From contig CANLTZ010000001.1 of NCBI GenBank assembly GCA_947494145.1, positions 1 through 64,000 on the forward strand: DNA of 64,000 nt, read 5' to 3'. A model generated the notes under the pieces. It was not told where the DNA came from and searched no databases. It saw nothing but the letters and a program-made list of their open reading frames with translations. This document shows, piece after piece, positions 1 through 64,000 of the stretch (positions are counted from its first letter, which is position 1; every line of letters starts with the position of its first letter). The translations under genes and the position numbers were made by a program. The stretch comes from an uncultured Jannaschia sp. Lineage in GTDB: Bacteria; Pseudomonadota; Alphaproteobacteria; Rhodobacterales; Rhodobacteraceae.

Positions 1-89
1 TCTACGCAGCTCTGGATAGATCAGACATAGCCGCGTAACTAAGATCAATCAGCCTCCGGCAAACCCGGCGCGGTTCAGACATTGCTGCC

Positions 90-1535
<1,446 letters not shown>

Positions 1536-1593
1536 CCAACGAAAGATCAGTTATTCCTGCTTTGCGCGGTCCGCAAGGGGGTTTGGCGCTTTT

Positions 1594-2400
1594 TCACGCA
1601 GTTTCGGAACGCAGGAAGCGGGTCAGCACCCGTTCCAGCTTGGCTGCCCCCAGCGGGGCCATGGCCTTGGTATGCTCATGACTTATGGCTTCATCGCTCA
1701 GACCAGCGGCCATGTTCGTGATGGTCGAGATCGCGGCTGCCTTCATGCCCAGAAAGCGGGCCAGTATGATTTCGGGCACGGTGGACATGCCAACCGCGTC
1801 GGCGCCCAAGATCCGCAGCGCGCGGATTTCGGCGGGTGTTTCGAAGGATGGGCCGGAATACCAAGCATAGACGCCTTCCTGCAGGTCGATGTCTTCGGCG
1901 GCGGCGGCCTCGCGCAAGGCAGCCCGCAGGTCCGGGTCATGGGCGTCGCCCATGGGCACGAAGCGTGCATCTGTGGGCTCTCCGATCAGCGGGTTGAGCC
2001 CCGAGAAATTGATATGGTCCGATAGCAGCATCAGCGACCCGGTGGGCATGTCGGGGCGCAGCGACCCAGCGGCGTTCGTGGCCAGAATGGCCTCAGCGCC
2101 CAGATCGGCCAAAACCTCCAGCGGCACGCGCATGGCATCCGCCCGCCCGTGTTCGTAATAATGCGCCCGCCCGCCCAGGATAGCGACGCGCGTGCCGCCC
2201 AACTGGCCGATGACGAGCTTCGGGTTGTGGCCCGACACACCCGCGCCGGGAAAGCCCGGCAGATCGGCATAGTCGATGGCCACACCTTCGACCTTATCCG
2301 CCAGATGGCCCAGGCCTGAGCCCAGGATCAGACCGTATCGGGGCGCCTTAGCCCCGGCCCGGTCGCGGATTGTTGCCAGAAGCTCAGCGTTCCTTGACAT
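1594..2400 (-). CDS. Purine nucleoside phosphorylase
   Basis: Phosphorolyses inosine/guanosine-type nucleosides to free base and (deoxy)ribose-1-phosphate in the cytoplasm. The 268-residue protein shows the PNP family-2 (trimeric, PunA-like) landmarks: GSGLG at 27-31, GRAHYYEHG, NAAGS, the long motif around YSGPSFETPAEIR, then GMSTVPE and TNMAAG. The ATG at 2400 is preferred because GGGGAG lies just upstream; it overlaps the 3' end of the upstream permease by 17 nt. It is the last gene of a BMP-type nucleoside ABC transporter operon, which matches its role: nucleosides brought in are cleaved at once. No strong terminator is seen behind it. Confidence 0.92.
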   Translation of the reverse strand: MSRNAELLATIRDRAGAKAPRYGLILGSGLGHLADKVEGVAIDYADLPGFPGAGVSGHNPKLVIGQLGGTRVAILGGRAHYYEHGRADAMRVPLEVLADLGAEAILATNAAGSLRPDMPTGSLMLLSDHINFSGLNPLIGEPTDARFVPMGDAHDPDLRAALREAAAAEDIDLQEGVYAWYSGPSFETPAEIRALRILGADAVGMSTVPEIILARFLGMKAAAISTITNMAAGLSDEAISHEHTKAMAPLGAAKLERVLTRFLRSETA

Positions 2401-3349
2401 AGGGCTCCCCACCTGCCCGTGGCGGAATGGCCTTGCCGACAAAGCCCGCCAGGATGACCACGGTCAGGATGTAGGGCAGGGCCTGCATGAACTGCGTGGG
2501 GATGGTGACGCCCAAAAGCTCAACCGTTTGGAAACGGTTGCCCAGGGCTTCCAGCAGACCGAACAGCAACGTGGCCCCCAATGCATACCAGGGCCGCCAT
2601 TTCGCGAAGATGAGCGCCGCCAAGGCGATGAAGCCGCGGCCTGCGGACATATCCTTGACGAAACCGGCGCCAAGGGCTGTGGCGAGGTACGCGCCTGCCA
2701 GGCCGCAAAGCAGGCCACAAATCATGACAGCGGCGTAGCGCAGGCCGACGACGCTGACACCTGCTGTGTCCACGGCGGCCGGGTTCTCACCCACGGCGCG
2801 CAGGCGCAGGCCGAAGCGCGTGCGGTAGAGGATCCACCACGTCACGGGCACGCAAAGAAGCGCGACATAGACCAGGATCGCATGGCCCGAGATGAGGTTG
2901 GCATAGATGGCCCCCAGAAAGGGCACGCTGCTGACCGCGTCTGCAAGGGGCAGGGTGACCTCACTGAAGCGGGACGGGCCCTGCAACTGCGGTGTGCGCC
3001 CCCCCAGCCCAAACCAAGCTTGGGAGATGACGACGGCCAGACCTGCCGCCAGAAAGTTGATCGCCACACCGGAAATAAGCTGGTTGCCGCGAAATGTGAT
3101 GGACGCCACCCCGTGGATCGCCGCCAGCACCATCGAGGCGAAGATACCCGCCACCAAGCCAATCCAAACATCGCCAGTGTAGGCGGCCACGGCGGCAGAC
3201 ATGAAGGCGGAGGCCAGCATCTTGCCCTCTAGCCCGATGTCAAAAATGCCCGCCCGCTCAGAAAAGAGCCCCGCAAGACAGGCCAGCAAAAGCGGCGTGG
3301 CCAGACGCAGCGAGGATTCGAGGATTTGGAGGATTTCGAGAAAGCTCAT
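2384..3349 (-). CDS. Nucleoside-type ABC transporter permease (second subunit)
   Basis: A 321-residue, very hydrophobic inner-membrane permease of the branched-chain/ribose/BMP superfamily (about nine segments), with the family pattern ERAGIFDIGLEGKM near the N-terminus and ISAGRGFIALAALIFAKW-like residues later (here MSAGRGFIALA). It pairs with the permease at 3978-5114 to form the channel. The start at 3349 is fixed by a 4-nt ATGA overlap with the LysE-like gene. Known relatives (NupQ/YufQ type) import purine nucleosides; substrate here is inferred from the adjacent phosphorylase. Confidence 0.88.
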   Translation of the reverse strand: MSFLEILQILESSLRLATPLLLACLAGLFSERAGIFDIGLEGKMLASAFMSAAVAAYTGDVWIGLVAGIFASMVLAAIHGVASITFRGNQLISGVAINFLAAGLAVVISQAWFGLGGRTPQLQGPSRFSEVTLPLADAVSSVPFLGAIYANLISGHAILVYVALLCVPVTWWILYRTRFGLRLRAVGENPAAVDTAGVSVVGLRYAAVMICGLLCGLAGAYLATALGAGFVKDMSAGRGFIALAALIFAKWRPWYALGATLLFGLLEALGNRFQTVELLGVTIPTQFMQALPYILTVVILAGFVGKAIPPRAGGEPYVKER

Positions 3350-3981
3350 ACCCGCTCCGTGGCCAGGCGATAGGCCGCATAGGTGAAGAACGTGCCGATT
3401 GAGGCCTGCACCACGCGGCGGCCCTTGGCATAGGCGGCCACGGCAGCCCGGGTCGAGAAGGCCAGGGCGTAGGTGGTGTGGCCAGCCAGAGACAGGGATG
3501 AACAACCCAAGACCAGCGCGACCTTGATCGCCGTTGGCGTATCGGGGCCGATAGCGACGGCGGTGGTGGCGACCCAGTAGATGGCCGCTTTGGGATTTGT
3601 CATCTGCACGATCAAACCGCGGGCCCCATAGGCCTGCAAGCTGGGCGCGGTGACTGCCCGAGCATCCACCTCAACTCTGCGCGCCGCTGAGCGGAAGGCG
3701 CCCCAGGCAAGCCACAGCAGATAGGCCGCGCCAACAATCTTGAGAATTGTCATGGCCCCGGCCCAGAGGGTAAGGATCGCGACGAAGCCGGTCACGGCCA
3801 CAAGCGACCAGAGAAAGCTGCCGAAGGAGACGCCGGCGGCCAGTGCCAGCCCTTCGGCCCGGCCCCGCTCCATCGAGGTGCCGATGATCGCGAGGACGTT
3901 AGGTCCGGGCGATAAAAGGCCAAGGCAGAGAATACCATAAGCCACCAACAGCCCGGGCAGGTGGGGGGCGAGGTCCGTCAT
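3346..3981 (-). CDS. LysE/RhtB family exporter
   Basis: A 211-residue membrane protein with the LysE/RhtB signature near the N-terminus (LLSPGPNVLAIIGTSMERGR, residues about 22-41), several hydrophobic segments and the MTNPKAAIYW motif at about 126-135. Family members export amino acids or related metabolites. It is locked between the two permease genes of a nucleoside importer by ATGA overlaps on both sides, so it is co-translated with them. Why an exporter sits inside an import operon is not evident; purine-base or nucleoside efflux would be one guess. Confidence 0.88.
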   Translation of the reverse strand: MTDLAPHLPGLLVAYGILCLGLLSPGPNVLAIIGTSMERGRAEGLALAAGVSFGSFLWSLVAVTGFVAILTLWAGAMTILKIVGAAYLLWLAWGAFRSAARRVEVDARAVTAPSLQAYGARGLIVQMTNPKAAIYWVATTAVAIGPDTPTAIKVALVLGCSSLSLAGHTTYALAFSTRAAVAAYAKGRRVVQASIGTFFTYAAYRLATERV

Positions 3982-5114
3982 GATCCGGCCTTTTCTTCTG
4001 TGCGTGTCGGCATCGGCGCCTCGGGCTTGCGGCGCATGGACAAGAACAGCCGCTCCATCGGCAGGCGGACCATGTTGTCCAGCGCGCCGGTGAACAGGAT
4101 GACCAGCGCCTGGATGACCACGATCATTTCCCGCGTGATGGCCGGGATCTCGAACTCAACCTCGGCCCCGCCCTGATAGAGCACCCCGAACAGCAGCGCC
4201 GCCAGGAACACGCCGACAGGGTGGGATCTTCCCATGAGGGCCACCGCGATGCCCACGAAACCCGCCCCTTGGACGGGGTCGATGACCAGACGCTCAGCTT
4301 CGCCCATGACCGAATTGGTGGCCATCAGGCCGCATAGCGCCCCGGAAATCAGCATGGCGATCATGGTGATCTTGAAGGGTGAGATCCCGGCATAGATCGC
4401 CCCCGGCTCCGACTTGCCGAAGGACCGGATTTCATAGCCCAGGCGCGTGCGCCAGATCAGGAGATAGACGAAGATGCACGACGCGATGGCCAGGAAGAAG
4501 CTGATGTTGAGCGGGGTGGACCGGCGGAAACCCAGCCAAGGCGCGATGTCATAGGCCGATGGCAGCCGGACGGCTTCTGCGAAGCGGGCCGTTTCAGGCG
4601 CACCGCCCGCGCCCGGAACCAACAGCACACGGCTCAGCAGGTAGACCATCAATGCCGAAGCGATGAAGTTGAACATGATCGTCGTGATGACGATGTGGCT
4701 GCCGCGCCGCGCCTGCAGATAGGCCGGGATGGAGGCCCAGGCCGCTCCGAACGCCGCCGCCCCCAGCGTCGCTGCCAAAAGCGCCAGGGACCAGTGCGGC
4801 CAGGGGACGAACAACAGCACCAACGCCACACCCAGCCCGCCAATGGCCGCCTGGCCTTCACCGCCGATATTGAACATCCGCGCATGGAAGGCGACGGCGA
4901 CGCCCAGCCCGGTGAAGATGAAGTTGGTGGCGTAAAACAGCGTGTAGCCCCAGCCATAGGCCGAGCCGACGGCGCCATTGACCAAGATCGCCAGCGCCTC
5001 GAACGGGTTTTCCCCAATCAGCGCCACCACGATGCCCGATACGAACAAAGCCAGCGCCAAGTTGATCATCGGGATCAGCAGGATATCGACCCATTTGGGC
5101 AGCGTGTCGTTCAT
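3978..5114 (-). CDS. Nucleoside-type ABC transporter permease (first subunit)
   Basis: A 378-residue inner-membrane permease of the BMP/YufP class, longer than its partner, with the motif ARMFNIGGEGQAAIGGLG after the third hydrophobic segment and GAGFVGIAVALMGR in the second half. It ends in a short charged cytoplasmic tail. ATGA overlaps join it to the ATPase gene upstream and the LysE-like gene downstream. Together with the ATPase, the second permease and the BMP lipoprotein it makes a complete importer. Confidence 0.9.
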   Translation of the reverse strand: MNDTLPKWVDILLIPMINLALALFVSGIVVALIGENPFEALAILVNGAVGSAYGWGYTLFYATNFIFTGLGVAVAFHARMFNIGGEGQAAIGGLGVALVLLFVPWPHWSLALLAATLGAAAFGAAWASIPAYLQARRGSHIVITTIMFNFIASALMVYLLSRVLLVPGAGGAPETARFAEAVRLPSAYDIAPWLGFRRSTPLNISFFLAIASCIFVYLLIWRTRLGYEIRSFGKSEPGAIYAGISPFKITMIAMLISGALCGLMATNSVMGEAERLVIDPVQGAGFVGIAVALMGRSHPVGVFLAALLFGVLYQGGAEVEFEIPAITREMIVVIQALVILFTGALDNMVRLPMERLFLSMRRKPEAPMPTRTEEKAGS

Positions 5115-6694
5115 GCCGCTTCCCCCGCTGTGCCATTGGTGATGCCCGCCATGAGGAGGCCGAGCTCCCCTTGGTTGGTCTCTGACGGCAGGCGTTCGCC
5201 CATGATGCGGCCGTCGAACATGACGGCGATGCGGTCCGACAGGCCCATGATTTCGTCCAACTCGACCGAGACCAGCAAGATGGCTTTCCCCTCGTCGCGC
5301 AGGGCGACGATCTGTTGATGGATGAATTCGATTGCGCCGATATCGACGCCCCGCGTGGGTTGACCCACGAGCAACAGATCGGGGTTGCGCTCAATCTCTC
5401 GCGCCAGGACGATTTTCTGCTGATTGCCGCCAGAGAAGCTCTTGGCGGCAAGCGTCGGGTCCGGCGGGCGCACGTCGAAACGCGCCATTTTCTCCGTGCA
5501 GTCCTGGCGCATGGCCGCGTGGTCCATCAGCAGGCCCGGGTTGTAGCGCGGGTCGTTCTGATAGCCGAAGGCGATGTTTTCCCAGGCGGCGAAATCCATG
5601 ATCAGCCCTTCGCGCTGCCGGTCTTCGGGCACATGGGCAATGCTGCGCGCCCTGCGCGTCTGCGCGTCCGAGGCATGGCCGGTCAGGTCGATGTCCTGCC
5701 CGTTCATCTGAATGGAACCGGTGGCCGTCGCATAGCCCGCCAGCACCTCAAGCAATTCGCTCTGCCCGTTGCCCGCCACACCGGCAATGCCCAGGATTTC
5801 CCCACGGCGAATGTCCAGGTCGATGCCGCGCAGCCGTTCCACGTTCTGGTCGTCCACCACGCGCAGGTCGCGGACCTTCAACACCACATCGCCGGGCGTG
5901 GCAGGCGCTTTGTCGACGCGCAGCAGCACTTTGCGACCCACCATCAGCTCGGCCAATTGTTCGGGCGAGGTTTCGGCGGTCTTGACGGTCGCTGTCATCT
6001 CACCGCGTCGCATCACCGACACGGTGTCGGTCACTTCCATGATTTCGCGCAGCTTGTGGGTGATCAGGATGATCGTCTTCCCTTCATCCCGCAGCCCCTT
6101 GAGGATACGGAACAAGTGATCGGCCTCGGCCGGGGTCAACACGCCCGTGGGTTCATCGAGGATCAGGATATCGGCTTCGCGGTAGAGGGCCTTGAGGATT
6201 TCGACGCGCTGCTGTTGTCCCACGCCCAGATCTTCGATCGTGGCGTCGGGGTCCACGTCCATCTCATAATCTTCGGCAAGCTGCTTCAACAGCTTGCGCG
6301 CCTTGGCCAGCGACGGCGTCAGAAGCCGCCCGTCTTCAGCGCCCAGGATGACGTTTTCCAAGACCGAAAAGTTTTCGACCAGTTTGAAATGCTGGAACAC
6401 CATGCCGATGCCCGCATCGATGGCCGCCTGGCTGTCAGGGATTTCGGTGCGCTGGCCGCGGATGAAGACTTCGCCCGCATCGGCCTTGTAGAACCCGTAA
6501 AGGATCGACATCAGCGTCGATTTGCCCGCGCCGTTTTCACCGATGATGCCGTGGATCGTGCCGCGCTTCACCTGGATCGAGATATCCTTGTTGGCCTGGA
6601 CAGGGCCAAAGGCCTTGGAGATCCCGCGCAATTCGATGGCGAGCGAGGTGTCGCCGGGCGCGGGCGTGTAGGATGGACCGGAACTGGACGTCAT
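5111..6694 (-). CDS. Nucleoside/sugar-type ABC transporter ATPase (two NBDs)
   Basis: A 527-residue protein with two fused nucleotide-binding domains, typical of the ribose/BMP class. The first half has Walker A GENGAGKST at 52-60, a degenerate signature LGVGQQQRVEI and Walker B ILILDEPTGVLTP. The second half has a degenerate P-loop region (GVAGNGQSEL) and signature FSGGNQQKIVLAREI with LLVGQPTRGVD. One degenerate catalytic site is usual in this class. Overlaps both neighbours by 4 nt. It powers the two permeases encoded downstream. Confidence 0.93.
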   Translation of the reverse strand: MTSSSGPSYTPAPGDTSLAIELRGISKAFGPVQANKDISIQVKRGTIHGIIGENGAGKSTLMSILYGFYKADAGEVFIRGQRTEIPDSQAAIDAGIGMVFQHFKLVENFSVLENVILGAEDGRLLTPSLAKARKLLKQLAEDYEMDVDPDATIEDLGVGQQQRVEILKALYREADILILDEPTGVLTPAEADHLFRILKGLRDEGKTIILITHKLREIMEVTDTVSVMRRGEMTATVKTAETSPEQLAELMVGRKVLLRVDKAPATPGDVVLKVRDLRVVDDQNVERLRGIDLDIRRGEILGIAGVAGNGQSELLEVLAGYATATGSIQMNGQDIDLTGHASDAQTRRARSIAHVPEDRQREGLIMDFAAWENIAFGYQNDPRYNPGLLMDHAAMRQDCTEKMARFDVRPPDPTLAAKSFSGGNQQKIVLAREIERNPDLLLVGQPTRGVDIGAIEFIHQQIVALRDEGKAILLVSVELDEIMGLSDRIAVMFDGRIMGERLPSETNQGELGLLMAGITNGTAGEAA

Positions 6695-7053
6695 TCGCCC
6701 TCCACAAAGCCGGTGACGCGGGTCAGGCCCCCTTCGCCCCCCGTGCCGACAAAGATCAATTGGGCGAAGGGCGCGCCGCTCCGGTCAAGCCGGGCTTTGG
6801 CGAGGGCCGTGCCGTGGGTCACGCTCGGCGTGCCAAGCGGGATCATCTCCGCATCGGGCAAGTTCTTACGAAAGATGTTGAGGTACTCCGCCATGCCGTC
6901 GCGGCCTTCGAACGGCGCTGGGGCATGGGGGTCTTCATAGGTGAACGAGGCCGCGAGGGCCTCGTCCAAGATGCTGTCGCGGGCCCCGGTATCGGCCTCG
7001 TTCCAGGCCGAAAGGAGCTTGAGCAGCGCCTGTCCGGTGTCCGCAAAGGCCAT
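6691..7053 (-). CDS. NTF2/SnoaL-like small protein
   Basis: A 120-residue protein with the cone-shaped NTF2/SnoaL-like fold pattern: N-terminal helix with LLSAWNEADTGARDSILDEAL, then FTYEDPHAP, FEGRDGMAEYL and a C-terminal sheet ending in RVTGFVEGE. Family members are ligand-binding or small isomerase-type proteins, so the name alone gives no function. It sits 3 nt after the BMP gene and overlaps the ATPase gene by 4 nt, so it is a fixed member of the nucleoside operon. It may act on an imported compound. Confidence 0.8.
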   Translation of the reverse strand: MAFADTGQALLKLLSAWNEADTGARDSILDEALAASFTYEDPHAPAPFEGRDGMAEYLNIFRKNLPDAEMIPLGTPSVTHGTALAKARLDRSGAPFAQLIFVGTGGEGGLTRVTGFVEGE

Positions 7054-7056
7054 CGC

Positions 7057-8058
<1,002 letters not shown>

Positions 8059-8195
8059 TGGTGACTCTCCCGTCGATTGGGCGCGGGGTCCGTCCGAAGC
8101 GGTCCCCCCGGCGCCGCGATTGATGCCCGGGATAAGGCCGCAGGGGGGCGGGAACGTCAACCTGAGTCTAACCCGGGCGCTCACCTGACGCATCG

Positions 8196-8624
8196 TCAGG
8201 CGTTGGCGGCAAGATCCTTGCGCAAAGCCAACGCATCGGTGGCGCCATAATAGTCCTTCCGCTTACCCGCGATCTGCCATCCGGCCTTCAGGTAGAGCGT
8301 TCGGGCCACAAGGTTGTCCGCCGAAACTTCCAAGAACGCCGTCGTGGCACCGCGTGAGCGGGACTCCGTCTCAAACTCGGAAAGCAGGCGTCTGCCTTGG
8401 CCTCGGCCCCGCCGGTCCAGGGGCACGACCAGCGTCAGTAGCTCGGCTTCATCTTCGATGACGCGCCCCAGCGCGAATCCCTCGGCGGAGCCACCTTCGG
8501 GGATAAAAAAGCATGACGGGTTGGCATGTGCCTCTGCGAAAGCCGCGGGCGACCATCGGGCAGAGCCCGAGAAACACGTGGCGTGCAGCGCAGCAAGCGC
8601 ATCTGGAGAGGTCATGTTGGTCAT
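8196..8624 (-). CDS. rimI: Ribosomal-protein-alanine N-acetyltransferase RimI-like
   Basis: A 142-residue GNAT enzyme. It shows the order expected for RimI: HATCF near the N-terminus, a W at about 24, LTLVVPLDRRGRGQGRRLL with the acetyl-CoA loop RRGRGQG, then FLEVSADNLVARTLYLKAGW. RimI acetylates the N-terminal alanine of ribosomal protein S18. It follows tsaB by 44 nt, the pairing seen in many bacteria. Note that the ten GNATs at 54.7-60.5 kb belong to another branch (RimJ/RimL-like). Confidence 0.82.
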   Translation of the reverse strand: MTNMTSPDALAALHATCFSGSARWSPAAFAEAHANPSCFFIPEGGSAEGFALGRVIEDEAELLTLVVPLDRRGRGQGRRLLSEFETESRSRGATTAFLEVSADNLVARTLYLKAGWQIAGKRKDYYGATDALALRKDLAANA

Positions 8625-8668
8625 TCCGGTCTACCGCTACCCTACGCGAACGCTGGCGCTTTACAATC

Positions 8669-9292
8669 TCAGAGTAGCACCGGAGGCGGGTCCGATGGCG
8701 GGGCTGCATCTGCGGCCCGCAAATAGATGGGCGTGGGCTTCGGCTGCGGGCTTGCGGCGCGGTTGGCGGCAAGACGCGCAATCTGCGGGGCAAGGTCGGG
8801 GCTGTCCAGCATCGGCCGCCCTGTGGCGTCGGCCAGGGCTGCGGCGGCGGGGCCGACCAAGGGGGCCGTCCAATCGGCCGGAAAGACGCCGGATTCCACC
8901 GTTTGCCGCCGCTCGCCCCAGAACAGGTGCGTGTGACCCCGCGGCGCCGGAAGGCAGACGATCGCGTCCCGTCCATCGGCATAGGCATCCGGTGCGGAAA
9001 CCCCGATGGCAGGCACCGAAAGGCCAAGGGCCAACCCGCGCGCGGCCGCGACCGCGATCCGCACGCCGGTGAAGTTGCCCGGCCCCGTGCCGACCCCAAT
9101 GGTGTCCAGATCGGCCCAGGCGACGCCCGCCTCATCCAGCACCGCCTCGATCAGTGGCATCAGCCGTTCCGCCTGACCCCTGGCCATGTCTTCGCGGCTT
9201 TGGGCCAGGACCCGGTCGCCCGAAATGACAGCGGCCGCGCAATGCGCGGCCGACGTGTCGAACCCGAGCGTGAGGCGATCAGACCCCGACAG
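8669..9292 (-). CDS. tsaB: tRNA threonylcarbamoyladenosine biosynthesis protein TsaB
   Basis: TsaB partners TsaD in making t6A37 of ANN-decoding tRNAs. The ASKHA-type N-terminus LTLGFDTSAAH appears only if translation starts upstream of the first ATG (9187). The frame offers a CTG at 9292 preceded by a perfect GGAGGT at 9298-9303 with a 5-nt spacer, giving 207 residues. The motif GVGTGPGNFTGVRIAVAAARGLA at about 74-96 is characteristic. It overlaps the end of the Nfu gene by 14 nt. The C-terminus is short, as in other bacterial TsaB proteins. Confidence 0.88.
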   Translation of the reverse strand: MSGSDRLTLGFDTSAAHCAAAVISGDRVLAQSREDMARGQAERLMPLIEAVLDEAGVAWADLDTIGVGTGPGNFTGVRIAVAAARGLALGLSVPAIGVSAPDAYADGRDAIVCLPAPRGHTHLFWGERRQTVESGVFPADWTAPLVGPAAAALADATGRPMLDSPDLAPQIARLAANRAASPQPKPTPIYLRAADAAPPSDPPPVLL

Positions 9293-9839
9293 GACGCACC
9301 TCCAGCACTTCGGGGATGTAATGCCGCAGCAAATTCTCGATCCCCATCTTGAGCGTCATGGTCGAAGACGGACAACCCGCACAGGCCCCCTTCATCTGAA
9401 GATAGACGACGCCTCGGTCAAAGCCGTGGAACGTGATATCGCCGCCGTCCTGGGCCACGGCAGGGCGCACGCGGGTATCGAGAAGCTCGGTGATCTGGCC
9501 CACAACGGCGGAATCGGCTTCATCGTGATTGGCGGCGTGCTGCGTTTGCGCCTCACCTTCCATCACCGGCTCACCGGATTGGAAATGCTCCATGATGCCG
9601 CCAAGGATGGCGGGTTTCACATGGTCCCATTCCGTGGCCTCGGCCTTGGTGACCGTCACGAAGTCGTTGCCGAAGAACACGCCCGTCACCCCATCAATCG
9701 CAAACAGCCGCCGCGCCAGGGGCGATTTCGTGCCCGCATCGGCATTGGGAAAGTCCGCGGTTCCGGCATCCAGCACCGTCTGGCCGGGCAGGAACTTCAG
9801 CGTTGCGGGGTTCGGTGTGGTTTCGGTCTGAATGAACAT
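9279..9839 (-). CDS. NifU-like (Nfu) iron-sulfur cluster scaffold
   Basis: A 186-residue protein with an N-terminal Nfu_N domain (MFIQTETTPNPATLKFLPG, typical of alphaproteobacterial and mitochondrial NFU1) and a C-terminal NifU domain with the cluster-binding CxxC in GACAGCPSS. It carries 4Fe-4S clusters to target enzymes such as lipoate synthase. The internal linker between the domains is acidic. It stands 136 nt after the universal stress gene and overlaps tsaB. Confidence 0.92.
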   Translation of the reverse strand: MFIQTETTPNPATLKFLPGQTVLDAGTADFPNADAGTKSPLARRLFAIDGVTGVFFGNDFVTVTKAEATEWDHVKPAILGGIMEHFQSGEPVMEGEAQTQHAANHDEADSAVVGQITELLDTRVRPAVAQDGGDITFHGFDRGVVYLQMKGACAGCPSSTMTLKMGIENLLRHYIPEVLEVRPVGV

Positions 9840-9975
9840 GGGATGCCTCCGGATTGGACCCCAATGTGCGGACCACGGACGGAGAAGTCAAGGAATTGGA
9901 ACGATTCTAAAGTGGGGTCATTGGGCCACCTTTCGCCCAACAGCCCGACCTGGGGCTCCCATGATCCCGACCCCA

Positions 9976-10431
9976 TCACGCAATCCCCTCCAATTGTTCC
10001 TTCGTCAGATTGCCCGGAACGATGGTGATCGGCACCGGCAGGCTGCCCGACGACTTCGTCAGTTGCGTGACCAAGGGCCCCGGCCCCTTGCCTTCGGCAT
10101 TCGCGCCCAGCACCAGCACGCCGATTTCCGGGTCGTCGCGGACCTGCGCCAGGATTTCTTCGACAGGTTCGCCTTCACGGATAACCAGGTGGGGCTCTAG
10201 CTGGTGCTTGGTCCGCATCCATTTCGCGAAGACTTCGAAATGCGCGATGATCCGGTCACGCGCTTCCTCGCGCATGATGTCGCCCACGCCGATCCAGTGG
10301 TTGAACTCATCGGGCGGGATGACGGACAGAACCTCGACCCCCGCGCCGGTATGTTCCGCCCGAAGCGACGCGAAGCGCATCGCGTTGAGGCATTCGCGGC
10401 TGTCGTCGAGCACAACGAGAAACTTGCGCAT
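9976..10431 (-). CDS. Universal stress protein family protein
   Basis: A 151-residue UspA-domain protein. The N-terminal strand KFLVVLDDSRECLNAMRFA and the C-terminal ATP-type loop (LVLGANAEGKGPGPLVTQL, then a serine-rich SSGSLPVPITIVPG) follow the pattern of ATP-binding members, G-x2-G-x9-G-S/T. The target process is unknown. It lies 45 nt downstream of the hypothetical membrane protein and likely shares its transcript. Confidence 0.85.
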   Translation of the reverse strand: MRKFLVVLDDSRECLNAMRFASLRAEHTGAGVEVLSVIPPDEFNHWIGVGDIMREEARDRIIAHFEVFAKWMRTKHQLEPHLVIREGEPVEEILAQVRDDPEIGVLVLGANAEGKGPGPLVTQLTKSSGSLPVPITIVPGNLTKEQLEGIA

Positions 10432-10476
10432 GATATCCCCGACCGCTGTTTCGTTGGTTGCACAGCTTTGCCTTTC

Positions 10477-11472
10477 TCAGCGCGCGCTGTCCACCAATGC
10501 CGCGCGCGTAAGCCTTGTGCCCCCATAGCCAGCCGCCATCGTGCCAAGCTGCAGCACGCTTAGCCAGATCAGCGCCAAAGTCCCGGCCGCCATCCGGCTC
10601 AGTCGTGTGGTCGCCCGAAACACGCGCGCCGGGCCCAGCACCGCAAAGCTGCGCGCCGTCCGGGGGCCCGCGGCCTCGGCCACGCGCGCCAGCCGGGCCG
10701 CATCCTCCGGGCCGTCCACGTGCCGCATTAGGCGCAGCGTGTCGCTAACCGAAGTTGCGGCCCGCACCCTGTCCAGTTCCGCCGCCGTTCGGCCCAACCG
10801 GGCCAAGGCGTCGGCATCGCCGCGCACCGCCAGCCGTGCCGCGCGGGTCAAGGGCGACGACAACGTGCCCATGCGCCGCGCCAGTCGCAACAGCCCGGTG
10901 CCCGCTTTCACACTCGCCGACGACCCGCCCGACACCAGCACCGCCCCCGTGGCCCCCAACCCGATCAGGGCCAACCCCGCATCAAGTTCGTCGACATCAT
11001 CGCCTGCGATCCAATCCCGCCCGGCGCGGCGCAGCGCGTTCAGGTCACCGGCGGGCGAAAGTTCGAAGGGGACGGCGCAGGCGGCAAGCATTGTGGCGCT
11101 TGCGCATTGGGCTGGCTCCAGCATGCAAGCGCCGCAATCGCCGATCTGCGCCAGGGTGCCCGATTGCGCGGTGACCAGCGCCTCCGCTTCTGTGCGCGGC
11201 ACGTCGCGGCCCAACTCATCCGCCAGGTCCAACAGCATAACGGTACGCTCCGCATCACCTGCCGCCACGGCTTCCGCCAAGGCGGCGGTAATCCAAGCGG
11301 CACTGGCCTTGTGCTGCACCTGCCGTTCCAACGTCAGGGCCAGGTCGGATACGCCGCGCTCCACGAAGGGGGCGGCCAGTGGGTTCGACGCCAAAGCCCA
11401 GCCCGTCACCGCCAGCGTCACCACCGGCAGGGCGGCCGCGCGGATCAACCGCCCGACAGCGCCCAGTCCCAA
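10477..11472 (-). CDS. Conserved hypothetical membrane-associated protein
   Basis: Not recognised. The product has up to 331 residues: an N-terminal hydrophobic segment (about residues 10-30), an alanine-rich middle with two cysteine pairs in GDCGACML and PAQCAS, and hydrophobic stretches near 165-180 and 285-315. The start is uncertain: TTG 11472 has GAGAG upstream, while TTG 11448 would overlap the upstream aminotransferase stop as TTGA. It sits in a minus-strand run with the aminotransferase-like gene and the universal stress gene. Confidence 0.65.
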   Translation of the reverse strand: MGLGAVGRLIRAAALPVVTLAVTGWALASNPLAAPFVERGVSDLALTLERQVQHKASAAWITAALAEAVAAGDAERTVMLLDLADELGRDVPRTEAEALVTAQSGTLAQIGDCGACMLEPAQCASATMLAACAVPFELSPAGDLNALRRAGRDWIAGDDVDELDAGLALIGLGATGAVLVSGGSSASVKAGTGLLRLARRMGTLSSPLTRAARLAVRGDADALARLGRTAAELDRVRAATSVSDTLRLMRHVDGPEDAARLARVAEAAGPRTARSFAVLGPARVFRATTRLSRMAAGTLALIWLSVLQLGTMAAGYGGTRLTRAALVDSAR

Positions 11473-12308
11473 TACATCTCTCGCACGCGGCGGGTCACCG
11501 GCCCCACTTGGTAGGACCGGTCGTCAAAGGCCGTCACCGGCGTCACTTTAGTCAGATTGCCGGACAGAAAGACCTCATCCGCATCGCGAAAGTCATCGAA
11601 GGTGAGAACCGTCTCATGGACATGCATCCCGTCCCTGGCCAAATTGTCGATATGGCGCGCCCGGGTGATGCCTGACAGGAACGTGCCGTTGGCCACGGGG
11701 GTGAAGACCTCTCCGTCCTTGACCATGAAGACATTGGACGTGGCACTTTCGGCCACATTTCCCATCGCGTCCGCGACCAAGGCATTGCCGAAACCCTTCT
11801 GCTGAGCTTCGGCCAACATGCGCGCATTGTTGGGGTAAAGGCACCCTGCCTTCGCATCGCAGACGGAATCGTCCAGGACTGGCCTGCGAAACTGCGTCGT
11901 GGTCAGCGTCGTCGTCTTGTCGGGGGCGAACATTGCCACTTCCTCCAAGCAGACAGCGAAGCCGGTCTCGGATTCTGACGGGACCAGCCCCAACTCGCTG
12001 CCATGGATGCCCCAATACATGGGCCGGATGTAGATGGCCGCGTCCGGCGCGAAGCCCTCCAACCCCTCTCGGATGATCTCCACCATCTGGTCCACCTCCA
12101 TGGTGGGCCGCAGCATCAGCGCCTTTGCCGACCGGTTCACGCGGGCGCAATGCTTATCCAGATCGGGTGCCACGCCTTCGAAGCGCCGCGCCCCGTCAAA
12201 CACGCTGGAGCCTTGCCACATCCCGTGGTCCGCTGCGCGCATGACCGGCACATCGCCGTCATGCCAGGTTCCGTCGAACCAGGTGCGGATCGTCGTGCCA
12301 AACGCCAT
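11445..12308 (-). CDS. Branched-chain amino acid aminotransferase-like (class IV PLP)
   Basis: A 287-residue fold-type IV PLP aminotransferase. The likely PLP lysine is in DAKAGCLYPNNARM; other landmarks are the GSSVFDGARRF segment near residue 31, VADAMGNVAESATSNVF, and TFLSGITRARHIDNL. Members make or degrade branched-chain amino acids (IlvE); some use other 2-oxo acids, so substrate is not certain. ATG 12308 has GGGGGAGAG upstream. Divergent from the flavin-type oxidase gene at 12410. Confidence 0.85.
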   Translation of the reverse strand: MAFGTTIRTWFDGTWHDGDVPVMRAADHGMWQGSSVFDGARRFEGVAPDLDKHCARVNRSAKALMLRPTMEVDQMVEIIREGLEGFAPDAAIYIRPMYWGIHGSELGLVPSESETGFAVCLEEVAMFAPDKTTTLTTTQFRRPVLDDSVCDAKAGCLYPNNARMLAEAQQKGFGNALVADAMGNVAESATSNVFMVKDGEVFTPVANGTFLSGITRARHIDNLARDGMHVHETVLTFDDFRDADEVFLSGNLTKVTPVTAFDDRSYQVGPVTRRVREMYWDWALSGG

Positions 12309-12409
12309 GCCGTCTCTCCCCCGTGTAAGGCGTGCCGACGATAGGCAGCCAAGGACGTGGCGTCCAGCGCTCCGCTTGCACCTTCGCCAAACCATGCCAC
12401 CATCGGCCC

Positions 12410-12874
12410 ATGACCGACCCGATCCGACCCACCGATGACGATGCTCGCACCCTGGCCCTCGACCTGCTTTCTGGGGCCAGCTACGCCGCCCTTGGCACCC
12501 TTTCGGAGGGCACGCCCATGGTGACCCGCGCCGGGGTGCTTTGGCTGCCGGGCACGGGGCTTGCCATGCTGGTCTCCGACCTGTCGGACCATGCCCGTGC
12601 GCTTCGCGCCAACCCCGCCTGCTCCCTTCTGGTGGGGGAGCCGGGGCCGAAGGGCGACCCGCTTACCCATCCCCGCCTGACCTTGCGCGGCAGCGCCACC
12701 ACGCTCGACAAGGCCGCCCATCGCGGCACTTGGCTGGCCGCGCGGCCCAAGGCGACACTCTATTTCGACTTTACGGATTTCCACATCTGGTGCCTGCGCC
12801 CGGCCGAGATCTTCCTCAATGGCGGCTTCGGCAAAGCCTTCCGCCTCACCCCCGGCGATATCGGCCTTCCATGA
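12410..12874 (+). CDS. HugZ/pyridoxamine 5'-phosphate oxidase family protein
   Basis: A 154-residue split-barrel flavin-binding-like protein. The segment YAALGTLSEGTPMVTRAGVLW and the following SDLSDHARALRANPACSLLVGE are typical of the HugZ/PdxH-like family, whose members bind FMN or haem. It is short, lacking the C-terminal DUF2470 domain of full HugZ haem oxygenases. The stop overlaps the next start (ATGA), so the two genes are coupled. Confidence 0.8.
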   Translation: MTDPIRPTDDDARTLALDLLSGASYAALGTLSEGTPMVTRAGVLWLPGTGLAMLVSDLSDHARALRANPACSLLVGEPGPKGDPLTHPRLTLRGSATTLDKAAHRGTWLAARPKATLYFDFTDFHIWCLRPAEIFLNGGFGKAFRLTPGDIGLP

Positions 12875-13356
12875 AGGTGGCCGTGGTGCTGGGCGCTGCC
12901 GTGCGCCCCGATGGCACGCCTTCCCCGACGCTAAAACTGCGCACCGACCACGCGATCTCGCTCTTTCACGCGGGCCAAGTGACGTGCCTGTGCCTCACAG
13001 GCGGGCAAGGCAGATATGGCCGACCCGAGGCCGTTGTCGCCGCTGACCTTGCCCGGGCCGCGCACGTCCCCGAAAGCGCATTGCTGATCGAACGGACCTC
13101 GAAAACGACCATCGAAAACATAGAAAACGCCCAGCAGCTGCTGCCGCCGGGCGCCCATGTGATCCTCGTGTCAAACCGCTGGCACCTCCCACGGGCGGCG
13201 CTGATTGCGCGCCTCCTTGGGCTCCGGGTCGGCGTTTCTGGCCCGACGGGCCGCCTTTCGACCCCGCAACTGGCCCGGGCCGTCGCGCGTGAAGTCTTCG
13301 CGACGCCCCGGTCCGCCTATCGGGCCGTCAGGTCGGCGCGTCGCACCGGGCGGTGA
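12871..13356 (+). CDS. YdcF/ElyC (DUF218) family protein
   Basis: A 161-residue cytoplasmic protein with the DUF218 core: VVLGAAVRPDG at the N-terminus, ACLTGGQG-like strand (CLCLTGGQGRYGRPEA), then ERTSKTTIENI and LVSNRWHLPRAAL. No membrane segment precedes the domain, unlike ElyC. YdcF binds S-adenosylmethionine in E. coli; no clear reaction is known. Starts inside the previous stop and overlaps the convergent tailspike-like gene by 29 nt. Confidence 0.85.
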   Translation: MKVAVVLGAAVRPDGTPSPTLKLRTDHAISLFHAGQVTCLCLTGGQGRYGRPEAVVAADLARAAHVPESALLIERTSKTTIENIENAQQLLPPGAHVILVSNRWHLPRAALIARLLGLRVGVSGPTGRLSTPQLARAVAREVFATPRSAYRAVRSARRTGR

Positions 13357-15625
13357 TGAACACCTTGCCGCGCGCAGGCTCTGACCAGTTGAGCCGCACC
13401 GATTGGCTGTCTCCTCCGACGCCCGCGGCCCCCCACGGCATCGTCCAGACCGTCCCGTTGCCGGCATTCCGAATGCGGCCCTCCGGCATCACCGCCTGCA
13501 CCACGCGGGTTTCCCCACGGAAGGGCATGTATTGCGACAGGTCCGCCTCCCAGGTGGTCTGCGCGCTGTTTTCCGTCACCGGCACCGTGATCGGGTTTTG
13601 GAACTGCTGGCTTACCGCCTGGAACGTGTTGGAATGGACATTCACATCCACATATCGCCCGTAATCCAGATCGGCATGGGTCGTGTCCACGAAGTCCACC
13701 CGATCCAGCGCCTGTCCCTTGATCGTCTTGAAGTTGTTGCCCGTGATGGTCAGGCCGTTGATGTAGTGCCCGCGCCCATAGGGCTTGATGTGGATGGGCG
13801 CGAAGCTGCGCGGCACGTTGGATGAAAAGATGATGTTGCCCACGATTTGCAGCCCGCCGAAGCTGAATTCCGAATTGAAATCGGGCGCCCCATCATGCTC
13901 GTTCGTCCATTCCAGATAGGCGTTGTCGATGTAGTTGCCCACGATCACCGTCTTCGCCTGCGGCATCGCGATGACCAGACCCGCTGACCGCAGCCCCAGG
14001 CTGTTCGTGTCACCCTGGAAGAAATGGTTGCCGGTGATGATATGCCCGGACCCGCTGATCACCCCGAAATGCAGAAAGCGCACGCCCCGGTTGTTGCGGA
14101 TCTTCGCGTCGTTCTTGTTGACGTTGAAACCGATGGTGTGGCGGTCCTGAACATCAGCCGCCCCTTCCGTGGACAGGAACTGGCATCGGTCGATCAACAG
14201 ACCTTGGCAGCCATCGGCATGGCTCGTGATGCCGCGATCCCTCGGGCCCGTCAGGAAGCAATCCTTCACGTGGAAGATAAGCCCATTCTGCGGCAGCAGG
14301 ATGCCCGATGCGTTATCCGCCAGCAGGAACTCGATATCTTCCAGGCTGAAGCGTTGAAGGTTGTCGAAGCCGCTGAAATCTAGCGCATACTTGAACCGGC
14401 TGAACGTATAGCGCTGACGCCCCGGCGCGCCCCATAGCGGCTGGCTCAACTCAATCGTCTGGTTGGCCACGCTGCGCGATTTCACATAGACCTCGCGCCC
14501 GACGCCCTGGCTGGCCGAAACATGGGAGCCGACGGCAATGGTCGACACATTGGCCACGCCCGTCAGGATCGTGGGCGAATCGCTGTCGAAATCGCAGTTC
14601 GACGTGACGATATCGGTGTCGAAGGCCGCGCCAGGCCGCACGTCGATCTGGCCGTTCTTGATCGACCGCTGGTTGGCATAGGTCGTGCGGTCTTCCACCG
14701 CGGCCTGCACGTCCAGGGGCTCGGTCAACTGAATTCGCCGTCCCTGCATGTCCAACGTCTCATGATCGGTGAAGTTGAACAGCGCCTGGATGGCTTTCTT
14801 GAAGGCCTCCTGCTCGTCGCCGAAGGCGTCGATATAGGTATTCAGGTCGAAATTCCGCACCAGGCTCAACCGCTTGTCCCGGGGCAGGGTGATCTGACCC
14901 TCGAAGCGGACCGGTGCGTTGAACGTCACGTGGTCGGTCAAGCGATAGGTGCCTTTTGAGACCAGCACCGACCGGCCATCGGCCGCCGCATCGGCCGCCA
15001 GAAAGGCCTCCGTGTCGTCGGTCGTCCCGTCGCCCTTAGCGCCGAAATCGCGCACGTCGACCCAATCCATCAGGTCACGCAAATAGGCCGAGGTCACATC
15101 TTCGACGTCGATGTCATCGATTCGCAGCAGCCCGCCATTGGGCCCAAGAATATCGAGTCCGATATGCGCATGGGCAATCGTCGCGTTCCAATCCATGTCG
15201 ACACCGCCGCGATTGCCGGTGCCCACGATGGCGGTGATTGTTTCGACCTTGCCGAACTGCGTCAGCTGCGTTTCCACGCCCGAGGTCAGAATACCACCCG
15301 CCACGCTGCCATTGGGCCGCACAGGCGTCGCCGCGGCGCGCACACGCGGCAAATTGCCCGCGATACCCTTCACGCGGATGACGATCCGATAATAGCAGCC
15401 CGGGATGATCGGGGTGACACCCATCCAACGCACACGCTGCACGCCGTCGGTCTTCTGTAGCTCAAGGCAGCCGCCGAAATCCTGATCGGCAGGAACGAAA
15501 GCTGCATTCGCAGCGCTTGCATACGTGTCCGAACCCGGCAGCCCATCCTGCCGCGACCAGACGTTGAGCCCGGCTTCAAAGGCCGGAGGCATAAGGACCA
15601 GCCCGTCGGTGATCGCCTTGTTCAT
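13328..15625 (-). CDS. Tailspike-like pectate-lyase/GH28-related beta-helix protein
   Basis: A 765-residue protein. Residues 1-180 form a beta-sandwich-like N-terminal part; residues 189-208 carry the pectate-lyase-3 signature (DFGAKGDGTTDDTEAF); the middle is a right-handed beta-helix pattern with repeated short strands (ITGNHFFQG, VIVGNYIDN, LQIVGNIIF, LTITGNNF). The C-terminal 100 residues form another domain. No signal peptide is visible. Phage tailspikes and gene transfer agent spikes have this layout and bind or cleave surface polysaccharide, but no phage genes are nearby. ATG 15625 with AAGGGG upstream. Confidence 0.75.
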   Translation of the reverse strand: MNKAITDGLVLMPPAFEAGLNVWSRQDGLPGSDTYASAANAAFVPADQDFGGCLELQKTDGVQRVRWMGVTPIIPGCYYRIVIRVKGIAGNLPRVRAAATPVRPNGSVAGGILTSGVETQLTQFGKVETITAIVGTGNRGGVDMDWNATIAHAHIGLDILGPNGGLLRIDDIDVEDVTSAYLRDLMDWVDVRDFGAKGDGTTDDTEAFLAADAAADGRSVLVSKGTYRLTDHVTFNAPVRFEGQITLPRDKRLSLVRNFDLNTYIDAFGDEQEAFKKAIQALFNFTDHETLDMQGRRIQLTEPLDVQAAVEDRTTYANQRSIKNGQIDVRPGAAFDTDIVTSNCDFDSDSPTILTGVANVSTIAVGSHVSASQGVGREVYVKSRSVANQTIELSQPLWGAPGRQRYTFSRFKYALDFSGFDNLQRFSLEDIEFLLADNASGILLPQNGLIFHVKDCFLTGPRDRGITSHADGCQGLLIDRCQFLSTEGAADVQDRHTIGFNVNKNDAKIRNNRGVRFLHFGVISGSGHIITGNHFFQGDTNSLGLRSAGLVIAMPQAKTVIVGNYIDNAYLEWTNEHDGAPDFNSEFSFGGLQIVGNIIFSSNVPRSFAPIHIKPYGRGHYINGLTITGNNFKTIKGQALDRVDFVDTTHADLDYGRYVDVNVHSNTFQAVSQQFQNPITVPVTENSAQTTWEADLSQYMPFRGETRVVQAVMPEGRIRNAGNGTVWTMPWGAAGVGGDSQSVRLNWSEPARGKVFITARCDAPT

Positions 15626-15653
15626 TCCTGTCCCCTTCAACAGGCCACGGGAC

Positions 15654-15693
15654 AAAAAAAGACCGCCCCGACGGCCTGCTGCCGGGACGGTCT
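15654..15693 (-). terminator. Intrinsic terminator/leader hairpin before the tailspike gene
   Basis: On the minus strand a long GC-rich stem, with AGACCG pairing CGGTCT and further inner pairs, is followed directly by seven Ts. It would end transcripts of the DUF4864 gene. It also lies between a CtrA-type site (15753-15768) and the tailspike start 29 nt further on, so it could attenuate that gene. Confidence 0.8.
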
Positions 15694-15752
15694 CTGAATT
15701 GTGAGTGAGGCGCCGGTAATGGTGCCGATTTGCGGAATGTTATCCTGAGCGC

Positions 15753-15768
15753 TTAATGGACGGTTAAC
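15753..15768. promoter_or_regulatory. CtrA-type binding site
   Basis: The sequence TTAA-TGGACGG-TTAAC matches the alphaproteobacterial CtrA consensus TTAA-N7-TTAAC exactly. It lies in the 158-nt gap between the DUF4864 gene and the tailspike-like gene, 128 nt upstream of the latter's start codon. Confidence 0.55.
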
Positions 15769-15783
15769 GCCAAGCCCGTCAAA

Positions 15784-16185
15784 TCACGCGCCGATTTCCG
15801 GCGCCATGAGCAATTCTACGCCGGCAATTTTCCAACCCTGGTCCGTTTCCACCATCAGATAGGCCAGCTTGTGCAGCCGTCCCTGCGCATCCGTGACCAG
15901 CACTTCCTGGGTCCACGCCGCGCCGCGCTCAACCGAACGGAGATATTCCACGCTGCCCGGACGCCAGACCATCGGATAGCCCTGTCGCACCATCTGGCCG
16001 AAATTCTCGGGCGTGCGGAAAATCCCCTGGATGCTGGGCGCTGCAAAGGTAAAGGCCGTGGCGAAATCATCCGCCTTGAAAGCCTCGATCTGGTCCCCGA
16101 TGACCCCTTGAATGGCGTCCGGGTCCGCATTCACCGCGCTGCCCATGGCCATCAGAATAGCCGCCGTGATGGTCGTGATCCGCAT
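15784..16185 (-). CDS. DUF4864 domain-containing secreted protein
   Basis: A 133-residue exported protein with a signal sequence (MRITTITAAILMAMGSAVNA) and a DUF4864/NTF2-like pattern: IQGVIGDQIEAFKADDFATAFTFA, then FGQMVRQGYPMVWRP and a C-terminal WKIAGVELL. Function unknown; family members are small periplasmic proteins in Rhodobacteraceae. AGGAGG lies upstream of the ATG at 16185. A terminator follows. Confidence 0.82.
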   Translation of the reverse strand: MRITTITAAILMAMGSAVNADPDAIQGVIGDQIEAFKADDFATAFTFAAPSIQGIFRTPENFGQMVRQGYPMVWRPGSVEYLRSVERGAAWTQEVLVTDAQGRLHKLAYLMVETDQGWKIAGVELLMAPEIGA

Positions 16186-16300
16186 GCTGCTTCCTCCTGG
16201 CCTGTGCATCCAGAAGCCTAGGCCAGTTCCCCTGCGGATCAACTCGGCCCATTTTGCGGCCAGCAGACCGGCATGCGCACCGCCACGCCGGGGCGCCCTC

Positions 16301-17875
16301 TCAAGCCGCCGCCAATTCCCCCGCCAAGGCCTGGTCGATCAAGGCGATCGTGCCCTCCACCCCGTAAAGCGCGATGAAGCCGCCAAAGCGCGGCCCCTGA
16401 TCGGCGCCCAGCAACACCTGATACAGCCCCCTGAACCAGTCGCGCAGCGGATCGAACCGATCCCGGCCCACATCATAGACCACTGATTGCAACGCCTCGT
16501 CTTCCTCGGGGCCATCCCATTCGGCCAGCCGGGCGCGCAGCGCCAGAAGCGCCTCCCGCTCGGTCTCGTTTGGCAAACGGTAAATTTTAACCGGCTTAAC
16601 GAAGTCGTTATAATACCGTACCGCCCCCTCTGCCGCCGCGTCCAGTTGCGGATGGCCTTCGGGGGTGGCGTCGGAGGCATAACGCTTTATGAATCCCCAT
16701 AACACATCCTTACTTTCCGCCCCCGCCACGCTGGCCAGGTTCAGGAGCATGGAAAATGGTACCACCATATCCGAAGCCGGTGGCTGGCCGCGGTGGATAT
16801 GGAAAACGGGGTTGTTCGCCCGCGTCTCGGCATCCTGGCCATCAAAGGCCCGCAACTGCTGGTGATACTCGTCCACTGCTTTGGGGATTACATCGAAATG
16901 CATCCGCTTCGCAGTCTTCGGCTTGCCATACATGAAATAAGCCAGGCTTTCCGCAGGCGCGTAGCGCAGCCATTCATCTATCGAAATCCCGTTCCCGGAT
17001 GACTTGGAAATCTTCTGGCCCTGCTCGTCCAGGAACAGCTCATAGACCAGATGCTCCGGTGGCTTGCCGCCAAGGATCGAACAGATGCTGTCATAGATGG
17101 CCGTGTTCGTCCCGTGTTCCTTGCCATACATCTCGAAATCCACGCCAAGCGCGGCCCAACGGGCGCCGAAATCCGGCTTCCACTGCAACTTCACATTCCC
17201 GCCGGTCACCGGCAGCGTCCATTCGCGGCCCGTTTCGTCGTCGAAAGTCACGGTCCCCTCTTCAGCACTGACGTGCTTCATCGGCACATACAGGACCCGT
17301 CCCGTTTCGGGATGGATCGGCAAGAAGATCGAATAGGTCTCCCGCCGCTCCTCGCGCAGCGACTTCAGCATCACCGCCATGACGTCGTCATAACGTTCCG
17401 CACAGCGCCGCAACACGTCATCAAACCGGCCCGAGCGATAGAAATCCCGGGCCGAGATAAACTCATACTCAAACCCGAACGTGTCCAGAAACCGCCGCAA
17501 CATCGCGTTGTTGTGGTGCCCAAAGCTCTCATGGGTGCCAAACGGGTCCGGCACGCTGGTGAGCGGGCGGTGCAGATGGTCGGCCAGCATCTCGCGCTCG
17601 GGCACGTTGTCCGGCACCTTCCGCATCCCGTCCAGATCGTCGGAAAAACAGATCAGCCGCGTGGGAATGTCCGACAGCACTTCAAACGCCCGCCGCACCA
17701 TGGTCGTGCGCGCCACTTCCCCGAAGGTTCCGATATGCGGCAAACCCGACGGTCCATAGCCCGTCTGGAACACCACTTCGTCCTTGCCCTGGGCCTCCAC
17801 CCGTTTCAGCAGCTTGCGCGCCTCCTCGAATGGCCAAGCCTTCGATGTCATCGCCGCGTCGCGCAGGGTGCTCAT
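16301..17875 (-). CDS. lysK: Lysyl-tRNA synthetase, class I
   Basis: A 524-residue class I lysyl-tRNA synthetase, the archaeal-type enzyme that replaces class II LysRS in alphaproteobacteria. The HIGH motif is PHIG at 46-49 and the KMSKS motif is KISKS near 290. ATG 17875 is preferred (GAGGA upstream) over an upstream TTG at 17896. It charges tRNA-Lys. Divergent from the TerB-like gene. Confidence 0.95.
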
Positions 17876-17959
17876 GGGTTCATCCTCGGGTTTCAAGCGG
17901 TCGTCACCTATTGCGGCACCGCAGCGCCGTCAATAAATGCCCTCTCAGGAGACACCCAG

Positions 17960-18376
17960 ATGACCCAAACCAGCTTCACCCCCCAAGATGCGCTTGTCGC
18001 GCTGATGATCACCGTCTCCGCCTCGGATGCGACCATCCGCACGTCCGAGCTTCTGACGATCCAATCGGTGGTCAACCACCTGCCGATCTTCGCGGGCTTC
18101 GACGAAGACCGGATCGAAGCCATCGCCCAGACCATCTTCGACCTCTTGGAAGAAGAAGACGGGCTCGATGCGATCTTCGGTCTGGTCAAGAACGCCATCC
18201 CGATCACCCATCACGAAACCGCCTATGCCTTGGCCTGCGACGTGGCCGCCGCCGATGGCAATGTGATGCAATCCGAACTCCAGCTTCTGCGCGAACTGCG
18301 CTATGAGCTGGACATCGACCCGCTCCATGCCGCCGCCATCGAGCGCGGCGCCCGCGCACGTCATCTGACGCTTTGA
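17960..18376 (+). CDS. TerB-like (tellurite resistance B family) protein
   Basis: A 138-residue all-helical acidic protein matching the TerB fold: DALVALMITVSASDATIRTSEL, a paired second repeat ALACDVAAADGNVMQSELQLL, the DG..E.E pattern typical of metal-binding TerB domains. Its role is unknown; many homologues are not tellurite related. AGGAGA lies upstream of the ATG. An IS6-family remnant begins 100 nt downstream. Confidence 0.85.
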   Translation: MTQTSFTPQDALVALMITVSASDATIRTSELLTIQSVVNHLPIFAGFDEDRIEAIAQTIFDLLEEEDGLDAIFGLVKNAIPITHHETAYALACDVAAADGNVMQSELQLLRELRYELDIDPLHAAAIERGARARHLTL

Positions 18377-18476
18377 CGTGGGATTTCCATTGAAATTACA
18401 GCACTTGCGCTGAAAAGTACAATGATCCCAAGCCGGTCCATCGACGGGCTTTGGCACGGCGATCATAGGTTGGGAC

Positions 18477-19306
18477 GGCTCTGCTGCGTTGATCGGTTTG
18501 CGGAGGCGATATTGCTGGTGGAGGAGATTTTGCCCTGCGGCGCCGTGATCCGTTCAAAGGTCATCGTTTTCCGAAGGATGTGATGCTGCTGGCTGTGCGG
18601 TGGTCCTGCCGGTATCCGCTATCGTATCGCGATGTGCGCGATCTTCTGGCCAAGTGCGGGATCAGTGTGGACGCTGCGACGGTCTATCGGTGGGGACAGA
18701 CGTTCGGGCCAGGGATCCGCAAGCGCGCTTACGGCAAACATCGCTTCTGGCGCGGTCTTCAGCAATCTGCCGAAAGGGTTGGCGGGCCGTTGATCAATGT
18801 GGTCAACTCATCGATTTCCGGCTCACCGCACGGCGTACAGCCAATGCAGCAAGGGCTTTCAGGCGCCAGGCGTCTGACACCGTCCGCTGCTCCCATCCGT
18901 TAAACATCGTGACCCCCTCTCGTGTTATTGCTGACGCAATGCACTGTCGGTCAGTGGACAAGGCCCTCAGCTCTGCCAAGGTGATCGAGGAGATGAACCA
19001 TGGAACTGGACCTGACGACCGAATCCGACACGTGGACCGAAAGCATCTGAACAACCGGGTCGAGGCAGATCACGCAGCCCTCAAACAGCTTCTCCGCCCA
19101 AAACGCAGCTTCCGAAAACGGACCTGCGCCAAGACACTTTGACAGGCATAGAAACCCGCCGCGCGATCAAGAAGGGCCATTTCGCGAACAACGCGCCAGG
19201 GGGTCTCAACGAAATCGCCTTCGTGGCAGAACTGTTCAAGTCCGCAGCCTGAAACAGGCACAAATCATGGCTTCCCGTGTCCCAGACGAGCCAACGCAAC
19301 AGAGCC
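18477..19306 (+). mobile_element. IS6-family insertion sequence, decayed
   Basis: An 830-bp element, the normal IS6 size. Its left end starts GGCTCTGCTGCGTTG and its right end is the inverted GGCTCTGTTGCGTTG, so terminal inverted repeats are recognisable. Flanking 8-mers (GTTGGGAC and AATTTAAT) are not direct repeats, so no target duplication survives. The transposase inside is broken. A third, solitary copy of the end lies at 20441-20463. Confidence 0.85.
18538..19252 (+). pseudogene. IS6-family transposase pseudogene
   Basis: Three consecutive reading frames are needed to recover the DDE transposase. Frame one gives the helix-turn-helix part (RDPFKGHRFPKDVMLLAVRW, PLSYRDVRDLL, ATVYRWGQTFGP). 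Frame two gives WRAVDQCGQLIDFRLTARR to RIRHVDRKHLNNRVEADHAA, containing catalytic-core residues. Frame three gives LTGIETRRAIKKGHF and the C-terminus ending at 19252. At least two frameshifts plus internal divergence make it inactive. Confidence 0.85.
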
Positions 19307-19309
19307 AAT

Positions 19310-20254
19310 TTAATCTAGTTCTCTTGTGACGCGGAAGCCGATCCATTGGTCTGCTGCTACTTCGCCGGGTATGTACGCAAATGTGCGGCGTGCGACCCGG
19401 GCGCTCTCGACCCGGAACATGCTGCTACCCCCGCGCGTAGACCGCGTGCATTCCGGTGGTCCAGCGGCTTTTTCCAGCCAGTCACTCGTTGTTGACCAAC
19501 CTTCGTAGGGTCGAACGAGGCAGGACTGGGTCCATTCAGCAACATTGCCGGACATATGCCGTAGGCCCCAATGGTTGGCGGCGTCCAGCGCATCGACGGG
19601 GACGGGGCCTTGGGGTGGCGGATCTGATGGGGTCTCTTTGGCCTCAATTTCGGCCCAGGAGCCGTTGAACTGGGCCTGGTCGCGCGTGAGCATGTCGCCC
19701 TGGGCGAAGCGCGTGGTAGTTCCGGCTCGGGCAGCGTATTCCCATTCCGCCTCGCTTGGCAGGCGGTAGGCGTCGGTGCCGGTGACGGTGTTAAGCCAGG
19801 CCGTGTAGGTGAGCGCCTGGGCATAGCTGACGGTGGTAACGGGATGGCGGCCGCCAATCCAGTAGAATTCGTCATCGCCCGGTCGGCTGAACTGACGGCC
19901 GACGCGTTCCGGTGGGATGTAGCCGTCACAACCGCCATCCGCCACGCAAGCCATCCAATCGTCGTAGGTCACTTCGTTGCGACCCATAGCGATGGGAATG
20001 TCGACGGTCACGCGATGCTGTGGGCCTTCGCTGATGTCGAAGCGCCGTTTTTCATCGGGCGGTGCACCCATGATGAAGTCGCCCATGGGCAGAACGATCA
20101 TATCGGGGCAGATGTCGCATTCGCGGAAAGTTTCCAGGGCCGCGACCTGATGCCCATTGCTGAGCGTGTAGGGTTCGGCGAGAGCTGGAGTGGCGGTCAG
20201 TGCGAGAGCCGGCCAGAGTCGTCGAAAAATAAAGTTCATTATATCACGGCTCAT
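19310..20254 (-). CDS. Secreted SUMF1/FGE-sulfatase-like domain protein
   Basis: A 314-residue exported protein. A signal sequence ends near ALAEP; a CDIC pair follows, then the SUMF1/formylglycine-generating-enzyme domain with MGDFIMGAPPDE, NEVTYDDW, TTVSYAQALTYTAWLN, RLPSEAEWEYAARAG, MSGNVAEW and the final GFRVTRELD. The active-site cysteine pair that FGE carries near the C-terminal RGGS motif is missing (RGGSSMFRVESARVARR), so formylglycine formation is unlikely. The start is either 20254 or 20239 (ATG). GC is somewhat lower than in its neighbours and it is bracketed by IS6 ends, a hint of transfer. Confidence 0.82.
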   Translation of the reverse strand: MSRDIMNFIFRRLWPALALTATPALAEPYTLSNGHQVAALETFRECDICPDMIVLPMGDFIMGAPPDEKRRFDISEGPQHRVTVDIPIAMGRNEVTYDDWMACVADGGCDGYIPPERVGRQFSRPGDDEFYWIGGRHPVTTVSYAQALTYTAWLNTVTGTDAYRLPSEAEWEYAARAGTTTRFAQGDMLTRDQAQFNGSWAEIEAKETPSDPPPQGPVPVDALDAANHWGLRHMSGNVAEWTQSCLVRPYEGWSTTSDWLEKAAGPPECTRSTRGGSSMFRVESARVARRTFAYIPGEVAADQWIGFRVTRELD

Positions 20255-20440
20255 CTTTTTTGAGACAGGAACTTGAGTACCGGAAAGATACAAATGCGGC
20301 GCGACTTCGCGTCTTATCATTTGAAGGTCTTGGCGTATTTATGGCGCGGCAGGGTTCGAACTGTTCCAGAAGGAGACTGTTGCATTAACTGTTTCTGATG
20401 ATCAGATTTCGGCTTTTTTAGGTTCGCCATGCCGCCCAAA
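20255..20440. other. Intergenic stretch without recognised gene
   Basis: About 190 bp between the SUMF1-like gene and the solitary IS end. It is less GC-rich than surrounding genes. No convincing ORF, tRNA or repeat was found; a GGTTCGAAC-like string near 20352 does not belong to a tRNA. Confidence 0.4.
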
Positions 20441-20463
20441 GGCTCTGTTGCGTTGGCTCGTCT
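20441..20463 (+). repeat. Solitary IS6 terminal inverted repeat
   Basis: Twenty-three bases identical to the right end of the IS6 remnant (19284-19306), in inverted orientation. No transposase follows: the MITE-like repeat begins at once. This is the scar of a second IS copy. Confidence 0.75.
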
Positions 20464-20577
20464 ATAGCGGTTCTCGAAAAACCTGAAGCATCAGCTTTTC
20501 GAGAAACGGTGCAACATCAGTGCGATGGCGGGACGTTTTTCGGAAATGCTGATTCAGGTTTTCCGAAAACCGCTTTA
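20462..20577 (+). repeat. 116-bp palindromic MITE-like element, copy A
   Basis: Begins CTATAGCGGTTCTCGAAAAA and ends with the near-complement TTTTCCGAAAACCGCTTTA, giving about 25-bp imperfect terminal inverted repeats; the interior is also roughly self-complementary, so the transcript would fold into one long hairpin. Copy B at 21957-22072 is the same sequence in inverted orientation; copy C is at 23267-23385. It encodes nothing recognisable. Confidence 0.8.
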
Positions 20578-20681
20578 GGACACAGGAAGCCACAGGACCA
20601 AGCCATAGACCCATCCGCCCACCCATCGGCCCCTGCGACATTTTGTGCTATACTTCCCCCAGGCTGCGTTCGGGGGAGCAG

Positions 20682-21848
20682 ATGGCAGATGACACACGCA
20701 CACTTCTTGTCGGCACGACCAAAGGCGCGTTCCTGCTGTCAGGCGGGGCCGACGCCGACGGATGGCAGGTTACTGGCCCCCATTGCGATGGCTGGCCCAT
20801 CAACCACATGGTCGGTGACCCGGACGGGGGCACGATCTGGGCTGCGGGCGGCGACGATTGGACGGGGGCGGGCATCTGGCGCTCCGACGATGGCGGCGAG
20901 ACCTGGGCCCTCACGCGCCTGACGAGAGGAACCAGGGACGATTGGGCCGCCAATGACCCGGACTTCGCGAACCTCATCGGCTGGACGGACGACCCACTGC
21001 CCTTCGGCGATACGTTTTCCCAAGTCTGGTCGCTCAACTTCGCCCACGGCACGCTCCATGCTGGCACCAAACCCGCGGGGCTTCTGCGAAGCATCGATGG
21101 CGGCCAAAGCTGGGATAAGGTCGACAGCCTCACCAACCATCCCTCCGCCGACAGCTGGAACCCCGGCGCCGCTGGACTGACCCTGCACACCATCGTTGCG
21201 GACCCGCAGGACGCCGCCAAACTTTGGGTCGGTATTTCTGCCGCCGGCGTCTTCGCCACCGAAGATAGCGGCGCCACCTGGGAAAGGCGCAACCGCCTGT
21301 CCAACGCGGATGCCTGCGGCCACCACGACCACCCCGCCGCACCCCGCGACGGCGAAACCGGCCATTGCGTCCACAACATGATGCGCGCCCCTGGCCCCGG
21401 TGATTTGCTCTATCAGCAAAACCACCACGGCGTCTGGCGCTCAGGCGATGGCGGCCGCTCCTGGGACGACATCACGCCCGGCCTGCCATCCACCTTCGGC
21501 TTCCCCATTCGCGTTCATCCCCGCGACCCCGAGACGCTCTGGACCATCCCGCTGAACGGAGACAGCGCAGGCCGCTACCCGCCCGATGCCGCCGCCGCCG
21601 TTTGGCGATCCCGCGATGGCGGACGGACCTGGAAAGACATGCGCGCGGGCCTGCCGCAAACGGCCTGTTTCTTCACGGTACTTCGCCAAGCCATGGCCGG
21701 AGATATCCGCGACCCGGCCGGTGTCTATTTCGGGACCAATTCGGGGTCGGTTTTTGCCAGCTTGGACGAAGGCGAGAAATGGCAGGAAGTGGCGCGTCAT
21801 CTGCCGACGGTCTTGGCGGTGGAGGCGTTTGATCGGGTGCTGCACTAA
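20682..21848 (+). CDS. BNR/YCF48-like beta-propeller (WD40/YVTN-like) protein
   Basis: A 388-residue cytoplasmic-looking beta-propeller with repeated sialidase-type Asp boxes: GIWRSDDGGETWAL, GLLRSIDGGQSWDKV, GVFATEDSGATWERR, GVWRSGDGGRSWDDI, AVWRSRDGGRTWKDM and a final SGSVFASLDEGEKWQEV. The six-plus blades suggest a six- or seven-bladed propeller. It lacks a signal peptide. Function unknown (often named exo-alpha-sialidase family without evidence). ATG 20682 has GGGGGAG upstream. The gene lies between inverted MITE copies A and B. Confidence 0.8.
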   Translation: MADDTRTLLVGTTKGAFLLSGGADADGWQVTGPHCDGWPINHMVGDPDGGTIWAAGGDDWTGAGIWRSDDGGETWALTRLTRGTRDDWAANDPDFANLIGWTDDPLPFGDTFSQVWSLNFAHGTLHAGTKPAGLLRSIDGGQSWDKVDSLTNHPSADSWNPGAAGLTLHTIVADPQDAAKLWVGISAAGVFATEDSGATWERRNRLSNADACGHHDHPAAPRDGETGHCVHNMMRAPGPGDLLYQQNHHGVWRSGDGGRSWDDITPGLPSTFGFPIRVHPRDPETLWTIPLNGDSAGRYPPDAAAAVWRSRDGGRTWKDMRAGLPQTACFFTVLRQAMAGDIRDPAGVYFGTNSGSVFASLDEGEKWQEVARHLPTVLAVEAFDRVLH

Positions 21849-21855
21849 TGTGCGA

Positions 21856-21908
21856 AGGCTGGGGGGCCAGCCCCCCAGACCCCCCGGAGTATTTCGGCCA
21901 GGATGAAG
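21856..21908 (+). repeat. GC-hairpin/GGAGTATTT intergenic repeat, copy 1
   Basis: An 8-bp perfect stem (CTGGGGGG/CCCCCCAG, 21859-21878) is followed by CCCCCGGAGTATTTCGGCCA and GGATGAAG. The same hairpin-plus-box unit recurs at 51165-51209, 55376-55440 and, inverted, 62733-62784. Placed just after a stop codon, it may also terminate transcription. Confidence 0.75.
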
Positions 21909-21956
21909 AATGCTCAGGGGGCGATCTTTGAGGGTTTTGACATTGGTCGCCGAAGA

Positions 21957-22072
21957 TAAAGCGGTTTTCGGAGAACCTGAATCAGCATTTCCCAAAAACG
22001 TCCTGTCATCGCATTGATGGTGCGACGTTTCTCAAAAAGCCAGTGCTTCAGGTTTTTCGAGAACCGCTATAG
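21957..22072 (-). repeat. 116-bp palindromic MITE-like element, copy B (inverted)
   Basis: The reverse complement aligns along its whole length with copy A, with scattered substitutions and the same ends (CTATAGCGGTTCTCGAAAAA). A and B therefore flank the propeller gene as an inverted pair about 1.5 kb apart. The 140 bp between B and trpS is AT-rich and holds nothing recognised. Confidence 0.8.
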
Positions 22073-22213
22073 TCCTGCGTCTTTGAAGCTGATTGTCGTC
22101 CCAGGCGTAGCCGTTGGCCGACGCTCTATAGCAACCCTCGCGAGGTGTGAGGCGACAGATTCTCTAAAATATTTAAATATCAAATAGATAATGGGCGTTT
22201 TCCGAGATCTGCG

Positions 22214-23227
22214 TCAGCGAACCATGCCCACAATGTCGTAGGTCTGTTCCAGGATCGGCACCGTGATTTCCCGTGCGCGTTCGGCGCCGCGGGCCAAGAT
22301 GCGGTCGATTTCGGCCGGGTCGGCCATCAGGCGCGACATCTCGGATGAGATCGGGGCCAGTTTGGCCACGGCCAAGTCGGCCAAATCCTGTTTGAAGTAG
22401 CCAAACAGGGCGCCTTCCTTTTCTGCCAGCACGTCATCGACGGACCGATCCGACAGGGCCGCGTAGATGTTCACCAAGTTGCGTGCATCGGGCCGATCTT
22501 CCAGGCCCGTCGCGCTGCCAGGCAGCGGGTCGGGGTCGGTCTTGGCCTTTTTGAACTTCTTGGCGATCGTGTCTGCGTCGTCGGTCAAGTTGATGCGCGA
22601 AGCATCCACCGGGTCCGACTTGGACATCTTCTTCGTCCCGTCACGCAGCGACATGATGCGGGTCGCGGGCCCCTCGATCACAGGCTCGGTCATGGGAAAG
22701 AACTCAACCCCGTAATCGTGGTTGAACTTCGCGGCGATGTCGCGCGTCAGCTCCAGATGCTGCTTCTGGTCGTCGCCCACCGGCACGTGGGTCGCATGAT
22801 ACAACAGAATATCCGCCGCCATCAGCGCCGGATAGGCGAACAGGCCCAGCGATGCGGCTTCCGCGTTCTTGCCGGACTTGTCCTTCCACTGAGTCATGCG
22901 CCCCATCCAGCCCATGCGGGCCACGCAGTTGAACACCCAGGCAAGCTGCGCGTGTTCTGGCACTTGGGATTGGTTGATCAGGATGGACTTTTCCGGGTCG
23001 ATCCCGGCGGCCAGGAAACCTGCGCAAAGCTCCCGCGTGTTGTGGCGCAGGACGTCGGGCTTCTGCGGCACCGTGATGGCGTGCAGATCGACCATGCAGA
23101 AGACCGTCTCATGGGTGCCCGCCTCCTGCATGGCGACGAACTTGACCATTGCGCCCAGGTAATTGCCCAGCGTCAGCCCGCCCGAAGGTTGGATGCCGGA
23201 AAAGACACGGGGGGTGAATTTGGCCAT
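22214..23227 (-). CDS. trpS: Tryptophanyl-tRNA synthetase
   Basis: A 337-residue class Ic synthetase charging tRNA-Trp. The HIGH-equivalent motif region is [10 protein letters not shown] at 14-23 and the KMSKS motif ([10 protein letters not shown]) is at about 194-203. Further family motifs: [42 protein letters not shown] 23227 with GGAGG upstream. Confidence 0.96.
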
Positions 23228-23266
23228 CGGGGCCTCCGGTGGGTGTGGCCATGGGGTGGGCATGGC

Positions 23267-23385
23267 CTGCGGTAATTCTTAACGAAACCTGAACCATCCC
23301 CCGGTGCGAGACGCGCGCGTTCAACGCCATATCCGCGCGCATTTTCCGGAGATTCCGATTGCAGATTTTCCAAAAACCGCTGTAG
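23267..23385 (+). repeat. MITE-like element, copy C (diverged)
   Basis: From GCGGTAATTCTTAACGAAAC to TTTTCCAAAAACCGCTGTAG this aligns along the full length with copy A but with many substitutions. It occupies most of the 197-nt divergent promoter region between trpS and the rhomboid gene. Confidence 0.65.
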
Positions 23386-23424
23386 CCAGCCCCGGAACCC
23401 CCGTCAACGCGAGGCCGTCGATCC

Positions 23425-24126
23425 ATGTCCTTCCGCGGCGCCCCGAGCCACCAGAGCCCCTTCAACCCCTTGCCACCCCTCGTCGTGGCCTTGGCGGTCA
23501 TCATCATCGGGATCGAGTTGGCTTTCCAGGCCGGGGCGGCTGGCTGGATCGGCGGGCGGGAGGCCGTGGGCTGGCGCCTGACTGCCATCCGCGACTGGGC
23601 GGTGCTGGACGTGGTGTTCCACTGGATGTTGGAGACCGGCCAATTCCCGGCGCGAGAAATGGCCCGCTGGCTGACCTACCCGCTGATCCATGGCGGTTTC
23701 GGGCACGCTGTCTTCGCAGCCGTCTTCGTCTTGGCCTTCGGTAACGTGACGGCCCCGTCGCTTCCCGGCTGGCGGCAGCTTGTCCTGTTTTTCTTACCGG
23801 CGCTGGCGGGGGCACTTGTCTATGTCATCCTATTCGGCAGCCAGGTGCCGCTTATCGGCGGCTATCCCGGGGGTTTCGGCATGATCGGCGCCTTTGTCTA
23901 TCTGACGCGTCTGGGTCTGACACCCGCAGACCCGTCGCGCGCCTTTCTGCTGATCGGGTTTCTGCTGGCCATCCAGCCGGTCTTCGGTGTGCTGACGGGC
24001 GCAGGGTTGAGTTGGGTGCCCAGTTGGGTGGCCGAGGCGACTGGGGCTGCCATTGGATACGGCCTGGCGGTGCTTCTCTTCCCTGGCGGTATGGCCCGGC
24101 TTATGGCGCGTATCCGCAGACCTTGA
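23425..24126 (+). CDS. Rhomboid family membrane protein, catalytic residues lost
   Basis: A 233-residue polytopic membrane protein with the rhomboid layout: a large loop after the first segment (WLTYPLIHGGFGHAVFAA), AFGNV, and a Gly-rich fourth segment followed by IGAFVYL. In rhomboid proteases this fourth segment has GxSG; here it is G146-Y-P-G149, so the nucleophilic serine is replaced by proline. The partner histidine of the sixth segment also has no counterpart (VAEATGAAIGYG, E204 in its place). It is likely a non-catalytic rhomboid (pseudoprotease). Convergent with murJ. Confidence 0.85.
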   Translation: MSFRGAPSHQSPFNPLPPLVVALAVIIIGIELAFQAGAAGWIGGREAVGWRLTAIRDWAVLDVVFHWMLETGQFPAREMARWLTYPLIHGGFGHAVFAAVFVLAFGNVTAPSLPGWRQLVLFFLPALAGALVYVILFGSQVPLIGGYPGGFGMIGAFVYLTRLGLTPADPSRAFLLIGFLLAIQPVFGVLTGAGLSWVPSWVAEATGAAIGYGLAVLLFPGGMARLMARIRRP

Positions 24127-24133
24127 ATCGGGG

Positions 24134-24159
24134 CGGATGTTTCGCATGCGAAACATCCG
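24134..24159. promoter_or_regulatory. Perfect 26-bp palindrome (parS-like)
   Basis: A 13+13 perfect palindrome whose core reads TGTTTCGCATGCGAAACA. It sits 8 nt after the rhomboid stop codon. A related palindrome lies 43 nt further on. The half-site TGTTTCGC resembles the chromosomal parS half-site TGTTTCAC, with two extra central bases. Confidence 0.7.
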
Positions 24160-24189
24160 AAGCGGACCTTTAACCTACTGTTAGTAAAT

Positions 24190-24207
24190 TGTTTCGCGTG
24201 CGAAACA
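24190..24207. promoter_or_regulatory. Second palindrome with the same half-sites
   Basis: TGTTTCGC-GT-GCGAAACA: the same 8-bp half-sites as the palindrome at 24134-24159, with a different 2-bp centre. It ends directly against the murJ stop codon (24208-24210), so both palindromes lie between two convergent genes. Confidence 0.7.
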
Positions 24208-25770
24208 TTACCGACGCAGCGCGCCCCGCAGATCGCGCAATCGAACCGCCCCCAGAAGCTGACCCGCCGCAAAGTAGGACACGATCCCGAGTAATACCAA
24301 ACCGGCCAGCGCCAGCGCCCGCCAAGGCCCCGCAAAAAGCGGGCCAAGCCCGATCATGGCGACCCAAAGCACAAACCCCATGACCGCCGCCGCCAGCAGG
24401 ATGCGCCAGGACCGCGTCCGGGCCCTTGCATCCAGTCGCGCGACCTCTCCCATCCGTCGCGCGCCGCGCCACAGCAGCCAGACCATGGCCCAAGCCGCGA
24501 GCGTGGTGCCAAGGGCCGCCGCAGGCCAGCCGATGAACGGCGCAAGCCCGATGGCGATGGCCGCGTTCACCACCAGCGACACCAGCGCAAACCGCAGCGG
24601 CGACCGCGTGTCCTCGCGCGCGAAGTAGAGCGGCTGTAGCACCTTTTGCAGCACGAAGGCTGGCAGACCCACCGCGTAGATCATCAGCGCCAGCGCCGTC
24701 ATGGCCGTGTCATCCGCGCCGAAGGCGCCCCGTTCAAACAGCACCGAGACCAGCGGCAGCGGCACCACCATGAGCGCCACGGCCGACGGGATCGTCAGCA
24801 GCCAGGAAAACTCGAACGCGCGCGAATAGGCCTCCTGCTGGCCTGTGCGGTCCTCGGCCCGGACGCGGCGGGACAGGTCGGGCAACAGCACCACACCGAT
24901 GGCGATGCCCACGATGCCCAGCGGCAACTGATAAAGCCTGTCGGCGAAGGCGAGCCACGCGACGGCCCCCTGTTCGGTATGGCTGGCCACTTGCCGCCCC
25001 ACCAGCAGGTTCACCTGCACCACGCCGCCCGCAAGCGCCGCCGGGGCAGCGATGACCAGAAGACGTTTCAGGTCGGGCGTCAGCCTCGGCAGGTGGCGGG
25101 GGAACAGCCGGTGCCCGGCGCGCGCCGCCGCCCACCAGACGAAGGCCAATTGCGCCACACCCCCGACGGGCACAGCCCAGACGAGTGCTTTGCCATAGAT
25201 CAATTCCGGCACGGGGGTCGCCATGGGTAGCAGGCCCGGGAATTGCCAGACAAGCACCATGGCCGTGATCAAGGCCACGTTCAGAAGCGCGGGCGCCGCC
25301 GCCGCTGCAAGGAAGCGGCGGTTCGAATTGAGGACGCCTGAGATCAGGGCCGCCAGTGAAATCAACAGGATATAGGGAAATGCGATACGCCCATAGATGA
25401 CCGTCAGGCTGAAGCGCGCATCGTCGGCGAACCCGCTTGCCATGGCGAAGACGAGCGCGGGCATGAAGACGATGCCCAGCACCGAAAAGAGCGTCAGGAT
25501 CAGGACCATCCCCGCTACGGCGTCGCGCGCGAAGGCATCTGCGTCTTCGCCATCGGCTTCGAGCTTTTTGGCGTAAAGCGGCACGAAGGCCATGTTGAAT
25601 GCGCCTTCGGCGAAGAACCGGCGAAACATGTTGGGCAGCGCGAAGGCGATGATGAACGCCTCTGCCGCCAGGCCCGTGCCAAGGAAACGCGCGATCAGGA
25701 TATCGCGCACGAAGCCGAGGATACGGCTGAGCAGCGTCCATGTGCCGACGGTTAGGAAGCCTTTGATCAT
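24208..25770 (-). CDS. murJ: Lipid II flippase MurJ
   Basis: A 520-residue integral membrane protein of the MviN/MurJ family (about 14 segments) that moves lipid II across the inner membrane. Motifs: TVGTWTLLSRILGFVRDI at the N-terminus, FIIAFALPNMFRRFFAEGAF, FPYILLISLAALISGVLN, GVVLLPDLSRRV and ARFALVSL-type segments (LRFALVSLVVNAAIAIGL). In relatives the gene is next to glnD; here an inverted-repeat element and a small secreted-protein gene separate the two. Confidence 0.95.
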   Translation of the reverse strand: MIKGFLTVGTWTLLSRILGFVRDILIARFLGTGLAAEAFIIAFALPNMFRRFFAEGAFNMAFVPLYAKKLEADGEDADAFARDAVAGMVLILTLFSVLGIVFMPALVFAMASGFADDARFSLTVIYGRIAFPYILLISLAALISGVLNSNRRFLAAAAAPALLNVALITAMVLVWQFPGLLPMATPVPELIYGKALVWAVPVGGVAQLAFVWWAAARAGHRLFPRHLPRLTPDLKRLLVIAAPAALAGGVVQVNLLVGRQVASHTEQGAVAWLAFADRLYQLPLGIVGIAIGVVLLPDLSRRVRAEDRTGQQEAYSRAFEFSWLLTIPSAVALMVVPLPLVSVLFERGAFGADDTAMTALALMIYAVGLPAFVLQKVLQPLYFAREDTRSPLRFALVSLVVNAAIAIGLAPFIGWPAAALGTTLAAWAMVWLLWRGARRMGEVARLDARARTRSWRILLAAAVMGFVLWVAMIGLGPLFAGPWRALALAGLVLLGIVSYFAAGQLLGAVRLRDLRGALRR

Positions 25771-25855
25771 GGGGTCGTGCGCCGTGCCATAGGGCCTGTG
25801 TAGAGAGCTTCTGGCAGGGGCGGAAGCGGGTTGTGGTCAAGGACCGGTTTGAGCC

Positions 25856-26024
25856 GATTGCGTTGAAAAACTCCTCACCACCTTGGCAAAGTTCGAAATC
25901 AGCGAACGATGTTCTCATACACGCGAACTCTGCGCTGAAAACCAGCGCCAAGCGCCTCTCATTTGGAACAATTTCCCGCGACAGCGGCTCAACCTGCGTT
26001 CTGCCGGAGTTTTTCACCACAATC
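25856..26024. repeat. 169-bp inverted-repeat element (MITE-like)
   Basis: Starts with GATTGCGTTGAAAAACTCC and ends with the complement of GATTGTGGTGAAAAACTCC, so 17 of 19 terminal bases pair. The interior has no intact gene; the minus strand is open and reads like a common Roseobacter mis-annotated fragment. It differs from the 116-bp element. Inserted between murJ and the small secreted-protein gene. Confidence 0.65.
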
Positions 26025-26055
26025 AGCCCGAAGCTGACGAATACATATACCCGAT

Positions 26056-26634
26056 TTAGAGGCGCTTGATATTACCGTTCCGGAGCAAATCAAGGTTATA
26101 CGGGATCGGCTCAATTTCGATGAGAACGCCAAGCTCAGCCAAATAGATCACGGTCTCTTCATCGCCATCACCAGACCAAGCGTATTGCTTTGTTACTTCC
26201 AGATATGCGTATTCGCACTGCCCAATTTTAATCCTTTTCCTTGAGGAAAAATTAATTGTGTACTCTGATTGAAACTCTTCGCCGTCAGAGGTTTCTCCAA
26301 ACTGGATACCACTCAAGCCTGCGCCAGATTCAATTTTTAGAGGTAAATCAAATTTATAATAAAAATCAGAAGAGTAAGACACTTCCTGGCTGTCAAAATC
26401 GTAACCGACGGTTTTCGTCTCTAGCACCAGCTGACTGAAATGCTGCGTGCGATAGAGACTGCCGTCAATGCCATACTCATCGACTTTGACAGTATGTGTA
26501 TCAATCAATTTGTGTTCGCTGTACGCACCAGTCGAGATTTCTATTCTTACCCCTGACTCCAAGTCGCCAGCAGAAGGGCATGCAGCGGCTGCACCGATAG
26601 TCGGAGCCAGTACCATCGCAATCACTAGCCTCAT
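26056..26634 (-). CDS. Small secreted protein, unknown, AT-rich
   Basis: Not recognised. The 192-residue product has a signal peptide (MRLVIAMVLAPTIGAAAACP), cysteines near 19 and about 140, and a beta-rich acidic/aromatic body (YDFDSQEVSYSSDFYYKFDLPLKIESG and similar). Its base composition is clearly more AT-rich than every neighbour (for example around 26330-26380), a sign of recent acquisition. AAAGGAA lies before the ATG. It stands between murJ and glnD next to the 169-bp repeat. Confidence 0.7.
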   Translation of the reverse strand: MRLVIAMVLAPTIGAAAACPSAGDLESGVRIEISTGAYSEHKLIDTHTVKVDEYGIDGSLYRTQHFSQLVLETKTVGYDFDSQEVSYSSDFYYKFDLPLKIESGAGLSGIQFGETSDGEEFQSEYTINFSSRKRIKIGQCEYAYLEVTKQYAWSGDGDEETVIYLAELGVLIEIEPIPYNLDLLRNGNIKRL

Positions 26635-26712
26635 TTAGTGTTCCTTTGACTCTCCAGTGATTTTCATAGTTTCGTTCAGCGGGCAACGGCAGGTTTGTCC
26701 GCGAACAAATCC

Positions 26713-29430
26713 TCACGCCCCCGCCCGCTCCGCCGCGCGGTCAATCGCTGCGCGGAGCTTCTTCTCCAACGCGTCCTGTTTGGCCTTCGACCAGAGCTTC
26801 AGGCCGAACAGGTCCTTGACGTAGAAGCTGTCCACCACCTGGGCGCCGTAGGTCGCGACCACGGCTTGGGCGATGTAGATGTTGGACGCCGCAAGCGCCT
26901 GGGTCAGGTCATACAGCAGGCCGGGGCGGTCGCGGGTGTCGACTTCGATGATCGTGTAGATATCGGAGCCTTCGTTGTCGAAGCTGATATTGGTGGGCAC
27001 GCGGAACTTGCGTTCGCGTTTCTTGATCTCGCGACCCTCCAAAGCGGTGCGGGTGGCGACTTCGCCCAGCAGGATTTTTTCGATCATGCCGCGCAGGCGG
27101 GGCAGGCGGGATGCCTCATAGGGGTGCCCATCGCTGTCTTGCAGCCAGAAAACCGACGTGGCGAGGCCGTCTTTCGACGTATAGGTCCGCGCATCCACGA
27201 TATTGGCGCCCACCAGGCTGAGGGCACCGGCCAGGCGGCTGAAGACGCCCGGATGGTCCTGGCAAGCCATGAGTACGCGGGTGGCGTCGCGGTCTTCGTC
27301 GGCTTCCAACTCGACCCGCACTTCGCCATCTTTCAGATCCCACAGAAGGTTGGCGAAGCGGACTTGTGCGGCGGTGGGGATGCCTTGCCAATAGGGGCCG
27401 TAATGGCGCCCGATTTCGGTGCGCAGCGCGCCTTCGGACCAATCGGGCAGGGCTTCGCGGAACAGCTGCTTGGCCTTCGCCTCGCGGGTTTCGCGGTTCA
27501 CGTCCTCCAGGCCGTTTTCCAACGCCGCCGCCGTGGCACGGTGCAGGGCGCGCAGCATCTGCGCCTTCCAATTGTTCCACACGCCGGGTCCGACACCGCG
27601 GATGTCGCAGACGGTGACCACGGTCAGCAGGTCCAGCCGTTCGCGTGTCTTCACCGCCTTGGCGAAGTCGCGAATGGTGCGCGGGTCGGCGATGTCGCGC
27701 TTCTGGGACATGTCGGACATCAGAAGGTGGTGACGCACGAGCCATTCCACCGTCTCGCATTCCTTGGGCCGCAGCCCCAGTCGCGGCGCCACCATGCGGG
27801 CGATGCGGGCGCCCAGGATGGAGTGGTCTTCGGGCCGCCCCTTGCCGATGTCGTGGAGCAGAAGGGCTACGTAAAGCACCCGCCGATTCACGCCCTTTTC
27901 GAGGATTTCCGAAGACAGTGGCAGGCTTTCCACCAACTCCCCCCGTTCGATCTGCGCGAGGTTGGAAATTACCTGAATCGTATGCTCATCAACGGTATAG
28001 GAATGATACATGTTGAACTGCATCATCGCGACGATGGGCGCGAATTCGGGGATGAAGGCGGACAGGACCTCAAGCTCATTCATGCGGCGCAGCGCCCGTT
28101 CGGGGTTGCCGTGTTTGAGCAGAAGGCCAAGGAACAGCTTGGCCGCCTCGGGGTTGGCGCGCAGGCCACGGTCGATCATGTGGCGGTTGGCCGCGATCAG
28201 GCGCATGGCGTGGGGGTGCAGCAGCAGGCCCGTGCGCAGCGCTTCTTCGAAGATGCGCAGCAGGTTCAGCTTGTCGGCCAGGAAAGCGTCTTCATCGGCA
28301 ATATCGAGCCGGCCCTGGTTTTCGACATAGGGCGCGCGCACCTTCCGGCGCCGCTTGAACAGCGCCATCAGGCCCGGCTTCGCCTTCACGTTGTCGGCTT
28401 CCTGCGCCACCAGAAGGATGCGGGTCAACTCGCCCACCCGGGTCGCGTGGCGGAAATAGGCCTGCATGAAGTGTTCCACGCCCCGCCGTCCCGCATGGTC
28501 GGAATAGCCCATGCGCGCGGCCACCTCGACCTGCATGTCGAACGTCAGCATGTCGGCGGCGCGCCCAGCCAGCAGATGCAGGTGGCAGCGCACACACCAA
28601 AGGAAACGCTCGGCGGCCTCGAAGGCGGTGAATTCCTCCTGCGTGAAGACGCCCAAGCCCACCAGGTCCGAGGCTTCGCGCACGCGGTAGCGGTATTTGG
28701 CGATCCAGTAGAGCGCCTGCAAATCGCGCAGCCCGCCCTTCGCCTCCTTGACGTTGGGTTCCAGGATGTAGCGTTGCCCGCCCTGCTTGCGGTGCCGTTC
28801 GGCCCGTTCCTGCAGCTTGGCTTCGATGAAATCCGAAACCGTCCCGTTGAAGAGGTTCGACCAGAGTTGGTCTGCCAGATCCTGCGCGAGGCTCGCGTCG
28901 CCGCAGATCAGCCGTCGTTCCAGAAGCGCGGTGCGGATGGTGTAGTCCTCGGCGCCCAGCCGCAGGCAGTCGCGGACGGTTCGCGTGGAATGGCCCACTT
29001 TCAGCTTCAGGTCCCAAAGCACGTAGAGCATCGATTCCACGACGCTTTCGACCCAGGGCGTCACCTTCCAGGGCGTCAGGAAAAGCAGGTCCACATCGGA
29101 TTGCGGCGCCATTTCGCCCCGTCCGTAGCCGCCCACGCCGATGATGGCGAAGCGTTCGCCCTCGGTGGGCGTGGGGCAGGGGTGCAGCACCTTTGTCGCC
29201 ACCAACCAGGCGCAATGCACAAGCCTGTCGGTCAGATATGCGTAGGAGCGGGTGACCCGCCTTGCCCGCGTCGGGTCCATGGCGAAGCCCTGGGCGATGG
29301 CCGTGCGCCCGGCTTCCTGTGCGCGGGTCAGGATAGCGGCCGTGGTCCGTCGGATTTCGACCGCGTCGCTGAGATCCGCGATCGCGTCGAGTTCCGACAG
29401 GATGGCGGGCGCATCGAAGATCGCGCCCAA
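26713..29430 (-). CDS. glnD: [Protein-PII] uridylyltransferase GlnD
   Basis: A 905-residue bifunctional nitrogen sensor that uridylylates and de-uridylylates PII proteins in response to glutamine. Nucleotidyltransferase motif GGYGRGEMAPQSDVD at 100-114; central HD domain with LLLHDIGKGRPEDHS; two C-terminal ACT domains (FSRLAGALSLVGANIVDART and RPGLLYDLTQALAASNIYIA regions). The start is uncertain: no ATG or GTG is available in frame; TTG 29430 lacks a good Shine-Dalgarno and an upstream CTG (29442) is possible. Confidence 0.95.
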   Translation of the reverse strand: MGAIFDAPAILSELDAIADLSDAVEIRRTTAAILTRAQEAGRTAIAQGFAMDPTRARRVTRSYAYLTDRLVHCAWLVATKVLHPCPTPTEGERFAIIGVGGYGRGEMAPQSDVDLLFLTPWKVTPWVESVVESMLYVLWDLKLKVGHSTRTVRDCLRLGAEDYTIRTALLERRLICGDASLAQDLADQLWSNLFNGTVSDFIEAKLQERAERHRKQGGQRYILEPNVKEAKGGLRDLQALYWIAKYRYRVREASDLVGLGVFTQEEFTAFEAAERFLWCVRCHLHLLAGRAADMLTFDMQVEVAARMGYSDHAGRRGVEHFMQAYFRHATRVGELTRILLVAQEADNVKAKPGLMALFKRRRKVRAPYVENQGRLDIADEDAFLADKLNLLRIFEEALRTGLLLHPHAMRLIAANRHMIDRGLRANPEAAKLFLGLLLKHGNPERALRRMNELEVLSAFIPEFAPIVAMMQFNMYHSYTVDEHTIQVISNLAQIERGELVESLPLSSEILEKGVNRRVLYVALLLHDIGKGRPEDHSILGARIARMVAPRLGLRPKECETVEWLVRHHLLMSDMSQKRDIADPRTIRDFAKAVKTRERLDLLTVVTVCDIRGVGPGVWNNWKAQMLRALHRATAAALENGLEDVNRETREAKAKQLFREALPDWSEGALRTEIGRHYGPYWQGIPTAAQVRFANLLWDLKDGEVRVELEADEDRDATRVLMACQDHPGVFSRLAGALSLVGANIVDARTYTSKDGLATSVFWLQDSDGHPYEASRLPRLRGMIEKILLGEVATRTALEGREIKKRERKFRVPTNISFDNEGSDIYTIIEVDTRDRPGLLYDLTQALAASNIYIAQAVVATYGAQVVDSFYVKDLFGLKLWSKAKQDALEKKLRAAIDRAAERAGA

Positions 29431-29500
29431 GGGCGCGATCAGCGGTTCAGCCGTGGTCGTGGCGGGAAGGTCCGCCTCGGCAAAGAGGGACGCGTGGGCG

Positions 29501-30703
29501 CTAGGATCCGGCGCCGCGGAAGCTGTTGGGGGCAGGGCTGACCACCTGTGCTTGACGGTTCACGATCTGCGCGACGGCCAGCGCCCTATCGATGGTGCCG
29601 TCGCCGCGCAGCCGGAATATACCGCCCGTGCCCGCAAAGCCAGCGCTGGACGTCAAGGATGCGCGGTTCACCACGCCTCCGCGCCGTGAAATGGCGCCAA
29701 CGGCGGCCATTCCGTCAAAGGCCAGACCGGCCAGCGGGTGCGGCGAGCTGCCGAAGGTGCTTTGGTAGCGGCCCCGGAATTGTTGCAGCGGCCCCGGTGA
29801 CGGCAATGCGAAATACCCGCCTTGCAGGCCTGGCAGCGCCAGCGCCTCGGCCGGGATATCCCAGCGGGTGAGGCCCAGATAACGGAAGTCTTCGCCGCCC
29901 ACGCCCGCTTCAGACAAAAGCTGCGCGATGACGGGCAGGTCGCCCGACGTATTGCCGGTTAGAAAAACGGCATTCGAGCTCGATGAGGTGGCTTGCGCCT
30001 CGATGGCGGGCACGGCGGCAACGATGCCTTCCTGGCTGAGATCATAGGGAACGGAGCCGGTGATCTGTGCACCCGTCCCGCGTGCGGCGTTGATGATGGC
30101 TGCGTTGGCGATTTGTCCGGTCTCGCCGCTGTTATGCGTGACCAGGACGCGGTTGCGCCCCTGCGAGGCCGCGAAGGACAGCACGCGCCGGGCCGTGTTT
30201 TCGAACGTGTTGCCCATGACCCAGACATTGCCGCCCGCAATGGCGGTATTGTTGGAAAAGCTCAGAACAGGCACGCCGGAGCCCGAGGCGGCAACACCCG
30301 CCGCGGCGGCATTGTCTGCGTAAAGCGGACCCAGAATGACCTGTGCCCCGCCTTCCAGGGCTTGTGCCACGGCGGCACTGGCGCCTGCGGGCGTGCCCTG
30401 CGTGGGATAGACCTGCAGGCTGACCGTGTTCGCGCCCAGGTCATTGGCTGCCAGGCGCGCGGCATTCTCTAGGCTTTGGGCAATGCCCGCATCCGTCCCT
30501 CGGCTAGAGCCATAGGGGACAAGAAGCGCAACCCGCGTGGGCCCGTCGCCTGCCACGCCCGCAGCGCCCGCGCCGCCGCCCGCGCCGGGAATGGCCGTGA
30601 CATTACAGGCCGCCAGGCCAAGGGCTGCCGTTGAGATCACGATGGCAGTCCGCGCCCGGCGTATCACCTTGACGACCTTGCCGCACAGGCTTCGGATGGA
30701 CAT
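29501..30703 (-). CDS. Penicillin-binding protein activator-like lipoprotein
   Basis: A 400-residue periplasmic-binding-fold lipoprotein. A signal sequence ends in a lipobox LAAC (about residue 33), followed by an alanine/glycine linker and a type I periplasmic-binding domain (VALLVPYGSSRGTDAGIAQSL, VILGPLYADNAAAAG, VLSFSNNTAIAGG, NRVLVTHNSGETGQIANAA). In gammaproteobacteria the LpoA relatives activate penicillin-binding proteins; here it may be that or a solute sensor. ATG 30703 is preferred over TTG 30721 because GGGGGAGAG lies upstream. Confidence 0.82.
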   Translation of the reverse strand: MSIRSLCGKVVKVIRRARTAIVISTAALGLAACNVTAIPGAGGGAGAAGVAGDGPTRVALLVPYGSSRGTDAGIAQSLENAARLAANDLGANTVSLQVYPTQGTPAGASAAVAQALEGGAQVILGPLYADNAAAAGVAASGSGVPVLSFSNNTAIAGGNVWVMGNTFENTARRVLSFAASQGRNRVLVTHNSGETGQIANAAIINAARGTGAQITGSVPYDLSQEGIVAAVPAIEAQATSSSSNAVFLTGNTSGDLPVIAQLLSEAGVGGEDFRYLGLTRWDIPAEALALPGLQGGYFALPSPGPLQQFRGRYQSTFGSSPHPLAGLAFDGMAAVGAISRRGGVVNRASLTSSAGFAGTGGIFRLRGDGTIDRALAVAQIVNRQAQVVSPAPNSFRGAGS

Positions 30704-30812
30704 TCGGATACTCTCCCCCAAGATGCGCCCTCACCCCGGGCGCGTGACAATTTGGCGCGAAGCTAGTGCGACGGCCCGGGCGAGTAAACGGCGGAACGGA
30801 GGGAATGGCCAA

Positions 30813-31667
30813 ATGGCGGAGATCGGCAAACCGGAGGCCGGGTTGCATCTGGTCGCCGTTCCCATCGGGGCGGCGCGGGATATCACGCTGAGGGCATTGG
30901 ATATTCTGGGCCATGCGGATGTTCTGGCGGCCGAAGATACCCGCTCGCTTCGTCGGCTGATGGATATCCATGGCGTGGCCTTGGCGGACCGGCCGCTTAT
31001 TCCCTATCACGACCACAATGGCCCCGCGGCGCGTCCCCGGCTGCTGGACGCGTTGAAGGCGGGCAAATCGGTGGCCTATGCGTCCGAGGCAGGCACGCCC
31101 CTGCTGGCCGATCCCGGCTTTCAGTTGGGGGTGGAAGCGCGGGCGGCAGGCATCCCCGTGCGCGCGGCGCCAGGGGCCAGCGCGCTTCTGGCCGCCCTAT
31201 GTGTCGGCGGGTTGCCGACGGATCGGTTCTTCTTTGCGGGCTTCCTGCCGCCCAAACAGGGCGCGCGCCGCAAGGCATTGGCGGAACTGGCGTCGATTCC
31301 GGGCACACTCGTGTTGTACGAATCCCCAAAGCGGCTGGCGGCAACCTTGGGCGACGCCGCCGAGGTGCTGGGCGCGCGTCCCGCCGCCATTTGCCGCGAA
31401 CTGACCAAACGGTTCGAAGAGGTGCGACAGGGCACGCTGCCGGATTTGGCTGAAGGCTGTCAGCAGGACGCACCGCGCGGCGAAATCGTCGTGCTGATCG
31501 ACCGCGCGCCCGAAGCGTCAAACGACCCAGGGGCCTTGCGCGACGCGCTGGCCACGGCGATGGAGTCAATGTCGCTAAAATCTGCCGTAAAACATGTTTC
31601 CGATTCGACCGGTGCTCCGCGTAAGCTTGTATATGATTTGGCTTTGGCTTTGCGGGATGAGACATGA
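30813..31667 (+). CDS. rsmI: 16S rRNA (cytidine1402-2'-O)-methyltransferase RsmI
   Basis: A 284-residue SAM-dependent tetrapyrrole-methylase-fold enzyme that 2'-O-methylates C1402 of 16S rRNA. Motifs: HLVAVPIGAARDITLRALD, ADVLAAEDTRSLRRLM, YASEAGTPLLADPGFQL, APGASALLAAL, and FFFAGFLPPKQGARRKAL. GGAGGG precedes the ATG. Divergent from the lipoprotein gene; the stop overlaps the start of yraN (ATGA). Confidence 0.93.
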   Translation: MAEIGKPEAGLHLVAVPIGAARDITLRALDILGHADVLAAEDTRSLRRLMDIHGVALADRPLIPYHDHNGPAARPRLLDALKAGKSVAYASEAGTPLLADPGFQLGVEARAAGIPVRAAPGASALLAALCVGGLPTDRFFFAGFLPPKQGARRKALAELASIPGTLVLYESPKRLAATLGDAAEVLGARPAAICRELTKRFEEVRQGTLPDLAEGCQQDAPRGEIVVLIDRAPEASNDPGALRDALATAMESMSLKSAVKHVSDSTGAPRKLVYDLALALRDET

Positions 31668-32017
31668 GTGGCACCACCTCCTATCACGCGGGCCTTGCCG
31701 CCGAAGACAGCGTGGCACGGCATTACAGTCGCGCCGGTTTGACCATTGTTGGGCGCCGCTGGCGCGGTCAGGGCGGGGAAATCGATGTGATCGCGCGGGA
31801 CGGGGACGAAACGGTCTTTGTCGAAGTGAAGAAAAGCGACAGCCATGCCGCGGCCGCCCTGCGGATCACGGCGAAGCAAACAAGGCGGCTTTTCGATTGC
31901 GCCAATGAATATATGGGTACGTTGCCCAATGGCCTTCTGTCCTCCGTGCGTTTCGACGTCGCGCTCGTCGACGAAGTGGGCCGCATCGAAGTGATCGAAA
32001 ACGCACTGGCGGCCTGA
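31664..32017 (+). CDS. yraN: UPF0102 (YraN) family protein
   Basis: A 117-residue small nuclease-like protein. It has the typical order GLAAEDSVARHYSRAGLTIVGRRWR, GGEIDVIARDGDETVFVEVK, ITAKQTRRLFDCA and RFDVALVD; the E-D...E-V-K residues are the PD-(D/E)XK-like core. YraN follows rsmI in many bacteria. Its function is not established. Confidence 0.9.
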   Translation: MSGTTSYHAGLAAEDSVARHYSRAGLTIVGRRWRGQGGEIDVIARDGDETVFVEVKKSDSHAAAALRITAKQTRRLFDCANEYMGTLPNGLLSSVRFDVALVDEVGRIEVIENALAA

Positions 32018-32091
32018 CCCTGGCGCACATTGCCAGCGCCCGGCCCCTGCGGCATTCAGGCGGGAAAACCTCGACCTGAAGGATTGCCCCC

Positions 32092-33048
32092 ATGCCCCGC
32101 CCAGCCCCCCTGAAGGTCGGCTTCCAGATGGACCCGATCCAGAATGTGGATATCGATGCCGACAGTTCGTTCCGCTTGGCGTTGGAGGCACAGGGGCGCG
32201 GGCATAGCCTTTGGGTTTGGACGCCGGATCAGCTTGCCTATGTCGAGGGCCGCATCTTAGCCCGAGCCCAAAGTGCCGAGGTCCGGCGCGAGCAGGGCAA
32301 TCACGTGACGCTTGGCCCGGTGGAGGAGTTGGACCTGGCAGATCTCGATGTGGTCTGGCTGCGCCAGGACCCGCCTTTCGACATGTCCTACATCACCAAC
32401 ACCCATCTGCTGGACCGCATCCATCCGGGCACGCTGGTGGTCAACGACCCCACTTGGGTCCGTGGTTGGCCCGAAAAGCTGATGGTTCTGGATTTCCCAG
32501 ACCTTACCCCACCCACAGCCATAGCGCGCGATATCGAGACGCTGCGCGCCTTCCGCGCGCGCCATGGCGACGTCATCCTGAAACCGCTCTATGGCAATGG
32601 CGGTGCGGGCGTGTTTCGACTGACGCCGGAGGATCGGAACCTCAACTCGCTGCATGAGCTTTTCTCGGCCATGAACCGCGAACCCCTGATCATGCAGAAA
32701 TTCCTGCCTGCCGTGGCCGCAGGCGACAAGCGCGTCATCTTGGTGGATGGGGAGCCTGTGGGCGCCATCAACCGTGTCCCCGCCGAGGGGGAAACGCGGT
32801 CGAACATGCATGTGGGCGGCCGGGCGGAGCCCATCGCGCTGTCGGACCGGGATCGGGAGATCTGCGCCGCCATCGGCCCGCGTCTGCGCGAGGCGGGCCA
32901 GATTTTCGTGGGCATCGACGTGATTGGCGACTGGCTGACGGAAATCAACGTGACCTCGCCCACCGGGCTGCAGGAACTTGAGCGCTTCGACGGCACCAAT
33001 GCAAGCGCCACCATCTGGGAAGCGATCGAACGCCGCCGCGCCGGGTAA
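32092..33048 (+). CDS. gshB: Glutathione synthetase
   Basis: A 318-residue ATP-grasp ligase joining gamma-glutamylcysteine and glycine to glutathione. N-terminal [19 protein letters not shown], then [33 protein letters not shown] (glycine-rich ATP loop) and the C-terminal [13 protein letters not shown]. Follows yraN by 74 nt and is convergent with comM. Confidence 0.95.
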
Positions 33049-33075
33049 ACCGACAACGAACTTCCAATGGCTGTT

Positions 33076-34587
33076 CTAACTGCCCGCGATCAGCCTGTAG
33101 GCCAGTGCCTCGGCCACATGGGGCCGGCGGACGCCGTCGGAGCTGTCGAGGTCGGCGATGGTCCGCGCCACTTTCAGCACGCGGTGATAGCCACGGGCAG
33201 ACAGGCGGAAACGCTCGGTGGCTTGGAGCAGGATGTCATGGGCTTCGGTGTCGGGCATCGCCACCTCCATCAAGGCATCGCCGGACACATCCGCGTTGAC
33301 CGTGACCTTGGGCGCGTCGGCATAGCGCTGCGCTTGCCGGTCGCGTGCGGCGACGACGCGCGCCGCAACCTCGGCTGAGCTGTCGCCGGAGGGGGGAAGC
33401 GCAAGGTCCGACACCTCCACCGCGGGCACTTCCAAGCGCAAATCGAAGCGGTCCATCAGGGGGCCGGAGACGCGGTTCATGTATTCCGCGCCGCAATTGG
33501 GCGCGCGGGAACAGGCCTGGTTGGCGTCATAGAGCATGCCGCAACGGCAGGGATTGGCCGCGGCCACCAGAAGGAAGCGGCAAGGATAGCGGACATGGGC
33601 ATTGGCCCGGGCGATGGTGACTTCACCGGTTTCAATGGGTTGGCGCAGGGTTTCGAGGACGGCGCGGGGGAATTCGGGAAACTCGTCCATGAAGAGCACG
33701 CCGTTATGCGCGAGGCTGATCTGGCCGGGGCCCGCGCGTTTGCCGCCGCCCACGATGGCCGGAACAGAGGCCGTGTGGTGGGGTTCCTGATAGGGGCGGC
33801 GGGCCAGGATGCCGCCTTCGTCCAGCGTGCCGGCCAGGGAATGGATCGTGGAGGTTTCCAGCGCCTCATAGGCGGTGAGTGGGGGCAGAAGGCCAGGCAG
33901 GCGCGCGGCCAGCATCGACTTCCCCGCACCGGGCGGGCCCACCATGAATAGGTGGTGGCGCCCGGCGGCGGCGATTTCCAGCGCGCGTTTGGCCCGTTCC
34001 TGCCCGCGGACATCGCGCAGGCAAAGACCCGGCCCCGCATCGGCCAGGCGGCGGGCCTGCGCTTCGTGGAGGGGGGCGTTGCCGGTCAGGTGGTCCATGA
34101 GCGCCTTGAGCGAATTCGCCGCATAGACGGCGGCGCCGTCGCCGACCCAGGCGGCTTCGGGTCCGCAGGCGGCAGGGCAGAAGAGCGTGGCCTTGAGTTC
34201 CGCGGCCTTCATGGCGGCGGGCAGGGCGCCCGAGACGGCGACGAGCGCGCCGTCGAGCGACATCTCCCCCAAGGAAACCGCGCGGGCCACGGGGTCGGAC
34301 GGCACCAGTTCGAGCGCGGCCAGCAGGGATAGCGCGATGGGCAGGTCGAAATGCGCGCCTTCCTTGGGCAGGTCGGCGGGGGAAAGGTTAACGGTGACTT
34401 TCTTAGAGGGCAGGGCGATGCCCAATTCGCCCAAGGCCGTGCGGATGCGGTCGCGTGCCTCTGACACGGCCTTGTCGGGCAGGCCGACGATGGAAAAGCC
34501 GGGAAGGCCAGGGGACACCGCGCATTGCACGTCCACGGGCCGCGCTTCCAGCCCTTCGAAGGCCACCGTCGTCGTGCGCGCCAGCAT
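33076..34587 (-). CDS. comM: YifB/ComM-type Mg-chelatase-like AAA+ ATPase
   Basis: A 503-residue AAA+ protein. N-terminal domain ends in SKKVTVNLSPADLPKEGAHFD; Walker A GPPGAGKSML near 220; Walker B FMDEFPEFPRAVLE; a zinc-like CXnCXnC group (NPCRCGMLYD, CSRAPNCGAEY). ComM is a branch-migration helicase used when transforming DNA is integrated; in Rhodobacter capsulatus it is needed for receipt of gene-transfer-agent DNA and is under CtrA control. Two TTAACCAT half-sites lie in the 50 bp upstream of the start (34612-34645). Confidence 0.92.
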   Translation of the reverse strand: MLARTTTVAFEGLEARPVDVQCAVSPGLPGFSIVGLPDKAVSEARDRIRTALGELGIALPSKKVTVNLSPADLPKEGAHFDLPIALSLLAALELVPSDPVARAVSLGEMSLDGALVAVSGALPAAMKAAELKATLFCPAACGPEAAWVGDGAAVYAANSLKALMDHLTGNAPLHEAQARRLADAGPGLCLRDVRGQERAKRALEIAAAGRHHLFMVGPPGAGKSMLAARLPGLLPPLTAYEALETSTIHSLAGTLDEGGILARRPYQEPHHTASVPAIVGGGKRAGPGQISLAHNGVLFMDEFPEFPRAVLETLRQPIETGEVTIARANAHVRYPCRFLLVAAANPCRCGMLYDANQACSRAPNCGAEYMNRVSGPLMDRFDLRLEVPAVEVSDLALPPSGDSSAEVAARVVAARDRQAQRYADAPKVTVNADVSGDALMEVAMPDTEAHDILLQATERFRLSARGYHRVLKVARTIADLDSSDGVRRPHVAEALAYRLIAGS

Positions 34588-34611
34588 GTCCGTCCCCGAT
34601 ATCGTTTAGGG

Positions 34612-34645
34612 ATGGTTAATGCTCCAAGCGTTTAAGAATGGTTAA
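34612..34645. promoter_or_regulatory. Two CtrA half-sites upstream of comM
   Basis: ATGGTTAA at 34612-34619 and again at 34638-34645, each the complement of the CtrA half-site TTAACCAT. The second is part of TTAA-N6-TTAAC, one base short of the full consensus spacing, and overlaps the GST stop codon. Confidence 0.5.
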
Positions 34646-35319
34646 CGCATCGGGAAGGGCGCGGTGGGCAGGCCCATGTCGTATTCCGACAGCGTGCGGT
34701 CCTGCGCCTCGCCCATTGCGCGCCAGCGGTGCAGCGAATCGTGGGTCAGATGTTGGTCCACATAGGCCTGGGCCGAAGGGGTGACGGGCAGGCCGTAGCC
34801 CGCGATGCGCATGGCCACGGGGGCGAAGAAGGCGTCTGCGGCGGAATAGGCCCCAAAAAGCCAAGGGCCATCGCCCGTGGTGCGGGCCATGTCCCAGAGC
34901 ATGGCGATGCGGGTCAGGTCGGTCTGCACGGCCTCGGACGCGTCGAAACCCACCCAAGACAGGCGCAGGTTCATGGGGCAGGCGCTTCGAAGGGCGGTGA
35001 AGCCGGAATGCATTTCCGCCACCATGGAGCGGGCGAGTGCGCGGGCGCGGGGGTCCGTCGGCCAATGGCCAGCCTCGGGGTGGGCCTCGGCCAAACCCTC
35101 GGCGATGGCGATCGTGTCAGAGAGGATGCCGCCATCGGGCGTGCGCACGACCGGAACGGTGCGGGCTGGGGGGAAGTCGGACAGGTCGCGGGCGAAGTCG
35201 TCGGAATACATGCGCGTGTGGTGCAGCACGACAGGCACGCCAAACGCATCGAACAGAAGCCAGCCCCGCAGGCTCCAGGAAGAATAGGCGCAATCGCCGA
35301 TCAGTAGCTCATAGGTCAT
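34642..35319 (-). CDS. Glutathione S-transferase family protein
   Basis: A 225-residue protein with a thioredoxin-like N-terminal domain (CAYSSWSLRGWLLFDAFGVP, catalytic Ser/Cys area at about 10-14; TVPVVRTPDGGILSDTIAIAE) and an all-helical C-terminal domain. The family conjugates glutathione or reduces disulfides; substrate unknown. ATG 35319 chosen (SD weak). Followed by an intergenic stretch with CtrA half-sites and comM. Confidence 0.88.
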   Translation of the reverse strand: MTYELLIGDCAYSSWSLRGWLLFDAFGVPVVLHHTRMYSDDFARDLSDFPPARTVPVVRTPDGGILSDTIAIAEGLAEAHPEAGHWPTDPRARALARSMVAEMHSGFTALRSACPMNLRLSWVGFDASEAVQTDLTRIAMLWDMARTTGDGPWLFGAYSAADAFFAPVAMRIAGYGLPVTPSAQAYVDQHLTHDSLHRWRAMGEAQDRTLSEYDMGLPTAPFPMR

Positions 35320-35376
35320 GGATCGGGTTTGCCGCAGGGCTGGCCCGGGCGCCAACGACAATCCGTGATGCGGCCA

Positions 35377-35943
35377 TCACGGAATGCGATTGGCGAAGAC
35401 GGGCACCGGGCTGGAGGGCGTCAGGTCGATGCGGGTCAGTGACAGGTTGTCGATCTTCTGGGCCAGGGCTTCGAATGGGGGCAGGCCGGTGGCCCGGGCC
35501 CATTGCGTCAAGATCACACCCATATGGGCCACGACGATCAGGTCGGGGCCCTTGGCCAGTCGTGTCAGGGCCGCCTCAACCCGCACGGCCACATCGTTCC
35601 AGGATTCGCCGCCGGGGGCGCGTTGGGCGCCGGGGCGGTCGAAATAGCTGCGTAAGTCGGGGCTGTCGATTTCATCGAAGCCCAGGTTCTCCCATTCGCC
35701 ATAGTGGAATTCCCGCAGGTCTGGTGCGTGGGGCAGCCTGATGCGCGTGCCTGCAATGGCATCGGCGGTGGCTGCGGCGCGGCGCAGGTCACTTGAGATG
35801 ACGGGGGCATGGGGCAGCGCGGCAGATAGGCGGCGAAGGGCGGCTGTATCGGACAGATCGGCAGGCAGATCGGTCCAGCCCACCATGCGTTTGGCATGTG
35901 TGGGCCCATGTCGGACAAGCCAGAGTCGTTTCACTTCAGCCAT
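35377..35943 (-). CDS. Histidine phosphatase family protein, possibly alpha-ribazole phosphatase
   Basis: A 188-residue phosphoglycerate-mutase-like phosphatase. Motif LVRHGPTHAK at the N-terminus carries the catalytic histidine; second histidine is in VVAHMGVILTQW; also DLREFHYGEW. It overlaps cobU by 13 nt, so alpha-ribazole phosphatase (CobC) of cobalamin assembly is a good guess, but not proven: no other cob genes are in the window. Confidence 0.85.
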   Translation of the reverse strand: MAEVKRLWLVRHGPTHAKRMVGWTDLPADLSDTAALRRLSAALPHAPVISSDLRRAAATADAIAGTRIRLPHAPDLREFHYGEWENLGFDEIDSPDLRSYFDRPGAQRAPGGESWNDVAVRVEAALTRLAKGPDLIVVAHMGVILTQWARATGLPPFEALAQKIDNLSLTRIDLTPSSPVPVFANRIP

Positions 35944-36452
35944 TGGGGTAGCCCCGCGGTGACCAAAGCAACGCGCCCGGCGGCCTGGGCCAGCCGCTGG
36001 TTCAGGGCGCCCTGGGCGCGTTGAAACCGGCGGGCCAGCGCATTGTCGGGCGTCACGCCGCCGCCGACATCGTTGGTGACCACGATGAAAGACGCGTCCG
36101 ATGCGGCCATTGCGGCAATCCAGGCCTCTGCCTCGGGCTGCCAATCGCGGTCATCCATCATCAGGTTCGTCAGCCACATCGTGGCACAGTCGATCAGGAC
36201 CGATCCGGTGAGCGTTTCACAGGCCCGGGCCAAGTCGGTCGGTGCCTCGATCAGGGTCCAGCCATCGTCGCGCCGGGCTGCATGCAGGCGCGCCTTGCGG
36301 TGCATTTCTTCATCCAGGAGGCGAGCGGTCGCGATGTAGGTCGCCCGGGCCTTGTCCTGTCGCGCAAACCCTTCTGCCCATGCGGATTTCCCGGATGCGG
36401 CATGGCCCAAGACAAGGGTGAATTTCGCGTTCTCGGCACAAGTCCCGGTCAT
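35931..36452 (-). CDS. cobU: Bifunctional adenosylcobinamide kinase/guanylyltransferase
   Basis: A 173-residue CobU/CobP enzyme that phosphorylates adenosylcobinamide and adds GMP in the nucleotide-loop pathway of B12. P-loop GHAASGKS at 16-23; YIATARLLDEEMHRKA; W-T-L-IEAP; IVVTNDVGGGVTPDNALARRF. ATG 36452 is the natural start. Divergent from rpoH with 104 nt between, where an RpoE-like promoter faces rpoH. Confidence 0.93.
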   Translation of the reverse strand: MTGTCAENAKFTLVLGHAASGKSAWAEGFARQDKARATYIATARLLDEEMHRKARLHAARRDDGWTLIEAPTDLARACETLTGSVLIDCATMWLTNLMMDDRDWQPEAEAWIAAMAASDASFIVVTNDVGGGVTPDNALARRFQRAQGALNQRLAQAAGRVALVTAGLPQWLK

Positions 36453-36468
36453 TTATGGAAACTTTTTT

Positions 36469-36498
36469 TGATCCGGGGTCGTTGTAGGGCCGTATTTG
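36469..36498 (+). promoter_or_regulatory. RpoE-type promoter candidate for rpoH
   Basis: TGATCC at 36469-36474 followed after exactly 18 nt by TATTTG at 36493-36498, then the ATG of the RpoH gene about 60 nt on. TGATCC-N18 is the -35/spacer of RpoE (ECF) promoters known in Rhodobacter sphaeroides, where rpoHII is an RpoE target. The -10 here is not a perfect match. Confidence 0.5.
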
Positions 36499-36556
36499 CA
36501 ATCAGAAGACCGACAAAAACGACGCCCTACGACAGCACCCAAGGGGGTTACGAGAC

Positions 36557-37435
36557 ATGGCTTTGGACTTCAACAGCGACACGTCACTGTCAAGACGTGC
36601 GATGAAGGCGGAACTTCTGGATGCGGAGACAGAGTTGCGCCTCGCCTATGCCTGGCGCGATGAGCGGTGTGAGGAAAGCCTGCATCGACTGATCACCGCT
36701 TACATGCGCCTGGCAATTTCCATGGCGGCCAAGTTCCGGCGCTACGGCGCACCGATGAACGATCTGATCCAGGAAGCGGGTTTGGGCCTGATGAAGGCCG
36801 CAGAAAAGTTCGACCCCGACCGCGGCGTTCGCTTTTCGACGTATGCCGTTTGGTGGATCAAGGCCTCGATCCAAGATTACGTGATGCGCAACTGGTCCAT
36901 GGTTCGGACCGGCTCCACCTCCTCCCAGAAATCGTTGTTCTTCAACCTTCGCCGTGTGCAAGCCCGGTTGGAACGTGAGGCGATGGCCGAAGGTGTCACC
37001 ATCGACCGCCAGACTTTGCGCGAACGCATCGCCAAGGAAGTGGGTGTACCGCTTCACGACGTGGAGATGATGGAAGGTCGCCTGTCAGGGTCCGACTTCA
37101 GCCTGAACGCGACGCAATCGTCGGACGAAGACGGGCGCGAATGGATCGACACGCTGGAAGATGACGCCACCCAGGCCGAGCATGAGGTGGAGTTGCGCCA
37201 CGACAATGCGATGCTGCGGGAATGGCTTCTATCTGCGCTGTCGTCGCTTAATGAGCGGGAGCGGTTCATCGTCCGCGAACGCAAGCTGCGCGAAGACCCC
37301 CGGACGCTTGAATCGCTTGGCAACGAATTGTCGCTCTCGAAGGAACGGGTGCGCCAGCTTGAAGCCGCCGCCTTCGCCAAGATGCGCAAGTCGCTTGAAA
37401 AGCAGTCGCGTGAGGTTCTGGGCTTCTTGAATTGA
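36557..37435 (+). CDS. rpoH: RNA polymerase sigma factor RpoH-family (RpoHII-like)
   Basis: A 292-residue sigma-70 family factor. RpoH box QKSLFFNLRRVQARL near 124-138; region 2 FSTYAVWWIKASIQDYVMRNW; region 4 LNERERFIVRERKL and LSLSKERVRQLEAAAF. Such alternative sigmas direct heat-shock and oxidative/singlet-oxygen genes. Alphaproteobacteria often have two RpoH; the promoter motif upstream suggests the RpoHII type. Its stop overlaps a TTG start of the ChaN-like gene. Confidence 0.92.
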   Translation: MALDFNSDTSLSRRAMKAELLDAETELRLAYAWRDERCEESLHRLITAYMRLAISMAAKFRRYGAPMNDLIQEAGLGLMKAAEKFDPDRGVRFSTYAVWWIKASIQDYVMRNWSMVRTGSTSSQKSLFFNLRRVQARLEREAMAEGVTIDRQTLRERIAKEVGVPLHDVEMMEGRLSGSDFSLNATQSSDEDGREWIDTLEDDATQAEHEVELRHDNAMLREWLLSALSSLNERERFIVRERKLREDPRTLESLGNELSLSKERVRQLEAAAFAKMRKSLEKQSREVLGFLN

Positions 37436-38166
37436 AGCCATTGCTGGCCGCCGCATCGGCCTTGTGGGCCGGTGCCGTTGCGGCCCAGGGACTGCCGGAC
37501 GCCGATATCTACATCATCGGTGAGTTGCACGACAATCCGACCCATCATGAGGTGCAGGCCGATCTGGTTGGCCAGATCGGCCCCACGTCCGTTGTGTTTG
37601 AACAACTGACCGACGAACAGGCCGACCGCGTGGCCCCAGATACGCCGCGCGATGCCGGCACGCTAAACACGCTGCTGGATTGGGAAGACAGCGGCTGGCC
37701 TGATATTGCGATGTATGCGCCGATCATGGGCGCGTCGGACGCGGTGATCGTCGGCGCAGCCGGTGCGCCGGGGGATTTGTCGGCTTACGGATTGGATGAA
37801 CCTTTGCCGCCTGAACAACAAGCTGCGCGCGAGGCGCTGCAGGCCGACGCCCATTGCGGCAAATTGCCCGAAGACATCCTTCCCGATTTCGTGGCGCGGC
37901 AGCGGGCCATCGATGCGCAATTTGCCGCGCGCACAATTGGCGCGCTGGACAGATATGGCGGGCCGGTGGTGCTGATCACCGGAAATGGCCATGCCCGCAA
38001 GGATTGGGGCGTGCCCGCCGCCATCGCCCGTGTGCGCCAGGATTTGCGCGTCTTCACCATCGTTCAGGGCGAAGCCGGACATTTCCCGCCCGGCGGCGAT
38101 ATGGTGCTGGGTCTTGACACGCCCGCGGTGCCAAATCGCCCCGACCCCTGCGACGCCTTCCGTTGA
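37432..38166 (+). CDS. ChaN family (heme-binding uncharacterized) protein
   Basis: A 244-residue exported protein. It starts TTG at 37432, overlapping the rpoH stop as TTGA; the signal sequence is MKPLLAAASALWAGAVAAQG. Core motifs YIIGELHDNPTHHEVQADLV, VVFEQLTDEQA, and LITGNGHARKDWGVP are those of the ChaN/DUF399 family, members of which bind haem or act in iron uptake. Cotranscribed with rpoH by the overlap. Function here unproven. Confidence 0.82.
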   Translation: MKPLLAAASALWAGAVAAQGLPDADIYIIGELHDNPTHHEVQADLVGQIGPTSVVFEQLTDEQADRVAPDTPRDAGTLNTLLDWEDSGWPDIAMYAPIMGASDAVIVGAAGAPGDLSAYGLDEPLPPEQQAAREALQADAHCGKLPEDILPDFVARQRAIDAQFAARTIGALDRYGGPVVLITGNGHARKDWGVPAAIARVRQDLRVFTIVQGEAGHFPPGGDMVLGLDTPAVPNRPDPCDAFR

Positions 38167-38211
38167 CGGTCGCGGCCACCTAGGCCATCCCGTGGGGGCA
38201 ATGGGGGACGG

Positions 38212-39402
38212 ATGCTGACCGACAAACGGATATTGCTGGTGATCGGCGGCGGGATTGCCGCGTTCAAATCGCTCGACCTGATCCGCCGCCTGCGGGAGCG
38301 GGGGGCCGCGGTGACGCCCGTCCTGACCTCGGCGGCGGAGCAGTTCGTGACGCCTTTGTCTGCGTCCGCATTGGCGGCCTCGAAAGTGTATCGGGATCTG
38401 TTCGACCTGACCGACGAGGCAGAGATGGGCCATATCGAACTTAGTCGCGCCGCCGATCTGGTGGTCGTCTGCCCGGCCACGGCCAATCTAATGGGGCGCA
38501 TGGCGGCGGGGCTGGCCGATGACTTGGCCACGACCCTGCTGATGGCCACCGACAAGCCAGTCATGATTGCACCGGCCATGAATGTCCGCATGTGGGAACA
38601 CCCCGCCACGCAGCGCAACCTGGCGACCTTGCAGGGCGACGGCATCGCCGTGGTCGGGCCAGTCGCGGGGCCGATGGCCTGTGGGGAATTCGGGCCAGGG
38701 CGCATGGCGGAGGTGCCCGACATTCTGGCCGCGATCGAGGCGCATTTCGCAGACGGTCCGCTGACAGGCCGCCACGTGCTTGTGACCTCGGGGCCCACCC
38801 ATGAGGCCATCGACCCGGTGCGCTACATCGCCAACCGGTCGTCCGGCGCGCAGGGGGCGGCCATTGCTGCTGCTTTGCGGGACCTGGGCGCGCGCGTGAC
38901 TTTTGTAACCGGCCCTGCCGATGTGCCGTCGCCCAGCGGGGTGGAGGTGGTCGCGGTCACCACTGCGCGTGAGATGCTGGATGCGGTGCAGGCCGCCTTG
39001 CCCGTCGATGCGGCGGTGATGGCGGCGGCAGTGGCCGATTGGCGCGTTGAAAATACAAGCGACATCAAGCTCAAGAAAGACGCGGCGGGTCTGCCGACGC
39101 TCAGCTTCGCGGAGAACCCCGATATTCTGGCAACGGTCAGCCACGGCCCCGACCGCCCCCAATTGATGGTGGGCTTCGCCGCCGAAACCCATGACGTGAC
39201 AGCCCATGCCACGGCCAAACGCGAACGCAAGGGCTGCGACTGGATCGTGGCCAATGACGTGTCGCCCGGCACCGGCATCATGGGCGGGCCCGAGAACGCC
39301 ATCACGTTGATCACCCAGGCCGGGGCCGAGGATTGGCCGCGTCTGTCCAAAGACGAGACCGCCCGCCGCTTGGCAGCCCGCATCGCAGAGGCGCTGACAT
39401 GA
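38212..39402 (+). CDS. coaBC: Bifunctional phosphopantothenoylcysteine decarboxylase/ligase
   Basis: A 396-residue CoaBC enzyme of coenzyme A synthesis. CoaC half: [23 protein letters not shown] site, catalytic region with [18 protein letters not shown] and [11 protein letters not shown]. CoaB half: [55 protein letters not shown] lies upstream of the ATG. Overlaps dut by 4 nt. Confidence 0.96.
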
Positions 39403-39863
39403 TCAACACCGCGCTGATCGAGGTGACCCGTATCGAGGGCGCCGACCCGGACCTGCCGCTGCCCACCTATGCGACCGCCGGCGCGGCGGGTGCGGATATT
39501 TGCGCCGATCTGATGGGGTCGGATCCGGTGACGCTTGCGCCGGGGGAAAGGGCGCTCATCCAAACGGGCCTGAAGGTCGCCATCGAGACGGGGTATGAGT
39601 TGCAGCTGCGACCGCGGTCGGGCCTGGCGTTGAAGCATGGCGTTACGCTGCTCAACACGCCGGGCACAATCGATGCGGATTATCGCGGGCCTTTGGGCGT
39701 CATTCTGGTCAATCTGGGGCAGGTGCCCTTCGCGGTGACCCACGGTCTGCGCATCGCCCAGGCTGTTCTGGCGCCGGTCACGATTGCCAATTGGCAGGAA
39801 ATAGATGCCCCGCTATCGAAAACGGCGCGCGGCGATGGCGGCTTTGGGTCCACCGGCGCATGA
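39399..39863 (+). CDS. dut: dUTP diphosphatase
   Basis: A 154-residue trimeric dUTPase hydrolysing dUTP to dUMP. Five motifs in order: [12 protein letters not shown] (I), [12 protein letters not shown] (II), [19 protein letters not shown] (III), [10 protein letters not shown] (IV), [10 protein letters not shown] (V). Starts and ends in ATGA overlaps with coaBC and the ThiF-like gene. Confidence 0.97.
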
Positions 39864-40915
39864 TGCTCGTCCTGATCCTGGCCGCCGCCCTTTGGGGGCT
39901 GGGCATGTTCCTGCGAACGCCGGTCGTGGCGCGGCTCTACATGATCGGCTTGCTTTATGTGGCGGTGCTGTTCGTGATGTTCGCGCTGCCCGATGGGCAT
40001 CCGCTGCGCGACTCCCTGGGCGGGTCCCCGGCGCAATGGCTGATCCTGGGCGGCATGGTCGCGCTGATTGCCATCTATCGGAAGGGCCTGCTGCGCGTCC
40101 GGTCCCGCGCCGCCGAGGTCGAGGCCGCCCGCGACGCGGCGGAGGCCCCCGCCCAGGTGGGCCCGTTCTCCGAGGTGGAGTTGGAGCGCTATGCCCGCCA
40201 CATCGTGCTGCGCGAAATCGGCGGCCCGGGGCAGAAACGGCTGAAAGACGCGCGGGTTCTGGTCATCGGGGCCGGGGGTCTGGGCTCCCCTGCTTTGTTG
40301 TACCTGGCCGCTGCGGGCGTGGGGACCATCGGCATCATCGACGATGACATCGTCTCGCTGTCCAACCTTCAACGTCAGGTGCTGCACGCGGATGCCCGCA
40401 CCGGCACACCCAAAGTGGCCAGCGCCCAAGCCGCCCTTGCCGCGCTGAACCCCCATGTGACCGTGCGCCCGTACAATCGCCGCCTGACCGCCGAGATCGC
40501 GCAGGACCTCTTCGATGATTACGACCTGATCTTGGATGGCACGGACAGTTTCGCTGTGCGCCAGATGGTGAATGAGGCTGCGGTGGCCACCGGCAAACCC
40601 GTCGTGGCGGGGGCCATCACCCAGTGGGAAGGGCAAGTGACGATCTATGACCCGGCGGGCGGCGCACCCTGCCTGGCCTGCCTGTTCCCCGAAGCGCCTG
40701 CGCCGGGCCTGGCCCCAAGCTGTGCCGAGGCGGGCGTGGTCGGCGCTCTGCCGGGCATCATCGGCAGCGTCATGGCGCTGGAAGCCATCAAGGAAATCAC
40801 CGGCGCAGGCACCCTGCTGCGCGGCACCCTGCTTCTCTGGGATGGGCTCGACGCCGATGCCCGCCGGGTGGAGATCGCGCGCCGCGACGATTGTCCGGTC
40901 TGCGGGGATATCTGA
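39860..40915 (+). CDS. moeB: Membrane-anchored HesA/MoeB/ThiF family E1-like enzyme
   Basis: A 351-residue protein with an N-terminal pair of hydrophobic segments (about residues 1-20 and 25-45, then 60-75) before the E1-like adenylating domain. The domain shows [74 protein letters not shown], and zinc cysteines CLACLFP and CPVCGD. These enzymes activate the C-terminal glycine of MoaD/ThiS-type sulfur carriers. The membrane anchor is unusual for MoeB. Confidence 0.85.
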
Positions 40916-41060
40916 CATGATGATCCTGCGGGCAGGGTCGCACAGCGCGTGATAAGCTGGCCTTGGAAAATCCGGCCCCGTGCCGATTGCCACGACCCCG
41001 TCTTGCAACCCCCGAGCGAACGGGCATCATCGCAGGGTCCAACACCGGAGAGTCCGACAG

Positions 41061-41843
41061 ATGAAACCCCTCGCCATTTTTGCCGCGGCGCTCATCGCCG
41101 CCCCCGCCTTTGCCGAGTTGCCCGATCTGGGCGGGCGCACGATCACCATCGCCACCGAAGACGCCTATCCGCCGCTCCAATTCAAGGATCCGGCCAGCGG
41201 GGAGGCCATCGGGTGGGAATACGATGCCATGGCTGAGATCGCGGAGCGCATCAACATTACGCCCGACTACGTAAAGATCAGTTGGGACGCGATGATCCCC
41301 GCCGTCTCGGAAGGGCAGATGGATATGGGCATGACCGGCATCACCATCCGCGAAGACCGCGCTGAGGTGGTGGATTTCTCCGAAAGCTACATGACCAGCC
41401 AGATGATGATGATCGTGCGCGGCGACGAAGACCGCTTCACCGATGCCGAAGGCTTCGCCGCTGACGATGACCTTCTGGCCGCGGCCCAGCCCGGAACCAC
41501 GCCGTTCTATGTCACCGTCTACGACGTGCTGGACGGAAATGAGGCGAACCCGCGTATCAAATTGTTCGAAACCTTCGGGGCCGGTGTGCAGGCCTTGCGC
41601 GCGGGCGATGTGGACCTGGCCTTGTCCGATTCCACCGCCGCCCAAGGCTATGTGAACGCGTCCGATGGCGGCCTGAAGATCATCGGGCAGCCTTTGGGCA
41701 CCGAAGATTTCGGGTTCATCTTTCCCAAAGGCTCCGACGAACTGGTGGCAGCCATGAACGCGGCGATTGCTGATATGCGGGCCGATGGCACGATCGACGC
41801 GCTGAACCAGAAATGGTTCGTGGAATACCAGATCGGGGGCTGA
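41061..41843 (+). CDS. Polar amino acid ABC transporter substrate-binding protein
   Basis: A 260-residue periplasmic protein of bacterial SBP family 3 with a signal sequence ([18 protein letters not shown]). Motifs [49 protein letters not shown] and a C-terminal [10 protein letters not shown]. Substrate unknown; GGAGA precedes the ATG. The permease follows 18 nt later. Confidence 0.9.
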
Positions 41844-41861
41844 CCGCGCGGGCGCCGGGCA

Positions 41862-42647
41862 ATGGCTGGCAGCACGCAGGACAGCGACCGTGACTTCCCG
41901 TGGTGGCTTTTGGCCATCGCGGTGATCATGGGCTTTTCCTATGCTGCCATCGTGCTGGATGATGGCACGCGGCAGGTCTTGTTGACGCTGCGAAAGGGCG
42001 TTTGGATCACTGTTTTGGTGACGGTGACCGGTTTTTCGGCGGCGTCGCTGGTGGGGCTGGGCCTGGCACTCATGTCGTTGTCGGGCAGCCTGGTGTTGCG
42101 GCAAGTCGCGCGTTTCTATGTGGAAATAATCCGCGGCATCCCCATTCTGGTGCTGCTTTTATACGTGGCCTTCGTGCTGGCGCCGGGCTTGGTTGCGTTC
42201 TGGAACTGGCTGGGCTTGCCCGAGATCCGCACACGGGACTTCCCCCTGCTCTGGCGGGCGGTGCTGGCGCTGGTGATCGCCTATTCCGCCTTCATCGCCG
42301 AGGTCTTTCGCGCTGGTTTGCAATCCGTCGATATCGGCCAGATCGAGGCGGCAAAGGCGCTGGGCCTGAAGCGTTGGCACCGGTTTCGCCACATCGTGCT
42401 GCCGCAAGCCATCCGCACCATCCTGCCGCCCCTGGGCAATGACTTCGTGGCCATGGTGAAGGATTCGAGCCTCGTTTCCGTGGTGGGGGTCTTGGATATC
42501 GCACAGCTTGGCAAGCTGACGGCCAGTGGCAATTTTCGGTACTTTGAGACATACAATGTCGTCGCCTTGCTGTATCTGACGATGACCATTCTGCTAAGTC
42601 TGGGCCTGCGTCGATTGGAGCGGCACCTGGCCCAAAAACAAGGGTAG
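41862..42647 (+). CDS. Amino acid ABC transporter permease
   Basis: A 261-residue inner-membrane permease of the HisM/GlnP family. The EAA loop is EAAKALGLKRWHRFRHIVLP; about five or six membrane segments. It is cotranscribed with the binding protein upstream. No ATPase gene of this family is in the window, so the pump must borrow one encoded elsewhere. Confidence 0.9.
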   Translation: MAGSTQDSDRDFPWWLLAIAVIMGFSYAAIVLDDGTRQVLLTLRKGVWITVLVTVTGFSAASLVGLGLALMSLSGSLVLRQVARFYVEIIRGIPILVLLLYVAFVLAPGLVAFWNWLGLPEIRTRDFPLLWRAVLALVIAYSAFIAEVFRAGLQSVDIGQIEAAKALGLKRWHRFRHIVLPQAIRTILPPLGNDFVAMVKDSSLVSVVGVLDIAQLGKLTASGNFRYFETYNVVALLYLTMTILLSLGLRRLERHLAQKQG

Positions 42648-42697
42648 GACAGGGCGTCGCACCCCTCTCGACCTGGGCGTAAAGTCGAATACATCCG

Positions 42698-42715
42698 TTT
42701 CAGAAATTTCTGAAA
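42698..42715. promoter_or_regulatory. Perfect 18-bp palindrome over the GbsR start (operator)
   Basis: TTTCAGAAA-TTTCTGAAA, a perfect palindrome ending at the A of the GbsR/MarR-type start codon (42715). A winged-helix dimer bound there would block its own translation start and promoter and, through the overlap, the cytochrome bd genes. Confidence 0.65.
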
Positions 42716-43275
42716 TGGCCGATATGAAGCTTACACCACTCCAACAAGACTTCGTCCTGCACTTCGGTGAAATGGGCAGCCGCTGGGGCATCAACCGGAC
42801 GGTGGGCCAGATCTATGCCCTGCTGTTCCTGTCCGAGCAGCCGCTCAACGCTGAACAGATCACTGAAGGTCTGTCGATCAGCCGCTCCAATACCTCCATG
42901 GGCCTTAAGGAGTTGCAGTCTTGGGAGTTGGTGCGCCTGCGCCATAAGCAAGGTGACCGGCGCGACTATTTCACCACGCCCGACGACTTGTGGGAAATCG
43001 TGCGCACCCTTGTGGCACAACGCCGCAAGCGAGAAATCGACCCGACGCTGACCAAGCTGCGCGAGCTCGAACTGCGAGGCCCGCAAGGGGATGCTTATGC
43101 CGAAGCGCGTATCGCTGAACTGCGGGAACTAATTGAGATGATGACCGCTTTCCACGATGAAATGAACCGTTTGGAAACCGAACGGCTCGTACAACTGATG
43201 ACCATGGGCAGAAAGCTCGGTGGTTTGCTGGACAAAACACCGAAGCTCAACCCCTTCCGGAGGAAGACGCAATGA
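42715..43275 (+). CDS. GbsR/MarR family transcriptional regulator
   Basis: A 186-residue winged-helix protein of the GbsR subgroup: N-terminal FVLHFGEMGSRWGINRTVGQIYALLFLS, recognition helix area GLSISRSNTSMGLKELQSWELVRL, then a long C-terminal helix with a MTAFHDEMNRLETERL. No Shine-Dalgarno is visible, since the palindrome (42698-42715) fills that place; a leaderless start or the second ATG (42724) is possible. The stop overlaps the cydA start (ATGA), so it controls or follows the bd oxidase. Confidence 0.85.
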   Translation: MADMKLTPLQQDFVLHFGEMGSRWGINRTVGQIYALLFLSEQPLNAEQITEGLSISRSNTSMGLKELQSWELVRLRHKQGDRRDYFTTPDDLWEIVRTLVAQRRKREIDPTLTKLRELELRGPQGDAYAEARIAELRELIEMMTAFHDEMNRLETERLVQLMTMGRKLGGLLDKTPKLNPFRRKTQ

Positions 43276-44711
43276 TGGACGCCCTCATCCTCAGCCGCAT
43301 CCAATTTGCGGCCAACATTTCGTTTCACATCCTGTTTCCGACGATCACCATCGCGTTGGGCTGGTTTTTGCTGTTCTTCAAGCTGCGGTTCCAGTGGACA
43401 GGCGATCTGAAATGGATGGAAGCCTATCGCTTCTGGGTAAAAATCTTCGCGCTCAGCTTCGCCATGGGCGTCGTGTCGGGCATCACCATGTCGTTCCAGT
43501 TCGGCACCAACTGGCCGGGTTTCATGGAATCGGTCGGCAATATCGCAGGGCCGCTTCTGGCCTATGAGGTGATGACCGCCTTCTTCCTGGAAGCGGTGTT
43601 CATCGGGATCATGCTGTTCGGCTTTTCCCGCGTTCCCAACTGGTTGCACACGACCGCGACCTTCCTGGTGGCCTTCGGGACGACCATGTCGACCTTCTGG
43701 ATCATCGTTCTGAACAGCTGGATGCACACGCCCCAGGGCTTTGAGATGGTCGATGGCGTGGCCTTCGCGACCAACTGGTGGGAGATCATCTTCAACCCGT
43801 CTATGCCGTACCGCTTGGCGCACATGTTGTTGGCATCGGGCCTGACCGTGTCGTTCTTGATCGCGGGGCTGGCGGCGCTCCGCTACATTCTGGGCGACCG
43901 GAAGGAAACCGTGCGCAGCCAGATCCGCGCGGGGCTAACCTTCGGCGCGCTGCTTATCCCCATTCAGATCTTCGCAGGCGACCTGCACGGCCTTAACACG
44001 CTTGAACATCAACCCGCCAAGGTTGCCGCAATGGAAGGCAATTGGGAAACGGGCCCCAACACGCCTTTGGTTCTGTTCGGTATCCCGGATGAAGAGGCGC
44101 GGACAAACCACTTCGAAGTGGCCATTCCCAACGGCGCGTCGATCATCCTCAAGCACTCTCCCGACGGGGTGGTGCCGGGCCTCAACGATTTCGTCGCCGA
44201 AGACGGGACGGTCCTGCACCCGCCCGTGGCGCCTGTCTTCTGGTCCTTCCGGGTGATGGTCGGCACCGGCTTTGCGATGCTGCTTCTGTCCTGGGGATCG
44301 CTGGCGTTTCTTTGGCGCCGGGCCGATGATGGCCGCCGCTTCGCCATCCGGCGCCTGCCCAAGCCGCTTTTATGGGCTTTGGTGCCCATGGCGCTGTCTG
44401 GCTGGTTGGCCACGCTTGCGGGCTGGTACACGACCGAAATCGGGCGACAGCCCTGGCTGGTCACCGGCGTGCTGGACACGTCGGCGGCGGTGGCGGACGT
44501 GCCCGCGCCCATGGTTCTGTCGACGCTGATCGGCTATCTGGCGATCTATGCGGCGCTTCTGTTCGCCTATCTGAGTGTGGTCGTCTATCTGACGATCAAG
44601 GCCCGCCATGGGGAGCCCCTGACCGAACTGACGCCCGGTTCCGGCGCGGCCGTGGTCGATGCGATCACGCGCGATGGCGGCGCGGGCCCCCGCGCCATCC
44701 CGGCGGAGTAA
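43272..44711 (+). CDS. cydA: Cytochrome bd ubiquinol oxidase subunit I
   Basis: A 479-residue membrane protein binding haems b558, b595 and d. Conserved MMDALILSRIQFAANISFHILFPT (with His near 19 as ligand), FQFGTNWPGFMESVGNI, FAGDLHGLNTLEHQPAK and the signature GWYTTEIGRQPW. The Q-loop is the short CIO/QxtA form rather than the long E. coli form. It starts inside the regulator's stop; an alternative ATG is 43275. Oxidises quinol with O2. Confidence 0.95.
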   Translation: MMDALILSRIQFAANISFHILFPTITIALGWFLLFFKLRFQWTGDLKWMEAYRFWVKIFALSFAMGVVSGITMSFQFGTNWPGFMESVGNIAGPLLAYEVMTAFFLEAVFIGIMLFGFSRVPNWLHTTATFLVAFGTTMSTFWIIVLNSWMHTPQGFEMVDGVAFATNWWEIIFNPSMPYRLAHMLLASGLTVSFLIAGLAALRYILGDRKETVRSQIRAGLTFGALLIPIQIFAGDLHGLNTLEHQPAKVAAMEGNWETGPNTPLVLFGIPDEEARTNHFEVAIPNGASIILKHSPDGVVPGLNDFVAEDGTVLHPPVAPVFWSFRVMVGTGFAMLLLSWGSLAFLWRRADDGRRFAIRRLPKPLLWALVPMALSGWLATLAGWYTTEIGRQPWLVTGVLDTSAAVADVPAPMVLSTLIGYLAIYAALLFAYLSVVVYLTIKARHGEPLTELTPGSGAAVVDAITRDGGAGPRAIPAE

Positions 44712-44715
44712 GACA

Positions 44716-45732
44716 ATGGAGTTGCTTGGCTTCCCCGCGACCCAGTGGTTGCCCTTCGCTTTCGCCTCGTTGATGGGCTTTTCCATCCTGCTCTATGTCA
44801 TCCTCGACGGCTACGATCTGGGCGTGGGCATCTTGACCCCGCTCGCGGGGTCCGAGGAAGAGCGGGATATGATGGTCGCCTCTATCGGCCCGTTCTGGGA
44901 CGCAAATGAAACCTGGCTCGTCCTGGCCGTGGGCCTGCTTCTGGTGGCCTTCCCCTCGGCCCATGGGTTGATTCTGTCAACGCTATACCTGCCGGTTTTC
45001 GTCATGTTGGTCGGGCTGATCCTGCGCGGGGTCAGCTTTGAATTCCGGGTCAAGGCGCGGGCCAAGTATAAGGCGCTTTGGAACAACCTGTTCTTCATCG
45101 GCTCACTTATGACGTCGCTGTCCCAGGGCTTCATGTTGGGCCTTTACGTGATGGGGCTGCAATTCACGCCGCTGACGATCTTGTTCGCCACGCTCTGCGC
45201 ATTGGGCCTGACCATGGGCTATGCCTTCATCGGGGCCACGTGGCTGATCGCGAAATCCGAAGGTGCCTTGCAGGTCGATGCCGTGGCTTGGGCCCGGAAA
45301 TCCATCCTTGGCGCCGCGGCGGGTATTGGGGCGATTTCAGTCGCCACGCCGCTCGTGTCGGAGCGTCTGTGGAACAAGTGGCTCAGCTTCCCGGAGGCGC
45401 TTTACCTCGCGCCCCTGCCGATCCTGTCGCTGATGCTGCTGTCTATCCTCTGGCGGGGTCTTGAAACCCATCCGCGCGGCGAAGGCGTTCGCGCCTGGAT
45501 CCCGTTCATATCGGCGCTTGGGCTATTTACGCTGGCCTATATCGGTCTGGCCTACAGCTTCTACCCTTACGTCGTGCCCGAAAAACTGACGATTTTCGAG
45601 GCGGCTAGCGCGCCGGAAAGCCTGCTTATCATCTTGGTCGGCGCCATGGTCGTTGTGCCGACGATCCTGGCCTACACTATTCTTGCCTATTGGGTGTTCC
45701 GCGGCAAAACCAGAGAGTTGCGCTACGATTGA
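44716..45732 (+). CDS. cydB: Cytochrome bd ubiquinol oxidase subunit II
   Basis: A 338-residue membrane protein that completes the bd oxidase. Motifs: LYVILDGYDLGVGILTPLAG, PFWDANETWLVLAVGLLL, FEFRVKARAKY, GATWLIAKSEG. ATG 44716 is 4 nt after the cydA stop. Convergent with the betaine/choline ATPase gene. Confidence 0.95.
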   Translation: MELLGFPATQWLPFAFASLMGFSILLYVILDGYDLGVGILTPLAGSEEERDMMVASIGPFWDANETWLVLAVGLLLVAFPSAHGLILSTLYLPVFVMLVGLILRGVSFEFRVKARAKYKALWNNLFFIGSLMTSLSQGFMLGLYVMGLQFTPLTILFATLCALGLTMGYAFIGATWLIAKSEGALQVDAVAWARKSILGAAAGIGAISVATPLVSERLWNKWLSFPEALYLAPLPILSLMLLSILWRGLETHPRGEGVRAWIPFISALGLFTLAYIGLAYSFYPYVVPEKLTIFEAASAPESLLIILVGAMVVVPTILAYTILAYWVFRGKTRELRYD

Positions 45733-45827
45733 GGACGGGCCGCCGCGGAAACGGCCTGCATCCCGGTTGGCAGACATCTTGCCGGATCGTGTGCGCCACG
45801 TCCTATGATAGACGTGGCGCGCGAGGT

Positions 45828-46883
45828 TCAAGCCACGCGCCGAGCCGGGTCAGCGGCCTCCACGGGCACGAGGGCGCGCACGAGGTCGCGCATGTGCAGA
45901 AGCCCGACCTGCTGGCCGTTTTCCATCACGCGGTAATTCAGGTTGGTGTCCCCCTCCGACAGAGCGATCACCGATTCCAGGTTCTGATTGGCCTCCACAT
46001 CGCCGGCTAGGTTGGTGCCGGGCTGCGTGGTGACTTCCATGATCGAGCGGACGCGCAAGACGCGGGCGCGGTTGATGTCGCTGATGAAGTCGATGATGTA
46101 CGGGTCATTGGGATGCAGCAGGATATCCTGCGGCTCCCCTTGTTGGACCACGGCGCCGTCTTTCAGGATGACGAGGTGGTCCGCCAGCTTCAGCGCTTCA
46201 TCCAGATCGTGGGTGATGAAAACAATGGTTTTGTGCAATTCGCGCTGCAGTTCCAGCAGCAGGTCCTGCATGTCCGTGCGGATCAACGGGTCGAGCGCGC
46301 TGAACGCCTCGTCCATCAACATGATCTCACTGTCCGATGACAGGGCCCGGGCGATGCCCACACGCTGCTGCATCCCGCCGGACAGCTGCGCGGGGTAGTG
46401 CCCCTCATAGCCAGCCAACCCGACCCGTTTGAGCCATTTCTGCCCCTCGCGATCGGCGGTCGCCCCGTCTTCGCCGCGCACGCGACGGGACATGCCCGCG
46501 TTTTCAAGCACAGTTCGGTGCGGGAAAAGCGCGAATTTCTGGAACACCATGGACATGGTGTTCTGGCGAAGCTGCGCCAGGCGCGCGTCATCGTAGGCCA
46601 GCACGTCTTCGCCATTGACCACGACTTCACCCGCCGTGGGCTCGATCAACCGGTTCAAATGGCGGATCAGCGTGGACTTGCCCGACCCGGACAAGCCCAT
46701 GATGACGGTGATTTCGCCCGCCTGCATGTCGACATTGATGTTCTGCAAGCCCAGCACATGGCCATGTTCTTCCAACAGATGCGTCTTGCCGACGCCCGCC
46801 CGAACCTGTTCCAGCGCGGCCTTCGGGTCGCTGCCGAAGATCTTGTAGAGGTTGCGGATCGATACTTTGATATTGTCAGTCAT
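45828..46883 (-). CDS. Glycine betaine/choline ABC transporter ATPase
   Basis: A 351-residue ProV/OpuAA/ChoV-type ATPase. It has an N-terminal IRNLYKIFGSDPKAAL, Walker A MGLSGSGKSTL, signature LSGGMQQRVGIARAL, Walker B IMLMDEAFSALDPL and a C-terminal CBS-like region after residue 260. Together with ChoW/ProW and the binding protein it imports an osmoprotectant such as glycine betaine or choline. Ten nt after the permease gene. Confidence 0.93.
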   Translation of the reverse strand: MTDNIKVSIRNLYKIFGSDPKAALEQVRAGVGKTHLLEEHGHVLGLQNINVDMQAGEITVIMGLSGSGKSTLIRHLNRLIEPTAGEVVVNGEDVLAYDDARLAQLRQNTMSMVFQKFALFPHRTVLENAGMSRRVRGEDGATADREGQKWLKRVGLAGYEGHYPAQLSGGMQQRVGIARALSSDSEIMLMDEAFSALDPLIRTDMQDLLLELQRELHKTIVFITHDLDEALKLADHLVILKDGAVVQQGEPQDILLHPNDPYIIDFISDINRARVLRVRSIMEVTTQPGTNLAGDVEANQNLESVIALSEGDTNLNYRVMENGQQVGLLHMRDLVRALVPVEAADPARRVA

Positions 46884-46893
46884 CCGGGTTCCC

Positions 46894-47928
46894 TCAGGCG
46901 CGTTCGCTGCTGTCGATACGGCTGAGCGCCGCCTTGGTCGAGCGGTCCAGCAGGACCGCCAGAAGGACGATGCAGAAGCCCGCCACAAGGCCTACGCCCA
47001 ATTCGAGGTTTCGGATGCCGGCCAACACCTTGACGCCCAGTCCCGGGGCCGAGACCAGCGATGCGATCACCACCATGGCCAAGCTCATCATGATGGTCTG
47101 GTTGATGCCCGCCATGATGTTGGGCAGCGCCAGCGGTACCTGAACGCCCCACAGCTTCTGCCGGTTGGACATGCCGAACGCATCGGCGGCTTCGATGACG
47201 TCTTTGTCCACCAAGCGGATGCCAAGGTCAGTCAATCGTATGACCGGCACGATGGCATAGAGGATGATCGCGATCCCATAGAGCTTCGACTCGGTGACCG
47301 AGAACAGGAAGATCAGCGGCACCAGGTACACAAAGGTTGGCAGTGTTTGCAGCATGTCCAACACCGGGATCATGGCGCGCTGCAAGGTATTCGATCTCGA
47401 CATGGCGATGCCGATGGGCACGCCCAGCAGGACCGCGATGATGGTGCATACGAAGATGATCGACAGCGTCATGATCGCGTCATCGTAGAAGTCGATGAAT
47501 GCCATGAAGATGAACGACACCGCCACCAGGACCGTGACGCCCACCTTCTTGGTCGAGAACCAGGCGACGATCACCAGGGCCGGGATCATGATAAACCAAG
47601 GCACGCTTTGAAACCCGATGAGGGCCCAGTCCAGCAACCACGATAAGGGCTGCGTCAGCGGGTCCAGCACGACCTTAAGCGGGTCCTTGATGGCCAGGAA
47701 GCCCTGCTCGACCGCCTCGGTCATGTCGCGGGACCGGGGCACGGCCGCGCAGGATTGGTTGAGCGCGTCGAGCGACGGGAATGGCAGGTCCAGGATAGAC
47801 GTCTCCGGGGTAGCGCCGCCTTGAGCGCGCGCCATCAACTCGGCCATGGTCAAAGGTTTGTCGCCTACATCGCCGCCACACCAGTCTTCCAGGCCCGTGG
47901 CTTCTATCAGCCCATCATAGGTTGCCAT
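46894..47928 (-). CDS. Glycine betaine/choline ABC transporter permease
   Basis: A 344-residue membrane protein of the ProW/ChoW family. The amphipathic N-terminal 90 residues are typical; the EAA motif is EAADAFGMSNRQKLWGVQVP near 240-260; about six segments. The start at 47928 is an ATG. The gene follows the binding protein after an 84-nt gap with a stable hairpin. Confidence 0.93.
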   Translation of the reverse strand: MATYDGLIEATGLEDWCGGDVGDKPLTMAELMARAQGGATPETSILDLPFPSLDALNQSCAAVPRSRDMTEAVEQGFLAIKDPLKVVLDPLTQPLSWLLDWALIGFQSVPWFIMIPALVIVAWFSTKKVGVTVLVAVSFIFMAFIDFYDDAIMTLSIIFVCTIIAVLLGVPIGIAMSRSNTLQRAMIPVLDMLQTLPTFVYLVPLIFLFSVTESKLYGIAIILYAIVPVIRLTDLGIRLVDKDVIEAADAFGMSNRQKLWGVQVPLALPNIMAGINQTIMMSLAMVVIASLVSAPGLGVKVLAGIRNLELGVGLVAGFCIVLLAVLLDRSTKAALSRIDSSERA

Positions 47929-47976
47929 GTGTCATCGTCCCCGGTCGTTTATCTTTTTTTGATCTTCAAACGCGAA

Positions 47977-47996
47977 CGGGCCCCCGAAGGGGCCCG
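47977..47996 (-). other. UUCG-capped hairpin between binding protein and permease genes
   Basis: On the minus strand CGGGCCCC-TTCG-GGGGCCCG, an 8-bp perfect stem with the extra-stable UUCG loop and no T-run behind. Such structures between a binding-protein gene and its permease often protect the upstream mRNA and so raise its level. Confidence 0.7.
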
Positions 47997-48012
47997 CAGC
48001 ATGTCCTGTGTC

Positions 48013-48993
48013 TTACTGGATCAAGGCCGAAAGCCGGTCGCGGGCTTCGTCGTTCACCCAGTTTTGCCACACATCCGAATAGGTTGTCAGGAAGTAGACG
48101 GCGGCCTCGTCGTTGGACGCGGTGTTGTCTTCCTTCCACGCCAGGATGTCACCCATCTGCGCGTTCGTGAACTGGACGTTGGTCATCAGCTCGGCAATGT
48201 CAGGGTGGTCATCTGCGAAGGTCGTCGTGACGACCGTCTTGACCGGCCCCACCGGGTAGGACGTCAGGCCCACCTCTTCGCAATCCGGATCCGCATTGCA
48301 GAGATGCGTTTCCTCGTCATAGGGGCCCAGGTCGACGGACACCATTTCGTACTTGCCCAGCACGCTGGTGGGCGCCCAGTAATAGCCGAACCAAGGCTCC
48401 TCGTTCGCGAAAGCGGCAGCGATGGCCGTGGCCATGGTCTCGCCCGATCCATGCTGGAACACTTCGAAGCCGTTGCCTTCCAGGTCGACGGCGTCGGCAA
48501 GGGACCGGTTGGTATTCTTGCATCCCCAGCCCTCGGGGCATTGGTGGAATCGACCGCCCAGCAGGTCAGGGTTGGCCAGCACGCCTTCCAGCGTCGCCAG
48601 TTCGGGGTGTTCATCGACGAGGTACTTGGGGATCCACCAGCCCTCAATGCCGCCATCGGACAGCACGTCGGTCAAGGTCAAGATGGTGCCCGCTTCGTCC
48701 AGTTCCTCATATGCGGGTGTGCCGTTGATCCACAACTCGGTCACGATCTCTGGCGTGCCGGTCTCGGACACCGATGCCAGCGCGGGCGTGGTCGAAGACG
48801 GGACCTTGGTCACCTGGCAGCCATAGCCCTGCTCCATCAGGAACGACGCGACCGCGGTCACGACGGCGGAGCTATCCCAGTTCATCTCGGTAATGGTGAT
48901 CTCACCGCATTCCGCCGCTTGCGCCGCGGACGTCCCGGCGGCGAATGCAGCGATTGCGGCGGCCGAAGCCGTTGTGATCAGAAATTTAGTCAT
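48013..48993 (-). CDS. Glycine betaine/choline ABC transporter substrate-binding protein
   Basis: A 326-residue periplasmic protein of the OpuAC/ChoX type. Signal sequence MTKFLITTASAAAIAAFAAG; then ITITEMNWDSSAVVTAVASFL, EIVTELWINGTPAYEELDEA, GWWIPKYLVDEHPEL, FGYYWAPTSVLGKYEMV. Several conserved aromatic residues could form the cation box for quaternary ammonium compounds. First gene of the three-gene operon; 48994-49163 upstream should hold the promoter. Confidence 0.93.
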   Translation of the reverse strand: MTKFLITTASAAAIAAFAAGTSAAQAAECGEITITEMNWDSSAVVTAVASFLMEQGYGCQVTKVPSSTTPALASVSETGTPEIVTELWINGTPAYEELDEAGTILTLTDVLSDGGIEGWWIPKYLVDEHPELATLEGVLANPDLLGGRFHQCPEGWGCKNTNRSLADAVDLEGNGFEVFQHGSGETMATAIAAAFANEEPWFGYYWAPTSVLGKYEMVSVDLGPYDEETHLCNADPDCEEVGLTSYPVGPVKTVVTTTFADDHPDIAELMTNVQFTNAQMGDILAWKEDNTASNDEAAVYFLTTYSDVWQNWVNDEARDRLSALIQ

Positions 48994-49163
48994 GTTGTCC
49001 ACTTCTCCCTGACGTGGATTGCTTGCCGCCCCTTGTCCCGGGCGGGGCCGCGGTTTGTGCGCGGCGCGATTCAAACCCGGTATGGTCGCTCGGGTTCACC
49101 CCAAAGGGTTGCAAGATGGGGGAGAGACGTCAACCGGTTAGCTGTGAGCGACCGGTTTGCGCC

Positions 49164-49973
49164 CTAAAACGCTGGTTCGACGGCCGGCAGATTGAGAGCT
49201 TTGATCATGTCCCGGACCTCTTGGCGGGCGGCGACATTGGACAGGTTCAGATTGGCGACGCCGATATCCTTGAGATCCAGCAGCGTCATGCCACGCGGGA
49301 ATAATTCGCGGAAAATGACCCGCTCGGTAAAGCCGGGGGCGACGCGGAACCCGATGCGCGTGGCAAGGTCGGACAGGGCCTGACCCATCTTGCGTTTGTT
49401 GTGCATTTCCTGGGCACCCAGCCGGTTGCGCAGAACGATCCAATCAATGGGTTTGAGGCCTGCTTTTGCGCGCAATTGTCGCGCATGCCAGACCATCTCC
49501 GAATAGACGGACGGCCCGAGGATTCGCCCCGAATCCGCATCCACGCGGGCCAGAAGATCGAAATCGACGAAGCTGTCATTGAGCGGTGTGACCAAGGTAT
49601 CGGCCAGGCTGTGGGCCACCTGGGACAGGCGCGTGTGGCTGCCGGGGCAGTCGATGACGATGAAGTCGCAGCTTTCTTCCAGCTTCGCCACCGCAAGGCT
49701 GAGCGACTTGTCGAAGGGGTTTTCCGCTTCGCTGAGTTCGGAGCGGTCCACCTTTGGCAAGCCCATCACTTGCGGGGAGGGGAGGGTGACGCCATGGCGG
49801 GCGCCGTATTCGGCGCGATTTTCAAGGTATCGCGTGAACGTCCGTTGCCGCAGGTCGAGGTCGAGAACGCCAACACGCGCACCCGAACGCACCAGCGCCG
49901 TGGCCGTGTGCATGCAGGTCGTGGACTTGCCCGACCCGCCCTTTTCGTTCCCGAAGACGATGATATGCGCCAT
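49164..49973 (-). CDS. mipZ: Division-plane positioning ATPase MipZ
   Basis: A 269-residue ParA-like P-loop ATPase. Deviant Walker A GNEKGGSGKST at 7-17; then LDLDLRQRTFTRYLENR, VIDCPGSHTRLSQVAHSLADT, ATP-site GLKPIDWIVLRNRLG. MipZ gradients set the site of FtsZ ring assembly in alphaproteobacteria and interact with ParB at the pole. ATG 49973 chosen. The paired palindromes at 24134-24207 are of interest as possible ParB targets. Confidence 0.95.
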   Translation of the reverse strand: MAHIIVFGNEKGGSGKSTTCMHTATALVRSGARVGVLDLDLRQRTFTRYLENRAEYGARHGVTLPSPQVMGLPKVDRSELSEAENPFDKSLSLAVAKLEESCDFIVIDCPGSHTRLSQVAHSLADTLVTPLNDSFVDFDLLARVDADSGRILGPSVYSEMVWHARQLRAKAGLKPIDWIVLRNRLGAQEMHNKRKMGQALSDLATRIGFRVAPGFTERVIFRELFPRGMTLLDLKDIGVANLNLSNVAARQEVRDMIKALNLPAVEPAF

Positions 49974-50333
49974 GGTGCAGCAAATCCTATGTTTGGCGCC
50001 AGATATAGGTTTCAAGCAGACGAAGGTTAAGCGCAGGTGAATTGATCCGCCGAATATCCACCTGCCTGTGGTCAAAACGGCGCCCATTGCGGCGATTCTG
50101 GGGTTAGGCTGCGGCGATCGGCGGCGGGTGGGCCGTGAAGGGTCCGCCCTTTACGACCAATATATCTTCGCCAGTCCTGCCTGGCCCCCGGCTCGGCGAT
50201 TTGGGTCGCGTTGGTGCATCGCTGGGGCGGGGCAATGACCTGACAACCCCCCGGATTTCGGATTGCCGTCCCGCGCCCCGCCGATGGCACAGCGCGCACT
50301 TGCCGACCCTGAGACTTCCCCCGCCCCAACGAA
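49974..50333. other. Gene-free stretch upstream of mipZ, nothing recognised
   Basis: About 360 bp between the mipZ start and the rpmE terminator. No reading frame has a plausible protein or start, and no RNA gene was recognised. It should contain the mipZ promoter in its left part. Confidence 0.5.
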
Positions 50334-50359
50334 AAACGCCGCCCAGAGGGGCGGCGTTT
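50334..50359 (-). terminator. Intrinsic terminator after rpmE
   Basis: An 11-bp perfect stem (AAACGCCGCCC/GGGCGGCGTTT) with a 4-nt loop and a T-run on the minus strand, 20 nt past the rpmE stop. It ends the rplS-rpmE transcript. Confidence 0.9.
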
Positions 50360-50379
50360 CGAAAGCTATGCGGCGGGTC

Positions 50380-50601
50380 TCAGAAACCCAGGCCGGCATA
50401 CTTGTTCTTGAACTTCGACACCCGGCCGCCGGTATCCATCAGGCGCGACGTGCCGCCCGTCCATGCGGGATGGACCGAAGGGTCGATGTCGAGGGACAGC
50501 TGTTCCCCCTCGCCGCCCCAGGTCGATTTCATCTGCACCACGGTCCCATCGACCAGCTTGACGTCGATGATGTGGTATTGGGGATGGAGGTCCTTTTTCA
50601 T
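50380..50601 (-). CDS. rpmE: 50S ribosomal protein L31
   Basis: A 73-residue ribosomal protein with [43 protein letters not shown] and a final [15 protein letters not shown]. There is no zinc-binding cysteine set (the C-minus form). The start overlaps the rplS stop by one nt (TGATG). Confidence 0.95.
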
Positions 50602-50984
50602 CACGCGTCTCCCTTCTTGAGTTCGCGGTAATTCGTCTGCTCGGCAATGCGGGCGGATTTGCCGCGGCGCGTGCGCAGGTAATAGAGCTTCGATCGACGC
50701 ACGCGGCCCCGGCGGACCACGGTGATCGAATCGATATTGGTGGAATGCAGCGGGAAGACCCGTTCCACGCCTTCGCCGAAGCTGATCTTGCGGATAGTGA
50801 ACGACCCGGCAATGCCTTCGCCGTTCTTGCGCGCGATGCAGACGCCTTCGTAGTTCTGCACCCGGGTCCGCGTGCCTTCCGTGACCTTGAAGCCGACGCG
50901 AACGGTGTCCCCGGCCTTGAAATCCGGTATCTTGTGGTCGAGCGCGGCGACTTGCTCCGCCTCGAGTTGAGCGATCAGGTCCAT
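50601..50984 (-). CDS. rplS: 50S ribosomal protein L19
   Basis: A 127-residue protein at the 30S-50S interface. N-terminal [64 protein letters not shown] and [15 protein letters not shown]. Ends in a one-nt overlap with rpmE. A 235-nt gap with a dispersed repeat separates it from trmD. Confidence 0.97.
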
Positions 50985-51164
50985 CGGACCCTCCTATGAT
51001 ACGGCGGGGTTTGCCCCCGGATGATGTCCTGCCAGGTTGGTCCCGGCGGCTGTTCTTTGTTGTCTGGCCGCCTTCTGCGCGCGGCCACGCAACACAAATC
51101 GGCAGGCCGGTGTGATACGCTGGGCGGCGCATAGCGTGGGATAGGGTTTGGTGCAAGGGAAAGG

Positions 51165-51209
51165 CCGGGGCTCTGCCCCGGACCCCGGGATATTTCTGCC
51201 AGGAAGAAG
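51165..51209 (+). repeat. GC-hairpin/GGAGTATTT intergenic repeat, copy 2
   Basis: Stem CCGGGGC/GCCCCGG (51165-51181), then ACCCCGGGATATTTCTGCCA and GGAAGAAG. Lies in the 235-nt gap between rplS and trmD, antisense to both; a diverged copy of the repeat at 21856 and 55376. Confidence 0.65.
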
Positions 51210-51219
51210 ACAGGCCGCG

Positions 51220-51993
51220 CTAGTCTTGGGGGCGGCGGGCCCAGAGGTCGGGGCGGCGGTCGCGGGTAAGGCGCTCAGCCTCGGCGCGGCGCCAAGCGGC
51301 GACTTTGGCGTGGTTGCCTGACGTGAGGACCGGGGGGATGGTGTGGCCCTGCCATTCTGCGGGTTTGGTGTATTGCGGGTGTTCCAACAGACCATCGGAA
51401 TGGCTTTCCTCTTCTGTCGAGGCGGCGTTGCCCAGCACCCCGGGCAGCAGGCGGATGGTGGCATCCAGCATGGCTTGGGCGGCAATTTCTCCGCCGGTGA
51501 GGACAAAGTCGCCGAGCGAGACTTCCTGCATCTCGTAATGGTCCAGCACGCGTTGATCGACGCCTTCGAAGCGACCGCATAGCAGTGTGACGCCGGGCCC
51601 GGCGGCCCAGGCGCGGGCGGTGGCTTGGGTGAAGGGCGTGCCCCGGGGCGACAGGTAGACCAAGGGGCCGGGGCCGCGCGCGGCCTCGATGGCGGGACCG
51701 ACCACATCCGGGCGCAGCACCAGGCCCGCGCCGCCGCCCGCGGGCGGGGCGTCGACGTTGCGATGTTTGGTCAGGCCGAAATCGCGCAGATCGGTGGTTT
51801 CCAGCGACCAGAGGCCGTGTTTGAGCGCGGTGCCGGTGAGGGACTGGCCCAGCACGCCAGGGAAGGCTTCGGGGAAGAGGGTGATGATACGCGCCTGCCA
51901 GGCATGGACGGGCACAGCTTCGGCCATCAGGTCGCGGGGCCTTAGACTGGCGCGGATGGATTTGGTGCCGTGGGAGCGGGGCGCATTGGTCAT
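51220..51993 (-). CDS. trmD: tRNA (guanosine37-N1)-methyltransferase TrmD
   Basis: A 257-residue SPOUT-knot enzyme that methylates G37 of tRNAs reading CNN. Start ATG 51993 (GGGACGG upstream) keeps the Rhodobacteraceae-type N-terminal extension SHGTKSIRASLRPRDLM before the core HAWQARIITLFPEAFPG. Knot motifs LLCGRFEGVDQRVLDHY and SLGDFVLTGGEIAAQAMLD; substrate loop AGLVLRPDVV. The next core-operon gene (rimM) is separated from it by an antiparallel gene. Confidence 0.95.
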   Translation of the reverse strand: MTNAPRSHGTKSIRASLRPRDLMAEAVPVHAWQARIITLFPEAFPGVLGQSLTGTALKHGLWSLETTDLRDFGLTKHRNVDAPPAGGGAGLVLRPDVVGPAIEAARGPGPLVYLSPRGTPFTQATARAWAAGPGVTLLCGRFEGVDQRVLDHYEMQEVSLGDFVLTGGEIAAQAMLDATIRLLPGVLGNAASTEEESHSDGLLEHPQYTKPAEWQGHTIPPVLTSGNHAKVAAWRRAEAERLTRDRRPDLWARRPQD

Positions 51994-52077
51994 GTCCGTC
52001 CCATACGCGGGCCTGCGTGGCCTTGCAAAGTGGGCGTGGGGCTTTCGCCGTGATGCCCGCCGTGGCAGGGCGGGGCA

Positions 52078-53061
52078 ATGAAGACCGACGAGACACGGCG
52101 CCGCCAGGTCGAGGCCGATGCCCGGGCCGCCTGGCCCCATCTGGGCCGGGCGGCAGGCCTGCCAGAGGGCGGGCAGCGCCTGGACGTCATCCGTACGCGC
52201 AGCCAGCGCGCGGCCACGCGGACGGTGCTGACAGTGACGGGGCCGGGCCATGGGGGGCTGGTCCTGAAGCACGCGCCGGATGAAAGTGCCGCGCGATTCG
52301 ACAGTCAGATGGCGGTCCATCAGCGGGCGGAGGCGGCCTTTGAGGGGGTCGAAGGGCTTGGCGTGCCGCGGCTTCTGGCGGCGGACCGGGCGCGCCGGGC
52401 CTGGCTGATGGAGCGGGTGCCGGGATTGACGGTGCAGGACGCCATGCAGCTTGCGGACGGGGCAGGGCGGCTTGCCTTGTTGGAGCAAGCGGGCCGTTGG
52501 CTGGGGCATTTGCACCGGTCGGGCGAGATCCAGTTCGGGCGGCACAAGCCGGGCCCGCTGCTCAAACAAGTGACATTGTGGGAGGCGGCACTGGCGGACG
52601 GGACGATGCCGGTTCTGGATCAAACGCGGTTTCGGGCACTTATGGCGCATACGCGCGCCTTGGCGGAGGCATCCCGCGGGGTGAAGGTCACCCGGACGGT
52701 CGTCCATGGCGATGCGAACCTGCGCAACCTGATCGTGGAGGGCGGCCAGGTCTGGGGGATCGATATGGGCGCGGCGCGGCTGCGTCCGCCGCCTGTCGAT
52801 CTGGCGCGTCTCTTGGTCTGGCACGAGACGTTTTTCGGCCCCGTGGATGGCGACCCGGTGGATACGCCCGAGGCCGCGAGGGCCGCCCTGCTGGCGGGCC
52901 ATGGCGGGCGCTGGCGCGATAGCAGCGCCTTGGCGCCCTATCTGGCGGTGGAGCTTTTGCGGCTGTGGCGGTCTGTGCCGGTGTCTTTCATGGCGCGCGG
53001 CATGTTGCACCATCGCCGTTGGGCGGGGGTCCAGCGAATGGCGGCGCGGCTACTGGGTTGA
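52078..53061 (+). CDS. APH-like phosphotransferase (kinase-fold) family protein
   Basis: A 327-residue protein with a phosphotransferase/aminoglycoside-kinase-like core: RAWLMERVPGLTVQDAM, VVHGDANLRNLIVEGGQVWGIDMGAARL (catalytic HGD...N and IDMG in place of DFG/IDWE). ATP-binding N-lobe with LVLKHAPDESAARF. Substrate unknown. It is the only plus-strand gene of this region, sitting between rimM and trmD and overlapping rimM's end by 12 nt; the 84-nt gap to trmD's start forms a divergent promoter region. Confidence 0.82.
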   Translation: MKTDETRRRQVEADARAAWPHLGRAAGLPEGGQRLDVIRTRSQRAATRTVLTVTGPGHGGLVLKHAPDESAARFDSQMAVHQRAEAAFEGVEGLGVPRLLAADRARRAWLMERVPGLTVQDAMQLADGAGRLALLEQAGRWLGHLHRSGEIQFGRHKPGPLLKQVTLWEAALADGTMPVLDQTRFRALMAHTRALAEASRGVKVTRTVVHGDANLRNLIVEGGQVWGIDMGAARLRPPPVDLARLLVWHETFFGPVDGDPVDTPEAARAALLAGHGGRWRDSSALAPYLAVELLRLWRSVPVSFMARGMLHHRRWAGVQRMAARLLG

Positions 53062-53565
53062 GGCGTCGTCAAGCAGGCCGGGCGGTGGGTCGATGACAAG
53101 GCGGCGCGCGGTCAGGTCGACGGTGGGTACGATGGCCTTGGTGAAGGGGACAAGGACTGGGGCGCCGCCTTTCGGACGAAGCTCCAACAAGTCGCCGGCG
53201 CCGTGGTCATGGACGGCGTGGACGCGACCCAGATCGGCGCCGCCCGTATCGACAGCCGTCAGGCCGATCAGGTCGGAATGATAGAATTCGTCATCCGGCA
53301 GGTCGGGCAGCGCGGTGCGCGGCGCCCAGAGGCGCTGGCCGCGCAGGGCGTCGGCGGCTTCCTTGTGGGGCACGCCCGACAGGCGCACGGCATAGCCGCC
53401 CTTGACGGGACGGATGACCGTCACCTTGTAGTTGCGGCCCTGGTCATCGGTGAGGGGGCCGTAATCGCCGATGGCGGAGGGGTCGGCGCAGAAGCTTTTG
53501 ACGCGGGCTTCGCCGCGCACGCCGTAGCTGCCGGTGATGGCGCCGAGGCAGACGTGGTCTTTCAT
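53050..53565 (-). CDS. rimM: Ribosome maturation factor RimM
   Basis: A 171-residue protein binding S19 and needed for 30S maturation. Starts MKDHVCLGAITGSYGVRGEARVKSF (RimM N-domain), with KGGYAVRLSGV in the middle and the PRC-barrel DDEFYHSDLIGLTAV... KAIVPTVDL at the end. ATG 53565 is preferred (25 residues shorter than the longest frame), as it gives the canonical N-terminus. Overlaps the antiparallel kinase-like gene by 12 nt. Confidence 0.95.
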   Translation of the reverse strand: MKDHVCLGAITGSYGVRGEARVKSFCADPSAIGDYGPLTDDQGRNYKVTVIRPVKGGYAVRLSGVPHKEAADALRGQRLWAPRTALPDLPDDEFYHSDLIGLTAVDTGGADLGRVHAVHDHGAGDLLELRPKGGAPVLVPFTKAIVPTVDLTARRLVIDPPPGLLDDASTQ

Positions 53566-53740
53566 GGCAGCGTCTCTTGGGTTTGGCCGGTTTGGAACCG
53601 GGGGCAGTGTCTGTTGGGGCGCGTGTCTTGGGTCTGTCAAGAATCGTGGGCGGCCTGCTCGTCGGGCTTTTGCGACCCCGTTGGGGGCGCAGCCCTTCTC
53701 GCGGTGGTCGGAGGGAACGTCTCAGGCGGTGGGCCATGTG

Positions 53741-53911
53741 TCATAACCCCAGCATCCTCCGTGCAAACAAAAGGGCCTGGGCGGCAAGCAGGATCAGAAG
53801 CACCACGCCGAGCTTGCGCAAGGCAGGGCGGTTCGGCTGCAAGACCAAGACGAATGCCACAATGGCCAAGAGTAGGCCAAGGGCGATGAGACCGGTAGCT
53901 ATATGGGCCAT
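53741..53911 (-). CDS. Small two-segment membrane protein (56 aa)
   Basis: A 56-residue reading frame, ATG 53911 to TGA 53741, giving two hydrophobic segments (about 8-24 and 35-49) with the polar link QPNRPALRK. Codon use is like that of its neighbours. It lies in the gap between rpsP and rimM on the same strand (47 nt after the rpsP stop, 175 nt before rimM). Function unknown; it may be a twin-segment anchor. Confidence 0.65.
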   Translation of the reverse strand: MAHIATGLIALGLLLAIVAFVLVLQPNRPALRKLGVVLLILLAAQALLFARRMLGL

Positions 53912-53958
53912 GGGCTGCGTCCCCGGGGGCGGGCAGGCCGCCCCCGGGATTGCGTGCC

Positions 53959-54336
53959 TTACTCGCTCGCGGCGTCTTCGGCAGGCGCCTCGGCGGCAGC
54001 GGCGGCCTTGTCGGCCTTTTCCTGCGCGCGTTCCTGGGCCTTCTTGCCCGGCTCGGCCTTCTTCATGTTCGCGCGCTCTTTCTTGGGCAGCACATCGGCG
54101 GCCTCCAGGAAGCGGCTGACGCGGTCGGTGGGCTGGGCGCCCTGACCGAGCCAGTATTGCACGCGCTCCATGTTCATTTTCACGCGCTCTTCGCTGTCCT
54201 TGGGCAGAAGCGGGTTATAGGTGCCCAGCTTTTCGATGAAGCGGCCGTCGCGGGCCATGCGGCTGTCGGCGGCGACGATAGAGTAATGGGGGCGCTTCTT
54301 GGAGCCGCCACGGGCAAGGCGAATTTTCATAGCCAT
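53959..54336 (-). CDS. rpsP: 30S ribosomal protein S16
   Basis: A 125-residue S16: [40 protein letters not shown], and an alanine/lysine-rich C-terminal tail longer than the bacterial core. AAGGAA precedes the ATG at 54336. Downstream of aroQ by 26 nt. Confidence 0.97.
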
Positions 54337-54362
54337 GGTGTATTTCCTTTGTTTTCTGGTTT

Positions 54363-54659
54363 TTACGATTGATGTTGCCGATGATGTCGGATCACTTCCT
54401 CGATTATGAAGGCGAGGAATTTCTTGGCGAAGTCGGGGTCCAGCCCGGCTTCCACCGCCATGGCTTCTAGCCTGGCGATCTGCTTGGCCTCCCGCTCCGG
54501 ATCAGAGGGGGGCAGGTCGTGGCTGGCCTTGAGCTTGCCCACCGCCTGGGTGTGGGAAAAGCGTTCGGCCAGGGTGTAGACGAGGACCGCGTCGAGGCGG
54601 TCGATGGAGGCGCGATGCTCGGCCAGAAGGGCGGCGGCGCGGGTGGCGGCGTCGGTCAT
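54363..54659 (-). CDS. Chorismate mutase (AroQ type)
   Basis: A 98-residue all-helical chorismate mutase of the monofunctional AroQ class, converting chorismate to prephenate. Conserved R...[27 protein letters not shown] in QIARLEAMA and a C-terminal [15 protein letters not shown]. It stands between the GNAT array (97-nt gap with a 7-bp hairpin at 54685-54704) and rpsP. Confidence 0.92.
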
Positions 54660-54684
54660 GGGGCCCTCCGGGAAGGGTGAGGGC

Positions 54685-54704
54685 CACCGGCAGACGCGCC
54701 GGTG
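54685..54704 (-). other. Intercistronic hairpin after the GNAT array
   Basis: CACCGGC-GCGTCT-GCCGGTG on the minus strand, a perfect 7-bp stem in the only gap (97 nt) between the array and the chorismate-mutase gene. No T-run follows, so it is probably an mRNA-processing or stabilising structure, not a terminator. Confidence 0.5.
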
Positions 54705-54755
54705 TCGCTGCGTGGCGTCTTTGGGATGCCTTCGGCGCGAAAAGGGGGGTGCAAG

Positions 54756-55358
54756 TCAGTCAAGGGGCATCCCTTCGGGGCGAAATTTGGGGTCGGCGTA
54801 ATGCGCGATCTCGCGGGCGATGGCCCAGGACAGGCGCGTGTCGTCCAGCGCGTCGGGCGCGGGGTGGCGGTAGACGGCATCGTTGCCGTCGATGGTGGCG
54901 GCATCGGGGTCGCGCTTGGCGCCCAGCCGTTCGCAAAGCCGGATCGAGTCGAGGTTTTTCGGGTCCACATAGCTGACGGCGCCGGCCCAGCCTTGGGCAT
55001 AGAGGTGGCGGCGCGCGGCATCCGTGGCCTCTAGCGCATAGCCATGGCCCGATTCACGCGGCCAGATAATCCAAGCGAGTTCCCGTTCGGGCCAGGCCGC
55101 AGGTTGCCAACCGCCCGCCATGCCCAGCGTGCGGTCGTCTTCGCGGGCATGTATCATCCACATGCCGAAGCCGCGGATGTCCCAATGGCCGATTTCGGCG
55201 GCGTAGAGCATCCACGCCTCATAGGCGTTGAGTGGGCCGCCCATGAAGCGCGACCGGTAGGAGGCGAAGGTGGTCTTGAAATCGGGGTAATCCTCGGGCT
55301 CGGGGGCGCGCAGGATAAGGCGGCGCGTTTCGAGCGTGGGAATGGAGGCGCGGCTCAT
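54756..55358 (-). CDS. GNAT acetyltransferase 10 of the array
   Basis: A 200-residue RimJ/RimL-type GNAT, last of the tandem array. Begins MSRASIPTLETRRLILRAP; then MGGPLNAYEAWMLYAAEIGHWDIRGFGMW, the acetyl-CoA loop RESGHGYALEATDAAR and SYVDPKNLDSIRLCERLGA. It has an extra 25-residue tail after the canonical RHPAP. It keeps the R of the RxxGxG/A loop. Starts in the ATGA overlap with GNAT 9. Confidence 0.92.
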   Translation of the reverse strand: MSRASIPTLETRRLILRAPEPEDYPDFKTTFASYRSRFMGGPLNAYEAWMLYAAEIGHWDIRGFGMWMIHAREDDRTLGMAGGWQPAAWPERELAWIIWPRESGHGYALEATDAARRHLYAQGWAGAVSYVDPKNLDSIRLCERLGAKRDPDAATIDGNDAVYRHPAPDALDDTRLSWAIAREIAHYADPKFRPEGMPLD

Positions 55359-55939
55359 GATGTCTTCCCCGTCTTGGGGGCGCTGCCCCCGTCCCGGTCA
55401 GAGGCCGGGACCCCCCCGGAGTATTTTTGCCAGGATGAAGGGGGCGCGGGATGGCGCATAACATGGACCATGCCGATGGCCGGGTGGTCATGGGGGCCGT
55501 CAGATGTGCAGCCCATGCGCTTGGCGAGCGCCATGGAGCGGGTATTCGTGGGCGCGATATAGGATATAAGCGTCGTCCAGCCCAGCGTGTCATAGGCATG
55601 GGCGCGGGCGGCAAGCGCGGCTTCCATCGCGATGCCGCGGCCTTCGCCTGCCGCATAGAGCGACCAGGCCAATTCGGGCTCAGACCAGTTGTCGGGGTGG
55701 TGGAGGCCGACGATGCCCAGAGGCGCATCGGTTGCGCGGTCGGCCACGAGCCAGCGGCCATAGCCGCGCAGGACCCATTGGCCGGCAATGCCTGCGAAGT
55801 GGTCATAGGCGCCCTCGCGCGTGTCGGGACCACCGACGGGGCGGGCCCGGTCGGAGGTGCGGAAGGCGGCATGGGCATCGAAATCGTCCATGCGGGGGGC
55901 GCGCAGGGTCAGACGTTCGGTGGTCAGCGTCGGGATCAT
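55355..55939 (-). CDS. GNAT acetyltransferase 9 of the array
   Basis: A 194-residue GNAT: MIPTLTTERLTLRAP, PVGGPDTREGAYDHFAG, GQWVLRGYGRW, EPELAWSLYAAGEGRGIAME and AYDTLGWTTLISYIAPTNTRS. The last about 30 residues (PPSSWQKYSGGVPASD onward) are coded by an intergenic repeat (55376-55440) and have no homologue in the other nine. The ordinary end would be near the RHPAP motif. Confidence 0.92.
   Translation of the reverse strand: MIPTLTTERLTLRAPRMDDFDAHAAFRTSDRARPVGGPDTREGAYDHFAGIAGQWVLRGYGRWLVADRATDAPLGIVGLHHPDNWSEPELAWSLYAAGEGRGIAMEAALAARAHAYDTLGWTTLISYIAPTNTRSMALAKRMGCTSDGPHDHPAIGMVHVMRHPAPPSSWQKYSGGVPASDRDGGSAPKTGKTS
55376..55440 (+). repeat. GC-hairpin/GGAGTATTT intergenic repeat, copy 3 (in coding sequence)
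   Basis: Two hairpins (GGGGGC.GCCCCC at 55376-55390 and GTCCCGG.CCGGGAC at 55391-55411), then CCCCCCCGGAGTATTTTTGC and CAGGATGAAG. This best-preserved copy lies inside the 3' end of GNAT gene 9, translated in antisense. Confidence 0.8.
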
Positions 55940-56451
55940 CGGATCACCTCGGCCGGGGCGGGGTGTCGGTAGACCAAGTGATCGGCTTGGCCGTCGCGCG
56001 GGTGGCGGCGGTCGAAGCGCGCGCCCATGCGTTCGGCCAGCGCGATGGAACGGGTATTGCCGTCGGCGATACAGCTGAAGACCTCTGGCCAGCCCAGTGT
56101 GTCATAGGCATAGGCACGCGCGGCAAGTGCTGCCTCAAGGGCGATGCCTTGGCCTTCCTTGTCGGCGACGACCATCCAGCCGACTTCGCGCTCGGCCCAG
56201 CCCTCGGGGTACCAAAGGCCCACTTGGCCGCAATAGGCGCCGGTGGCAGTCTCTTCGACCGCCCAGAAGCCGTAGCCGCGCAGGTCCCAATGGCCGATTT
56301 CGGCGGCGAATTGCACGAAGGCTTCGGCCCGGGTTTTCACACCGCCCCGCAGGCGGGCGCGGTCGGAGGCGTAGAAGGCGGCATAGGCGTCGAAATCCGC
56401 TGGCCGATTGGGGCGCAGGACAAGCCGGTCGGTGGTGAGGGTCGGGATCAT
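55936..56451 (-). CDS. GNAT acetyltransferase 8 of the array
   Basis: A 171-residue GNAT: MIPTLTTDRLVLRPNRPADFD, FAAEIGHWDLRGYGFW, EREVGWMVVADKEGQGIALE, AYDTLGWPEVFSCIADGNTRS, ending in VYRHPAPAEVIR. The R/Q of the Q/RxxGxG loop is D here. Closely similar to copies 9 and 5 over AYDxLGW, as expected for late duplicates. Confidence 0.93.
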   Translation of the reverse strand: MIPTLTTDRLVLRPNRPADFDAYAAFYASDRARLRGGVKTRAEAFVQFAAEIGHWDLRGYGFWAVEETATGAYCGQVGLWYPEGWAEREVGWMVVADKEGQGIALEAALAARAYAYDTLGWPEVFSCIADGNTRSIALAERMGARFDRRHPRDGQADHLVYRHPAPAEVIR

Positions 56452-57014
56452 GCCGTGCCCTCCGGGCGGGGGTGGCGCCAGATGGTGATGCGGCCACCCA
56501 TGATCGTGCCATCGGGCGTGGCGCCCAGGCGGGTGGCAACGGCCTCGGACCGGGTGTTGCCGGGCGTGATGTAGCTGACCAGGGATGGCACGCGCAGGGC
56601 TTGCCAGGCGTGGGCATTGGCGGCGCGGGCAGCTTCGGTCGCGAGGCCCTGGCCCTCGAACTCGGCGCGCAAAAGCCAGCCCAGTTCGTGTTCTTCATCC
56701 CCCGGTTCCAACCCAATGAGGACGAAGCCTGCCACATCGCCGCCGCGCGTCTGGATTGTCCAGAGGCCGTGGCCGCGCAGCAGCCAAGTGGCGGTCATGC
56801 CGCAGAAATCCTGCCAGCTTTCTTCCAGCGTCGAGGGTCCGCCCTCAAAGGCGCTGCGGTCGGTGCCGGTGATGGCGTGGAGCGCGTCGAAATCCGTCAG
56901 CCGCGGGGCGCGTAGCATGGTCCTGGCGGTGTGCAGCACGGGGACGGCCGCTTCCAGCAACGCGGCGCGGTCGGCGGCGGGCGCCGGGACGGGAAGAGTG
57001 ACGGGCGCGATCAT
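56448..57014 (-). CDS. GNAT acetyltransferase 7 of the array
   Basis: A 188-residue GNAT with an N-terminal extension: MIAPVTLPVPAPAADR before the usual TARTMLRAPRLTDFD. Further FEGGPSTLEESWQDFCGMTATWLLRGHGLW, EHELGWLLRAEFEGQGLATEAARAA, and SYITPGNTRSEAVATRLGATP. ATG 57014 is chosen because it gives the ATGA overlap with GNAT 6. Confidence 0.92.
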   Translation of the reverse strand: MIAPVTLPVPAPAADRAALLEAAVPVLHTARTMLRAPRLTDFDALHAITGTDRSAFEGGPSTLEESWQDFCGMTATWLLRGHGLWTIQTRGGDVAGFVLIGLEPGDEEHELGWLLRAEFEGQGLATEAARAANAHAWQALRVPSLVSYITPGNTRSEAVATRLGATPDGTIMGGRITIWRHPRPEGTA

Positions 57015-57511
57015 GCGGCCGCCCCGTGGACCCAGATGGTGCAGGCCAAGTCGTGGGTGGGGGCAATCCCCGTGTCGTGTGCGCCCAGGCGTGCGGCGAG
57101 GCGTTGACTGGGCGTGTTGCCGCGGTCGATATGGCTGACGATGCGGGGCCATTTCGCCGCGAGGCCCGTGTCGCGGGCCCAGGTAAGGGCGGTTTGCGCG
57201 GCCTCGGTGGCGAGGCCTTTGCCGGTGGCGGAAAAGAGTGACCAGCCCAGTTCTACATCCGGGCGGCCAGCGGGCAGATGAAAGCCGCAGGTGCCGATTG
57301 CGCCGGTGCCGTCATCCAGCACCCACCAGCCATAGCCGCGCAGGGGCCAGTGGCCGCGATCACTGGCTAAGACCTTCCAGGCGGCGGTTTCATCCAGGGG
57401 ACCGCCGATGATGTGTGACCGCGCGGACGCGTAGAAGGCGGCATAGGCGCTGTGGTCGCATGCTTCGGGCGCGCGCAGCGTCAGGCGCGGGGTGGTCAAT
57501 GTCGGGATCAT
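57011..57511 (-). CDS. GNAT acetyltransferase 6 of the array
   Basis: The shortest member (166 residues): MIPTLTTPRLTLRAPEACDHS, IIGGPLDETAAWKVLASDRGHWPLRGYGWW, DVELGWSLFSATGKGLATEAA, ending in CTIWVHGAAA instead of RHPAP. Its end is more diverged than that of the others. Confidence 0.92.
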   Translation of the reverse strand: MIPTLTTPRLTLRAPEACDHSAYAAFYASARSHIIGGPLDETAAWKVLASDRGHWPLRGYGWWVLDDGTGAIGTCGFHLPAGRPDVELGWSLFSATGKGLATEAAQTALTWARDTGLAAKWPRIVSHIDRGNTPSQRLAARLGAHDTGIAPTHDLACTIWVHGAAA

Positions 57512-58029
57512 GCGGCGACCTCCGACGGGGCGGGGTGCCGCCAGACCGCCATGTCGCCGAAGCGTTCATAGGTGAAGCGGCCATCGGGACGCGCGCCCAG
57601 GCGGCGTGCCACGCGGGTCGAAGCGTCATTTCCGTCTGCGACCAGGCTGATGAGGGTCGTCCAGCCCAGCATGTCATAGGCATAGCTGCGAGCGGCATGG
57701 GCGGCCTCGGTCGCGTAGCCTTGGCCTTCATGACCCTCGAACAGGTCCCAGCCCAGTTCGTGTTCGGGGAAACCTGCCGGAAACCACAGGCCGACGATGC
57801 CGATGGGGGCACCACTGGCGCGGTGTTCCACCACCCAGCGGCCAAAGCCGCGCAACAGCCAGTGGCCCGCTTCTTGCGCCAGCACACGCCAAGACAACTC
57901 AGCCGTGAGCGGGCCGCCGACAAAGGACGCGCGGGGTGAGGCGTAGAAAGCCGCCAGCGCGTCGAAATCGTCGATATGGGGCGCGCGCAGCGTCAGCCGG
58001 TCGGTCGTCAGGGTGGGGATGGCGATCAT
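57508..58029 (-). CDS. GNAT acetyltransferase 5 of the array
   Basis: A 173-residue GNAT: MIAIPTLTTDRLTLRAP, FVGGPLTAELSWRVLAQEAGHWLLRGFGRW, EHELGWDLFEGHEGQGYATEAAHAA, AYDMLGWTTLISLVADGNDAST and a final MAVWRHPAPSEVAA. Confidence 0.93.
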   Translation of the reverse strand: MIAIPTLTTDRLTLRAPHIDDFDALAAFYASPRASFVGGPLTAELSWRVLAQEAGHWLLRGFGRWVVEHRASGAPIGIVGLWFPAGFPEHELGWDLFEGHEGQGYATEAAHAARSYAYDMLGWTTLISLVADGNDASTRVARRLGARPDGRFTYERFGDMAVWRHPAPSEVAA

Positions 58030-58538
58030 GGGGCGCCCCCGGGCTGGCGGTAAACCAAGGCTGGGCCGCTGCTGCCTTCGGGGCGCGGGGCGTCCGGGTC
58101 CAGCCTTGCGCCCATACGCTCCGCCAAGCGGATGGAGCGGTCGTTGCCCGCGCGGATATAGTGGACGATGTCGGTCCAGCCCAGGCGGGTGCGGGCATCG
58201 GCCATGGCGGCTTGGGCGGCCTCAAAGGCGTAGCCGTGGCCTTCGGCGCCGTCGAAGAGGACCCAGCCGATTTCCGTCTCCGGCCATCCTGCGGGGAAGT
58301 AGGGGCCGACCATGCCGATGGCCGTGTCGTCCCCTTTGCGTGTCACGGCCCAGAGGCCGAAGCCGCGCATCTGCCAATGCCCCAGCATGGCGGCAAAGGC
58401 ACGCCAAGCGGCGGGGCGGGGCAGGTGGCCGCCCGTCATGGCGCTGCGCTCAGACATGTAGAACGCGGTGGCGGCGTCTTCGTCGCGCGGCGCCAGGGGG
58501 CGCAGGGTCAGACGCGAGGTGGTGAGGGTCTGGGTCAT
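58026..58538 (-). CDS. GNAT acetyltransferase 4 of the array
   Basis: A 170-residue GNAT: MTQTLTTSRLTLRPLAPRDED, MTGGHLPRPAAWRAFAAMLGHWQMRGFGLW, TEIGWVLFDGAEGHGYAFEAAQAA, YIRAGNDRSIRLAERMGARLD and VYRQPGGAP. The last motif is RQP not RHP. Confidence 0.92.
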   Translation of the reverse strand: MTQTLTTSRLTLRPLAPRDEDAATAFYMSERSAMTGGHLPRPAAWRAFAAMLGHWQMRGFGLWAVTRKGDDTAIGMVGPYFPAGWPETEIGWVLFDGAEGHGYAFEAAQAAMADARTRLGWTDIVHYIRAGNDRSIRLAERMGARLDPDAPRPEGSSGPALVYRQPGGAP

Positions 58539-59062
58539 GCCGCGCCACTTTCTGGGCCGGGATGGCGCCAGGTGCGGACGGGACCGCCAGGTGTGGCTGC
58601 ATCGGCGTCAAGCTGGCAGCCTAGACGCTTGGCCAGCGCGACGGAGCGGGTATTGGCGTCTTCGATGTAGCTGACCGCTTCCGTCCAGCCGAGCCGGGCA
58701 TAGGCATCGGCGCGCGCCGCGCGGGCGGCTTCGGCAGCGATGCCACGCCCTGCGGCGGGGGCATAGGCTATCCAAGTGAGTTCGGGGGCAGGCCAGCCCT
58801 CTGGCTGTTTGGGCCCGACGAGGCCGATGCTGTCGCCGCCATCTTCCGTCACGGCCCAGGGGCCAAAGCCCCGGTGCAGCCAGTTCCAGATGACGGCGCC
58901 GAAGCTGCGCCAGGCGGCAGTCGGATTGCGGTGCCCGGCGAAGAAGCGCGCGGCATCCGTTTCCATGAACGCGGCATAGGCCGGCCAATCCGCGACCTGT
59001 GGCGGCCGCAGGGTCAGACGCTCGGTCCGCAGGACCGGGTTATCGGGCAGGCAGTCGGTCAC
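58535..59062 (-). CDS. GNAT acetyltransferase 3 of the array
   Basis: A 175-residue GNAT: NPVLRTERLTLRPPQVADW, FFAGHRNPTAAWRSFGAVIWNWLHRGFGPW, ELTWIAYAPAAGRGIAAEAARAA, YIEDANTRSVALAKRLGC and WRHPGPESGAA. It follows the NIPSNAP gene by a 4-nt overlap. Confidence 0.92.
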   Translation of the reverse strand: MTDCLPDNPVLRTERLTLRPPQVADWPAYAAFMETDAARFFAGHRNPTAAWRSFGAVIWNWLHRGFGPWAVTEDGGDSIGLVGPKQPEGWPAPELTWIAYAPAAGRGIAAEAARAARADAYARLGWTEAVSYIEDANTRSVALAKRLGCQLDADAATPGGPVRTWRHPGPESGAA

Positions 59063-59391
59063 AGGTTCAGATCATCCGCACTGGCGCCGTCGAAGACGGG
59101 CCGGGTGAAGGAACGGTCGTAGCGGCGGATGCATCCGCTGCGCTGGGCAAAGGCATAGGCGCGTTGGCAGTCGGGATCGGCGTGCATGCGGTCGCGGTAA
59201 GCTTCGTAGGCGGCCAGCGAGGGGAAGGAGAAATGGCAATAGGCGATGTCGTTGGGGCCTTCATGGGGCATGTGGTAGCCATGGTGCGTGCCGCCCATGA
59301 CCGGGATCTGGTGGAGCCAAAAACGCGCATAGGTTTCGAACTCGGCCATCTTTTCGGGGTCGATTTCATAGCGAACGGTGCAGGTGATCAT
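59059..59391 (-). CDS. NIPSNAP-like small protein
   Basis: A 110-residue ferredoxin-fold protein: MITCTVRYEIDPEKMAEFETYARFWL, GGTHHGYHMPHEGPNDIAYC, FPSLAAYEAYRDRMHADPDC and RSFTRPVF. Such dimeric alpha-beta barrels (NIPSNAP/DUF1330 group) have no general enzyme activity; some bind small molecules. Start 59391 makes an ATGA overlap with GNAT 2, so it is inside the array, the only non-GNAT member. Confidence 0.88.
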   Translation of the reverse strand: MITCTVRYEIDPEKMAEFETYARFWLHQIPVMGGTHHGYHMPHEGPNDIAYCHFSFPSLAAYEAYRDRMHADPDCQRAYAFAQRSGCIRRYDRSFTRPVFDGASADDLNL

Positions 59392-59963
59392 GGCTGACCC
59401 CCGTGGCGCCAAACCTCAAGCTCGGGTTCGCCAATGGCGGCCTCGGCCCTGGGGTCGCGATGCGCGCCCAGGCGCTGGGCCAGGGCGGCCGAGTGCGCGT
59501 TGTCGGCGGCGATGTAGAACACGAAGTGGCCGTCACCCAGCAAGGTTGCGGCGTGGGCACGGGCCAGGGACGCGGCCTCGGTCGCGTAGCCTTGGCCGCG
59601 GTGCTGGGGCAGGAACATCCAGCCCAGTTCGGGTTCCACATCGTCCCATTCGAGACCCAGATGGACGAAGCCCAGAAGGGCGCCGTCCGACAGACGCTCC
59701 ACCGACCAAAGCCCGTGACCATGAAGAAGCCAGCCCGCCGCATAGGTGCAAAACGCCTCATATGCGCCTTCCGCATCATAGGGTCCGCCCACATGGGCTA
59801 GGTTGGCGCCCATCAGGATCTCGGTCCAGGCGGGCAGGTCCTCCGTGCGGGGGGCGCGCAGCCGTAGGCGCGCACCGTCCAGCACGGGCACCTGGGCCGC
59901 GTGATGGCGGGCCATATCGGCCGCGGCGCCTTCGGGCGCCCGGCTGCAACGGGGCGCAGTCAC
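59388..59963 (-). CDS. GNAT acetyltransferase 2 of the array
   Basis: A 191-residue GNAT with an N-terminal extension (MTAPRCSRAPEGAAADMARH) before LDGARLRLRAPRTEDL. Then HVGGPYDAEGAYEAFCTYAAGWLLHGHGLW, EPELGWMFLPQHRGQGYATEAA, one of two array members keeping the canonical Q/RxxGxG/A loop, and LEVWRHGGQP. Confidence 0.93.
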   Translation of the reverse strand: MTAPRCSRAPEGAAADMARHHAAQVPVLDGARLRLRAPRTEDLPAWTEILMGANLAHVGGPYDAEGAYEAFCTYAAGWLLHGHGLWSVERLSDGALLGFVHLGLEWDDVEPELGWMFLPQHRGQGYATEAASLARAHAATLLGDGHFVFYIAADNAHSAALAQRLGAHRDPRAEAAIGEPELEVWRHGGQP

Positions 59964-60493
59964 GGGGTCACCGCCGGATGCCGCCAGACTTCGCTGGTGT
60001 CGCCGAGCAGCGTGCCCATCGTCTCGAACGCGGCGCCAAGCCGTTCCGCCACCGCCTTCGACGCCAGGTTGTCGGGGTGAATCTGACTGATCAGCGGACC
60101 AAGCCCCAGCCGCGTGCGCGCATCTTCGCGCGCGGCCAAAGCGGCCTCGGTGGCATAGCCCTTCCCAGTGGCGCCGTCATACAAGTGCCAGCCCAGCTCC
60201 GGCTCGGGCCACATCTCGTGGAAGATCACACCGGCCTTGCCGAGGCGTGTGCCAGTGGACTTTTCCAAGATCTGCCAAAATCCATGACCACGCAGAACCC
60301 AGTGGCCGATGGTAGACGTGAACGAGCGCCAGGCCCCCCAGCGATCCGTCGGGCCGCCGGTGAACTCCATGCGGTCGGAGAGACCAAAGGCCAGGTGCGC
60401 CGGCCAGTCGCCTTCCTCGGGCACGCGCAGAACCAACCGCTCGGTCTCAAGCGGGGCGATCGCGGCCAGGTCATGGAATACGCAGGCTGTCAT
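59960..60493 (-). CDS. GNAT acetyltransferase 1 of the array
   Basis: A 177-residue GNAT, first in order after ffh. It has LETERLVLRVPEEGDWPA, EFTGGPTDRWGAWRSFTSTIGHWVLRGHGFW, EPELGWHLYDGATGKGYATEAALAA, HPDNLASKAVAERLGAAF and WRHPAVTP. ATG 60493 overlaps the ffh stop, so it is translationally coupled to the SRP GTPase. Confidence 0.93.
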   Translation of the reverse strand: MTACVFHDLAAIAPLETERLVLRVPEEGDWPAHLAFGLSDRMEFTGGPTDRWGAWRSFTSTIGHWVLRGHGFWQILEKSTGTRLGKAGVIFHEMWPEPELGWHLYDGATGKGYATEAALAAREDARTRLGLGPLISQIHPDNLASKAVAERLGAAFETMGTLLGDTSEVWRHPAVTP

Positions 60494-61971
60494 CGTTTCT
60501 TGCCGAAGCCCCCCATGCCCGCGGGCGGCGTGATGCCGCCGGGCATCCCGGGCATCTTGAGGCTGCCCATCTTGCGCGCGGCTTCCTCCAACTGGGCCTG
60601 ATCCATCTGCGACGGGTCGGGCATGCCGGCCTTGCCGCCCATCATCCCCATGGCCTTCTTGAGCATCCCGCCCTTGCCCATCTTCTTCATCATGTCGGCC
60701 ATCTGCCGGTGCATCTTGAGAAGTTGGTTCAGCTCACTCACTTCCAGCCCCGCGCCCTTTGCAATGCGCTTCTTGCGGCTGGCTTGCAGAAGCTGCGGGT
60801 TGGCCCGTTCCTTCTTCGTCATGGAATCGATCAGCGCGATCTGACGCTTGAGGATGCTGTCATCCAGGCCCGCCTTGTCCATCTGCTTGGCCATCTTGCC
60901 CATGCCGGGCATCATGCCCATCATCCCTTCCATGCCGCCCATCTGCTGCATTTGCAGAAGCTGGCCCTTCAGGTCGTTCATGCTAAAGAGCCCCTTCTGG
61001 AAGCGCTTCATCATGCGCTCCTGGGCCTCGACCTCCATGACCTCCTGGGCCTTTTCCACCAAGGCCACGATGTCGCCCATGCCCAGAATGCGGCCCGCGA
61101 TGCGCGACGGGTCGAACTCCTCCAACGCATCCATCTTTTCGCCGACACCCACGAAGCGGATGGGCTTACCGGTGACGGCCCGCATGGAAAGCGCCGCGCC
61201 GCCGCGCCCGTCGCCATCCATTCGTGTCAGACAGACGCCGGTAACGCCGACCTTGGCGTCGAATTCCTCGGCCACCTCAACGGCCACCTGGCCGGTCAGA
61301 CCGTCGACCACCAGCAGCGTCTCGCGTGGCTCGACCGCGGCATGGACCTGGGCCACCTCGTCCATCAGCACCTGGTCGATCTGCAACCGCCCCGCCGTGT
61401 CGAGCATATAGACGTCATAGCCCCCCAAACCGGCCTGGGTCTTGGCCCGCTTGGCGATATCCACCGGGCGTTGGCCTGGCACGATGGGCAGCGTATCCAC
61501 CCCGATCTGCCCGCCCAGGATGGCCAGCTGTTCCATGGCGGCAGGGCGGTTGACGTCGAGCGAGGCCATCAGCACGCGCTTGCCGTCCCGTTCCTTCAGG
61601 CGCCGGGCGATCTTGGCGGTCGTCGTCGTCTTCCCGCCCCCTTGCAGGCCCACCATCAGGATCGGCGCCGGAGGGTTATCGACTTTCAGCGGCGGGATGC
61701 CGTCTTCGCCCGCCAGCATCTGGACCAACTCATCATGGACGATCTTGATGACCTGCTGGCCCGGCGTGACGGATTTGGTGACGGCGGCGCCGGTTGCTTT
61801 GGCGGTGACGCGCTTGACGAAATCGCGCGCCACGGGCAGCGACACGTCGGCCTCCAGAAGCGCGACACGCACTTCGCGCATCGCGGTGCGGACGTCGTCT
61901 TCGCTCAGCGCGCCCTGTTTGGTGAGGCGGTCGAAGACGCCGCCCAGGCGATCTGACAAGCTCTCGAACAT
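60490..61971 (-). CDS. ffh: Signal recognition particle protein Ffh
   Basis: A 493-residue SRP54 GTPase that binds signal sequences co-translationally. N-domain MFESLSDRLGGVFDRL; G-domain loop VGLQGGGKTTTTAKIA near 105-120, then DTAGRLQIDQVLM and LTRMDGDGRGG; M-domain with repeated methionines (MQQMGGMEGMMGMMPGMG). ATG 61971 chosen. Its stop begins the overlapping gene chain. Confidence 0.97.
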   Translation of the reverse strand: MFESLSDRLGGVFDRLTKQGALSEDDVRTAMREVRVALLEADVSLPVARDFVKRVTAKATGAAVTKSVTPGQQVIKIVHDELVQMLAGEDGIPPLKVDNPPAPILMVGLQGGGKTTTTAKIARRLKERDGKRVLMASLDVNRPAAMEQLAILGGQIGVDTLPIVPGQRPVDIAKRAKTQAGLGGYDVYMLDTAGRLQIDQVLMDEVAQVHAAVEPRETLLVVDGLTGQVAVEVAEEFDAKVGVTGVCLTRMDGDGRGGAALSMRAVTGKPIRFVGVGEKMDALEEFDPSRIAGRILGMGDIVALVEKAQEVMEVEAQERMMKRFQKGLFSMNDLKGQLLQMQQMGGMEGMMGMMPGMGKMAKQMDKAGLDDSILKRQIALIDSMTKKERANPQLLQASRKKRIAKGAGLEVSELNQLLKMHRQMADMMKKMGKGGMLKKAMGMMGGKAGMPDPSQMDQAQLEEAARKMGSLKMPGMPGGITPPAGMGGFGKKR

Positions 61972-62136
61972 CGCGTCTCTCCTCGTGCTGGACGCCCCAA
62001 AGATGGGATCGCCCGGCTGAATGCACAAATGCCCCCGTGGGCGCGACGCGCTGACGGAGGGCGATCCCCAAAGCGGGGACCGGAAACGCTGCGGCTTCCG
62101 GGTTGGGGCGCGGGCTACGCCTGCCTGGGGCGACTG

Positions 62137-62553
62137 TCAAGATTGGGCACGGGCGGCCAGCCAGGGGTTGATCGCGTTCGTGGCGCGTTGAGGCGCGTGG
62201 TCGCCGCCCCAGGCAACTGGCAAGCGCCGGGGCCCTTGGCGCACCACGTCCAGTTCCAACCTTGCAAGCCTGCTTCTGGAGGTGCCCGTGGCGGTGATGC
62301 GGCGTTTCAACCGCGCGGGGCCCATCGCAGACGACGGCGCGTCTTCGACACTGCCCTCTAAAACATGGCGTCGGCCGGAGTATGCGCTGTGCTGTCTGCG
62401 GTCGAGAATGATGGTTTGGCGTGACACGAAGACCGCGAAGGTCCCGGCACCGACACGTGCACAAGGCACCCACCAAAGGCGCATCACCGGCGGCGCGAAG
62501 GGGTTCCAGAATGCGAAGGCGGAATAGATCACGATCAGCGCGATGGTAATCAC
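62137..62553 (-). CDS. Hypothetical protein with N-terminal membrane segment
   Basis: A 138-residue frame starting at GTG 62553 with one hydrophobic segment (ITIALIVIYSAFAFW) and a 110-residue basic tail. The frame is open for 110 nt more upstream (to about 62660) and codes plausible residues, but offers only CTG as further start, so the gene may be longer or 5'-decayed. Homologues of the RLWWVPCARV region are not recognised. Confidence 0.4.
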   Translation of the reverse strand: MITIALIVIYSAFAFWNPFAPPVMRLWWVPCARVGAGTFAVFVSRQTIILDRRQHSAYSGRRHVLEGSVEDAPSSAMGPARLKRRITATGTSRSRLARLELDVVRQGPRRLPVAWGGDHAPQRATNAINPWLAARAQS

Positions 62554-62732
62554 ACCGATCGCCCAGAGCGCGCGATCAATGATGAGGCGATCGGGTTCCG
62601 ATCCGATGCCGATGGCCCTGGCGGCCAGGATAAAGGCCCGGACGGCGTCTTTGGAGTCGCAGGATCACCGATTTCTCTCGCACTTGATGGCTTGTGTCTA
62701 AGCCCCCGCCACCTTGGCGAAGCACCACGCCC

Positions 62733-62784
62733 CTTCATCTTGGCGCAAATACTCCACGGGGGTCCGGGGGTGTGAAACCCCCGG
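62733..62784 (-). repeat. GC-hairpin/GGAGTATTT intergenic repeat, copy 4 (inverted)
   Basis: CTTCATCTTGGCGCAAATAC TCC, then GGGGGTCC and a CCGGGGG/CCCCCGG stem (62764-62784): the repeat of 21856, 51165 and 55376 in opposite orientation, here in an otherwise gene-poor gap (62554-62817). Confidence 0.7.
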
Positions 62785-62817
62785 CGTTCCCAGCCGTGAT
62801 CCCAGAACGATCCGTCG

Positions 62818-62994
62818 TTAACCGTCGTCGGATGACGTCTGGACGATTCCGCTGATCTCGGAGTTTTGGAAGCCGATGATGTCTTTCCAAAAAACCAGAT
62901 CGACCGCGATGATGCCCACGATGGCAATGGCCGAAAACAGGGCGAGGCGGTCGAGAAGCGGGGTCCGGTTCTTGGTGGTATAGATGTTGCGCAT
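62818..62994 (-). CDS. Small single-span membrane protein (58 aa)
   Basis: A 58-residue protein with a polar start (MRNIYTTKNRTPLLDRL), one hydrophobic segment (ALFSAIAIVGIIAVDLVFW, about 18-36) and an acidic end (QTSSDDG). GGAGAGG upstream of the ATG 62994. A CtrA half-site TTAACCAT lies 32 nt upstream of the start. Function unknown. Confidence 0.7.
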   Translation of the reverse strand: MRNIYTTKNRTPLLDRLALFSAIAIVGIIAVDLVFWKDIIGFQNSEISGIVQTSSDDG

Positions 62995-63025
62995 GATCCT
63001 CTCCGGCGGAGTTGGGGATGATGCG

Positions 63026-63033
63026 TTAACCAT
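63026..63033 (+). promoter_or_regulatory. CtrA half-site TTAACCAT
   Basis: A single TTAACCAT in the gap upstream of the 58-residue membrane protein gene (start 62994). Only a half-site, so weak evidence on its own. Confidence 0.35.
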
Positions 63034-63206
63034 GGAGGGCGACAATGGCCTGCGTCGGGCCGAATTGTGCAGCCCGCGGGGTCATGTCCTGCCGCCTTGA
63101 TGGCAAAACGGGCCTGGGCTGGCCGGTTCACGAAACTGTTTTCATTGGGCGCCCGCATGTTACGGGCGCCCATGGGGTCTAGCCTATCTGCCAGATGGCG
63201 TGCGGC

Positions 63207-63779
63207 TCAGGCCGCAATTGCGTCGATTTCGGCTTCGGCGCGGCCCACGCCTTCGGGGTCGCCCATCAGGCCATCGGCGGCGACGATTTCCACGTCATGG
63301 ATGCCGATAAAGCCCAAAAAGAAGGTCAGCCAGGGCGTCGCGAAGTCGATATCGCTGCCGACCTTTGTGCCGCCAGAGGCCACCGCGATGATGGCGCGCT
63401 TGCCTTCCAGCAGGCCCTTGGGCCCGGTTTCGGTGTATTGGAACGTCACGCCCAGCCGAGCAACGTGGTCGGCCCAAGCCTTCAGCGCGGCGGGTACGCC
63501 GAAGTTGTAAATGGGCGTGGAGATCACGATGGTGTCTGCGGCCTGAAGCTCGGCCACCAGCGCGTCCGACAAGGCAAGCGCGTCGCGGTGGGCGCCGCTG
63601 CGGTCGGCGGGCGGGGTGAAGGTGCCCGCGACCCAGGTATCGGTGACTTGGGGCACCGGGTTGGTGCCGATATCGCGGGTGACAACGTCGCCACCCAGCC
63701 GTTCGACGATGCGGTCGGCCAGCTTGCGAGAGGTGGAGCCTTCGGTGCGGGCGGAGGCGTCGATGCGGAGAATGCTCAT
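63207..63779 (-). CDS. azoR: FMN-dependent NADH-azoreductase
   Basis: A 190-residue flavodoxin-fold enzyme that reduces azo dyes and quinones with NADH. N-terminal SILRIDASARTEGSTSRKLADRIV, FMN loop TIVISTPIYNFGVPAALKAWADHV, and VASGGTKVG with PWLTFFLGFIGI. ATG 63779 chosen. Upstream 63780-63926 should carry its promoter. Confidence 0.92.
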   Translation of the reverse strand: MSILRIDASARTEGSTSRKLADRIVERLGGDVVTRDIGTNPVPQVTDTWVAGTFTPPADRSGAHRDALALSDALVAELQAADTIVISTPIYNFGVPAALKAWADHVARLGVTFQYTETGPKGLLEGKRAIIAVASGGTKVGSDIDFATPWLTFFLGFIGIHDVEIVAADGLMGDPEGVGRAEAEIDAIAA

Positions 63780-63926
63780 GGCGGGGTCCTTGGGGTTGGA
63801 GCGAATGATGCGCCCAAGGTGACCGTTTGTTGACGCAATGAAACAGGTAAGGACGCACCGGTTCTGTGCGAAAATACAGGGCAACGCCAGATGTCCGCGC
63901 GCATGGAAACTCAAGACCAAAAAACG

Positions 63927-63952
63927 AAAAAACCCCGCCCGGAGGCAGGGCT
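63927..63952 (-). terminator. Intrinsic terminator of a gene beyond the window
   Basis: On the minus strand AAGCCCTGCC-TCCG-GGCGGGGTT followed by a T-run (63927-63932). The gene it ends would lie on the minus strand to the right of the window. Confidence 0.75.
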
Positions 63953-64000
63953 TTCAAAGTCGTTGCTGGGAAAATTTCAGGAATTGTGCAACGTCGTCAG

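What the first reader, a model, noticed from the sequence alone, without database searches (positions are those of the whole stretch)
54756..60493. Ten tandem GNAT acetyltransferases inserted in the ffh-rpsP-rimM-trmD ribosome/SRP operon
Ten consecutive minus-strand genes (54756, 55355, 55936, 56448, 57011, 57508, 58026, 58535, 59388 and 59960) are recognisable RimJ/RimL-type GNATs, mostly starting MIPTLTT-like, with GGP, GHW.LRG.G.W, G.G.A.EA and a final RHPAP-type motif. One NIPSNAP protein lies among them. Every junction from ffh through GNAT 10 is a 4-nt overlap (11 in a row), so the whole block is translated as one chain with Ffh. Eight of ten have lost the first R/Q of the acetyl-CoA loop. 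The usual neighbours of ffh are at most a few genes. An acetyltransferase paralogue array fused to the protein-export and ribosome operon suggests diversification of substrates, perhaps ribosomal or nascent-protein N-termini.
Basis: partly seen in the sequence, partly recalled or inferred. Interest (0 to 1): 0.85.

Follow-up and report, generated by a model that had tools for sequence, protein, structure and literature searches.

The report
Expandable acetyltransferase array beside ffh
Ten related but long-diverged acetyltransferase genes sit between two housekeeping genes of a bacterium; the same slot holds anywhere from none to twelve such genes in related bacteria, so it looks like a swappable set of enzymes for different substrates, which are still unknown.

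Summary
In detail: ten intact PF13302 GNAT genes and one NIPSNAP gene lie between ffh and a chorismate mutase gene, then rpsP, with eleven consecutive 4-nt overlaps. It is not a one-off insertion. In 120 genomes of other genera of the family and 20 of the window's genus, the ffh-rpsP interval holds 0 to 12 GNATs; 106 of 120 and 20 of 20 have at least one; ten is the second highest count of 140. The ten are not recent copies: they fall into nine of 16 old lineages that recur in other arrays. In the genus, 81 of 81 matches above 100 bits lie in this interval. Close orthologues are under purifying selection. Residues matching catalytic Ser148 and Glu102 of PA3944 are kept in 289 and 304 of 304 members, while three of four mapped acceptor-side positions distinguish lineages. 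The nearest characterised relative found is PA3944 (polymyxin acetylation), ahead of RimJ/RimL. I favour a fast-turnover repertoire of acetyltransferases for diverse small amine or peptide substrates, co-expressed with housekeeping genes. Substrates and expression were not tested.

The parts
60490..61971 (-). ffh, signal recognition particle protein; upstream boundary of the array
   Evidence: TIGR00959 556.7 bits, cut-off 473.2 (on the longer ORF); start taken at ATG 61971
59960..60493 (-). GNAT 1, lineage D
   Evidence: PF13302 E 2.3e-25; lineage
59388..59963 (-). GNAT 2, lineage B (divergent branch), with an N-terminal extension; the only copy of the ten with R in the R/Q-x-x-G-x-A loop
   Evidence: PF13302 E 1.7e-23
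59059..59391 (-). NIPSNAP protein
   Evidence: PF07978 E 1.7e-19; also in 12 of the other 19 genus loci and 5 of 120 other genera
58535..59062 (-). GNAT 3, lineage P
   Evidence: PF13302 E 1.3e-25
58026..58538 (-). GNAT 4, lineage J
   Evidence: PF13302 E 1.6e-27
57508..58029 (-). GNAT 5, lineage E; modelled
   Evidence: PF13302 E 1.3e-30; AlphaFold2 mean pLDDT 95.5
57011..57511 (-). GNAT 6, lineage I (all 11 members found are in the genus)
   Evidence: PF13302 E 8.1e-26
56448..57014 (-). GNAT 7, lineage B
   Evidence: PF13302 E 9.2e-26
55936..56451 (-). GNAT 8, lineage F (the only genus member among 23 in this lineage)
   Evidence: PF13302 E 1.8e-27
55355..55939 (-). GNAT 9, lineage G; C-terminal tail holds a dispersed repeat read in frame
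   Evidence: PF13302 E 1.1e-27; repeat
54756..55358 (-). GNAT 10, lineage A, the slow-evolving copy that is last in 47 of the 50 members of its lineage
   Evidence: PF13302 E 2e-22
54363..54659 (-). monofunctional chorismate mutase; downstream boundary of the array
   Evidence: NF006691 146 bits, cut-off 120; between ffh and rpsP in 119 of 120 other genera
53959..54336 (-). rpsP (ribosomal protein S16)
   Evidence: TIGR00002 107.9 bits, cut-off 45.3
53050..53640 (-). rimM
   Evidence: named from gene order and recall; a profile of this ORF finds the same gene after rpsP in relatives; no family library was searched with it

Best explanation
The ffh to chorismate mutase interval of this bacterial family is a home for one GNAT subfamily. 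Sixteen or more old paralogue lineages are gained and lost there as whole genes, mostly joined by 4-nt stop-start overlaps, so that any combination can be expressed with Ffh. The window's genome holds ten genes from nine lineages. Shown here: near-confinement to the locus within the genus, copy number 0 to 12, purifying selection between close orthologues, conserved active-site residues, lineage-specific residues at three of four mapped acceptor-side positions. Inferred: each lineage acetylates a different amine-bearing small molecule or short peptide by the serine-dependent chemistry known from PA3944, so the array is a detoxification or metabolite-tailoring repertoire kept at steady expression by the housekeeping operon. 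Gain and loss probably go by unequal crossing-over and homologous exchange between neighbouring or incoming paralogues, which would regenerate the overlaps; this was not tested.
For: Copy number 0-12; 106 of 120 other genera and 20 of 20 genus genomes have at least one. 81 of 81 genus matches above 100 bits lie in the interval, best outside 86 bits. Of six genomes with an empty interval four have no match at E 1e-12 and two have one of about 75 bits. Lineages recur across genera, A last in 47 of 50; lineage order follows the majority in 468 of 548 pairs against a shuffled mean of 0.70. Frequent presence changes: at least 22 for A and 26 for C on the core tree. 164 of 204 GNAT-GNAT junctions are 4-nt overlaps and 16 are 1-nt. 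dN/dS 0.08-0.32 for 12 of 16 pairs tried. Glu 304 of 304, Ser 289 of 304; positions matching PA3944 F44, F89 and F140 rank 11, 6 and 23 of 166 for lineage discrimination. Nearest solved structures: 2fsr, then PA3944. PA3944 acetylates polymyxin B and depends on Ser148 (PMC8072286, abstract and passages).
Against: No substrate was tested. PA3944 is only 27-28% identical in the fold search, and Ser148 is kept in 10 of its 11 closest structural homologues, so it does not define a substrate. Structures named as ribosomal-protein acetyltransferases are also found (2fck, profile E 4.3e-8; 2fck, 3igr, 6c30 and 1s7f). Lineage A evolves about as fast as the core genes (ratio 1.07), which suits a conserved internal substrate better than detoxification. 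The acceptor test used four positions; F43 ranked only 47 and was a backbone contact in a mutant; adding E102, also a docking contact and invariant here (rank 164), would raise the mean rank from 21.75 to about 50. Four wider pairs gave dN/dS 0.39-0.58. One genome (G090) has a strong member, 165 bits, outside its array. Lineages were cut from the same sequences used for the residue test, and some have weak support (H 0.47, O 0.15).
Confidence: 0.5

Rival explanations
1. Protein acetyltransferases: each copy acetylates the N-terminus or lysines of ribosomal, SRP or nascent proteins, which is why they sit with ffh, rpsP and rimM.
For: Conserved location between ffh and rpsP and overlaps with ffh in 36 of 91 ffh-GNAT junctions; RimL-like and RimJ structures share the fold (2fck E 9.8e-9, 3igr E 1.1e-8, 1s7f E 1.7e-7); lineage A is slow and usually last.
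Against: 2fsr (E 3.2e-16) and PA3944 (E about 2e-13) are closer (same order); 14 of 120 genomes have none; frequent presence changes and 2.0-3.2 fold the core rate in lineages B to J; a RimI-like gene exists elsewhere.
Confidence: 0.2
2. A metabolic series: the copies acetylate related intermediates of one internal pathway (polyamines, amino acids, aromatic or lipid amines), and the neighbouring chorismate mutase is part of it.
For: Chorismate mutase sits in the block in 119 of 120 other genera; spermidine acetyltransferases are among the weaker matches.
Against: Chorismate mutase is also there in 13 of the 14 loci with no GNAT, so it does not depend on them; lineage content looks too variable for an ordered pathway.
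Confidence: 0.18
3. Little or no function: a duplication-prone slot in which copies drift, kept because deletion would disturb the coupled operon.
For: Four of 307 units in 105 loci are partial, one NIPSNAP copy is split between two frames, and content is patchy.
Against: Low dN/dS between close orthologues, catalytic residues kept in nearly all of 304, lineages that recur across genera, and no recent duplicates among the ten (32-54% identity).
Confidence: 0.07

Closest known systems
PA3944-type serine-dependent GNATs (PDB 6EDD, 7KPS; PMC8072286)
   Same: Fold (TM about 0.9 by query length), profile match E 1.6e-25, catalytic Ser and active-site Glu at matching positions.
   Different: 27-28% identity; acceptor-side residues differ between array lineages; substrate of the array copies unknown.
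Agrobacterium acetyltransferase, PDB 2FSR (locus name Atu2435 recalled)
   Same: Closest solved relative: profile E 1.1e-50, 41% identity in the fold search.
   Different: No function known to me. Of 190 genomes sampled from the class, 16 of other families have one or two members (at most 163 bits, E 1e-30 threshold); in none of the 16 is it within 13 kb of ffh on the same contig, and in 11 it is on another contig.
RimJ/RimL/RimI ribosomal-protein acetyltransferases
   Same: Same fold; that RimJ and RimL belong to PF13302 is recalled.
   Different: Lower similarity than PA3944; of the six copies given to NCBIfam (six of ten) none matched a RimJ, RimL or RimI model at E 0.01.
Bleomycin-family acetyltransferases BlmB/TlmB
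   Same: Weak partial matches in five of the six copies searched.
   Different: Far below the curated cut-off, at best 42.4 of 625 bits.
Tandemly expanded bacterial gene families in general (recalled)
   Same: Copy-number variation at one locus with whole-gene gain and loss.
   Different: Here between housekeeping genes, in a chain of mostly 4-nt overlaps, and nearly confined to that locus in the genus.

Membership tests
GNAT superfamily, Acetyltransf_3 (PF13302) | Match above the curated cut-off | tested here: met
   10 of 10 copies, 80.8-107.4 bits against 25.4
GNAT superfamily, Acetyltransf_3 (PF13302) | Acetyl-CoA loop R/Q-x-x-G-x-G/A (motif recalled) | tested here: inconclusive
   The glycines and the A are kept in all ten; R/Q present in one of ten; E in 207 of 304 array members
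PA3944-like enzymes | Nucleophilic Ser (S148) and active-site Glu (E102) | tested here: met
   G5 S137 and E91, in all ten window copies and in 289 and 304 of 304 array members; mapping
PA3944-like enzymes | Acetylation of polymyxin-type amines | not testable with these tools
   Needs purified enzyme
RimJ/RimL/RimI ribosomal acetyltransferases | Match to a curated NCBIfam model | tested here: not met
   None of the six copies searched (of ten) matched such a model at E 0.01; four copies were not searched
RimJ/RimL/RimI ribosomal acetyltransferases | Acetylation of ribosomal proteins | not testable with these tools
   Needs an acetylome

The most novel reading that the evidence does not exclude
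The ffh-chorismate mutase interval is a cassette platform: a housekeeping operon into which a bacterial family loads interchangeable acetyltransferase genes (and now and then NIPSNAP or a sulfur-transport pair) by homologous exchange, giving each strain a custom repertoire against amine-bearing compounds, comparable in logic to an integron but without an integrase.
Probability: 0.3. Interest if true: 0.78.

Novelty: new variant of a known kind. Interest (0 to 1): 0.6.

Why it matters
Operons of essential genes are usually thought stable. Here such genes flank a slot whose content changes between related genera while its stop-start coupling is mostly kept. If the lineages have different acceptors, the family offers hundreds of natural variants of one enzyme at one address, a ready data set for linking acceptor-site residues to substrates in GNATs. 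Nine searches of the held paper library for such an array or its neighbours found no description of it (listings only); papers outside that library were not searched.

Tried and rejected
Recent tandem duplication: rejected, pairwise identities of the ten are 32-54% and no tandem DNA repeat was found. Pseudogene array: rejected. Relatives at unrelated loci: rejected for the genus, with one exception in another genus, G090. Fused double-domain proteins: none found in the loci scanned. Ancestral array with losses only, against horizontal exchange: not settled; the genus members of lineages A, D and I form single clades, those of B, C, E, G and H do not, and order is only partly kept. Promoters and terminators: one promoter-like site against 1.1 expected; 11 terminator-like sites against 6.0 (sd 2.6) expected, six of the 11 on the opposite strand and the four sense-strand ones in the array all inside genes; I read these as uninformative. 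Paper searches for the array: nothing on point, of which I saw listings and abstract beginnings only; one search looked for PA3944. Only PMC8072286 was opened: outline with abstract, 12 passages, section 20.

L031 (G016) ends at a contig edge, so its five copies are a minimum. Counts of GNAT units include partial ones. Three of 307 units were too short for the 304-row tree. The 120 other genera are a choice from 283 with a matching Ffh of 294 searched: 77 from the listed upper part of the Ffh ranking, where I passed over mainly fragmented assemblies; three seen; and 40 well-assembled ones picked by hand from lower down. It is not a random sample. Lineages, junctions, order and rates use 105 loci, 80 of these 120. 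The alignment for the structure job held 17 of the 20 GNATs of L009-L014; one had no ATG or GTG start found and two had overlong starts.
Full report
What is there. On the minus strand, ffh (60490-61971) is followed by GNAT 1, GNAT 2, a NIPSNAP gene, GNATs 3 to 10, a monofunctional chorismate mutase gene, rpsP and a gene I take as rimM. All ten GNATs match PF13302 at 80.8 to 107.4 bits, cut-off 25.4 (nine, GNAT 9). The 11 junctions from ffh to GNAT 10 are all 4-nt stop-start overlaps. After GNAT 10 there are about 100 bases before chorismate mutase. Nine of ten, not eight, lack the first R/Q of the acetyl-CoA loop.

Where it is. The genome has 4.9 Mb in 53 contigs. The named loci are from Actibacterium, Jannaschia, Pseudooceanicola, Oceanicola and two metagenome bins.

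It is a family-wide slot. I took the stretch downstream of ffh from 20 genus genomes including the window's own and from one genome of each of 120 other genera of the family. In 120 of 120 other genera rpsP lies downstream within the stretch, and chorismate mutase was found before it in 119. GNAT counts in those 120: 14 with none, 28 with one, 23 with two, 31 with three, 11 with four, six with five, four with six, and one each with seven, nine and twelve (the twelve include one partial copy). In the 20 genus genomes: 1 to 10, three at eight, and the window alone at ten. So ten is extreme but on a continuum.

The subfamily is almost confined to the slot. A profile of the ten found 81 matches above 100 bits in the 20 genus genomes, and all 81 lie in the interval by their coordinates; the best match elsewhere has 86 bits (rows counted by hand). 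Among 30 genomes of other genera, chosen to include six with an empty slot and most of those with one copy then known, 26 had a match at E 1e-12; the weakest match listed in an array had 148 bits and the best elsewhere 110. Four of the six empty genomes have no match at that threshold and two have one of about 75 bits. One exception: G090 has a 165-bit member about 137 kb from its array. Of 190 genomes sampled from the class, 19 had a match at E 1e-30: three of the family itself and 16 of other families, with one or two members of at most 163 bits. In those 16 the member is never near ffh on the same contig: five share the contig, the nearest being about 13 and 20 kb away, and 11 do not.

The ten are old. 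Pairwise identity is 32 to 54%. In a tree of 304 array members from 105 loci the nearest neighbours of each of the ten are in other genomes' arrays. Cutting the tree at clades with few repeats per genome gives 16 lineages of three or more members and ten singletons; the window reads D, B, NIPSNAP, P, J, E, I, B, F, G, A. Some clades have weak support (H 0.47, O 0.15). Lineage A is last, beside chorismate mutase, for 47 of its 50 members. The order of lineage pairs follows the majority in 468 of 548 cases against a mean of 0.70 in 500 within-array shuffles; without A, 314 of 393 against 0.73, largest shuffle 0.78. Presence changes often on a core-gene tree, from at least 6 (K) to 26 (C) times for lineages A to K; this is fewer than in shuffles for most, but within the shuffled range for C, D, H, J and K. 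Lineage A changes at 1.07 times the core rate, lineages B to J at 2.0 to 3.2 times.

They look like working genes. Twelve of 16 pairs tried have dN/dS of 0.08 to 0.32, against 0.09 to 0.18 for ffh, chorismate mutase, rpsP and rimM; four wider pairs gave 0.39 to 0.58 (simple counting method, GNAT dS up to about 1.1). Four of 307 units are partial, none in the window. 164 of 204 GNAT-GNAT junctions have an exact 4-nt overlap and 16 a 1-nt overlap, while ffh-GNAT has 36 of 91 and GNAT-chorismate mutase 28 of 94. The tight coupling is a property of the array interior, and the 11 in a row here is its upper end.

What the enzymes are. The predicted fold of GNAT 5 (mean pLDDT 95.5) is nearest to 2fsr and then PA3944, and the profile search of solved structures gives the same order. 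Structures named as ribosomal-protein acetyltransferases are also found, further down: 2fck, 3igr, 6c30, 1s7f and 2fck. PA3944 acetylates polymyxin B; its Ser148 is essential and Glu102 affects substrate choice (PMC8072286, abstract and passages). These align with Ser137 and Glu91 of GNAT 5. Glu91 is kept in 304 of 304 and Ser137 in 289 of 304 array members. In that paper Ser148 is kept in 10 of 11 structural homologues and Glu102 in 6 of 11, so the serine points to a working active site, not to a substrate.

Diversification on the acceptor side. PA3944 residues F43, F44, F89 and F140, named as docking contacts (F43 only as a backbone contact in a mutant), map to positions 36, 37, 82 and 129, which rank 47, 11, 6 and 23 of 166 by corrected mutual information between residue and lineage; mean rank 21.75, P 0.0026 for random sets of four. 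The contacts H167 and H179 lay beyond or outside what I mapped, and E102, invariant here (rank 164), was left out; including it would bring the mean to about 50. I read this as one chemistry with lineage-specific pockets, moderately supported.

Mechanism, with steps marked. Shown: near-confinement to the locus in the genus, variable content, stop-start coupling in the sequence, constraint, conserved active site. Inferred: co-transcription from ffh, acetylation of different small amine or peptide acceptors, benefit through detoxification or tailoring, and turnover by recombination between paralogues.

Other modules. NIPSNAP genes occur in 13 of 20 genus loci, one weak and one split between frames, and in 5 of 120 others, at different places in the array. 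A Sulf_transp plus DUF6691 gene pair lies in the interval in 5 of 120 other genera and none of the 20 genus genomes (named by Pfam for the L058 pair only). The slot thus holds other genes now and then.

Verdict. A real and striking array, an extreme of a family-wide pattern that I did not find described in the nine searches made. Its interest lies in the locus-bound turnover and in the natural series of acceptor variants; its substrates are open.

Noticed in passing
window 55414-55432, minus strand, and 26 other places in the genome: A dispersed repeat (TGGCAAAAATACTC...) lies in the C-terminal tail of GNAT 9; its 14-base piece has 27 exact copies in the genome and none of the reversed control; two more distant copies are in the window.
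   Followed up: partly
L053, L058, L067, L114, L154, between ffh and chorismate mutase: A sulfur-transport (PF04143) and DUF6691 (PF20398) gene pair sits in the same slot, in L058 without any GNAT.
   Followed up: partly
L114 (G098), ffh to rpsP: The largest array seen: 12 GNAT units, one partial, plus the sulfur-transport pair, with several singleton lineages.
   Followed up: partly
L030 (G010), about 1484-1739 and 3762-4023 after the ffh start: NIPSNAP is split between two frames and one GNAT is a remnant, so arrays seem to decay as well as grow.
   Followed up: no
window 8232-8600, minus strand: A RimI-like gene, 82.7 bits against a cut-off of 86.4.
   Followed up: no
G090:C1:3660113-3660601: A strong member of the subfamily (165 bits) outside the array of a genome that also has an array.
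   Followed up: no
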